Assembly: GCA_016342455.1 (NCBI GenBank)
Contig: JAEIOE010000017.1
Coordinates: 1 to 39,746 of the forward strand
From: Mycoplasmatota bacterium
GTDB lineage: Bacteria > Bacillota_I > Bacilli_A > Izemoplasmatales > Hujiaoplasmataceae
Direction of reading: 5' to 3'
DNA: 39,746 nucleotides
In this document: in pieces, positions 1 to 39,746 of the stretch
Numbering within the stretch: position 1 is the first letter of the stretch
Layout of the letters: each line of letters opens with the position of its first letter
The notes under the pieces: model-generated
Seen by the model: only the letters and a program-made list of their open reading frames with translations
What the model was told of the DNA's origin: nothing
Database searches by the model: none
Position numbers and translations under genes: made by a program

Positions 1-66
1 TGGTTAGTTGATGAGTACTCCCACAGTGGATTTTCACCACCTAGATATGTGCCATGCCCGGCACAC
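1..66 (-). mobile_element. Group IIC intron, 5' end only (runs off window)
   Basis: Read on the minus strand from base 66, the sequence opens with GTGTG, the group II intron 5' consensus (GUGYG). It continues GTGTGCCGGGCATGGCAC, then TCTAGGTGGTGAAAATCCAC. This is the domain I layout of bacterial class C introns; the Oceanobacillus iheyensis intron begins GUGUGCCCGGCAUGGG and has a similar GGGUGAGAGUCC stretch. The element starts directly after the T-tract of the amidase terminator and in the same orientation, which is the known insertion preference of IIC introns. Only the first 66 bases are present, so the ribozyme core and any reverse-transcriptase gene lie outside the window. Identification rests on remembered family sequence and the insertion site. 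Confidence 0.82.
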
Positions 67-72
67 AAAGAA

Positions 73-94
73 AAGCACGCTTTTTAGCGTGCTT
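73..94 (-). terminator. Intrinsic terminator of the amidase operon
   Basis: On the minus strand AAGCACGC pairs with GCGTGCTT around a six-base loop TAAAAA, followed by TTTTCTTT. The amidase stop codon TAA (84-86) sits inside the loop. The group IIC intron begins immediately after the T-tract. Confidence 0.9.
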
Positions 95-1499
95 CAAGAT
101 TTGGTTTTAATCTATATTTAGTTAGTTGTTCATAATGATAGGCTACCCTAATACAAAGCTCATCATCAAACTTTTTAGCAATAAAGAATAAACTGATTGG
201 TAAATCATCCTTCAATGCTTTTGCTGGAACAGTTATAACTGGATTACCCGCAACTGGAGCGTGAGATGTTCTTCTTGGTATTACCAAAACGTCAATATTG
301 TTTTCAACTAATAGTTCTGTAAATTTGTTTGCTCTTTGTAATAATTTAGATCTTGCTTTAAGATATTCTTTTTCTTCAAGCGTTCCTGAAGTTTTTTCAG
401 CTGCTTCAAAGATTGATTGTCCATATTTTAAGCATCTTTCTTTGTTTTCCTTATTAAACTCAATTAACTCTTTTAAGGATTTGATCTTAACATGTTCTTT
501 ATAGGTTTTAAAGTAATTATTTAAATCATGTTTAAAATCATAGATTAAAGTAACATGGTTTTCAAGTTCAGGTAACTCTAGTTCAATGTTTACAACGTTT
601 AGAACCAATGGTTTTAATAAAGCTCTCGCTTCTTCAAAAATTGCAACTTCTTCCTTTGTATATTTAACATTAGAATACTTAAGAAAAGCGACAGTAAGTT
701 TTCCGATACTTTTATTATAAGTTTTACTAAAATGGAACGTTTTTTTAGGTATCGCACTTGTGGCTTTGTCTTTTGGGTCTTTTCCTACTAAATATTCCAA
801 TAAAATAGCTGAATCTTCAACTGTTCTAGACATAGGTCCAGCTGTATCTTGAAGATGGCTAATTGGAATGATACCTGTTCTACTAATTAATCCTAAAGTA
901 GGCTTGATAGAAACAATAGAATTGTTTTGAGCAGGCGCTGTTAGTGAACCGTTTGTTTCCGTTCCAATAGAAACAGGTGAAAAATTACTAGCTACAGCTA
1001 CGGCTGAGCCAGTCGAAGATCCAAGTGGATCAATTTTATCACTATACGGGCTTCTTACTTGACCATTTAAACTTCCATAACCTGATGGCATATCATCAAA
1101 ACTCATGAAGTATGCAAATTCAGATAAATTTGTCTTTGCTAAGATAATCATACCCGCATCACGTAGTTTTTGTACGATAAATGCATCTTCCGGTGCTTTA
1201 TAGTTTTTTAAAGCATATGAAGAGGCTGTTGTATGCATTAGGTCCCCTGTATTGATGTTATCCTTAATAACAATAGGGATTCCATGCAAAACGCTTCTAG
1301 GGCCGGATATGCTTCTTTCTTTGTCTAATAAATCCGCTAATTTATATGCATCTGGATTAATTTCCGCGATAGCATTTAATTTAGGACCAGCTACATCATA
1401 CTTGTTTATTTCATCTAAATACATTTTTACTAAATCTCTAGATGTCCACTTCCCAGTATTTAATCCTTCAGCTAATTCTTTTAAACTAAATTCTTTCAT
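84..1499 (-). CDS. Amidase signature family hydrolase (GatA-like)
   Basis: This is a 471-residue member of the amidase signature family, which hydrolyses amide bonds with a Ser-cisSer-Lys triad. The triad is visible: Lys79 in HGIPIVIKDN, Ser161 in LGSSTGSAVA and Ser185 in GTETNGSLTAPA, with the 24-residue spacing between serines typical of GatA. It is probably not GatA itself, because the gatCAB partners are absent and the C-terminal half diverges; the substrate cannot be told. The start has a GGGAG site at 1506-1510 with six bases of spacing, inside the end of the HD-domain gene, only 3 bases upstream. It is the last gene of the exoA-to-amidase operon and its stop codon lies in the terminator loop. 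A nitrogen-scavenging amidase would fit the purine locus nearby, but that link is only inferred. Confidence 0.85.
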   Translation of the reverse strand: MKEFSLKELAEGLNTGKWTSRDLVKMYLDEINKYDVAGPKLNAIAEINPDAYKLADLLDKERSISGPRSVLHGIPIVIKDNINTGDLMHTTASSYALKNYKAPEDAFIVQKLRDAGMIILAKTNLSEFAYFMSFDDMPSGYGSLNGQVRSPYSDKIDPLGSSTGSAVAVASNFSPVSIGTETNGSLTAPAQNNSIVSIKPTLGLISRTGIIPISHLQDTAGPMSRTVEDSAILLEYLVGKDPKDKATSAIPKKTFHFSKTYNKSIGKLTVAFLKYSNVKYTKEEVAIFEEARALLKPLVLNVVNIELELPELENHVTLIYDFKHDLNNYFKTYKEHVKIKSLKELIEFNKENKERCLKYGQSIFEAAEKTSGTLEEKEYLKARSKLLQRANKFTELLVENNIDVLVIPRRTSHAPVAGNPVITVPAKALKDDLPISLFFIAKKFDDELCIRVAYHYEQLTKYRLKPNLEAR

Positions 1500-1502
1500 T
1501 TT

Positions 1503-2093
1503 TTACTCCCATTCGTGATAAAAATTCTCTAAGAAGTCATTCATAAATTGAATTCTTTCTAAAGCTATAGCTTTCGCTTCTTCTGTATTCATTAGATCTG
1601 GTAGTTTAAAAAGTTTTTGATAAAAATGAGCAATAGCCGAGTCATCATCTTTTTGGCCTTTGTACATCGCTCTATTTTTATATCCTGAGTAGGTAAAACA
1701 CCTTGCAATTCCTATTGCACCTAATGCTTCTAAACGATCTGCATCTTGGACTATCTTTCCTTCTATAGAAATAACTGATTTTCCAGCATTATGTGCAGTA
1801 AATGACATATTTTTAATTATCTCTAAAATAAGTTCTTTTTCTATTACCTGATATTGATTCAAAAAGTTTTTTGCGTGTTGCGTGTTTTCTGATATTTTAG
1901 GATCGTCTACATCATGTAAAAGCGCTGCTAGTGATAAAACATATGTATTAACACAATAGTTTTTCGCTAACTTTAAAGATGTATTAAAAACTCTGATAGA
2001 GTGATAATAGTCATGGCCAGATGAATCTTTTCCTAATATATCTAATACATACTCCTTTGCAGTTTCGATAATGTTACTTTCGAGACTAGTCAT
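1503..2093 (-). CDS. HD-domain phosphohydrolase (YpgQ/YedJ-like)
   Basis: A 196-residue cytosolic protein of the HD superfamily, metal-dependent phosphohydrolases often acting on nucleotides. The metal ligands are visible as His31 (DYYHSIRV), His60-Asp61 (LLHDVDD) and Asp117/Asp119 (VQDADRLEALGA). Length and the QDADRLEALGAIGIAR block match the YpgQ/YedJ group, for which B. subtilis YpgQ is reported as a nucleotide pyrophosphohydrolase. The substrate here is not established. The ATG overlaps the last eight bases of the carbonic-anhydrase-like gene, so translation is probably coupled; the amidase follows after three bases. Confidence 0.82.
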   Translation of the reverse strand: MTSLESNIIETAKEYVLDILGKDSSGHDYYHSIRVFNTSLKLAKNYCVNTYVLSLAALLHDVDDPKISENTQHAKNFLNQYQVIEKELILEIIKNMSFTAHNAGKSVISIEGKIVQDADRLEALGAIGIARCFTYSGYKNRAMYKGQKDDDSAIAHFYQKLFKLPDLMNTEEAKAIALERIQFMNDFLENFYHEWE

Positions 2094-2586
2094 TAGAGTA
2101 TGCCTTGGCTAATGAAATATATGTTTTTGCATTATTAATATTAGCTTCTATTTCTGAATCTGTTAATTCTCGGATAATTCTCATTGGATTACCTATTACT
2201 AACGTTCTTGGTGGAACGATTTTACCAGGTGGAACCAGTGTTCCGGCACCCACCATTGCATAGTCACCTATCGTAGCTCCGTTTAATATAATAGAACCCA
2301 TACCAATTAAAGCATAATCGCCAACAGTTGCGGCATGAATAATTGCAGTATGTCCAACTGTTACGTATTTACCTATTTTTGTGGGTTTCAATGTGTCCGT
2401 ATGAACAACAGCATTGTCTTGAATATTCGTGCCTTCTCCAATTTCAATCTTTGCCATATCCCCTCTTACCGTTGCGTTAAACCACACATTTGCAAGCGCG
2501 TTAATTTTTACATCGCCTACAACAATAGCACTATCAAGTATAAAAGCTTCCGGTGAAATATTTGGTTTAATATCATAAAAAATCAA
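2086..2586 (-). CDS. Gamma-carbonic anhydrase family protein
   Basis: A 166-residue left-handed beta-helix protein of hexapeptide repeats, of the gamma-carbonic anhydrase/YrdA type. Three candidate metal-ligand histidines are present at His62 (VVHTDT), His79 and His84 (GHTAIIHAA), in the family's usual spacing. Many members of this group bind zinc or iron but lack proven carbonic anhydrase activity. The start is a TTG at 2586, chosen because AGGAGG (2595-2600) lies exactly eight bases upstream and no in-frame ATG exists nearby. It follows the NAD(P)HX repair gene by two bases and overlaps the HD gene by eight. Confidence 0.88.
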   Translation of the reverse strand: MIFYDIKPNISPEAFILDSAIVVGDVKINALANVWFNATVRGDMAKIEIGEGTNIQDNAVVHTDTLKPTKIGKYVTVGHTAIIHAATVGDYALIGMGSIILNGATIGDYAMVGAGTLVPPGKIVPPRTLVIGNPMRIIRELTDSEIEANINNAKTYISLAKAYSND

Positions 2587-2588
2587 GG

Positions 2589-4046
2589 TTAATTCCTCCT
2601 ATATACTTTGTGTATGTTATTTAATATATCGCTAGCGGTCATAGAAACTTCACCAAAGTCGTAGCTTGCGAAGTTAGCTGCGGTTCTATGAATATATACA
2701 GATTTTATAATTGAATCCATCCATTCTTCCTTAGAAATATTAGCGGCTAAGATACCACTTAGTATATCTCCACTACCAGCGGTAGCTAATCCCGTGTTTT
2801 TAACTTGAATAAAGACTACTTCTGATTTGGAAGCAATAATATTACAAGAACCTTTTAGTAAAACAGTGAATCCTAAATCTGTAAGTTTTTTAAGATGTTT
2901 TAAAGGGTCCTTTTGAATTTCTTTAGATGAAACATCAAGCAATTTACTTAGCTCCCCTAAATGAGGTGTTAAAACAATATTTTTGTTCTTATATTCTTTT
3001 AATTCTATATGTTCTAAGCCAGTCGCATCAAGCACTAAAGGAATATCTGAATTTAATAAATAGTCTAGTAAGAGTTTATGATTTGAATTTGCTTCAATAC
3101 CAGGACCATAAACACAAGATTTAGCTTTGCCCAGTAATGGTAGCAAATCTTTTCCAGAGTTATTCATAATCAATATCTCTGGATAAAATTGAGTGAAATT
3201 AGAATCTATTACATTAGATACTACTTTTACAATACCTAAACCAGATCGTAAACCTGCATAAGCAGACATTTGAATAGAACCCATCATTGAGTAATTACCG
3301 CCAATAAATAGTCCTAAGCCACAGCTGTATTTATTCGTTGTATGAAGTCTTTTCTTAGATTCAAAGTTATAGTCTTCAAGTCTTACTATTTCTCTAGGAA
3401 TAGCGTTATCCCCTGTTAAGCCTATATTTAAATATTCTGTTTCGCCGTGATAATCCATTGCTTCATTTAGTAAATTACCTATTTTATAATTTCCAATGAT
3501 TCCTGTGTTATCAGCCTTTATCGCAATACCCATAACTAATCCATTATCAGGATTTATTCCCGCAGGTATATCAATCGAATATACATTGGTATCTGACTCA
3601 TTGACAAATTCAATTAGTTCTTTTCTAAATCCTGTTATCTCTTTAGATAAACCAATACCAAATAATCCATCTATAATATAATCAGATGCAAAAATAGTTT
3701 CTTGTATACTATTTACTTCTTCAGAACTATTGATAATATCTACTTTTCCTGCTAAGTCAAAATAATGTAGGAATGCTTCACTAGCTTGTTTTACATCACC
3801 AACTACAAATATTTTAGGTTTATAGCCTAGTTGTTTTAATTCTATAGCCATTACTAAAGCATCTCCACCATTGTTTCCAACACCAGCAATAATCGTTATC
3901 GCTAAGTCATAACCAGGTTTAACTCTATTCATAAAATCTTGAACAAGTTTAAAACCCGCTTTTCTCATTAACTGTAATTCATTCACACCATTATCTATGG
4001 CTTTCTTTTCTAAACTGCGCATTTCTTTTACTGTTAAAACTTTCAT
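2589..4046 (-). CDS. nnr: Bifunctional NAD(P)HX epimerase / ADP-dependent NAD(P)HX dehydratase
   Basis: This enzyme repairs damaged (hydrated) NADH and NADPH. The N-terminal YjeF_N epimerase domain (about residues 1-210) has the signature GVGNNGGDALVMA. The C-terminal ribokinase-like dehydratase domain (about 225-485) has TPHLGELSKLL and the catalytic/ATP-site motif AGSGDILSG. The open frame extends 26 codons further upstream, but ATG 4046 is the better start: AGGAGG lies just upstream and the protein then begins at the conserved MKVLTVKEMR. This gives 485 residues, close to the family's usual length of about 500, and avoids overlap with the TraX-like gene, which ends eight bases earlier. The fused two-domain form is common in bacteria. 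Confidence 0.93.
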   Translation of the reverse strand: MKVLTVKEMRSLEKKAIDNGVNELQLMRKAGFKLVQDFMNRVKPGYDLAITIIAGVGNNGGDALVMAIELKQLGYKPKIFVVGDVKQASEAFLHYFDLAGKVDIINSSEEVNSIQETIFASDYIIDGLFGIGLSKEITGFRKELIEFVNESDTNVYSIDIPAGINPDNGLVMGIAIKADNTGIIGNYKIGNLLNEAMDYHGETEYLNIGLTGDNAIPREIVRLEDYNFESKKRLHTTNKYSCGLGLFIGGNYSMMGSIQMSAYAGLRSGLGIVKVVSNVIDSNFTQFYPEILIMNNSGKDLLPLLGKAKSCVYGPGIEANSNHKLLLDYLLNSDIPLVLDATGLEHIELKEYKNKNIVLTPHLGELSKLLDVSSKEIQKDPLKHLKKLTDLGFTVLLKGSCNIIASKSEVVFIQVKNTGLATAGSGDILSGILAANISKEEWMDSIIKSVYIHRTAANFASYDFGEVSMTASDILNNIHKVYRRN

Positions 4047-4054
4047 AGTTCCTC

Positions 4055-4756
4055 CTAAAAAAATATGAATTGTATCAAATATATAACTACTAAATGTAAT
4101 GGGTAAAAGATATAGAAAAACCATTTTGTGTTTAACTTACCTAATTTACCATTATATAAAAATATAAAAATCATCGGTACTAAACTACACCATTGCCACC
4201 ACATATCTGATTCATATCTAGCTAAATGACCTAAGTTAAGATAGCTTAATAAAGGCACTTCTATAAATAAGAAGTTCAGTGCTATCAAAAATAAGAGTTT
4301 TGTTACATTATTTTGATATAATGCGAAAATCATAATCATTAACACACCATATGCTCCATAAGGTGTATTAATATACTCGGCTAAAAATACAAGTGGAATC
4401 ACTAGTAATCTAAACCATATCTTCTTTTGTTTTAAAATAATAAGACCAAGTAAACCAAAGACCAAAGGCCAAATCACATTAAAGTGCAATATATAATCAA
4501 CACCTGATACAAAGAAATATCCAATGATGAATAGTTCTATCGCTACCGCAAAAGCAAGCAAGCGTAGAAAATACTTCTTTAAGTTAGATGTTTTAAAGAA
4601 TCCTTCCGCTATCATGTAAGCAAATAGAACAAACGCAATTCTTCCTAATATTCTAAAAACAAGATATATCGTAGAATTCACATCAAGTATCGCTACTGCA
4701 AAATGATCTAAAAACATCGAAAAAGCCGCTATGAATTTTATAACATTCCGATTCAT
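4055..4756 (-). CDS. TraX-family membrane protein
   Basis: A 233-residue polytopic membrane protein with about seven hydrophobic segments. The start, MNRNVIKFIAAFSMFLDHFA, carries the K-x-I-A...M-x-L-D-H signature of the TraX family, and the C-terminal half has the expected YNGKLGK and FYPLHL motifs. TraX acetylates F-pilin in enteric plasmids, but chromosomal Bacillota copies are widespread outside conjugation loci and are distant relatives of membrane acyltransferases. No conjugation genes lie nearby, so the substrate is unknown. An AAGGTGA site precedes the ATG. It sits between exoA (14 bases) and nnr (8 bases) in the operon. Confidence 0.83.
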   Translation of the reverse strand: MNRNVIKFIAAFSMFLDHFAVAILDVNSTIYLVFRILGRIAFVLFAYMIAEGFFKTSNLKKYFLRLLAFAVAIELFIIGYFFVSGVDYILHFNVIWPLVFGLLGLIILKQKKIWFRLLVIPLVFLAEYINTPYGAYGVLMIMIFALYQNNVTKLLFLIALNFLFIEVPLLSYLNLGHLARYESDMWWQWCSLVPMIFIFLYNGKLGKLNTKWFFYIFYPLHLVVIYLIQFIFF

Positions 4757-4770
4757 TCAATCACCTTTTT

Positions 4771-5523
4771 CTATAAGTTAATATCCATTTCAACAGGACA
4801 GTGATCACTGCCGTGTATATCATTTCTTAGTTCTACTTTTTCAACAAGTTCCATTATTCTTTCTGATACTACAAAATAGTCAATTCTCCAGCCTACGTTT
4901 CTAGGTCTCGCAGCTGCTCTATATGACCACCAAGTATACTTAACAGTATCAGGGTTCAATGTTCTATAAGTATCTTTAAACCCAGCATCCAATAACATTT
5001 GGAATTTGGTTCTCTCTTCTATAGAGAAACCTGCATTCCTTAAATTGGCTTTTGGATTCGTTAAATCAATTTCTTTATGGGCTACATTTAAGTCACCACA
5101 TAAAATAACTGGTTTTACTTTATCTAATCTAGATAAGTAGTCTCTCATATTATCTTCATATTCCATACGATAGTCTAATCTTGCTAATTCTGGTTTTGAA
5201 TTAGGAACATATACATCAACGAAATAAAAACCATCAAACTCTAAAGTAATAATTCTACCTTCATCATTATATAATTCTCCGTCTATACCATAAACTACGC
5301 TTAGCGGTTCTTGTTTCGAATAAACTAAAGTTCCGGAGTAACCTTTTTTATCCGCACAGTTCCAATACTCGTAATAGTCTTCAAAATCAAATTCTTTTTG
5401 TTCTTCTTGCATCTTTGTTTCTTGAATAGCAAATAAATCTGCTTTCACATCTCTAAAGAAATCTAAAAAGCCATTTTTTGTGGCAGCTCTTAAACCATTC
5501 GTGTTCCAAGTTACAAACTTCAT
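4771..5523 (-). CDS. exoA: Exodeoxyribonuclease III / AP endonuclease
   Basis: A 250-residue endonuclease/exonuclease/phosphatase-fold enzyme for base-excision repair. The active-site residues are all present: Asn7 (WNTNGLRA), Glu35 (IQETKMQ), Asp146 and Asn148 (CGDLNVAH), and Asp240-His241 (GSDHCPVEMD). The RNVGWRIDYF block is typical of ExoA/XthA. The start is preceded by AGAGGTGG. It is the first gene of the operon running down to the amidase and is divergent from the guanine deaminase gene. Confidence 0.95.
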   Translation of the reverse strand: MKFVTWNTNGLRAATKNGFLDFFRDVKADLFAIQETKMQEEQKEFDFEDYYEYWNCADKKGYSGTLVYSKQEPLSVVYGIDGELYNDEGRIITLEFDGFYFVDVYVPNSKPELARLDYRMEYEDNMRDYLSRLDKVKPVILCGDLNVAHKEIDLTNPKANLRNAGFSIEERTKFQMLLDAGFKDTYRTLNPDTVKYTWWSYRAAARPRNVGWRIDYFVVSERIMELVEKVELRNDIHGSDHCPVEMDINL

Positions 5524-5557
5524 ATATCTTCCACCTCTTTAAATTATGTATACTTAA

Positions 5558-5563
5558 ATTATA
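5558..5563 (-). promoter_or_regulatory. Candidate -10 box for the exoA operon
   Basis: TATAAT on the minus strand, about 35 bases upstream of the exoA ATG. I see no good -35 at 16-18 bases, so only the -10 is called. Confidence 0.45.
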
Positions 5564-5613
5564 ACATATTACAATAAATATAACTTTTAATTAAAGAATT
5601 TTTAGAGAACCAT

Positions 5614-5642
5614 TTTACAAAGCCTACAAATTTAATTATAAT
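5614..5642 (+). promoter_or_regulatory. Promoter of the guanine deaminase gene
   Basis: TTTACA (5614-5619), a 17-base spacer and TATAAT (5637-5642) form a near-consensus sigma-A promoter. The -10 box covers an upstream in-frame ATG at 5641, which supports starting translation at 5671 instead. Confidence 0.85.
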
Positions 5643-5670
5643 GTATATACAGACACACGAGGAGATGAAT

Positions 5671-6153
5671 ATGAAAAAAACTTCACACCGTGATTTAATG
5701 GCTCTAGCAGTAGATAAAGCTAGAGAAACAATGAATCAAAATATAGGTGGACCTTTTGGCGCACTTATTATTGATAAAGATGGTACTATCTTATCAGTAG
5801 CTTCCAATTCAGTACTAAAAGATCACGATCCAACAGCACATGCTGAAATAAATGCTATTAGACTTGCGACTCAAAAACTAGGAACACACGATTTATCTGA
5901 ATGTATATTGTATACAACAGCTTATCCCTGTCCTATGTGTTTAGGAGCAATCATTTGGTCAAATATTAAAAAAGTATATTACGGATGTAATGCAATGGAT
6001 ACGGATGATATTGGGTTCAGAGATGAATTTATTTATGACTTTATAAAGAAAAATGCGAATGACAAAACAATACTTGATTTAGAGGAACAAGAAAGAACAT
6101 ACTGTTTAAAACTGTTTAAAGAATATCAAGAAATGAATAAGCAATTATATTAA
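5671..6153 (+). CDS. guaD: Guanine deaminase (cytidine deaminase fold)
   Basis: A 160-residue zinc deaminase that converts guanine to xanthine. The zinc site is visible as His57-Ala-Glu59 (THAEINAIRLA) and Cys87/Cys90 (PCPMCLGAI). The C-terminal part, YYGCNAMDTDDIGFRDEF, matches the B. subtilis GuaD group better than the tRNA adenosine deaminase TadA. ATG 5671 is the start: GAGGAG at 5659-5664 is six bases away, while an earlier ATG lies on the promoter -10. The gene stands alone between a strong promoter and a bidirectional terminator. It points away from, but adjoins, the large purine operon, for which it would supply xanthine. TadA-like activity is the main alternative. Confidence 0.87.
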   Translation: MKKTSHRDLMALAVDKARETMNQNIGGPFGALIIDKDGTILSVASNSVLKDHDPTAHAEINAIRLATQKLGTHDLSECILYTTAYPCPMCLGAIIWSNIKKVYYGCNAMDTDDIGFRDEFIYDFIKKNANDKTILDLEEQERTYCLKLFKEYQEMNKQLY

Positions 6154-6158
6154 AAAAT

Positions 6159-6182
6159 AAGCACATACTCAAGTATGTGCTT
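6159..6182. terminator. Bidirectional terminator between guaD and the purine operon
   Basis: AAGCACATAC pairs with GTATGTGCTT around the loop TCAA, with T-rich sequence to the right and A-rich sequence to the left. It lies between the convergent guaD (+) and 2'-5' RNA ligase-like (-) genes and can serve both. Confidence 0.88.
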
Positions 6183-6206
6183 TTCTTTATATTTAGCGAT
6201 AAACCA

Positions 6207-6740
6207 TTACTTCAAAGGAATGTTAAAGCGTTCTTTATAAACCAATAAATCACCTTCTCTAGTTGATTCCATAATACTGATACTCTTTGCTTTTAACAAG
6301 AGATTAACAGTATCTATATTTTGTAAAGATTCACCTGTTTTAATCAAAACCTGTCTTCCTAAAGTAATATGAGGCGTGTATTTTTCTGAAGAGATAGATA
6401 CTCCTATTTCTTTTAATTTATGGTGAACATTTAGATAAAGATTTTCTAAAGATTCGATCTTGTCCACTTCTAAATACACGACTAATCGAGAACTGCTTTT
6501 TTTGAAGGTTCTAATTCGATTTGCAGTGTAGTCAAATCTTTTAAGAGTAATCTCCATTAATTTTGATTTCATGGCTTCTAAAGTTTCTTTACTTGTTTCT
6601 CCAATATAAAGTACTGTCAAATGTAAGTTCTTTTTAGAGCTAAAGTTGCCAGTTTCAGAAATTGTTTTTACTTTTTTTAGGGTATTATAAATAATATCAT
6701 TAGCAACTTCTTCAAAACGTAAAGCAATAAATATTCTCAT
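6207..6740 (-). CDS. thpR: 2'-5' RNA ligase family protein (RNA 2',3'-cyclic phosphodiesterase)
   Basis: A 177-residue member of the 2H phosphoesterase family. Both catalytic H-x-T motifs are present: His40-Leu-Thr42 (NLHLTVLYIG) and His124-Ile-Thr126 (YTPHITLGR). Family members hydrolyse 2',3'-cyclic phosphates and in vitro ligate 2'-5' RNA. It begins seven bases after ygeW and is the final gene before the terminator at 6159-6182, so it is probably co-transcribed with the purine operon. Its connection to purine breakdown, if any, is unclear; it may simply be carried along. Confidence 0.86.
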   Translation of the reverse strand: MRIFIALRFEEVANDIIYNTLKKVKTISETGNFSSKKNLHLTVLYIGETSKETLEAMKSKLMEITLKRFDYTANRIRTFKKSSSRLVVYLEVDKIESLENLYLNVHHKLKEIGVSISSEKYTPHITLGRQVLIKTGESLQNIDTVNLLLKAKSISIMESTREGDLLVYKERFNIPLK

Positions 6741-6747
6741 AGCTTAT

Positions 6748-7731
6748 TTATTTGTTCCCCATAGTCATTGCCATAACTGCTTTGGCAGTGTGAATACGAT
6801 TTTCGGCTTCTTGATAAATGATTGAGTGTTCACCATCAATAACTGAATCCTCAACTTCATTACCTCTGTCGGCTGGTAAAGCATGCATATATTTTACGTT
6901 TTTATTTGCTAAAGCCATCATTTCTTCTGTACATTTCCAACTTTTGTATGATTCTAATAAATCATCCACTACTGCAGAAGATTGGTTATTTACCCAAGAA
7001 CCCCAGTTCTTTGGAATTACGATATCAGCATTTTGGAATGCTTCTTCCATGTTGTGTGTAATTCTAAAACTTCCACCATTTTCTTTAGCATGTTTTTTTG
7101 CTTGTTCAATAGCCCATTCAGGTAATTCATAACCTTTTGGATAAGCTAATGTAACGTCCATACCATATCTAGGGAATAACAGTATTTGTGTTAATGGTAC
7201 TGAAATTGGTTTTTTATGTGTAGTTGCATATGCCCAGATAATTGAAATTTTTAATTTTTTAGTATCTTCAAATACTTCTTGAATCGTCATCAGGTCAGCT
7301 AAGCCTTGCATTGGATGATAAATATCACATTGTAAATTCATAATTGGAACAGTTGAATTCGCCGCCATTTCTCTTAAGAATTTATTACCAACTTCCCAGA
7401 AACAGTTACGGCAAGCTATACCGTGACCATAACTAGATAAAATTCTAGCTGTATCTTTAGCTGATTCTCCGTGAGATATTTGCATTTTAGATGTGTCTAA
7501 AAATGTAGCATGCCCTCCAAGTTGTGCAAGACCTGCTTCCATAGAATTTCTTGTTCTTGTAGATTGCTCAAAGAACATTAAAAAAGCTGTTTTGTTTTTT
7601 AAATATGTTGTGTCTTTATTACTATAAAATTCTGATTTTAAAGTCTTAGATACTTCTAAAAGTACATCTATTTCTTCTTTTTTCCACTCTTCTAGAGTAA
7701 TAAAATGTTTCCCTTTAAATAATGGTTCCAT
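6748..7731 (-). CDS. ygeW: Knotted carbamoyltransferase YgeW
   Basis: A 327-residue member of the aspartate/ornithine carbamoyltransferase superfamily. The carbamoyl-phosphate site is seen as Ser57-Thr-Arg-Thr-Arg61 (FFEQSTRTRNS), with SHGESAKDTARIL and YHPMQGLADLMT following. The C-terminal substrate segment MHALPADRGNEV differs from ornithine transcarbamylase and fits YgeW. The precise carbamoyl acceptor is not settled for this group. In the purine locus it would plausibly run in reverse, passing the carbamoyl group of a ureido intermediate to phosphate to give carbamoyl phosphate and hence ATP. It lies nine bases after ygeY. Confidence 0.87.
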   Translation of the reverse strand: MEPLFKGKHFITLEEWKKEEIDVLLEVSKTLKSEFYSNKDTTYLKNKTAFLMFFEQSTRTRNSMEAGLAQLGGHATFLDTSKMQISHGESAKDTARILSSYGHGIACRNCFWEVGNKFLREMAANSTVPIMNLQCDIYHPMQGLADLMTIQEVFEDTKKLKISIIWAYATTHKKPISVPLTQILLFPRYGMDVTLAYPKGYELPEWAIEQAKKHAKENGGSFRITHNMEEAFQNADIVIPKNWGSWVNNQSSAVVDDLLESYKSWKCTEEMMALANKNVKYMHALPADRGNEVEDSVIDGEHSIIYQEAENRIHTAKAVMAMTMGNK

Positions 7732-7740
7732 ATGTTTCTC

Positions 7741-8952
7741 CTATTCTTTTAGATTTTTAATATATAAATTTGGTATTAAAGCGTACATTGCACAAGCTTT
7801 AACTAATTCTGATTTGAATGTTTTTTCATTTGGAGCATGTGCTTCTACTTCTGCACCCGGTCCAAATCCTATACAAGGAATATTAAATCTTCCCATTATA
7901 GAAACTGCATTTGTTGAGAAAGTCCATTTATCAATAATTGGATCTTCTTTAAATAATCCTTTATAAGTCTGTGCAGCTGATTGACAAATAATATGTTCTT
8001 CAGGAAGTACCCATGTTGGGAAATATGATTCCGTAGGATAAACAAGTCCTGTATAAGAAGGACGTTTGTATTCATACATTTCAACGGTAGCATTCGCTTT
8101 TTTCACTGAAGGTAAATCTCTTATTTCTTGTAACGCACTAAGGTAAGTTTCTCCATCAGTTAATCTTCTATCAATTGAAATAGAACATCCATCAGCTACT
8201 GCGCAACGTGAAGGTGATGAGAAAAATACTTCGCTTACTGTAAGTGACCCTTTTCCTAAGAATTCATTATCTAATAAACGTGCATGTAACTCTTGTAATT
8301 CACCTAATATAGGACCCATTTTGTATATAGCGTTGTCTCCTCTTTCGGGTGCTGAACCATGACAAGAAACTCCGTGAGTAGAAACCTTAATTTCCATTCT
8401 TCCTCGGTGTCCTCTGTAGATTCTACAACTTGTAGGTTCCGTTATTACAACAAATTCAGGTCTGATTTTGTCTTCTTCGATAATATATTGCCAACAAAGA
8501 CCATCACAGTCTTCTTCTTGAACAGTACCAGTTATTAATAGAGTGTAATCTTCTTCTAATTTTAAGTCCTTAATTATTTTACCAGCGTAAACCATAGAAG
8601 CCATTCCACCTTCTTGGTCTGAACCACCACGTCCAATAATTATTTCTTCATCTTCATAACCTAGGTATGGATCGTATTTCCAGTTTCTTATTTCACCAAT
8701 ACCCACAGTATCTATATGAGCATCCATCGCTATTAAGTGTTTCCCGTTACCGATTCTACCAATAATATTACCCATAGGATCTATTGTGATTTCATCGAAA
8801 CCAACTTTTTCCATTTCTTCTTTGATTCTTAAGACTACTTTTTCTTCATCACAACTTTCCGAAGGAATAGCAATCATATCTCTTAAGAATTTAGTCATAT
8901 CAGCTTTGTATTCATTTGCTTTTGCTAAAACTTCTTTAAAATTTATTTTCAT
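7741..8952 (-). CDS. ygeY: M20 metallopeptidase-like hydrolase YgeY
   Basis: A 403-residue dinuclear-zinc amidohydrolase of peptidase family M20, in the YgeY group (often named selenium metabolism hydrolase). Metal and catalytic residues are visible: His79-x-Asp81 ([10 protein letters not shown]), Asp112 ([10 protein letters not shown]), Glu146/Glu147 (VQEEDCDG), Glu in ITEPTS, and a C-terminal His in AHAPNEK. Family knowledge and its place beside ygeW and the PLP enzymes suggest that it cleaves a ureido or amide purine breakdown intermediate rather than a peptide. It starts one base after the PLP-enzyme gene. Confidence 0.88.
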
Positions 8953-8953
8953 A

Positions 8954-10312
8954 TTATTCCTTTCGTAACTTTTTAATTAATTCATCGTAATGATGAATTT
9001 TTTCATATTCGTAATCCCAGAAATCCATAGATCTCATTGCATCAAGGTACTCTTGTTTATATCCAAATTTTAGCCAATCTTTCTCTTTTTGATGGAATAG
9101 TTTTTCTTTTTGAGTATCAGTTCTATAATCAACGATATCTTCTTCACCTATTTTTCTAAATACATCTTTAAACCATCTACTTAATACATAGTCTGCAGTC
9201 TCAAGATATCTTCTTTCCAAGTCTTGAATAACTGAATCATAACGGTCAAATCCATCTGTTGCGATAGTTACAACATTATCATTAGGACCTAGTTTTAAGT
9301 ACTTAGCCATTTTAATAGCACCGATGATATTACAAATAGTTGATACTCCAAACATATCTTTCATTTTGATTGCATCTTCTTTTTTAACACCATTTTCTAC
9401 TAAGATATCTAAGCCATCATGAACTACTTTTAATCCTCTTACACAGTCATCATCTTTTACTAATGCAATGTAGTCAGTATTTATAACATTATGAATTAGA
9501 GTACACATTTTGTCTCCGATTCCTTCAATTCTATGTTGACCTCTACCACCATTCATTAATGTAGAACATTCATATGGTTCTAAAGCTACTACTTTAGCTT
9601 CTGGAAATGCTTTTTTGATTTGGTCGCCTGCACCTAATGTACCAGCTGATCCTGGTGCAGAAGTGAAACAAGCAATTCTACCATTACCAATACCCTTAAC
9701 AGCTTCGATACAAGAATTACCAGTTACATGTCTGTGGAAACGATAGTTAGGTAATAATTCAAATTGTGCAAGTGATCTGTTTTTTGGATTTTCTTTTAAT
9801 TTGAATGTTCTTTCTAAAGTAAGAATAACATCAGATTCAGTACCTGGAGTTAAATCTAATTCTGCTCCATATCTTCTGATTCTTTCATATCTTTCTTTAC
9901 TCATATTATCAGGCATAATAACAATTGCGTCATATTTCATTAAATTACAAATATATGCAACACCTATCCCGAAATTACCTGTTGATGGGCCAAGAATAGT
10001 ATGTTTCCCCGGTATGATAGTATTATCTACACAACCTTCTATAAGAGTTGAATAAGCAGGTCCAACTTTATGTGAGCCTGATGGAAAATATTTCCCAAGT
10101 AATACAACGATGTTACAATCAACACCAGTTAATTCTTTTGGTAGAACGATTTTGTTAACTTCATTGTTTTCGTTTTTCCAAGTAATGTTAAAAAGATTTA
10201 CTGGATCTAGTTCTTCTGGATTTGCTGCTAATGCTTTTTTTCTGATTTTAGGATCAACGTGACTAGGATTTAACATTTCATCATAGGTTGGTCCAAATGG
10301 AATTTTACTCAT
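8954..10312 (-). CDS. PLP fold-type II enzyme (cysteine synthase/ammonia-lyase-like)
   Basis: A 452-residue pyridoxal-phosphate enzyme of the tryptophan-synthase-beta fold. The Schiff-base lysine is Lys82 ([10 protein letters not shown]), the asparagine loop is [10 protein letters not shown] and the phosphate loop is [13 protein letters not shown]. In E. coli the matching operon position holds YgeX (2,3-diaminopropionate ammonia-lyase), but the lysine region here differs from YgeX (KDESKRFG...), so this is a different subfamily that may perform an equivalent or adjacent step. Its ATG overlaps the TGA of the upstream threonine-synthase-like gene (ATGA), which shows coupling and confirms TGA as a stop. 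Function is assigned only to fold and probable pathway. Confidence 0.75.
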
Positions 10313-11559
10313 ATTTTCTTCTCCTTCGTATCTTCAATATGTCTTTTTACTTCATCTATATCTGCTTCTAAAAGAAGCCAATCAGTAATTGTGTTTAAAA
10401 GTGATTGTGGATCTTTAAGTCCATTACCGGTTACTATTACAGTAGCTGTTTCACTTTCTTTAATTATCTTTAATTCTAAAGCTTTCTGTAGTCCCGCTAC
10501 CGAAGCCGCAGCTGCCGGTTCCGCAAAAACACCTTCTGTTTTTGATAACAAAAGAATAGAACTTAGAATTTCAGAATCTTTAACTGCAATAAATGTACCT
10601 TTAGAGTTCTTTACTGCATTCATAGCTTTTATAGGGTTTCTAGGAATACCAACAGCGATACTATCCGCTATTGTATTTTCTTCTGCTTCTTTTAATTCTT
10701 CATTATTTCTAAACGCTTCTACAAAAGGAGCACAGCCTTCGCTTTGAACTCCCAATATTTTCGGAATTTTCTTAATGAGGCCGACTTGTAACAAGTCATA
10801 GAACCCTTTATATACTCCTGCAATTGTACAACCGTCTCCAACAGATACAACTACCCAATCAGTAGGTTGAAAACCAAGCTGTTCAGCGATTTCCAGGGCC
10901 ACTGTTTTCTTTCCTTCAACCAAATGCGGATTAATAGCTGCGTTTCGGTTATACCATCCATAATAAGCAATAGATTCTTTTGAGAGCTTAAATGCAGCTT
11001 TATAATCTCCATTTACTTTAATCAAATCTGAATCAAAAGCTTTTAACTGTATCAGCTTACCAACCGGTGCTCTTTTTGGTACAAATATCACCGTCTTTAG
11101 TCCAAGTTTTGCTGCATTACCTGCAAGACTTGAAGCTGCATTACCAGTTGATGAACAAGAAATAGTTTCTTTCCCCTTTTCTATCGCTTTTAAACAAGCG
11201 ATTACAGAAGCTCTATCCTTTAAGGATTGAGTTGGGTTTTGTCCATCGTCTTTAATATACAGTTTCTTTATTTTAAGTATTTCTTTTAATCTCTTTGATT
11301 TATATAGTGGAGTCCATCCTACATTAAGCGTGTCTTTTGTATATTTATCACTTACTGTTAAAAATGGTAAGTATCTCCATATATTATAATTTTTGTTCGT
11401 TTGAAAATATTCTCTTGAAACAATGGTTTTGATATAGTCATAATCAAAAATTATTTCTAGTATTCCTGTCTCACCACAATCTGGACAAGTCATTAAGTCT
11501 AGTTCTTTATCAAAATGTTTATGACAGATTGTACATTCATAGTATTTTACATTTTTCAT
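10309..11559 (-). CDS. Threonine synthase-like PLP enzyme with zinc ribbon
   Basis: A 416-residue fold-type II PLP enzyme. A short zinc ribbon opens the protein (Cys9, Cys12, Cys25, Cys28), followed by the threonine-synthase-like core: GWTPLYKSKRL, Lys113 in NPTQSLKDRAS, CSSTGNAASSLAGNAA and the SVGDGCTIAGVYKG phosphate loop. No other threonine-biosynthesis genes lie nearby; the gene is locked between adenine deaminase and a second PLP enzyme by ATGA overlaps on both sides. A role as beta-eliminating lyase on a purine-derived amino acid such as 2,3-diaminopropionate is therefore a fair inference. True threonine synthase remains the main alternative. Confidence 0.78.
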   Translation of the reverse strand: MKNVKYYECTICHKHFDKELDLMTCPDCGETGILEIIFDYDYIKTIVSREYFQTNKNYNIWRYLPFLTVSDKYTKDTLNVGWTPLYKSKRLKEILKIKKLYIKDDGQNPTQSLKDRASVIACLKAIEKGKETISCSSTGNAASSLAGNAAKLGLKTVIFVPKRAPVGKLIQLKAFDSDLIKVNGDYKAAFKLSKESIAYYGWYNRNAAINPHLVEGKKTVALEIAEQLGFQPTDWVVVSVGDGCTIAGVYKGFYDLLQVGLIKKIPKILGVQSEGCAPFVEAFRNNEELKEAEENTIADSIAVGIPRNPIKAMNAVKNSKGTFIAVKDSEILSSILLLSKTEGVFAEPAAAASVAGLQKALELKIIKESETATVIVTGNGLKDPQSLLNTITDWLLLEADIDEVKRHIEDTKEKKI

Positions 11560-13274
11560 TCAATATCGCCTGCTTCTAAAGAGATTATTTTAAACTTTCT
11601 AACATCAAATAGACCCTTATCGGTGCATTTAATATCTGGTATTACTGGTAGTGATAAAAAGGCTAACACTAAGAAAGGATCATCAATTTCTTCCTTCACT
11701 CCTAGTTTTCTAATTTTGACTTCCATATTTTCAAGTTTTTCTTTCACGTATTCTGCATCTTTATTAGTCATAAGACCAGCTACTTCTAATTCGAGGTAAT
11801 CGAATACTACACCATTGCTTACTAAAACAATTCCACCCTGAATCTCTTGGATTTTGTTAATAGCTACTGAAACATCTGTTTCATTGTCTCCTACGACAAT
11901 TACATTATGCGAGTCATGTGCAATACTTAAGGCAATGGCAGCGTTCTTTAAACCGTATCCGCGAATCAAAGCTTTCCCTACATTACCAGTAGCATGATGT
12001 CTTTCTATAACAAACATTTTTAATAAATCATCTGATTTAGAAAGATCAATATCATGATCTTTTAAAACTACCTGTTCAACATGTTTTCTTGTAGTAATAT
12101 TGTTATTTACTAATTGAATAATATTTACAAAATCAAATTTTAAGTCATATTTGTAATCAAAATTACTTAGGTTCATATGTACTGTGTTTTCTACTTCTTT
12201 ATCTACTAGAGATTCAGTATCAAACAAAGCTTTTCCATTTTTAGCAACTAACTCGCCTTTTTTATAGACGTAGGTAGCTTGAATATTTAAAATATCCTTG
12301 AAAAATACTAAGTCTGCATAATAACCTGGCGCTATCGCTCCGTGTCTTCTTAAGTTATAACAAGTAGCAATATTGATCGTTGCCATTTGTATCGACGTTA
12401 TCGGATCTAAGCCGTGTTTAGTGGCGATATTAATATTGTTATTGATATGTCCATCTTTCATAATATCAGAAGGATGTAAATCATCACTACAAAATAGTAA
12501 TCTATTTGAATATGCTAAATCAACTGCTGGAAGAAGATCAATCACATTTTTAGTTTGAGATCCTTCTCTTAAATGTATATACATTCCTTTTTTTACTTTA
12601 TCAACTAGTTCTAAAGGCGAAGTTGATTCATGATCTGTTTTGACTCCTGATAGAATATAGGCGTTTAAGTCTTTACCAAATACAGAAGGTACGTGACCAT
12701 CAATGATTTTATCACTGTATGCATCTAGTTTATCATGAGTGGATGCATCTCCATTAATTACTCTTGGATAATTCATCATTTCTCCCAAGCCAAGTACATT
12801 TGGTAGTTCTTTAAGTTCTACTAGGTCTTTGGTATCTAGAATCGCTCCTGATGTTTCAAATGAAGTTGCCGGAACACATGATGGAATCATCATAAATACA
12901 TCCAGTGGTGTTCTATTCGCTGATTCAAGCATGTATTTAACACCGTTTTTTCCGCAAACATTAGCTATTTCGTGACAATCAGCTATGATTGAAGTGGTAC
13001 CTTTTGGCATCACTACTTTCGCATAAGAAGTAGGCGTTAGCATAGAGGATTCAATATGTACATGTCCATCAATGAAACCAGGTGAAACAAAGAAACCTGA
13101 ACAATCGATTTCTTTTAATCCATTATATGTACCAGTTCCCAAAATAATTCCATTACTAACAGCTATATCTTCTGTTTCAATGGTCTTTGTAAAGACATTA
13201 ACTACTTTACAATTCTTAAAAACTAGCTCAGCTAATACTTCTCCTCTAGCTTGTTTCATCAAATTTCTATTCAA
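11556..13274 (-). CDS. ade: Adenine deaminase
   Basis: A roughly 572-residue amidohydrolase of the AdeC family, deaminating adenine to hypoxanthine. Metal ligands are seen in GFIDGHVHIESS (His71 and His73 from the chosen start), ADCHEIANVCG, and FCSDDLHPSDI, with the family-specific C-terminal domain (VVGDNETDVSVAINKIQ) complete. The start is proposed as TTG 13274 because GAGGTGA (13279-13285) lies at the right distance. A frame extending to 13298 would put the ribosome site inside the gene, and an ATG at 13259 is the alternative. The position between the xdh genes and the PLP enzymes ties adenine salvage into the breakdown operon. Confidence 0.92.
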   Translation of the reverse strand: MNRNLMKQARGEVLAELVFKNCKVVNVFTKTIETEDIAVSNGIILGTGTYNGLKEIDCSGFFVSPGFIDGHVHIESSMLTPTSYAKVVMPKGTTSIIADCHEIANVCGKNGVKYMLESANRTPLDVFMMIPSCVPATSFETSGAILDTKDLVELKELPNVLGLGEMMNYPRVINGDASTHDKLDAYSDKIIDGHVPSVFGKDLNAYILSGVKTDHESTSPLELVDKVKKGMYIHLREGSQTKNVIDLLPAVDLAYSNRLLFCSDDLHPSDIMKDGHINNNINIATKHGLDPITSIQMATINIATCYNLRRHGAIAPGYYADLVFFKDILNIQATYVYKKGELVAKNGKALFDTESLVDKEVENTVHMNLSNFDYKYDLKFDFVNIIQLVNNNITTRKHVEQVVLKDHDIDLSKSDDLLKMFVIERHHATGNVGKALIRGYGLKNAAIALSIAHDSHNVIVVGDNETDVSVAINKIQEIQGGIVLVSNGVVFDYLELEVAGLMTNKDAEYVKEKLENMEVKIRKLGVKEEIDDPFLVLAFLSLPVIPDIKCTDKGLFDVRKFKIISLEAGDIE

Positions 13275-13284
13275 AAAATCACCT

Positions 13285-14124
13285 CTATAATTCTTCAATA
13301 AAGTTTCTCAGTAGATTTAAGGCTACTGTTTTACGATACTCCTTGTTTGATCTTTGATCATCAATTGGTCTAATATATTCAGAATATTTTTCAAGTAATT
13401 CATCTACTGAATTCTTTAATTCTTCTTTTGTTTTATAAATATATTGCGCTTCAATCTCTGGTCTTCTAACAACGGTAATATTGACCGCTCCGAAAGAAAA
13501 TCTTAAATCTATTACCTTGTCTTCATGGAAACTAACAGCTCCTAAAAAAGATAACTTAGATATTGCATCACTTAATCTAGGCCCAACTTTAACAAATTGA
13601 TGCTTATCAAAATTAATTTTACTAATTATGATTTTCGTGATGATTTCATCATCTCTTAAATCTATTCTTCTAACATGAGTAATAAAATCAGATAATAAAA
13701 CACTTCTTATTCCCTTTAAAGATTGAAGTTGAACTATTGCATTCAATAAGTAAAGAGGAACTAATAAATCTCCCGCAGGTGATGCGTTACCAATATTCCC
13801 GCCTATTGTTCCTGAATGTCTTATCGCAGGTGAAGCCATTTGAAGAATGGTATCTTTTAGAATTTGAGGTGTTATCTTATTTTCCAATATTGATTCTAAA
13901 GATTCAGAAGCTCCAATTGTAATAAAATCTTCGTCTTCTGTAATTCCCTTTAGTTCTTCTAGATTGAATGTATAGATAATATTGTCCTTAAAGTCAATTG
14001 GTAGTGTCTTAAGGTTATGGTTTTGAATTAACATATCCGTTCCACCAGCACAAAATCTATATTTTTCTTTTGATATTAGTTCTAACACTTCGCTTAGGTT
14101 CTTAGGTAGAATTTGTTTTACCAT
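13285..14124 (-). CDS. xdhB: Molybdenum hydroxylase FAD subunit (first set)
   Basis: A 279-residue FAD-binding subunit of xanthine-dehydrogenase-type enzymes (CoxM/XdhB family). FAD-contact motifs are seen as RFCAGGTDMLIQ near residue 28 and SGTIGGNIGNASPAGDLL near residue 112, with the C-terminal CoxM-like domain following. It passes electrons between the FeS clusters and NAD or another acceptor. Its ATG overlaps the FeS-subunit gene by seven bases and adenine deaminase follows after ten, so it belongs to the complete Mo-FeS-FAD set 13285-16674. Confidence 0.9.
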   Translation of the reverse strand: MVKQILPKNLSEVLELISKEKYRFCAGGTDMLIQNHNLKTLPIDFKDNIIYTFNLEELKGITEDEDFITIGASESLESILENKITPQILKDTILQMASPAIRHSGTIGGNIGNASPAGDLLVPLYLLNAIVQLQSLKGIRSVLLSDFITHVRRIDLRDDEIITKIIISKINFDKHQFVKVGPRLSDAISKLSFLGAVSFHEDKVIDLRFSFGAVNITVVRRPEIEAQYIYKTKEELKNSVDELLEKYSEYIRPIDDQRSNKEYRKTVALNLLRNFIEEL

Positions 14125-14594
14125 TTACCTTCACCAACTTTAGCTGCTCTTTGTATCGCTTTAATAATCATATTGTATCCTGTACATCTACACAAATTTC
14201 CTGACAAACCAATTTTGATTTCTTCCGTAGTAGGTTTCGGGTTTTTATTTAATAAGCTTTCAGCTGCTATCATCATTCCGGGTGTACAGAAACCACATTG
14301 AACAGCACCTTCTTCTTCAAAAGCGTCTTTTAATATTTTATATCTCGAAGTATTAGAAAACCCTTCTATCGTTACGATATCCTTATTGGCACAGTTTGCA
14401 ATAGGTACAGAACATGAATTTATTATTTCGTGATCAAATAATACAGCGCAAGCACCGCATTCTCCTTCACCACAACCTTCTTTTATTCCAATAAGATCAA
14501 AATCTTCATGCAAAACGTCAAGTAATCTTCTGTTTAGTTGCGTTTCTATTGAAACTGGGACTCCATTTAGTCTAAAGTCTATTTTTGCCATCAT
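14118..14594 (-). CDS. xdhC: Molybdenum hydroxylase [2Fe-2S] subunit (first set)
   Basis: A 158-residue subunit carrying two [2Fe-2S] clusters. The plant-ferredoxin-type cluster is bound by Cys41, Cys46, Cys49 and Cys61 (GCGEGECGACAV); the second by Cys100, Cys103, Cys135 and Cys137 (QCGFCTPGMM, NLCRCTGY). All eight cysteines are present. The start codon pair ATGATG has a GGAGATGA site inside the end of the Mo-subunit gene, so the two genes overlap by about 20 bases. The symbol follows E. coli usage (XdhC = FeS subunit), which is distinct from the XdhC maturation factor at 22880-23737. Confidence 0.92.
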   Translation of the reverse strand: MMAKIDFRLNGVPVSIETQLNRRLLDVLHEDFDLIGIKEGCGEGECGACAVLFDHEIINSCSVPIANCANKDIVTIEGFSNTSRYKILKDAFEEEGAVQCGFCTPGMMIAAESLLNKNPKPTTEEIKIGLSGNLCRCTGYNMIIKAIQRAAKVGEGKW

Positions 14595-16674
14595 TCATCA
14601 TCTCCAATATATATTCTGGTGTAGCAGGTATTTTATGTATTCTTTTATTAATTGCTTGTTCTATTGCATAAACCACTGCAGGAGCTCCACCTACTAAAGT
14701 AAGTTCTCCAACACCCTTCGCACCATAAGGGCCAAAGGCATAAGGATTCTCATATATTACAGTTTCCATATTTCCTGTGTCCATTGCAGTAGGAATAATG
14801 TAGTCTGTCATATTTTTTTGTTTTATGACACCTTTTACATGATTCATTACCTCAAGATAACCATAAGCAATTCCTTGAGTTAAGCCACCATCCGCTTGTC
14901 CTAATACAATTCTGTCATCAATAGATTTTCCAATATCGTAAACAGACCAAGTATTTAAAATTTTTGGTTGGTATGTTACTGGATTCACATCTACTTCTAC
15001 AATATTAACACCCCAAGAATATGCAGGGTATGCATCTCCTCTAAAGGTTTCATCGTTATATTTAATATATTCAGGTTGTTCATATATTTTTTCAACAATA
15101 AATTCAGTTTCAGTCCAACGCTTTTTCATTTCCTTAGCAGCTCTACCGATTAAACCTCCGACAATCATCATCGTTCTAGAAGCCACAGTAGGCCCAGAAT
15201 CTGGAACTTTATCTGTATCTGGAAAATCAAAGATTACATTATCAATAGGAATTTCTAAAATTTGAGCAACTACTTTTCTCAATGTAGTTCTAATTCCTTG
15301 TCCCATATCAACAGCGGCTACCAATATATATACTGTGTTATCTTTATCTTTTTTAAGTCTCACTTTTGCTTTAATATGTGTTGCTTCTCCAGAACCCGTG
15401 AAACCACAGCCATGGAAGAAGAAACTCATTCCAATTCCTTTTGTAGATTTCTCTTTTGAATATTCTATGCGCTTCTTTTTATAATCAGAAATTTCCATTC
15501 CTTTTTCAATCATTTCATTCATGATGATAGGATCTCTAAAAGTACCTGATGTTGAAGTCAAGTCATTTTGTTTTGCTAAGTACTTTCTTCTAAATGCTAA
15601 AGAGTCAATGCCTAAATCTAAAGCAATATGTTCCATAAACATTTCAACAGCGAAATACATCTGCGGTGCACCAAAACCTCTAAATGCTCCATTTGGAACT
15701 GTATTCGTTATGAATACATCTCCTGAACAATCCAAGTTATCAATTGTATAAGCACCAGTACCAGCTATTAAGGCTCTCGATAAAACAACTCCACTTAAGC
15801 CTATGTTCGCTCCGGCATCTATTGCACAATAAATTTTAAATCCAAGAATTTCTCGTTCCTTGTTTAAAGCCGCTGAAAAACGAATCCTAGCAGGATGCCT
15901 TTTTGTCGTGACTAACATATCTTCTTCTCGTTCGTAAATAAGTTGAATTGGTTTTTTCACTTTTTTTACAGCGCAAGCCAATTGACAAGCCATTAATGAA
16001 GGAAATTCTTCTTTCCCACCAAAAGCTCCACCAACAGAAGGTTGAATGACTCTTACATTTTCTTCTGTCGCGTTTAAAACTTGAATAACAGCATTTTTAA
16101 CGTAATAAGGACATTGTATTGAACCTATTAAAGTTACTTTATCCTTACCCTCTAAATAACCGATAAAACCTTGTGGCTCTATATAGGCTTGTTCTTGATA
16201 TCCTGTTTCGTAATCATACTCGATAATCTTATCTGCATTTTCAAAAATGGATTTTCCTAAGCCTTTATCAAAATGATATTGAACGGCAGAATTCTTCCAT
16301 TCAAAAGTAGCTTCTTTTTCTATGTATTCAATTTGAATATTATTTACAATTTCTTTTACTTTTTCTTTATTAGGACCTACTACTAAAAGAATAGGTTCAT
16401 GAAGATAAGTAATAGCTTTCTCAGTAAATACAGGCATATCGTCAAATATAATTTTAACAACATTTAAACCTGGTACATCTCTGTGATCTACAATAAAATA
16501 TCCCTCAGGAAGTTCTGGATAACTAATATTCTTAATCTCTCCACAAGCAATTGTTGAACGTTTCGTAATTGCATGTTGCATATTAGCCATTCGAATATCA
16601 GCTACATATTTGGCTTGACCTGAGATTTTTTCATCGCCATCTGTTTTTAAAATTGATTCTCTAATGTCTTTCAT
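14572..16674 (-). CDS. xdhA: Molybdenum hydroxylase catalytic subunit (first set, xanthine dehydrogenase-like)
   Basis: A 700-residue molybdopterin-binding subunit. Key motifs are SVGGAFGGKEE (about 213-223), NGAFRGFGAPQM, DMGQGIRT and the C-terminal GAKGVGELTL with the catalytic base Glu at about 657. ATG 16674 is preferred over the frame's upstream ATG because AAGGAGG (16683-16689) lies eight bases before it. Together with the next two genes it forms a complete hydroxylase, plausibly xanthine dehydrogenase/urate-xanthine interconversion given the purine context. Motifs alone do not fix the substrate. It is slightly shorter than most homologues (about 750). Confidence 0.9.
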   Translation of the reverse strand: MKDIRESILKTDGDEKISGQAKYVADIRMANMQHAITKRSTIACGEIKNISYPELPEGYFIVDHRDVPGLNVVKIIFDDMPVFTEKAITYLHEPILLVVGPNKEKVKEIVNNIQIEYIEKEATFEWKNSAVQYHFDKGLGKSIFENADKIIEYDYETGYQEQAYIEPQGFIGYLEGKDKVTLIGSIQCPYYVKNAVIQVLNATEENVRVIQPSVGGAFGGKEEFPSLMACQLACAVKKVKKPIQLIYEREEDMLVTTKRHPARIRFSAALNKEREILGFKIYCAIDAGANIGLSGVVLSRALIAGTGAYTIDNLDCSGDVFITNTVPNGAFRGFGAPQMYFAVEMFMEHIALDLGIDSLAFRRKYLAKQNDLTSTSGTFRDPIIMNEMIEKGMEISDYKKKRIEYSKEKSTKGIGMSFFFHGCGFTGSGEATHIKAKVRLKKDKDNTVYILVAAVDMGQGIRTTLRKVVAQILEIPIDNVIFDFPDTDKVPDSGPTVASRTMMIVGGLIGRAAKEMKKRWTETEFIVEKIYEQPEYIKYNDETFRGDAYPAYSWGVNIVEVDVNPVTYQPKILNTWSVYDIGKSIDDRIVLGQADGGLTQGIAYGYLEVMNHVKGVIKQKNMTDYIIPTAMDTGNMETVIYENPYAFGPYGAKGVGELTLVGGAPAVVYAIEQAINKRIHKIPATPEYILEMMNDGKNRL

Positions 16675-16745
16675 ATACTCTACCTCCTTGGATACCATAA
16701 TATAAATAATTTCTGAGAAACTTAATAATTAAAGCTATATAAACG

Positions 16746-19700
16746 CTACCTCATCAAATATGAATATTTTGTATTCACTGAATCAATAATTTTTTCAAAT
16801 TCTTTTGAGACGGTCTTGTCTCTGATTGCATAATTAAATACATTTCCTAATTCATCGCGAACCTTAAATAAATTTTTACTTAAGGGAAGGAACCCAACAT
16901 TAGTAGAATCAACAAAATCATGTTCAGTCCAAAACAATGTTATTTTGTCTTTATATGGTCTTCCACTATGCGGACAGAAAGTAGCACAGTTACCACATTC
17001 ATTACACATACCATCAATATGAATAATTTGCTGTTCTTGCTTGAACAATTCTGATGTAACATTAATGCTAATATTCGCTCTGTTCGGGCAGACATCAGTA
17101 CATATATCACAGACTTGATCACATGTTAAGCAACGTAATCCATCCATTTTTGCTTCTAATCTTGCTTTTAAAATACCTTTTTTATCATAAAGTGAATCTT
17201 TATTTTGAGGAATATCTGCTTTAACAAAATCGTTGCTTAATCCCAATTTATCCAAGATATCAATTGCAATTAATTTAGCGTCTGCAATAGCCTTAACAAT
17301 TGTTTTGGCCCCTTCAAAACCATCACCTGCTACATATACATTTTTTAATGAAGTTTCATTTTTATCATTGGTTTTTGGATAACCCCACTCATTTAACGAA
17401 AACTCATTTCTTATATAACCTGATTTATCTACTTTGGTTCCAATTGCATTAATAATAGTATCGCAGTCCATTTTAAATGTTTCTTTTGTTGATCTCGCTT
17501 TATTATTAATTAATTCATTTTTTACGCAAGTCAAGGTCTTTCCATCAAATTCAAGCGGTGAGGTTAAAAACTTAATGACAACTCCATCACCAGTAGCTAA
17601 ACTGAATTCTTCGTAAGTCGCAGGCATAACTTTTTTAGTTCGTCGATAAATCAATGTAACATCTTCTACACCAGCTGTGCGAATTGCAGATCTGGCGCAA
17701 TCCATTGATACATCTCCTCCACCAACTACTACAACATGCTTACCAAGTTCTAAAGATAAATTGCTTGCTTTAGATTTTTCTAAAAAGTCCAAAGCTTCCC
17801 ACGCCAATTCTCCGCCAGTTTTTAATGGATTAAATCCTTTTAACCAAGATCCAATTGCAATTACAACATAGTCATAATCTTCTTTTAACAAATTAATATT
17901 AAAATCAGCAGCTACGTTAAAATGAAAATTAACTCCAGCAGCTACGGCTAAATTATAGTCTTTTTCAATCATTTGTTTTGGAATTCGGAATTCAGGAATT
18001 ACATAAGTTACTACACCCATTGGCTTATCACGTTTTTCAAAAACATCCACCTCAACGCCATTGCGTCTTAGGAATAACGCTGTTGAAGTCCCTGCAACCC
18101 CAGCTCCAATAACTGCTACTTTTTTTGCAGTTCTAAGTTTTTGTATTTCTGTTCTTTTTATATAATCATCTTGAGCAGCCAAAACAGCTACTAATTTATT
18201 ATCTCGTATAGAAAGAGATTCATCATAATCCACTCTTGTACAAACACTCTGACAATTATGGTCACAAATCGTTCCAGTAATTGCCGGTGCTGCATTATCA
18301 ATTGCAATAATTTCAAACGCTTCTTTATATTTTCCCTCAGAAACTAATTTTAAGTACTCCGGTATTTGTTGTTCTATTGGACATCCTATATCACTTGAAT
18401 TACATGGTGATTTAAAACAATCAAATAAAGGCAACTTAGAATTTGATTTTCTAGATCCGATTTCACGAATATCTTTTTGATTATATTTATAACTTTGGAA
18501 CCCTTCAACAATTTTTGTAAGTTTATCAATACTTATTGTCTTGAATCCTCCATTTAACAACGGTTCACAGATTTCAGCCATTTGTTTAATTCTCTCATAG
18601 CCACCTGGCTTCAGTAAAGTTGTACATACTGTAATTGGACGAATCCCTGTTTCAAAAATAGTTTTTATGTTTAAAGCGTCAGCGCCACCAGAATATGATA
18701 TAGGCATCTCACCAGCAAAGGCAATTGTTAGCTTTTGTGCTAAACTAATACTGAGTGGGAACAAAGCGCGTCCTGACATGTACATCTCTTCACCAGGAAG
18801 TTCTGAGCAATTAATTTGCACAGGAAAAGTATTTGTTAATTTCAAGCCGAAAATCAAACCTTTTTCCTTTGCTAAATTCTTTAAATGACTAAACATAGGT
18901 ATCGCATCATTCCACTGAAGGTCAGCGTTAAAATGATGCTCATCAAAAGACAAATAGTCATAGCCAAATTGATCAAGAATATTGCGAGCATAGGTATAAC
19001 CCAATAAGGTCGGATTACACTTCACATAAGTATGCATTCCCTTGACCGTTACTAGGTGTTCAACAATTGAGTTAATTTCCTCAGGAGGGCAACCATGCAT
19101 AGTAGATACCGTTATGCTCGGAGAAATTGAAGCGTTTATACACTCAATATCTTTAGCAACAAATTTGTTAAAACTATCAATATTTTCTAATAAATACTGC
19201 TTACATTCTTTCCAAATCAAAGTGTCAGATGCATTCATCATATCATTGATAAATGAATCAATTTTTGGTTTTTTGATTCCTTCTAATGTATATCCTACTG
19301 AGATATTGAAGATGAAGTCTCTTTCATCAGAAATGCCTAATTCCTTTGCTAATACATGGATTGCAACCCAGGCTTTAATATATTCGTCTCGAGCTTCTTC
19401 AACTTTTAATTCGGTTGACCATTCAACATTATACCCTTCGTCTTCTACATTAATACATGGTCTTGGGATACAAGCAGCTAATTCATCTCCATCTATAATT
19501 TGTACGGTCTTTAGTTCTATAAATCTAGCTCCAGCTAAATAAGCAGCTATAATGTTCTGAGCTAACTGAGAGTTTGGACCGGCTGCCGGACCTACTGGCG
19601 AACTAATTTTTTCGCCAAACAATTCAATTGTCTTACCTGATTTATTTCTATAAAATTTATTTGCATGAATCCCAAAAATAGATTGCTCATTTTGATATTC

Positions 19701-19757
19701 TGTTTTAATCCAATTCATTAGTTTACTAAATTCAATTGGTCTCATTTCTGCACTCAT
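16746..19757 (-). CDS. ygfK: YgfK-type FAD/FeS oxidoreductase (annotated putative selenate reductase subunit)
   Basis: A 1003-residue multidomain flavoprotein. The N-terminal 400 residues are dihydroorotate-dehydrogenase-like (SPVGPAAGPNSQLAQN, TVSTMHGCPPEEI). The middle is the glutamate-synthase small-subunit type FAD/NAD(P)H module (AVIGAGVAGTSTALF, VVVGGGDVSMDCARSA, AGDGFEGAKTIVKAI). The C-terminus holds FeS cysteines at 876-890 (CLTCDQVCDICTDVCP) and 918-928 (CNECGNCATFCP). YgfK homologues are needed for anaerobic urate/purine use in gut bacteria. The domain set suggests NAD(P)H-driven reduction of a purine ring or pyrimidine-like intermediate. The selenate reductase name is historical and not supported here. 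Gaps of 48 and 71 bases separate it from its neighbours, the largest in the operon. Confidence 0.92.
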   Translation of the reverse strand: MSAEMRPIEFSKLMNWIKTEYQNEQSIFGIHANKFYRNKSGKTIELFGEKISSPVGPAAGPNSQLAQNIIAAYLAGARFIELKTVQIIDGDELAACIPRPCINVEDEGYNVEWSTELKVEEARDEYIKAWVAIHVLAKELGISDERDFIFNISVGYTLEGIKKPKIDSFINDMMNASDTLIWKECKQYLLENIDSFNKFVAKDIECINASISPSITVSTMHGCPPEEINSIVEHLVTVKGMHTYVKCNPTLLGYTYARNILDQFGYDYLSFDEHHFNADLQWNDAIPMFSHLKNLAKEKGLIFGLKLTNTFPVQINCSELPGEEMYMSGRALFPLSISLAQKLTIAFAGEMPISYSGGADALNIKTIFETGIRPITVCTTLLKPGGYERIKQMAEICEPLLNGGFKTISIDKLTKIVEGFQSYKYNQKDIREIGSRKSNSKLPLFDCFKSPCNSSDIGCPIEQQIPEYLKLVSEGKYKEAFEIIAIDNAAPAITGTICDHNCQSVCTRVDYDESLSIRDNKLVAVLAAQDDYIKRTEIQKLRTAKKVAVIGAGVAGTSTALFLRRNGVEVDVFEKRDKPMGVVTYVIPEFRIPKQMIEKDYNLAVAAGVNFHFNVAADFNINLLKEDYDYVVIAIGSWLKGFNPLKTGGELAWEALDFLEKSKASNLSLELGKHVVVVGGGDVSMDCARSAIRTAGVEDVTLIYRRTKKVMPATYEEFSLATGDGVVIKFLTSPLEFDGKTLTCVKNELINNKARSTKETFKMDCDTIINAIGTKVDKSGYIRNEFSLNEWGYPKTNDKNETSLKNVYVAGDGFEGAKTIVKAIADAKLIAIDILDKLGLSNDFVKADIPQNKDSLYDKKGILKARLEAKMDGLRCLTCDQVCDICTDVCPNRANISINVTSELFKQEQQIIHIDGMCNECGNCATFCPHSGRPYKDKITLFWTEHDFVDSTNVGFLPLSKNLFKVRDELGNVFNYAIRDKTVSKEFEKIIDSVNTKYSYLMR

Positions 19758-19805
19758 TCTTCTCCACCTACTCTATCATCATATTATTTTCAAAAAAGAT
19801 AAAAC

Positions 19806-21125
19806 CTAATCTTCAAATTTAAGATTATTACCTTCTTTTTTTATTGTATCCCATAATTTCTGAGCTTGATTAATTGCTTCTATCGTTTTTGCTTCCAATT
19901 TTGGTTTCACAAGATAATTCTTAATTCTTGTTTTTCCATCAATAATCACATGCTTTGGTAATAATCCAGGAAATAATCCAAAGAATACATGGCCAAATAC
20001 ATTGTTTTTATCTAATGGAGAAAATTCTTTATATGGAACAACAATTAAATCAGCTTTGTATCCTTTTTTGATTTTCCCTAATTTAATATGCAATTGAGAA
20101 TTGACATAGTCATAAGAATTCGTAATCATTTTCTTGATAGAATCAATAGAAAATCCATTTGGATTTTTTGTTTCTAAGTGAGCTGAATAATAAGCATTTA
20201 GATATTCAATAGGCATTGATTGGATTAAACCATCATTCCCTATCATTAGTTTTATACCTAATTCATCCATTAATCTTATATTTGGTAAACCAACTGCATT
20301 ATTCATATTTGAAGTTGTATTCACACAAACATAAGCCTTTGAGTCTTTAATGATATTCAATTCTTTTTCAGATACATTCGTACAGTGAATTAAAAGACTA
20401 TTTTCATTTAGTAAATTATGGTCTCTTAATCTTTCCACTACTGTTTTGTCATATTTTTTCATTGAATCTTCTTCATCTTTTATGCTTTCGGCTACATGGA
20501 TATGTATACCGGTATTTCGAAGATTTTTACTTACTTTACTAAGTGTGTCCTCTGACAGCGTGAAAGATGCATGTAGACCAAATAACCCGCTTGTAAAGGC
20601 AGTTCTATACTTTTTAATATAGTTTACATTTTCAGAAATAGCAGCGTCTTGGTCGTAGCGATCTGATGTCTCAAAGGCTAAGATGCTTCTCATTTTTATA
20701 TCAGTTGTTAAAGCCTTTCTAATTTGTTTTAAAGAGCCTTTAATCTCATTGCCCGCATGATGGTCGATTAAAGTAGTTGTACCTTTTTTCATTTGTTCTA
20801 AACCAGATACTAATGCTGAGTAGTATACCATGTCTAAATCTAAGAAATGGTCTAGTTTCCACCACATCTGTTTAAGAACATCTTTAAACGACTTTGGATT
20901 AAAAGGTATAGACATACCTCTAGCAAAGGCTGAATATAGATGTGTATGCCCGCAGACAAAACCTGGTAATACAAAGGCGTTTTTAACGTCGATGTAATTA
21001 TCAATCAAATCTCTATTAAATTCCTGCATTGGTCCTACTTCAATTATCTCTTTATCAAATAAAACATATGCGTTCTCATGGTATTCATGGTAATCATAGA
21101 TTCTAGCGTTTATTAATGCTTTCAT
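19806..21125 (-). CDS. ssnA: Aminohydrolase SsnA
   Basis: A 439-residue amidohydrolase of the chlorohydrolase/guanine-deaminase clan, matching the SsnA group. Metal ligands: His60 and His62 (VCGHTHLYSAFARG), HVAES, LIHCTN and GNDGL. SsnA genes accompany ygfK and hyuA in Mo-hydroxylase purine loci and are reported as required for purine degradation there; the exact reaction (ring deamination or ring opening) is inferred. It begins nine bases after hyuA. Confidence 0.9.
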   Translation of the reverse strand: MKALINARIYDYHEYHENAYVLFDKEIIEVGPMQEFNRDLIDNYIDVKNAFVLPGFVCGHTHLYSAFARGMSIPFNPKSFKDVLKQMWWKLDHFLDLDMVYYSALVSGLEQMKKGTTTLIDHHAGNEIKGSLKQIRKALTTDIKMRSILAFETSDRYDQDAAISENVNYIKKYRTAFTSGLFGLHASFTLSEDTLSKVSKNLRNTGIHIHVAESIKDEEDSMKKYDKTVVERLRDHNLLNENSLLIHCTNVSEKELNIIKDSKAYVCVNTTSNMNNAVGLPNIRLMDELGIKLMIGNDGLIQSMPIEYLNAYYSAHLETKNPNGFSIDSIKKMITNSYDYVNSQLHIKLGKIKKGYKADLIVVPYKEFSPLDKNNVFGHVFFGLFPGLLPKHVIIDGKTRIKNYLVKPKLEAKTIEAINQAQKLWDTIKKEGNNLKFED

Positions 21126-21134
21126 AAAGTCACC

Positions 21135-22421
21135 TCATATTTTCTTAGCTTTTGTATAATGAAAATTCAAATTTTTTACTATAAATTTCCCTCGATTAAT
21201 GGTATGAATAACTCTACCTTTTCTGGGTAGGTTGTGATAAACAGAATAATCTGTTAATCCATGGAAGTCATCAATTTCATTGCTCATTAAATCATAAACA
21301 AATAAATTAGCTAAATTCCCTTCTTTAATTTCTCCTCGGTCTTCAATTTCATATAGTTTAAAGATATTTTTTGACATTTTGTCAATGATTTTTTCTTGAA
21401 AAACCTGATACATTAAATCAAATGAATATTCTATGCCACCAATTCCTAATGGAATTTCTTTCAACATATAATGATTTTTGTCTTCTTTAAAGAAGGCACA
21501 GTGATCTGTTCCTATTGAAAAAACATCATTTATGTTTTCTCTAAGTTTTACCATTTCATCTTTGCTTCTTAATGGCGGTGCTAAGGTATAAAGAAATCCA
21601 TCATCTAGTTGTAATTTATCTTGAGTTAACGTGAAATAATGAGGACAACTCTCTACAAAGAAACGTTTGTTCAAGATGTCAGAATATTCTTCTTTTAATT
21701 TCAACAGTGTATAACCCGAACTTAAATGAACCATATATAAGTTTCCACCATATTTTCTAACGTATGAAGCTAATTTTAGTGCTTCTTTGGTTTCGGATAA
21801 GGTTGGTCTTGAACGATTTAAATCTCTAAAACTGTAATCATCATCTAATTTAATTAATTCATCATTCTCTATATGCGCTAACAATAAGAAATGATATTTC
21901 TCAGATAGCTTAAGAAGTTCTATAATGTCTTCATCATAGGTCCTTCTACCAGAATCTGAATAAGTAGTAAATAATTTTAATGACTTAATACCCAATTCTT
22001 TCATTTTAAGAACAAAGTCCTCTAAATTGCATTGTGGGTTTTTAATCGTTGCGTGAAAGAAATAATCAACGACTGAATTTTCGGCTTCTTCTAATCTTTT
22101 ATAATAGACTTTTTCCAAGTCTTCTGGATTATCAACTGGGTCTAAAAAATCAATAATCGTAGTAATACCACCAAATGCTGCTTGTATTGAACCCGATAAG
22201 AAATCATCTCTTGAGTAAATTTTTCCTAAGTTTAAATGAAAATGTACATGAGGGTCTATTAGTGCCGGCAGCACTAAAGAACCCGATACATTTATAGATT
22301 CTAACGCATCGAATATTTCTTTGGACAAAGAAACAATTCTTTCTCCTTTTATATAAACATTTGTATTATGGTACTCGTTGTTGACGTAGACTTTACCGCC
22401 TAAAATTCTTAAGTCATACAT
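21135..22421 (-). CDS. hyuA: Dihydropyrimidinase/hydantoinase-type cyclic amidohydrolase
   Basis: A 428-residue binuclear metal hydrolase of the D-hydantoinase family (YgeZ in E. coli). Visible are His58 and His60 (LIDPHVHFHL), the probable carbamylated Lys149 (KSLKLFTTYS), AHIEN, MVHLSSG and GTDHCAF. The family opens cyclic ureides, which suits a step opening a purine-derived imidazolone or hydantoin ring. It follows the THEP1-like NTPase by four bases and precedes ssnA by nine. Confidence 0.9.
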   Translation of the reverse strand: MYDLRILGGKVYVNNEYHNTNVYIKGERIVSLSKEIFDALESINVSGSLVLPALIDPHVHFHLNLGKIYSRDDFLSGSIQAAFGGITTIIDFLDPVDNPEDLEKVYYKRLEEAENSVVDYFFHATIKNPQCNLEDFVLKMKELGIKSLKLFTTYSDSGRRTYDEDIIELLKLSEKYHFLLLAHIENDELIKLDDDYSFRDLNRSRPTLSETKEALKLASYVRKYGGNLYMVHLSSGYTLLKLKEEYSDILNKRFFVESCPHYFTLTQDKLQLDDGFLYTLAPPLRSKDEMVKLRENINDVFSIGTDHCAFFKEDKNHYMLKEIPLGIGGIEYSFDLMYQVFQEKIIDKMSKNIFKLYEIEDRGEIKEGNLANLFVYDLMSNEIDDFHGLTDYSVYHNLPRKGRVIHTINRGKFIVKNLNFHYTKAKKI

Positions 22422-22425
22422 TTTG

Positions 22426-22926
22426 TCACCTACCTATTATTTCATAGTTAGATATATTCATTTTATCGACTAATTCTTCAATTAGATCCTCTCTAATTGT
22501 AAAAATGACGTCGAGATTTTTTTTAAGTGCATTTTTAAGGGGTTTATAAAAACCATCACATTGTATTTCGAATTTTCCTATTTCATCAAAATATATAGGT
22601 GATACCTTCTCTTTTATTAAGTTTTTATAAATAGAGAGAACTCTTTTCATACCCTTCTTATATATCCAATAAGGTCCAATTTTATTACAAAAATGTCTTG
22701 AATAGATATCTCCATTTTTAAACAAATTTTCTTGATAGTACTTATCATGTATCATGAAAGAAAACTCTAGATTATCTGATAGTCTAGAAGCTTTATATCC
22801 ATATACATCTTTATCTATCATCACTTTTCTAGAAATGATTCCATCTCCCAATTTGTCTAAAAGATAGTGCTCCTTAATTCTAGTTGTTTTCCCCGAGTTC
22901 ATTTTTCCAGTAATTATTTTTACCAT
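22426..22926 (-). CDS. THEP1-like P-loop nucleoside triphosphatase
   Basis: A 166-residue protein with Walker A at residues 7-14 (GKMNSGKT) and a Walker B/sensor segment FDEIGKFEIQ (Asp114, Glu115), the layout of the NTPase_1/THEP1 family. Its biological role is not established in bacteria. ATG 22926 is chosen over 22935 because GAGGAG (22935-22940) is eight bases away. The gene overlaps the XdhC-type maturation gene by 47 bases, an unusually long overlap implying tight coupling. Position among Mo-hydroxylase maturation genes suggests an accessory NTPase for cofactor or subunit assembly, occupying the slot that YqeC-like proteins fill elsewhere. This role is inference. Confidence 0.78.
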   Translation of the reverse strand: MVKIITGKMNSGKTTRIKEHYLLDKLGDGIISRKVMIDKDVYGYKASRLSDNLEFSFMIHDKYYQENLFKNGDIYSRHFCNKIGPYWIYKKGMKRVLSIYKNLIKEKVSPIYFDEIGKFEIQCDGFYKPLKNALKKNLDVIFTIREDLIEELVDKMNISNYEIIGR

Positions 22927-23737
22927 TATACACACTCCTCATATGGCTATGATTTCCTTTGCCGTGAGAAACAGAAAGTATTTCTGAAGTAATGGAAATA
23001 GCTATTTCTTCTGGACTGCCTCCACCAAGGTCTAAACCAATTGGCGAATAGAAATAGCTCAAATCAATGTCTTTTCCAAATTTCTCATACGTTGCTTCTA
23101 AATAGCTGTTTAATTTTTCTGGTGAACATAACATTCCTAAGTATTTAGGAACAATCTTAAGTTCAAGAATTTTATTTATTACGTGGTAATCATATTTATG
23201 ACTAGGCGTACAAACAATAATAAAGCTTCCTTGTTTTAAGCCTTTTTCTTCTATATAGTCAACAAATGGTTGATTTGCAAGTATATCAGCGTTTTTAAAG
23301 TTGTTTATAACCGCTGTTCTTTCATCAATTACTGTTACATGAAAATCCATTGTTTTTAACACGTTGACTAAAGCTTGACCAACATGTCCAGCACCAAAAA
23401 CATAAACTGTTTCCTTTGGGCCAATATATTCATAAAATAACGTTACTTTTCCTCCACATACCATTGGTAATGTTTTTGTGTCAGGGAATACTTTTCCTTC
23501 ATCTAAAAGGTAAGATTCTAATAGGTTTTCTCTATTTACAACAAGTTCTTTACATTTTTCGCGAGCGTAAAATTCTAAGGCTCCTCCACCTACTGTTCCA
23601 AAAGCTTTGTCCGTTTCGAGATAAATCATTTTTTTACCCACCTCTACTGGACCACTTCCTACTTTCGAAACTACAGTAACTAATATTAAAGTGATATTTT
23701 GTTTTCGATACTTTGATATTTCGTCATAAATATTCAT
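22880..23737 (-). CDS. XdhC/CoxI-family molybdenum hydroxylase maturation factor
   Basis: A 285-residue protein of the XdhC/CoxI family, which binds molybdenum cofactor and promotes its sulfuration and insertion into hydroxylases. The N-terminal domain has KVGSGPVEVGKKMIY and GTVGGGALE; the C-terminal Rossmann part has VFGAGHVGQAL and SPIGLDLGGGSPEEIAISI. ATG 23737 has AAGGAGA five bases upstream; the frame's earlier ATG at 23770 would reach into the membrane-protein gene. The C-terminal tail overlaps the NTPase gene. It is the only maturation factor of this type here, so it may serve both hydroxylases. Confidence 0.88.
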   Translation of the reverse strand: MNIYDEISKYRKQNITLILVTVVSKVGSGPVEVGKKMIYLETDKAFGTVGGGALEFYAREKCKELVVNRENLLESYLLDEGKVFPDTKTLPMVCGGKVTLFYEYIGPKETVYVFGAGHVGQALVNVLKTMDFHVTVIDERTAVINNFKNADILANQPFVDYIEEKGLKQGSFIIVCTPSHKYDYHVINKILELKIVPKYLGMLCSPEKLNSYLEATYEKFGKDIDLSYFYSPIGLDLGGGSPEEIAISITSEILSVSHGKGNHSHMRSVYNGKNNYWKNELGENN

Positions 23738-23747
23738 TACGTTCTCC

Positions 23748-24386
23748 TTATGCGAGTAATGTGATTGCAATCGCTATTGCTAGAGTAGCAAAAGAGATAA
23801 TTGGGCTAATCTTTCTGTAAGTTTTTTCTTTAGGTGCTTTAACTATTGCTTTATCTAGACAATGAATTCCTAGCGCAAGAAATGCTGAGATAACTCCAAA
23901 TAATAATGTGAACTGAAGTGTCGCTGAAATGGTTGCGATAAAATCAGAACGGAATCCATTTGCAAAAAATTGAACTTGATTATAACTTAAATATAATAAT
24001 CTCCAGCCAATACTAGCGCCGATAAAGGCTTTGGCTTTGCTCATCAAATCATCTTTATCCATCAATGCAATAACCATAAGAACCATAAATGATTCCATAA
24101 CGATAGCTAACATTGGATTGATAATTTTAAATGGTGAACCAAATGGCAAGAAGAAATTCAGTGCTTTAATTGCAGCTGCAACTCCTCCAATAGCTAATAA
24201 AGCTTTTTTTGAATCTGTTACTTTATATGCTTTGTATAAGATATAAGATACTACAGGAAATAACACGGTACCAGAAATATAAATTGATACCGGTAATGCA
24301 TGTAGTAAATATCCGACACTAGCTTCGATGATCCCCCAGATTGCTCCAAAGAATATAATTGCAGGTAATAAGTTTTGTTTTTTCAT
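23748..24386 (-). CDS. Unrecognised integral membrane protein in the molybdenum hydroxylase operon
   Basis: I do not recognise this 212-residue protein. It has about six or seven hydrophobic segments (roughly residues 6-27, 34-52, 62-80, 88-106, 118-134, 148-171 and 192-211) and short charged loops, with no signal peptide or catalytic motif. Size and topology resemble ECF-transporter S-components, but no ECF signature or ATPase gene is nearby. AAGGAGAG precedes the ATG. It lies one base after the catalytic subunit and ten bases before the XdhC-type gene, so it is clearly co-expressed with cofactor and hydroxylase genes. A purine, molybdate or intermediate transporter component, or a membrane anchor, are possibilities. 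Confidence 0.6.
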   Translation of the reverse strand: MKKQNLLPAIIFFGAIWGIIEASVGYLLHALPVSIYISGTVLFPVVSYILYKAYKVTDSKKALLAIGGVAAAIKALNFFLPFGSPFKIINPMLAIVMESFMVLMVIALMDKDDLMSKAKAFIGASIGWRLLYLSYNQVQFFANGFRSDFIATISATLQFTLLFGVISAFLALGIHCLDKAIVKAPKEKTYRKISPIISFATLAIAIAITLLA

Positions 24387-24387
24387 A

Positions 24388-26691
24388 TTAGTTTCTCTCC
24401 TTTGCTTTTATAGCTAATAAGATTTTTTCAGCTGTTATTGGTAGTGTTTTTATTCTAATGCCTAATGCATTATATACTGCGTTTGCTAAAGCAGCTGGTG
24501 GTGTATCAATACCTATCTCACCTACTGATTTCGCTCCAAATGGACCACTTTCTTCATAACTATCAACAAATACTGTCGTTAAGTTATTAATGTCAACTCT
24601 TGTTGGTATTTTATAAGTCATTAAAGAATTAGAGATTAATGCTCCTTTTTTGGAATATTGTACATTTTCAAACATCGCCATTCCCAATCCTTGAACAATT
24701 CCTCCATCCACTTGGCCTTCTGCTAGTTTTGGATTAATTGTTGTTCCACAGTCAACTACAGATACATAGTTAACAATGTCCACTTCTCCAGTTTCTTTAT
24801 CTATGTCGATTTCAATAAATCCTGCCATAAATGGTGGCGGTGATTTATGACCAACATAACTTGAAGTAACAGATAGTTGTTTTTGATCTTCTGAATAAGT
24901 AATTTCATTAGATAAATCAATTAAACTAATTGTTTCACCTAATTCATTCGTAAATAAAACTCCATCAAATTCAACTTCTTTTGATTTAAGAATTCTTCTA
25001 GCTTCTACTAATATAGCTTCTAACATATCATTGGCAGCTTTGAATACTGCGTTACCAGAAACATAGGTGGTACTAGATGCATAAGCTCCACAATCAAATG
25101 GTGTAAGGTCTGTATCTGATGAGTAAATCACTATTTTATCCATGGTAGTCATTAATACTTCTGCGGCTATTTGAGCTAACACAGTATCACTACCTTGGCC
25201 AATATCAGTGGCACCTACTAATAAATTATAAAAACCATCATCATTTAATTTAATCGTAGCGGAACCCATATCAATGTACGGAATACCACTACCTTGCATT
25301 GCGATAGCCATACCTACAGATTTTATTTTATTACCCATATCTTTTGAAGGATATTTATCATTCCAATCAATTAACTTCATTCCTTTTTCGACACATTCTT
25401 CTAATTTACATGTTTCCATGATCATAGCTGTTCCGGCTGTCCCTTCACCCATTATTTCAAATATCGGTGAAGTTTCCGTTTCTTTCATCATATTTAATTG
25501 ACGGAATTCTATTGGGTTCATTCCTAATTTAACACATAGCATATCTACAGCTGATTCTAAGGCAAAGTTACCTTGAATAGCTCCGTATCCTCTATATGCT
25601 CCGGCTGGTGTATGGTTTGTATAAACAACATCGCCGTAGAATCTTACAGAATCCACTTTGTTATATAAAGGCAATACTTTAGAACCTACAACCATAAATA
25701 CCGTTAAAGCATGTTCTCCATAAGCTCCTGTATCAGATAAGCAGTGGAAATCAATTGCTTTTAATACTCCTGATTTGTCCGCTCCAAGCGTTACTTTCAT
25801 TTTCATTGGATGTCTTGTGTAAGAAGATTCAAATACTTCTTTTCTTGTGTAAACCATCTTAGCTGCTTTTCCAGTTTTATAGGTTACATAAGCAACAAGC
25901 ATTTCACCATGAATACCTTGTTTTCCACCAAAGCCTCCACCAACACGTGGTTTGATAACTCTAATTTTTGATAAGGGAATGTTTAATCCCTGAGAAATAA
26001 TTCTTCTCATATGATAAGGCGTTTGCGTAGAATTATAGATTACTAATCGTTCTTGATAATCCATTCTTGCATTTACTGTGTGAGGTTCTAACATAACGTG
26101 AGCTTGTGCTTGTGTAAAGAATGTTTCTTCAATAACCACATCGCATTCACTTAATGTCTTTTCCACATCTCCCACATGCATATGATAACTAGCTGCGATA
26201 TTTCTTAATGGTTCAAAACCTATTGGAAACATCTCATGAGCTTCGGGTTCAGGATGAATGATAGATTTATGATCAATTGCTTTCTCAAAATCTAAAACAG
26301 GTTCTAATAATTCATATTCTACTTTAATTAAAGCTAAAGCTTCTTCACAAACTGCCAAATCACTACCAACTACCGCTAAAACTTCGTCTCCTACATATCT
26401 AACATATTCATCTAAGACGAACTTATCGTGAGGTGATGGTTCTGGATAACCTTGACCCGCTCTTGTAAAAGGAACTCTTGAAAAATCTTTATGTGTTAAC
26501 ACCATTTCAATTCCCGGAAGTTTCAAAGCCTCCTCAGAATCAATTTTTACTATTTTTGCATAAGCATGAGGTGATCTCAACACTTTTACTATTAAAGAAT
26601 TTTTATCTGCTAAATCATCTGTGTAGGCTGCACGTCCTTTTAAGATACCTAATCCATCTACAGAATGCGTTAAATTATTTACAACTTTCAT
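24388..26691 (-). CDS. Molybdenum hydroxylase catalytic subunit (second set, XdhD-like)
   Basis: A 767-residue molybdopterin subunit. Motifs: PRVGGGFGGKQG (residues 249-258), AGAYRGYGAIQGNFALES, ATDIGQGSDTVLAQI and GPFGAKSVGEIG with catalytic Glu725. It is longer than, and clearly different from, the first catalytic subunit, so two distinct hydroxylases are encoded. It shares ATGA with the FeS-subunit gene upstream. XdhD-type subunits accompany ygfK/ssnA/hyuA in other genomes; hypoxanthine, xanthine or a downstream heterocycle are candidate substrates. Confidence 0.9.
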   Translation of the reverse strand: MKVVNNLTHSVDGLGILKGRAAYTDDLADKNSLIVKVLRSPHAYAKIVKIDSEEALKLPGIEMVLTHKDFSRVPFTRAGQGYPEPSPHDKFVLDEYVRYVGDEVLAVVGSDLAVCEEALALIKVEYELLEPVLDFEKAIDHKSIIHPEPEAHEMFPIGFEPLRNIAASYHMHVGDVEKTLSECDVVIEETFFTQAQAHVMLEPHTVNARMDYQERLVIYNSTQTPYHMRRIISQGLNIPLSKIRVIKPRVGGGFGGKQGIHGEMLVAYVTYKTGKAAKMVYTRKEVFESSYTRHPMKMKVTLGADKSGVLKAIDFHCLSDTGAYGEHALTVFMVVGSKVLPLYNKVDSVRFYGDVVYTNHTPAGAYRGYGAIQGNFALESAVDMLCVKLGMNPIEFRQLNMMKETETSPIFEIMGEGTAGTAMIMETCKLEECVEKGMKLIDWNDKYPSKDMGNKIKSVGMAIAMQGSGIPYIDMGSATIKLNDDGFYNLLVGATDIGQGSDTVLAQIAAEVLMTTMDKIVIYSSDTDLTPFDCGAYASSTTYVSGNAVFKAANDMLEAILVEARRILKSKEVEFDGVLFTNELGETISLIDLSNEITYSEDQKQLSVTSSYVGHKSPPPFMAGFIEIDIDKETGEVDIVNYVSVVDCGTTINPKLAEGQVDGGIVQGLGMAMFENVQYSKKGALISNSLMTYKIPTRVDINNLTTVFVDSYEESGPFGAKSVGEIGIDTPPAALANAVYNALGIRIKTLPITAEKILLAIKAKERN

Positions 26692-27140
26692 GATTTGTCA
26701 CCCAAATATTTCATAATGGCTCTCTCTTGTGAAATGTATCCTGTACATCTACAAAGATTACCTACTAAATATTTTTTAACTTCCTTGATTGTTGGATTTA
26801 CTAATTCTTTTTTCATTGCATACACTGTTAAAGCTAATGAAGGGTTACAGTAACCGCATTGATCAGCGCCTTCTTCACCAAAATAGTTACCTATTTTTTC
26901 CGCTTCTTCTTGAATACCTTCCACTGTTGTTATCTGTTTTCCTTCCGCTTGAACAGTAAGCACTGAACAAGATGGTACAGGTTTTCCATCCATCAAAACA
27001 GTACATACACCACAGTTCGTAGTATCACAGCCTCTTCTTACACTTACATAATTATTATTTCTAAGTGTATCTAATAAATAATCTGAAGGCTCGCATTCAA
27101 ATATTTTAACTTGGTTGTTTACTGTCATTTTAATTTTCAT
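26688..27140 (-). CDS. Molybdenum hydroxylase [2Fe-2S] subunit (second set)
   Basis: A 150-residue two-cluster FeS subunit. First cluster: Cys38, Cys43, Cys46, Cys58 (RRGCDTTNCGVCTVLM). Second cluster: Cys95, Cys98, Cys130, Cys132 (DQCGYCNP, NLCRCTGY). All ligands are intact. It overlaps the FAD-subunit gene by eleven bases and the catalytic-subunit gene by four, consistent with a stoichiometric complex. Confidence 0.92.
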   Translation of the reverse strand: MKIKMTVNNQVKIFECEPSDYLLDTLRNNNYVSVRRGCDTTNCGVCTVLMDGKPVPSCSVLTVQAEGKQITTVEGIQEEAEKIGNYFGEEGADQCGYCNPSLALTVYAMKKELVNPTIKEVKKYLVGNLCRCTGYISQERAIMKYLGDKS

Positions 27141-27933
27141 AATTACTCACCTGCTTAATCCCTCTTGATATATATACTTTCGCTAGTTCTTCTCTATATT
27201 CTTTTGAAGCCCTATTATTGCTTGAGAATTTTATTTCTTCTACTACTTTGTTTGCACATTCTTTAATGCTTTCTAAATTGATATCACTTAAGCAGTTTAT
27301 ATAATCCATTGCTTTATAACAAGGACTTGCTATATAAGGTGTAGAACCTACTGATAAACTAAATAAACCATCCGTTTTTGAACAAGCAATATTAATAACA
27401 GAAAAATCAAGGGCTGTTATCGCTACTTTTTTGAAGAAGCCTTTTCCCAAGTTATTTTTTATTTTTATTTTAACTAGAATATCTTTTTCAAATTTTGGAT
27501 TATTTAAAAAGTCCATCAATGAAACTTCTCCTTGTTTATGAAATACAAGTGTTGTATCCATTACTTCTAAAACTGGAAAGATATCAGAAAATGAGAATTT
27601 ACCCATAACACAGCCACCGATTGTAGCGATATTTCTAATGTTTACTCCCATTATGCTACTAACTGCTTGTACAAGTATTCCATCATATAATTGTTTGATT
27701 AATTCATTCGTTTCAATTTGACCCAAGGTACATAAAGCCCCTATTTCTATTGAGTCTCCTAAAACTACTATTTTGTCTAAACCTAATGCATCGAGCGATA
27801 CTAGTTTATTTGCTGATTTAACTGATAACTTTAACCAAGCCCCTCCAGCAATAATATAGTTTTTTCTGTCTTCTCTCAATAATTCATAAGCTTCATTTAA
27901 GTCTTTCGCTTTTATATATTCAGATACTTTCAA
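27130..27933 (-). CDS. Molybdenum hydroxylase FAD subunit (second set)
   Basis: A 267-residue FAD-binding subunit of the CoxM/XdhB type. FAD motifs are YIIAGGAWLKLSV near residue 30 and NIRNIATIGGCVMG near residue 100. The start is proposed as TTG 27933: AGAAAGGA (27943-27950) lies nine bases upstream. Another in-frame TTG at 27942 touches that ribosome site and is less likely. No in-frame ATG exists before the conserved N-terminus. It follows mocA by five bases. Confidence 0.86.
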   Translation of the reverse strand: MKVSEYIKAKDLNEAYELLREDRKNYIIAGGAWLKLSVKSANKLVSLDALGLDKIVVLGDSIEIGALCTLGQIETNELIKQLYDGILVQAVSSIMGVNIRNIATIGGCVMGKFSFSDIFPVLEVMDTTLVFHKQGEVSLMDFLNNPKFEKDILVKIKIKNNLGKGFFKKVAITALDFSVINIACSKTDGLFSLSVGSTPYIASPCYKAMDYINCLSDINLESIKECANKVVEEIKFSSNNRASKEYREELAKVYISRGIKQVSNYEN

Positions 27934-27938
27934 AATAA

Positions 27939-28493
27939 TCAATCCTTTCTAATTAAATTATTATAATCATTTATATTATCTATATCTAAAAGAATACCCG
28001 GATCTTGTGTCTCTAAGATGTGAAAATCTTGAGCGTTTCGGAAATCTTTTAAATTTGTAAAACTTGTATTCAATATTTTATCTTTAAATTCTTTCGCAAA
28101 GAATATCGGGTGTCCTAATCTCATATTGTAACTAGGAACAACAATTTTCTTTTTTGCAGCCAATATTTCAAAATAAGTTTCTTTCTTTACTGTAGGTGCA
28201 TCTCCAGGAATAATGAAGAAATCCTGACAAGTTATCGACACCCCTTTTTTAATTGAAGAAAACATACCTGAATGATAATTTTCATTAAAAACAATAGTTA
28301 TATAATCATAAACGGCTAAAAGGCTTACTAAATCTTTATGATAGTGGCCTGTTACTACAATAATTTTTTCGCATACACTATGCATAGTAGCTATCGTATG
28401 TAAGATTAATTCTTTTTCTTCAACCATCAAAATCATTTTATTGGTTTTTGCTCTACTAGAAAATCCAGCTGCTAAAACGATACCTTCAGTCAT
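27939..28493 (-). CDS. mocA: MocA-type molybdenum cofactor cytidylyltransferase (YgfJ-like)
   Basis: A 184-residue nucleotidyltransferase of the MobA-like fold. The NTP-binding start is GIVLAAGFSSRAKTNKMIL and the metal-binding segment is FFIIPGDAPTVKKET, followed by VPSYNMRLGHPIFF. The MocA group forms molybdopterin cytosine dinucleotide, the cofactor of XdhABC-type hydroxylases; the two hydroxylases downstream fit this. AGGAGAG precedes the ATG. It is the first gene of the 19-gene purine operon, after the promoter region 28504-28570. It ends with TGA. Confidence 0.87.
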   Translation of the reverse strand: MTEGIVLAAGFSSRAKTNKMILMVEEKELILHTIATMHSVCEKIIVVTGHYHKDLVSLLAVYDYITIVFNENYHSGMFSSIKKGVSITCQDFFIIPGDAPTVKKETYFEILAAKKKIVVPSYNMRLGHPIFFAKEFKDKILNTSFTNLKDFRNAQDFHILETQDPGILLDIDNINDYNNLIRKD

Positions 28494-28503
28494 ATACTCT
28501 CCT

Positions 28504-28570
28504 AAAACGCTTACATAAATATAAAAAAATAAAATTGTTTAACCCTTATTATAGCATAATATAGCGTTTT
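28504..28570 (-). promoter_or_regulatory. Promoter region of the purine operon with flanking inverted repeat
   Basis: On the minus strand an extended -10, TGCTATAAT (TATAAT at 28548-28553), lies 54 bases before mocA; no good -35 is seen. An eight-base inverted repeat brackets it: AAAACGCT at 28504-28511 and AGCGTTTT at 28563-28570 (+ strand). The arms are 51 bases apart, too far for a terminator and possibly binding sites for a looping or dimeric regulator. I see no riboswitch-like structure in the short leader. Confidence 0.5.
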
Positions 28571-28611
28571 TTACTATAAAATCTACAATATTCTAGGCTT
28601 ACAATTTCATT

Positions 28612-30159
28612 TTATGTTTTTAATTTAATATTATTAACTCCGACAACATCTAAGACGCGATTTTCCCTAATATAATCTAAAATTAATTCTGCGACATTAA
28701 AAGGGATTTCTCTTATAATTGGTAGGTCTTTTAACATTAAAAAGTCTCCACCACCAGAAGCGCGATAATTGTTTAAAACGATAGTAAATAAATCGTCTTT
28801 GTCAATTTCTTTGTTTTTATACTTAATACTTTCAATACGGTCTCCATGTTTTTTCGTCACATCGATAACATAGTCAATTCCGTCAATCATATCATAATTG
28901 TAGTGTTCAACCTTTGGATAAGAGAATCTAGGGTTTGCGGCTATTTTTCCGTCCTTTATAACAAAATACTCAGCACATTTTTCTAAATACTCCTTAAGGA
29001 CCTTACCAGAAATTTCTACTACTGCTAACGTATTTGAGTAAACATAAGTAGATAAAACATTTCTTACTGTAATCTCTTCTCTGAATCCCGTAACGATATT
29101 AGCCAAAGATGTAGCTGAAAGCATAGAATTCGATGCGTGTATTTGAATACAATTTATAAAATCAACTATTGGATGTTTGTCAATTCTCGCTTGTATTGGG
29201 TCTTTTATCGCTAAATTATTTTTAGGTACAATTCCAATAATTTCATCCAAAAAGACTTGATTATCTTTCTCAACATCTTTAATTAATTCTTCACATAAAG
29301 GATCGGATTTATAATCTCCTGCTTTTAAAAGTTTCGGTTGAATCGATACTAGTTTAAATCCTGTTTCGTCTGTGTACTCTATTTCAACAGCACCTAGGTT
29401 CGCTCCATTACAGCCAGGTTGTATTAATATACGATTATCTATCTTTTCCGTTATAATTCGATGTTGATGGCCTGTTAAGAGAATATCTACACCTTTAATA
29501 TTTGCGAAGATTTTGCAACCTTGGTTTTCACCGGTATCTTTCACAAACTCTTTTCTCGTTAAAATATCTCTTTCAAATCCACCATGATAAGCAACTACTA
29601 CTAAATCTACTTCTTTGCGGTATTTATTCACAATTTTTTCAGTTTCAACTACTGGATCATTAAAGATAAGTCCTTTTATATAATTCGGATTTTCCCAATT
29701 TGGTATATATTTGGTTGTTATTCCTATAATAAGTATTTTTACTCCATTTTTATCTACAATTTCAAATCCTTGTTTAAATAGCAATCCATCTTTTGTAGCT
29801 ATGTTTGCGCAGAGTGTCTTTGCATTTAATTCAGTAATGAATTCATCAAGATAATCCATGCCATAATTAAAATCATGGTTTCCTGGAATGAAGTAATCAT
29901 AATTTAAGTAGTTCATCATTTGAGCTGCAGGATTTGGATAAGATTTTCGATTAATTTGATGGAAATACAATAAAGGGCTACCTTGTATCGTATCCCCTAA
30001 ATCCATTAATATTGAATTTTCTCTAGAATACTCTTTCATTGCATTAGCTATTACAGACAGGCCATTAGTGCTTTTTGAGTTGTCTGAATAATTGATTGGC
30101 AAAAGCCAACCATGAGTATCTGAAGTAAAAAGAATATTGAGTTTTTTGATTTTATCCAT
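28612..30159 (-). CDS. 5'-nucleotidase/2',3'-cyclic phosphodiesterase family protein, cytoplasmic form
   Basis: A 515-residue two-domain metallophosphoesterase of the UshA/CpdB family. Metal ligands: Asp14 and His16 (TSDTHGW), Asp56 (LGDTIQG), Asn94-His95-Asp96 (PGNHDFNYG), VAYHGGFE and LLTGHQHR. The C-terminal nucleotide-binding domain includes LNNYRASGGGDFLML. The protein begins directly at the catalytic domain with no signal peptide, so it should act in the cytoplasm, unlike secreted relatives. It would release nucleosides from nucleotides, upstream of base deamination and breakdown. It lies next to, but is transcribed separately from, the purine operon. Confidence 0.87.
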   Translation of the reverse strand: MDKIKKLNILFTSDTHGWLLPINYSDNSKSTNGLSVIANAMKEYSRENSILMDLGDTIQGSPLLYFHQINRKSYPNPAAQMMNYLNYDYFIPGNHDFNYGMDYLDEFITELNAKTLCANIATKDGLLFKQGFEIVDKNGVKILIIGITTKYIPNWENPNYIKGLIFNDPVVETEKIVNKYRKEVDLVVVAYHGGFERDILTRKEFVKDTGENQGCKIFANIKGVDILLTGHQHRIITEKIDNRILIQPGCNGANLGAVEIEYTDETGFKLVSIQPKLLKAGDYKSDPLCEELIKDVEKDNQVFLDEIIGIVPKNNLAIKDPIQARIDKHPIVDFINCIQIHASNSMLSATSLANIVTGFREEITVRNVLSTYVYSNTLAVVEISGKVLKEYLEKCAEYFVIKDGKIAANPRFSYPKVEHYNYDMIDGIDYVIDVTKKHGDRIESIKYKNKEIDKDDLFTIVLNNYRASGGGDFLMLKDLPIIREIPFNVAELILDYIRENRVLDVVGVNNIKLKT

Positions 30160-30299
30160 ATAATTAACCTTCTTCTACTCTCTATAATACTATTTTTTTC
30201 TCGTTTTTATGTCTCAAATCGTAAATTAATTTATTAAAAATTACTTTTTTTTAAAAACTATAATAAGAAGCTTCTCATTTCGAATGATAAGTAATCTAT

Positions 30300-32270
30300 T
30301 TATTCTTCACCTACATCATACTTTTCTTTGATTGTTCCATCTCTATAAGCTTTTAGTAATTGTGTTAAATCACTGATTGCTCTTTTAATAGAACTACCTG
30401 CATTTGTATCATAGATATATGTTCTATCACTATTTAATTCTTCAGCCCTTGTAATAGAAACGATATCTTGTTCTAATTCAATTAATTTCATATATGTTTC
30501 AAATCTTGCATGAGAAACTAAGAAATATGCATGTGAATCGGAAATCAAACTGTATCCACCAATACTAGTTTTATGTGAATATTCCTTAGACATACCACCA
30601 TCAATACTATAAATTCTCTTATTTGCTAGTATAACAGAATCACCCTTCGTTATATCTAAAGGCACGTGTCCATTAATGATTTTAGATTTATTAAAGTCTA
30701 AATCAAATTCATCATAAATCATTTTTAAGACTTGTTCTTCTTCACGATATATATAATAAGGATTTGCAGTTTCTTCATGTGCTGATTTGTCTAAAATAAA
30801 GTATCTTTCAAAAGTTCTCATTGTAGATTTTCCGAATAGTGGTGAGGTTTTACCTTGCCATAACATTAGGAAATAATCATTATCTGGGTTTTCTACGTCA
30901 TATCTACTTAAGAATGCATGTCTTACTTTTTTCTCATAAATATCAAAAAGATTTTTTCCATAATAGACTAAGCCATCTATTCTCTGTTTCATAAATTGTC
31001 TATCTTCCGTTAAAGGAACAGCAGCATGGAACAGCAAATTATTATTATACTTTAGATACATAGATCCATTTCTCATTAAGTATCTTGCATGTTTTTGTAA
31101 CATTTCATTATGTAAGAATAATTGAGTTAAGTGGTCCATCACAATAGTTTCTTCTTTAGTTAATTTATATGGGTCTTGTGGATCTACAGTAGGAAAGATA
31201 CTACTTTCTAATTTGAATTCTACCCCATCAACTAAAACAGTTCCTTTTTCGAAGTTAATTTTGTCCAATAAACTTCTATCATCCATATTAAAATCTTTAT
31301 TTCTTTCAACTACTTGATGTTCTAACTTAAATTGAATAATCGCTATTGCTTTATGTATTTTAGCAACAAATGTTAAGTCCTCTTCTTTATAGTATCTAGA
31401 ATTGTTGTTTTTTGGTTTAAATTCAACACAGTCATCATTACCATATTCTTTATCTGCAAATCTTGCGAGCGGAATAAGATTGATTCCATAACCATCTTCA
31501 AAACTATCTAGATTATTATATCTAGCCGCAATTCTAATGACATTTGCAATCATTACTTTTGAACCAGAAGCGGCACCTAAAAATGAAATATCATGATTTC
31601 CCCATTGGATATCTACATTTTTCATTTTATGCATTTTTTCCATAATTAAATGAGGACTTGGCCCTCTGTCAAAAATATCTCCCACTACATGAAGCCTGTC
31701 AACAGCTAAATTTCTGATGAAACGACTTAATTGAACTACAAATTTATTTTCTCTTCTTGTCTCAAAAATAGCATCCATAATTGCTTTATAGTACTTTTGT
31801 TTGTCCTCGTGATTACTTGATTCATAAATCAATTCTTGAATAATATATTCAAATTCTTTTGGTAAAGATTTACTAACTTTACTCTTCGTATATTTCGTAA
31901 CGATATTTTTTGCTAAAGCAATCATTAAATAGAGTTGTTCTCTTGTGATTTCTTTATACTCTTTTCGATCAAATTTGTTGCGATATTTGTTTAGCATATC
32001 TGTTGGATAATATATAAAGAATGCTAGTCTATTTTTCTTTTCCAAACTTAGTTCTGGAAATATGATATTAATCTTTTCTTTAATAATCCCTGAAGCATTT
32101 TTTAAGTAATGATTAAATGCATCATATTCTCCATGAATATCTGTAATAAATATTTCTGTTCCTTTTGGTAAATTTAAAATTGCATTTAAATTTATTAATT
32201 CAGAACTAACTGTTTGTACAGTTGGAAATTCTTTACTTAATAATTCTAAATACTTGATTTGATATGGCAT
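30300..32270 (-). CDS. fbp: Fructose-1,6-bisphosphatase class III
   Basis: A 656-residue gluconeogenic enzyme of the Firmicutes class III FBPase family. Calcineurin-type phosphatase motifs are visible: FITDIHGEYDAF, HVVGDIFDRGP, IQWGNHDISFLGAASG and INGHVPLD. Full family length. ATG 32270 is the start, preceded by GGAGGAG (32274-32280), rather than a TTG that is part of the ribosome site. It is a single gene; growth on purines or amino acids ending in pyruvate would require gluconeogenesis, but that link is only suggestive. The 140 bases after it (30160-30299) are AT-rich with a palindrome AGAAGCTTCT and no convincing terminator. Confidence 0.94.
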   Translation of the reverse strand: MPYQIKYLELLSKEFPTVQTVSSELINLNAILNLPKGTEIFITDIHGEYDAFNHYLKNASGIIKEKINIIFPELSLEKKNRLAFFIYYPTDMLNKYRNKFDRKEYKEITREQLYLMIALAKNIVTKYTKSKVSKSLPKEFEYIIQELIYESSNHEDKQKYYKAIMDAIFETRRENKFVVQLSRFIRNLAVDRLHVVGDIFDRGPSPHLIMEKMHKMKNVDIQWGNHDISFLGAASGSKVMIANVIRIAARYNNLDSFEDGYGINLIPLARFADKEYGNDDCVEFKPKNNNSRYYKEEDLTFVAKIHKAIAIIQFKLEHQVVERNKDFNMDDRSLLDKINFEKGTVLVDGVEFKLESSIFPTVDPQDPYKLTKEETIVMDHLTQLFLHNEMLQKHARYLMRNGSMYLKYNNNLLFHAAVPLTEDRQFMKQRIDGLVYYGKNLFDIYEKKVRHAFLSRYDVENPDNDYFLMLWQGKTSPLFGKSTMRTFERYFILDKSAHEETANPYYIYREEEQVLKMIYDEFDLDFNKSKIINGHVPLDITKGDSVILANKRIYSIDGGMSKEYSHKTSIGGYSLISDSHAYFLVSHARFETYMKLIELEQDIVSITRAEELNSDRTYIYDTNAGSSIKRAISDLTQLLKAYRDGTIKEKYDVGEE

Positions 32271-32346
32271 AAGCTCCTCCAATTTATAAGTTTATGTATT
32301 AATTGTAAATCAAAAGTTGTTTTAAAGCAATAAAATCAAAATAAAA

Positions 32347-32365
32347 AGGGATGTATTACATCCCT
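32347..32365 (-). terminator. Terminator of the DUF819 gene
   Basis: On the minus strand AGGGATG pairs with CATCCCT around the loop TAATA, followed by TTTTTATTTT. The stop codon TAA (32356-32358) lies inside the loop. Confidence 0.88.
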
Positions 32366-33567
32366 AGACTAAACAGAAAACCAAGTCCTAATCCTAAAAA
32401 TGTCCCTATCGCATATCCAATAGAACCACAAATCAAACCAGGTACTGTTAAAGAATCATTTTTTAATTGTTTTGTTATTGCAGGGACAAAAGCAGGCCCG
32501 TAAATACCAGCTGTTGCAGTTACAATCATACAATCACTATCAATTTTTAAAAATCTTGCAAGAATCATATGTACGATAAATGACCCTATTGTTATAATTC
32601 CATAAAGCAACATTAAGTCACCGAAGTTTCCTCCAATTAATTCAGAAAAATCAACTGATGAGGCTAATGCAAATGAGAATACTAAAATCAAATAATGTCC
32701 TAATACATTGGTCCCTTCAGTTTCCCTAATTTTCTTATTGAAAGATCCAATGATACCAAATACAGTTACTCCAATAAGCATTAATGGCACAATAAAGTCC
32801 ATCATTCTTCCTTCTATCGCTCCAGTGAGTATCCATACTAGAACTCCAATGCCAGCACTTAATAAAGTCATTATGAAAGCTACTAAGAAGGTTCTAAACA
32901 ATCTCCTTGATGATTTAAAGTCCTTAAAATTAAAGTTTTCCGTATTTTTCATTTCAGAATCTTCTTTAAGATAATCTGTTTCTTTATCAAATGGTAAAAA
33001 CTTACTGATTAAAGGCTTCGCTAATATAAGTAAGAATACATAGAAAAATGCTCCTATTATAATATCTGATAAATTTGCTAAAGTAATTAATTCAGCTTTG
33101 CCAGCGAAACTATTATCAATAAGAATGTTAGCTATTGCATTTAGATTAGGTGTACCACCTGTATATAGTCCAATTGCTGAAGCTGATAATGCATCACCAA
33201 ACAATAAGGTCTTCCCAAAGAAGATAAAAGTAATTGTTGATACAAAAACAACAGCGACTATAAGAGCCAAGAAAGATTTAAGAACTGGTTTTGATAGCTT
33301 CTTTGCTTCATGAAGATTAGAACCAAATAATAATAAAGGTATCCCAATGGCTATTGCTGCATAAGAACTAATTTGTCCTATGTCGGTATCTAAATCTAAT
33401 CCTACTCCTAATTTGTTCAATAAAAATACTATAGCAGCTACGATAAGACCAAAGAAATAGGCCATACCAATAGTTCCAAATATTTTTGTAAGTTTAAATT
33501 CTTTAAACCTTATAATCAAATAAGGAATAACAAATATAAGTATTAATTGCAGTATATGTTGTAACAT
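32356..33567 (-). CDS. DUF819 family integral membrane protein
   Basis: A 403-residue protein with about ten hydrophobic segments, interrupted near residues 190-220 by a charged cytoplasmic loop (DKETDYLKEDSE). The two halves resemble each other in outline (LYTGGTPNLNAIAN, then IYGPAFVPAI), as in DUF819/YjcL proteins, which look like transporters of unknown substrate. ATG 33567 is chosen with AAGGAA upstream; the longer frame would overlap the GNAT-like gene. Only one base separates it from that gene, so the two form an operon ending at the terminator 32347-32365. Confidence 0.85.
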   Translation of the reverse strand: MLQHILQLILIFVIPYLIIRFKEFKLTKIFGTIGMAYFFGLIVAAIVFLLNKLGVGLDLDTDIGQISSYAAIAIGIPLLLFGSNLHEAKKLSKPVLKSFLALIVAVVFVSTITFIFFGKTLLFGDALSASAIGLYTGGTPNLNAIANILIDNSFAGKAELITLANLSDIIIGAFFYVFLLILAKPLISKFLPFDKETDYLKEDSEMKNTENFNFKDFKSSRRLFRTFLVAFIMTLLSAGIGVLVWILTGAIEGRMMDFIVPLMLIGVTVFGIIGSFNKKIRETEGTNVLGHYLILVFSFALASSVDFSELIGGNFGDLMLLYGIITIGSFIVHMILARFLKIDSDCMIVTATAGIYGPAFVPAITKQLKNDSLTVPGLICGSIGYAIGTFLGLGLGFLFSLGM

Positions 33568-33568
33568 A

Positions 33569-34663
33569 TTAACGTTCCTTTCCGTAAATTCGATAAGTCT
33601 TCGAAATTTTTCCACCAAACTTATTGAATGAAGCTAATGGTTTATCATTACCTTCCATCATCGTACCCGCTTCGAATTCTTTGATACCCATTATTTGAAA
33701 CTCATCAAATATTTTCTTATATATATAACCAATCATTCCTGTACCTTGGTACTTAGGAATCACATATTGCATCATTCCTCTAACTTTAGTTATCTTTCTT
33801 TTTAATAATAACATTCTAATGGGTCTGACTTTTCCTTTTAGTTTTTTAAACACTTGATTAAAATCTAAGAGACAAAAACAGAAACCTATTGGTCTTCCTG
33901 TCTCTCTTTCTCTAGCAATTCTAATAATTCTTTTATCTAAGAATAATCTCATGCTATCTGCGACAGATCTAATTAATTCTATGGAAGGGACTTCCTGATA
34001 AATATGTTCATTGTCAGCTTCATTTAAAATCCGATGAATATCTTCTATTTCTTTATCAATATTTTTGAAATTAATATAATCAACGTCTATTTTATATCTT
34101 CTTTCAAAGAAATTCCCTAGGGTGTTTAACCTTTTCTGATTATTCTCAGTATCCTCAGTAATAACGCAATAAGTGTCTGTTTTCTTAGAATAACCATAGT
34201 CTTCTAGGAGAGCAGGTATATAGTACATATTATAAGTTGTAAAAATAACTGGGTCTTTATCAAAGCTATTAATCAAAACTCCTCTTCTATTATCTGGATC
34301 ATATGGGGTAAAACTACCTTCTGAATGAGATATATTCAATTTCTTCATGTCATCTTCCATATAGCTAAACAACTCTTTTGTAACTTCTTTTGAGTTTATT
34401 GCATCAAAATAGGAGAAATAAGCTACCTCTCTATTTTCTTTCACGTTTTTTTCAAAACGATATAATAATCGACCTTGAATCTTGCCTAAATCATCTATTG
34501 AAAGTAATGCTGTATAATTATTGTTTTTTAGTACTTCTTTTCTTAATTCTTTCAATAATACAAAAAAAAGCGGATAAATGTAATGTGGGTTATCTTTATA
34601 TAATTCTTTTACGTAAAATATGAATTTTTTAAGATCTTTTTTTGTCTCTACTTTTTTAATCAT
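33569..34663 (-). CDS. GNAT-fold acetyltransferase-like protein (YghO-like)
   Basis: A 364-residue protein related to YghO-type hypothetical proteins with a GNAT fold. The N-terminal half contains GSFTPYDPDNRRGVLI and Y-rich segments. The C-terminal half has VIPKYQGTGMIGYIYKKIFDEF, which resembles the acetyl-CoA binding motif A, and EAGTMMEGNDKPL. The substrate is unknown. ATG 34663 follows GGAGG by five bases; an upstream in-frame TTG is part of that ribosome site. Co-transcribed with the DUF819 gene. Confidence 0.72.
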   Translation of the reverse strand: MIKKVETKKDLKKFIFYVKELYKDNPHYIYPLFFVLLKELRKEVLKNNNYTALLSIDDLGKIQGRLLYRFEKNVKENREVAYFSYFDAINSKEVTKELFSYMEDDMKKLNISHSEGSFTPYDPDNRRGVLINSFDKDPVIFTTYNMYYIPALLEDYGYSKKTDTYCVITEDTENNQKRLNTLGNFFERRYKIDVDYINFKNIDKEIEDIHRILNEADNEHIYQEVPSIELIRSVADSMRLFLDKRIIRIARERETGRPIGFCFCLLDFNQVFKKLKGKVRPIRMLLLKRKITKVRGMMQYVIPKYQGTGMIGYIYKKIFDEFQIMGIKEFEAGTMMEGNDKPLASFNKFGGKISKTYRIYGKER

Positions 34664-34775
34664 AGTAGCCTCCAAATGTTATAACAATTTTAACAAACTT
34701 TGTTTAAAAAAACAAATTAAATTTTCCTTAAGCTAATAACTTTATTATTAGTATAATAAGGCATAAATTGTAGAA

Positions 34776-34799
34776 AAGACAAAACTACTGTTTTGTCTT
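34776..34799 (-). terminator. Terminator of the 34785-35582 gene
   Basis: AAGACAAAAC (34776-34785) pairs with GTTTTGTCTT (34790-34799) around a four-base loop, with TTTTC following on the minus strand. The stop codon TAG (34785-34787) overlaps the loop. Confidence 0.85.
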
Positions 34800-35582
34800 A
34801 ATCTGTGAATTTTTTTTTTTTTCTTCTTTGGCTTTGTGCTCTTCTTGACGTTTCGTTTCTTTATCTAGATTTACGAAAAGTCTTTCTATTGCTATGTTTA
34901 AATCATCTTCATTCATTAGTAACATCACGCTCTTTTTAATAATTGCTTCCTCAAATAAATTCATACATAAATACAATAAATAAAGAATATTACTAATAAA
35001 GAACCATAGTTCAAACAATGCACTATGTTGAAATAATACCAACATAACAATCGAACCAGCATAAATAACTGCCGTCCAAATATATATATTAAGTCTTAAT
35101 CTAGGGTTTTCTTGAGAAATCCAGATAGAAAAAGGAATCAATGCTAGGAATAAGAATAATGCGTGTAACCCGCTTGTGAATGTATGAAGAATATGGAAAA
35201 ATGGAAACTCATCCTTTAAAGCCGGTAGAATTGCAGTTAGCACTAAAAATATTGCTGATAACCCTATTAAAAAATATCCGTATTTTGTCTTATATTTCTC
35301 TAATTTAAACAATATGATCGCTGCGATTTGTATTGTTCCACCAGTTATGATTGACCAGATGATAAATATATATCTATATGTGAAAAAGTTACCAATATTA
35401 CTTAGTGTATAAATAAATGGATTCTCTAACATTCCATAAACTAGAGTTAAAACCAATGCTGCTACTAAAAGCGACATAATAGCGGTTCTATTTCGTCTCT
35501 TAACCGTTAAATCCTTTTGTATATCGTAAAGATTCTTTCTAATTAGTTCTTCTCGTGTTTCTTCATAATTAATATTTATCAC
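34785..35582 (-). CDS. Unrecognised six-helix membrane protein with charged C-terminal tail
   Basis: I do not recognise this 265-residue protein. An N-terminal basic cytoplasmic stretch (about 30 residues) is followed by about six hydrophobic helices, then a soluble tail that ends in a Lys/Glu-rich segment (EEHKAKEEKKKNSQ). Topology resembles DUF998-type proteins, but I cannot confirm that. The start is proposed as GTG 35582 because GGAGG lies five bases before it; the upstream TTG is inside the ribosome site. The tail codons contain a run of 13 A (34810-34822). It is monocistronic, with a clear promoter (35617-35645) and terminator (34776-34799). Confidence 0.7.
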   Translation of the reverse strand: MININYEETREELIRKNLYDIQKDLTVKRRNRTAIMSLLVAALVLTLVYGMLENPFIYTLSNIGNFFTYRYIFIIWSIITGGTIQIAAIILFKLEKYKTKYGYFLIGLSAIFLVLTAILPALKDEFPFFHILHTFTSGLHALFLFLALIPFSIWISQENPRLRLNIYIWTAVIYAGSIVMLVLFQHSALFELWFFISNILYLLYLCMNLFEEAIIKKSVMLLMNEDDLNIAIERLFVNLDKETKRQEEHKAKEEKKKNSQIKTKQ

Positions 35583-35616
35583 GGAGACCTCCAACTTAAT
35601 ACATATACTGTAAAAT

Positions 35617-35645
35617 ATATTATCAAATTACTTAAATACTGTCAA
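35617..35645 (-). promoter_or_regulatory. Promoter of the 34785-35582 membrane protein gene
   Basis: On the minus strand a perfect TTGACA (35640-35645), a 17-base spacer and TAATAT (35617-35622). The predicted transcript starts about 25-30 bases before the GTG. Confidence 0.8.
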
Positions 35646-35660
35646 TAGGGTTATAGAAGA

Positions 35661-35682
35661 AAAAGCCCTGTATAGGGCTTTT
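35661..35682 (-). terminator. Terminator of the arsR-thioredoxin operon
   Basis: AAAAGCCCT pairs with AGGGCTTTT around a four-base loop, with T-rich sequence on the minus strand, just after the thioredoxin-like gene. Confidence 0.88.
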
Positions 35683-35688
35683 CTTGAT

Positions 35689-35916
35689 TTATAATAATTT
35701 CTTTATTTCTTGTATTGTTAAAACTCTTCCTTTAGCGACTACTAATTCATCAATCACTAAAGCTGGTGTTTGCATTACATTATACTTTGCGATTTCTTGA
35801 AAATCAGTTACTTTAGTAACTTCTACATCTAATTTTAATTCATCCGCAGCTAATACAACATTTGCATACAACTTCTTACAATTCTTACATCCTGAGCCTA
35901 AAATCTTAATTTGCAT
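35689..35916 (-). CDS. Small redox-active disulfide (thioredoxin-fold) protein
   Basis: A 75-residue protein of the redox-active disulfide protein 2/TM0996 family. The CxxC site is in GSGCKNCKKLY (Cys10, Cys13) and the cis-proline segment is MQTPALVID. Such proteins commonly accompany ArsR regulators and ArsP/DUF318 permeases in metalloid or thiol-stress operons. It follows arsR by 36 bases and has an AGGAGA site. No permease is present, so its partner may lie elsewhere. Confidence 0.88.
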   Translation of the reverse strand: MQIKILGSGCKNCKKLYANVVLAADELKLDVEVTKVTDFQEIAKYNVMQTPALVIDELVVAKGRVLTIQEIKKLL

Positions 35917-35952
35917 ATTTTTCTCCTATAAGTGTTTTTTATTAATGAATAT

Positions 35953-36240
35953 CTATTTGCAGTTACATTCCTCTAGGTTTTGTAATTTCATTCCTTCTAA
36001 AAATGCAATCATTTTATCTATTGCTAAATTATCTATGTGGTACTTATTCCAAGTTCCAACTTTTTCAGTTGTGGCTAAACCTGAGTCTTTAATCATTTTC
36101 ATATGATAAGCCAAGGTAGGTTGAGATACACCTATTTTATTTTCAAACTCACAAGTACAGCATCTTCCTTTTGATAAATACTTGAATACTTCTACTCTTG
36201 TTTCATCAGAAAATACTTTAAACATTTTTGTTAAATTCAT
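35953..36240 (-). CDS. arsR: ArsR/SmtB-family metalloregulator
   Basis: A 95-residue winged-helix repressor. The recognition region is VSQPTLAYHMKMIKDSGL. Cysteines Cys27, Cys28 and Cys30 (RCCTCEF) sit where ArsR binds As(III)/Sb(III) (ELCVCD in E. coli), and two more end the protein (CNCK), suggesting a thiol-ligated metal(loid) sensor. ATG 36240 is used because AAGGAGG lies five bases upstream. Its promoter overlaps a perfect inverted repeat (36253-36272), so autorepression is likely. It heads a two-gene operon with the disulfide protein. Confidence 0.9.
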   Translation of the reverse strand: MNLTKMFKVFSDETRVEVFKYLSKGRCCTCEFENKIGVSQPTLAYHMKMIKDSGLATTEKVGTWNKYHIDNLAIDKMIAFLEGMKLQNLEECNCK

Positions 36241-36252
36241 AGTTGCCTCCTT

Positions 36253-36299
36253 ATATAGATACACATCTATATTATATCACAAGAGAAATTACTTACCAA
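36253..36299 (-). promoter_or_regulatory. arsR promoter and operator
   Basis: On the minus strand TTGGTA (36294-36299), a 17-base spacer and extended -10 TGATATAAT (TATAAT 36271-36276). The inverted repeat ATATAGAT-ACAC-ATCTATAT (36253-36272) touches the -10 and covers the predicted transcription start, as expected for an ArsR-type operator. Confidence 0.85.
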
Positions 36300-36314
36300 G
36301 CCAATAATATAAGA

Positions 36315-36340
36315 AAAACACTCGTGGGGATGAGTGTTTT
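36315..36340 (-). terminator. Terminator of the GGDEF/EAL gene
   Basis: AAAACACTC pairs with GAGTGTTTT around an eight-base loop, followed on the minus strand by TTCTTAT. Confidence 0.82.
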
Positions 36341-36369
36341 CTTAAAAAGAAATTGTATAAATAAAACAT

Positions 36370-38292
36370 TTAATGTAGTAGATCTTCTGGCTTGTGTAGG
36401 TAATAACCTTGTTGGATTAAACACCCTAGATCTCGAAGTTTTTCACTTTGTTCCTTTGTTTCTACACCTTCAGCAATCATTTCTCTATCTGTCATATCGG
36501 TGATTTTTCTAATCATTTTAATAACTTCTTGATTGCTAACATTAGATATATTTCTAACAAAGTGTGCATCTAATTTTATAATATCAAAATTAACTTTTTC
36601 TAATATTCCAAGTGATGAATACTCTATTCCAAAATCATCTAGCGCAATTAAATAACCATGACTTTTATACAAGTTAATTCTTGAGATACATAAATCTAAT
36701 TTATTTATGAAGGTTCCTTCTGAGATTTCTATATAGATTTCACTCGGTTCCAAACCAACTTTTTTAACAACATCATCAAAATATTCAAAGAACTTAATGT
36801 TCATCAGTGTATTCGGTGCTAAATTAATAGTTAATTTTGCATCATTCGTTCCGACTGTGTCTTTTAATAGTTTGAAGCTTTCTAAAGACTTTTTCACCAT
36901 ATATCTGTCTAGTCGATCTAATTGATTTGTTTCTTTAGCTATTTTAAAGAAGTCGAGAGGTGATATATAGCCTAAGTCTTCATCGTGCCATCGAGATAAT
37001 TGTTCAAAAACATAAGTTTGCTTTGTAATACAATTAATAGCTTTTTGAAAGAATACTTGAATTATTTCGTCATCTAAAGCTATTTTTAGTTTATTAGCAA
37101 GTTCTAGATTATATTTGATACTCTCAAGCATTCCCTTTTTATATCTTTGCATATCAGTAGTATTTTTTGTAATAGAATCTTTTAACGCAATACTAGACAA
37201 TGCTACTATTTCTTCTATAGACTCACTGTCCTCCGGATAAATAGCATAGCCTGCTCTTTTATCTAATTGGAGATCTAACTCACCAATTTGATAAGAACTT
37301 TGTAGGAAAGCTTCTATCTTTGCTTTATATGAGTCGATAACTGCTTTATTTACTTGTCCATTAAGGAATACAAGGACGAATTCGCATTCGTTATATCTAG
37401 CTACTAATGAATTTTCGTTAGCTAATCCTTTTAACTCATTCACCACTTCGTTCAATAGTTTATCAACTACAACACGTCCATAATAATTAACGATTTGAGT
37501 ATAATGCATAATTTCTATAAAAAATGCTACTGCAGATTCTGAATTATTCATCTCTTTCAGTTTTTGGGTTAATCCATATTGATTCATAATGCCTGTTAAA
37601 AAATCTTGTTTCTGATAGAAATCTTTTACTACTTTTGATTTAGCGAAAGTTGTTACATCATTTCCAGTAGCGATAATTGACTCCACATTACCCGAAGTGT
37701 CTAAATTAGCATGATAGTTTATCAAAACTAGTTTTTCTTCTTCAAGACATTGACATTTTACAATGTTATATGATGTGTATTCTCTAAGAACTTGTTTAAA
37801 CCAATCCGTATCATTCACTTCTAATTGATCATAAATTTTAAAAATTGATTCACCTAGGACATCAATTTTTGTAGAATTAAAAAATGTAAGTGCGTTTTCA
37901 TTTGCGTACATAATATTCCCTTGTTTGTCCATCATGAAAATCAATTCTGTATTTTCTTCTATCATACTTTTTTGATTTGAATTTAATTTTGTATGTTTTG
38001 ATTCTTTAAAAGAATATCTTTGGCTAATTTTTTGAAGATTAGTATTATCTAACTTCATTTCGATATAAGTTATCGTTTTTGAAACTTGTGCTGTCATTGT
38101 ATTATATTCTAGTGATTTTTGATGATGGGACATTATCAAAAATAAAATGGCTAATACAAATATAAAAAAGGCAACTAATTTAAGGCTGTCAAGATGCAGA
38201 TAAGAATAGAAGATTTTAGCAACTAGATCATCTATACTCATATTCAATTTAAATATATTATTTATCACTGACAATAATAATTGAATTTGCAT
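36370..38292 (-). CDS. Membrane PAS-GGDEF(degenerate)-EAL cyclic-di-GMP protein
   Basis: A 640-residue protein: one clear transmembrane helix at about 37-54, a PAS-like domain at about 110-215 (ELIFMMDKQGNIMYANENAL), a GGDEF-like domain at 220-375 and an EAL domain at 395-636. The GGDEF motif is replaced by NECEF (301-305), so cyclase activity is unlikely. The EAL domain keeps the expected catalytic residues: Glu430 (EQL in place of EAL), Asn490, Glu522, Asp552-Asp553 (DDFG), Lys573, Glu608 (AEGVE) and Gln628. It should therefore be a c-di-GMP phosphodiesterase or sensor. Its promoter has an operator shared with the peptide/regulator pair next door (38372-38391), suggesting control by that system. 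Single gene with its own terminator. Confidence 0.9.
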   Translation of the reverse strand: MQIQLLLSVINNIFKLNMSIDDLVAKIFYSYLHLDSLKLVAFFIFVLAILFLIMSHHQKSLEYNTMTAQVSKTITYIEMKLDNTNLQKISQRYSFKESKHTKLNSNQKSMIEENTELIFMMDKQGNIMYANENALTFFNSTKIDVLGESIFKIYDQLEVNDTDWFKQVLREYTSYNIVKCQCLEEEKLVLINYHANLDTSGNVESIIATGNDVTTFAKSKVVKDFYQKQDFLTGIMNQYGLTQKLKEMNNSESAVAFFIEIMHYTQIVNYYGRVVVDKLLNEVVNELKGLANENSLVARYNECEFVLVFLNGQVNKAVIDSYKAKIEAFLQSSYQIGELDLQLDKRAGYAIYPEDSESIEEIVALSSIALKDSITKNTTDMQRYKKGMLESIKYNLELANKLKIALDDEIIQVFFQKAINCITKQTYVFEQLSRWHDEDLGYISPLDFFKIAKETNQLDRLDRYMVKKSLESFKLLKDTVGTNDAKLTINLAPNTLMNIKFFEYFDDVVKKVGLEPSEIYIEISEGTFINKLDLCISRINLYKSHGYLIALDDFGIEYSSLGILEKVNFDIIKLDAHFVRNISNVSNQEVIKMIRKITDMTDREMIAEGVETKEQSEKLRDLGCLIQQGYYLHKPEDLLH

Positions 38293-38317
38293 AAATTAGC
38301 TTCCTTTCTACGAATAT

Positions 38318-38334
38318 ACGACATAATTTGTCGT
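38318..38334. promoter_or_regulatory. Inverted repeat ACGACA-N5-TGTCGT in the GGDEF/EAL leader
   Basis: A perfect 6-5-6 inverted repeat between the predicted transcription start and the GGDEF/EAL start codon. Its half-site ACGACA is shared with the operators at 38372-38391 and 38427-38441. Confidence 0.65.
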
Positions 38335-38344
38335 TCTTGTATAT

Positions 38345-38391
38345 ATTATACTATATTGTATATATACATTTACAGTGCACATGTGTCGTAT
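38345..38391 (-). promoter_or_regulatory. GGDEF/EAL promoter with regulator site (copy B)
   Basis: A consensus -10, TATAAT (38345-38350, minus strand), has no recognisable -35. Instead a 20-base site at 38372-38391 reads, toward the gene, ATACGACACATGTGCACTGT, ending 21 bases before the -10. It matches the site between regulator and peptide genes at 16 of 20 positions, and all four differences are transitions. The position is typical of an activator site. Confidence 0.7.
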
Positions 38392-38426
38392 TTGATTTTT
38401 TAACAAAATTGCAATTCAATAACACA

Positions 38427-38441
38427 CGACACATGATGTCG
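38427..38441. promoter_or_regulatory. Inverted repeat CGACA-N5-TGTCG upstream of the GGDEF/EAL promoter
   Basis: CGACA-CATGA-TGTCG, perfect in both arms. On the + strand the left part CGACACATG equals the left half of the copy-B operator. It lies about 95 bases upstream of the predicted transcription start. Confidence 0.6.
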
Positions 38442-38484
38442 CTTTTACGCTGAATTTAGATATATTTGTAATATAAATAAAAAA

Positions 38485-38508
38485 AAATAGCGAATGTCCT
38501 CGCTATTT
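38485..38508 (-). terminator. Terminator of the RRNPP-type regulator gene
   Basis: AAATAGCGA pairs with TCGCTATTT around a six-base loop, with a run of T on the minus strand, 27 bases after the regulator stop codon. Confidence 0.88.
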
Positions 38509-38534
38509 TTATTTAACTTTATTACAATATAATT

Positions 38535-39446
38535 CTATTTATCTATCAAACTTAAGACATACTTTTTAAAATTAATCGAAAAATCCTTTTCAATAAGTGC
38601 AGTAAATTTTTCTATCTTTGCGTGGTTTCCTTCCATACTTAAGACGTTAAAACATCTTAAAAGTGAATCATCAAATTCTTCTTTTTGACCAAGCGCATAA
38701 TGTGCTAAAGACTTATAGTAAAAAAAGTATTCCCACAGATAATATTGCTTATGTAGAATTCCTCTTTCAATACCTAATTCACAATAGTAGATTACTCTAG
38801 GGTAGTCTCTTTTAATACCAAAGGTCTTAGCAATTCTCATTAGGATTAAAGTATAAATATATTCCGAATCTCCTGCCATGATGCTTTCAGTGCTCTCAAA
38901 CAGCGAATTTAGCTTTGAGAGCAACATTTCTTGTTGCCTGCCGGTAAACACACTCAGCAAGAAACTAAGTATTAAGACCTCAACGTCGGTATAATACTGC
39001 TGTTTCAATATTTTAGGATAATCTATGAGCTCAGACACCTTTTGGATAACTTCTTCTAGCGTTAAATCTCTAGAATAATACCTAAAAACAATGTTAGCAT
39101 GATCGTAGTATCTTCTACCTTCTTCAGAGATAATTAGGTCACTATCAAGTTCTCTTTTTAAGTTAATAGCGTTCTTATAATCGTTATTTGCAACGGCATT
39201 ATAAAACTGATTAATTTTTGTATACTGTGTACCCTTTTCGCGCTCGAATTCTGCCAATAATTTTTTGGTGCTAATTCCTAGTTTTTCAGCGAACTGATCT
39301 ATCTTCTCATAGGGGATAACACTATCCCCATTTTTGTATCTTTGATATTGACGAATAGAAACAATTCCAGAAACGAATTCTTCCTGTGATACATTTCGAC
39401 CAAAACGTATTTTTTCTAAATAGTTGCTAAGCTCCATCGAATTCAT
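38535..39446 (-). CDS. Rgg/PlcR-like (RRNPP-type) peptide-responsive transcriptional regulator
   Basis: A roughly 303-residue protein with an N-terminal helix-turn-helix (about residues 6-60: SQEEFVSG, then SIRQYQRYKNGDS, IPYEKIDQFAEKLGIS). About 240 residues of helical, TPR-like repeats follow (YYDHANIVFRYYSRDL, YPRVIYYCELGIERG, YYKSLAHYALGQKEEF). Size and layout are those of Rgg, PlcR and PrgX regulators that bind imported signalling peptides. ATG 39446 is preferred over ATG 39470: AAGGGA (39454-39459) lies seven bases before it, and the upstream ATG falls within the operator 39462-39481. It is divergent from the repeat-peptide gene starting 81 bases away, the usual regulator-pheromone arrangement. 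Peptide binding is inferred from architecture and context. Confidence 0.83.
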   Translation of the reverse strand: MNSMELSNYLEKIRFGRNVSQEEFVSGIVSIRQYQRYKNGDSVIPYEKIDQFAEKLGISTKKLLAEFEREKGTQYTKINQFYNAVANNDYKNAINLKRELDSDLIISEEGRRYYDHANIVFRYYSRDLTLEEVIQKVSELIDYPKILKQQYYTDVEVLILSFLLSVFTGRQQEMLLSKLNSLFESTESIMAGDSEYIYTLILMRIAKTFGIKRDYPRVIYYCELGIERGILHKQYYLWEYFFYYKSLAHYALGQKEEFDDSLLRCFNVLSMEGNHAKIEKFTALIEKDFSINFKKYVLSLIDK

Positions 39447-39461
39447 AATATTTTCCCTTAA

Positions 39462-39481
39462 ATGCGACATATATGCGCTGT
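39462..39481. promoter_or_regulatory. Operator between regulator and repeat-peptide gene (copy A)
   Basis: Reads ATGCGACATATATGCGCTGT on the + strand, with a palindromic core CATATATG flanked by GCG and CGC. It matches the GGDEF/EAL upstream site (copy B) at 16 of 20 bases, in the same orientation relative to the controlled gene. Candidate -10 boxes for the peptide gene follow at 39495-39500 (TTTAAT) or 39502-39507 (TACCAT); neither is strong, as expected for an activated promoter. Confidence 0.7.
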
Positions 39482-39527
39482 ATATTTTTTTTCATTTAAT
39501 GTACCATAGAGGGCGAGGTGAAAGAAA

Positions 39528-39746
39528 ATGAAAAAATTGATTTTATTAGTAGTATTAGTATTTGGATTAGGATTTGTTGGTATTAACGTGTGTGATTTAA
39601 ATGTGAATAGTAATAATATAAAGTTGCTAGATTTTGAAGACTCTGGAGAACCAGAATATATCTTAACATTAGATTTTGAAGACTCTGGAGAACCAGAATA
39701 TATCTTAACATTAGATTTTGAAGACTCTGGAGAACCAGAATATATC
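39528..39746 (+). CDS. Secreted repeat-peptide precursor, candidate pheromone (C-terminus outside window)
   Basis: An open frame of at least 73 codons, still open at the window end. It starts at ATG 39528 with GAGGTG (39515-39520) seven bases upstream. Residues 1-3 (MKK) and a hydrophobic stretch 4-19 form a Sec-type signal or membrane leader. Cys22 follows (INVC), but the residue before it is Val, so a lipoprotein site is doubtful. Residues 34 onward are tandem 14-residue units LDFEDSGEPEYILT, two complete and a third cut by the window. The unit is acidic with a hydrophobic end (YILTL). Divergence from an RRNPP-type regulator, export leader and repeated short units fit a multi-copy signalling peptide precursor. 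A repetitive surface protein is the alternative. Confidence 0.72.
   Translation, partial: MKKLILLVVLVFGLGFVGINVCDLNVNSNNIKLLDFEDSGEPEYILTLDFEDSGEPEYILTLDFEDSGEPEYI
39627..39746 (+). repeat. 42-base in-frame tandem repeat
   Basis: Unit 1 is 39627-39668, unit 2 is 39669-39710 and unit 3 is 39711-39746 (36 bases, cut by the window). All copies are base-identical except the first base (c in unit 1, t in the others). Identity at synonymous positions points to recent duplication or ongoing homogenisation. Confidence 0.97.

Follow-up and report, generated by a model that had tools for sequence, protein, structure and literature searches.

The right end of the window, by which we mean the whole stretch analysed here (the entire contig C98, 39,746 bases, of a 2.43-Mb assembly in 108 contigs), likely encodes an RRNPP-like quorum-sensing circuit in which a multi-copy pheromone would activate its own precursor gene and that of an adjacent c-di-GMP phosphodiesterase. 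Comparison with related genomes shows the pairing of regulator and precursor genes, the conservation of the pheromone unit, a predicted receptor fold, predicted operators with their spacing, and a phosphodiesterase partner with intact catalytic residues. The initial annotation had proposed a peptide quorum-sensing pair with a repeated signal; the architecture of this proposal is supported by the comparison, but the signalling itself we still infer.

The precursor ORF (39528..39746, + strand) is preceded by the ribosome-binding site GAGGTG (39515..39520, +). It begins with a predicted export leader, MKKLILLVVLVFGLGFVGINVCDLNVNSNNIKL (39528..39626, +), whose hydrophobic N-terminus, with a lysine plus a hydrophobic stretch, was recognised by reading the sequence and has counterparts in relatives, and it continues with tandem 14-aa units, LDFEDSGEPEYILT (39627-39668, 39669-39710 and 39711-39746, +, the third truncated by the contig end). 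Tandem Repeats Finder reports a 42-bp period with 2.8 copies and a 100% match at 39628-39746, at the right end of the contig. The small ORF with a leader and 14-residue units, divergent from the regulator, that had been described at the outset is confirmed in the window sequence. Since the contig breaks inside the repeat, the ORF is open at 39746. The repeat unit was not found in the other contigs of the window's genome, the sole three copies being those of this contig, so the copy number here is bounded only as at least three. The assemblies of L066, L084 and L093 likewise stop inside an array of this kind.

Complete homologous ORFs are present in three relatives of the same genus (L063, L064 and L065), whose regulators share 76-81% identity with that of the window. 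These ORFs have 129-183 aa and 6-9 copies of the unit (nine, six and eight, respectively), and they finish with a final variant copy, DF[ED]DSGEPEFVP, about 9 further aa and a stop. A run-on into a surface protein had been named earlier as a possible outcome; in the complete relatives the ORF closes as a small repeat precursor. Across the order, 3-10 units are found at this position, with L093 having at least 12. The units are near-identical acidic copies with the consensus φ-[DG]-F-[DE]-D-x-x-x-P-E-[YF]-V, and the order-wide core is φ-[DG]-[FY]-[DEHN]-[DN]-x(2-4)-[PE]-[ED]-[YFWLV]-[VI]. The precursors of distant members have 41-55 aa and end, at the very C-terminus, in a single unit (L070, VDFENSGEPEWVTR, as well as L080, L081, L082, L097, L098, L099 and L102). 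Thus, the array can be regarded as the amplified form of an ordinary single-signal precursor. At one locus (L079, G066:C106), three tandem genes carry one signal copy each, and these copies, VDFDDIDLPEVVVV, VDFDDIDLPEVVVV and IDFDDIEHPEVVK, are nearly alike; this is amplification via gene duplication, not internal repeats. The leaders of the precursors examined are, as read from the sequence, hydrophobic and nearly always contain K/R, and Sec export is putative. No convincing match to the precursor was found in Pfam, NCBIfam or PHROGs.

RRNPP candidates have been defined by a precursor length of 10-100 aa (PMC10075063). The single-copy precursors fall inside this range and many of the multi-copy ones, with 101-212 aa, outside it, so that this definition would miss many arrays found here. 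We treat the limit as a size filter and not as biology, because published repeated precursors are atypically long, too (PMC9765709).

The regulator gene (38535..39470, - strand) encodes 311 aa with an HTH at about residues 18-73 and a helical TPR-like domain; the conserved start codon probably corresponds to Met-9 (near 39446). In Pfam, HTH_19 was matched above the cut-off (E 3.4e-7) and RapH_N weakly; TPR/RNPP_C matches are rare. An AF2 model built from a 25-sequence alignment is all helical (mean pLDDT 89.5, pTM 0.82), and its best full-length PDB folds in Foldseek were PlcR-PapR-DNA, ComR, PrgX and Rgg2/3, with E 6e-6 to 7e-4 and moderate TM-scores of 0.37-0.56. A profile search against PDB sequences gave Rgg2 as best match (E 2.6e-6) along with Rgg3/MutR, a match running through the HTH; PlcR reached only E 0.85, so the likeness to PlcR is at the level of the fold only. 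With its length, N-terminal HTH and all-helical model, the protein agrees with what is expected of an RRNPP receptor (250-500 aa, N-terminal HTH, TPR superhelix). The identification as an Rgg/PlcR-like regulator was borne out by the predicted fold, and we read the protein, from the model, as a member of a separate RRNPP-like subfamily.

The pairing of the two genes was examined with a strict test, which requires that a gene have next to it a small secreted ORF, divergently oriented and equipped with a ribosome-binding site. Of 30 regulators, 26 passed it, in each case with the core motif, compared with three of 261 other genes of the same loci, none with the core motif (Fisher p 1e-29). No recognisable precursor was found beside three of the 30 regulator homologs (L088, L090 and L091). 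The expectation that relatives keep regulator and precursor adjacent thus holds for most of them, but not for these three, and some of the others have a single-copy precursor only. With their single signal copy, such relatives resemble ordinary RRNPP precursors. Most of the genomes compared are metagenome assemblies.

Within one ORF, the differences between units are almost all synonymous (pooled pS 0.42, pN 0.019, ratio 0.046), showing that the peptide is conserved and not the DNA; for the two complete units of the window, pN is 0.000 and pS 0.130. Between species the unit varies. In the clade with EAL-domain partners (EAL clade, see below), regulators have a mean identity of 71% in the HTH and 48% in the TPR part, and the peptide distances correlate with those of the TPR part (Mantel r 0.57, p 1e-4) and with those of the HTH (r 0.38). 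The covariation of the repeat peptide with the TPR domain that had been suggested as a check is therefore present; it would be the pattern expected of a receptor-ligand pair, to which shared ancestry, only partly removed here, also contributes.

A 20-bp site near TACGACATATCCGCGCTGTT was found throughout the EAL clade in the gap between regulator and precursor, with an inverted second copy before the gene downstream of the regulator. In the window, the predicted operator 1, TGCGACATATATGCGCTGTA (39463..39482, +), reads toward the precursor and is followed after 19 nt by a candidate -10 box of the precursor promoter, TACCAT (39502..39507, +; 4/6 to TATAAT). The predicted operator 2, TACGACACATGTGCACTGTA (38371..38390, -), reads toward the GGDEF-EAL gene and has a TATAAT -10 box at a distance of 20 nt (38345..38350, -). 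Two palindromic pairs of operator half-sites were also seen: CGACACATGATGTCG (38427..38441), which has similar counterparts at this position in L063, L064 and L065, and CGACATAATTTGTCG (38319..38333), just ahead of the GGDEF-EAL gene. Scanning 90 genomes of this order while allowing two mismatches at most yielded 44 sites in 24 of them; a reversed control pattern gave none in the same set. Perfect sites of the genus form occur in the window's genome only at 38372 and 39463, both in this locus. A -10 hexamer (at least 5/6 to TATAAT) is located exactly 19 nt past the operator at 34 of 50 sites, with at most six sites for any other offset. Families f12 and f16 share the 19-nt spacing, whose counterpart in the HD-GYP clade described below is 24 nt. 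No consensus -35 hexamer was seen at the correct distance in the operator promoters.

Elsewhere in the window's genome, one-mismatch and two-mismatch sites lie before a DUF6577 protein (C35:49092) and a 111-aa protein (C87:35112). Proteins of about 110 aa with an operator and a TATAAT-like box occur in three species of the genus (C87:35112, L132 on G003:C81 and L133 on G002:C64); from its promoter, this protein is a probable third member of the regulon, and it has no convincing match in Pfam, NCBIfam or PHROGs. The operator was also observed before SLATT_4 membrane proteins, a C39-peptidase ABC exporter and the DUF6577 protein (L137, L138, L158 and C35:49092).

The predicted target behind operator 2 is a PAS-GGDEF-EAL membrane protein (36370..38292, -; EAL E 1.2e-53) with intact EAL catalytic residues and a degenerate GGDEF motif (RYNECEF). 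Across the EAL clade, operator 2 is followed by a gene for an EAL or GGDEF-EAL protein, usually with an N-terminal membrane anchor; the catalytic ExLxR, N, ExxE, DDFG, K and EGVE are intact in 17 of 17 proteins, that of the window included, and GGDEF is mostly degenerate. A second, separate multi-copy clade (L076, L077 and L092-L095) has an HD-GYP (HD_5) protein at the partner position, with the HD and HHExxDGxGYP motifs intact in all six and an operator of the same kind in front. In a quick regulator tree with several weak branches, EAL and HD-GYP partners appear as two separate gains, and multi-copy precursors fall into three separate clades, with four changes. The presence of one operator before two unrelated c-di-GMP phosphodiesterases suggests that the system serves to lower c-di-GMP. 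The genome of the window encodes 25 GGDEF domains, so c-di-GMP is presumably used. The shared operator and the adjacent phosphodiesterase gene had both been missed in the initial annotation, and they are stronger evidence than that on which it was built.

From these elements the following circuit can be proposed. The leader would direct the precursor out of the cell, where cleavage would release multiple copies of a single acidic peptide (about 13 residues, around DFEDSGEPEYIL). After re-import, probably via an oligopeptide permease, the peptide would bind to the regulator's TPR domain. In this loaded form the regulator may occupy the 20-bp operator, immediately ahead of the -10 box, and activate both the precursor promoter, giving positive feedback, and the phosphodiesterase promoter. 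With the phosphodiesterase activated at high density, c-di-GMP would fall. In L063 and L065 an Opp operon and a DUF3899 gene follow directly past the 3' end of the precursor. An Opp operon (OppF 70% to that of L063) is also present on contig C78 of the window's genome; this contig stops 98 bp past DUF3899 and probably represents the flank that the window contig lacks. This link between Opp and the precursor, seen only in the window's genus, is suggestive, and import by this route is putative.

In other relatives a different gene is located behind the precursor and in the same direction. It encodes a conserved protein of about 90 aa with the consensus ELxGIIxTIxTYTRNPFMxGYTKxL and was observed at 13 loci (L069, L071, L073-L075, L078, L081-L083, L097-L099 and L102), and also on contig C39 of the window's genome. 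The protein has no convincing match in Pfam, NCBIfam or PHROGs. It is possibly a third component of the system that is missing in the window's genus.

Both activators and repressors exist among RRNPP regulators, and the regulator might instead repress the precursor and phosphodiesterase promoters until it is relieved by the peptide, a polarity like that of PrgX and Rgg3. The operator overlaps the -35 region in nearly all promoters, so that a bound protein could block the polymerase. However, an activator fits better with the constant 19-nt spacing to the -10 box; the sign of control is our reading of this promoter layout, and activation is favoured because a consensus -35 is absent. Repression is an unlikely alternative.

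A bacteriocin-like role is considerably less probable. The repeat ORF would then encode a secreted antimicrobial array and the ~90-aa gene its immunity protein, with the regulator merely controlling them, and the conservation of that gene behind the precursor and a C39-peptidase exporter with an operator in one genome (L158) would suit such a system. However, the units are identical within an ORF, yet co-vary with the TPR domain between genomes; the short single-copy forms carry the unit at the very C-terminus, which is the RRNPP layout; and no ~90-aa gene stands behind the complete precursors of L063 and L065, which belong to the window's genus. Surface proteins are also known that combine tandem repeats with an export leader, and the array could in principle be a structural or adhesive secreted protein without a signalling role whose position next to the regulator is incidental. 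We rejected a surface protein because the complete ORFs end; these ORFs hold little beyond leader and units and have no anchor, and the pairing is conserved across several families, with single-copy homologs among them, which makes such a role hardly credible. A pheromone that activates through the regulator thus remains the reading that we prefer.

The proposed pheromone circuit can be compared with known systems. Rgg/SHP and MutR-type Rgg of Lactobacillales have the HTH and the helical peptide-binding domain in common with it, but the short hydrophobic precursor exported by PptAB that marks the Rgg/SHP subfamily is not found here: SHP precursors are very short, whereas our precursor is multi-copy and acidic and its leader looks Sec-type. 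PlcR of the Bacillus cereus group, the best Foldseek match, is an activator for a Sec-exported peptide, in which the proposed circuit would resemble it. However, PapR is encoded immediately downstream of PlcR and not divergently, the precursors here have up to at least 12 copies and no detectable sequence relation to PapR, and the clear sequence relation to PlcR that characterises receptors of the PlcR/PapR subfamily was not found. The PlcR box also differs from the operator described here. The yeast alpha-factor precursor, too, has tandem identical pheromones behind a leader, but this is an analogy only, without homology, and recognisable KR/Ste13-type processing sites are not present here. 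NprR/NprX, Rap/Phr and AimR/AimP likewise have several copies of one pheromone per precursor, up to six (PMC9765709); their receptors are different, their precursors lie downstream and their repeats are occasional, whereas repeats prevail in three clades here.

Multi-copy RRNPP precursors as such are already known: up to six identical copies have been reported for AimR, NprR, Rap and PlcR systems, including three of 15 PlcR precursors of outlier length, and none among 658 Rgg and 394 ComR precursors or in PrgX (PMC9765709). RRNPP quorum sensing has been described from Bacillales, Lactobacillales and their phages, and Tenericutes, Mollicutes and Acholeplasma are unmentioned in three papers on the subject (PMC9765709, PMC10075063 and PMC12700828). 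The open-licence literature yielded no report that joins RRNPP with Mollicutes, which is weak evidence, and none of RRNPP in this lineage, of this copy number or of a promoter-level link to c-di-GMP; in the passages on these subjects that were examined, no link from RRNPP to a c-di-GMP phosphodiesterase was found. In B. thuringiensis, c-di-GMP was reported to raise plcR expression, which is the opposite direction.

Relatives of the regulator occur in 50 of the 90 order genomes, in 60 of the 395 genomes sampled from the class and in 32 of the 392 sampled from the phylum, these last being confined to five families. Family f12 has multi-copy arrays alongside single-copy members, and palindromic operators. 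An origin from mobile elements was considered and rejected, as no relatives of the regulator were found in IMG/VR or in phage and plasmid collections. More distant paralogs of the regulator, of which a genome has several, are likewise placed opposite tiny secreted ORFs, whose C-terminal peptides differ considerably (contigs C39 and C52 of the window's genome, and L107-L122); these are likely further peptide-signalling pairs.

Elsewhere in the window, two further features were recognised by eye. A large cluster for purine/xanthine catabolism (6748-28493, -) contains two molybdenum-hydroxylase sets and YgeW/YgeX/YgeY/SsnA/YgfK-like proteins. An ArsR-like regulator and a thioredoxin-like small protein are located at 35689-36264 (-); in L066, the same two genes border a membrane protein of 335 aa that comes immediately after the EAL gene. 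A scan of the window found no Rfam families and no tRNAs.

Taken together, we lean towards an RRNPP subfamily, so far undescribed, in the mycoplasma-related Bacilli. Here one operator would wire cell density directly to c-di-GMP breakdown, non-homologous phosphodiesterases (EAL and HD-GYP) would have been adopted twice for the same task, and the pheromone would have been amplified three times independently into arrays like that of alpha-factor, with up to at least 12 copies kept identical by selection. The processing of multi-copy precursors has been termed a mystery (PMC9765709), and the arrays are natural material for this question, since they allow the borders of the units and the C-terminal copy to be compared in many species. 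That EAL is replaced by the unrelated HD-GYP under the same operator argues that the lowering of c-di-GMP is the selected output. If this is true, RRNPP signalling would be tied to c-di-GMP directly at the level of transcription, peptide quorum sensing would extend to the mycoplasma-related branch of the Bacilli, and receptor, peptide code and operator could be read across several families.
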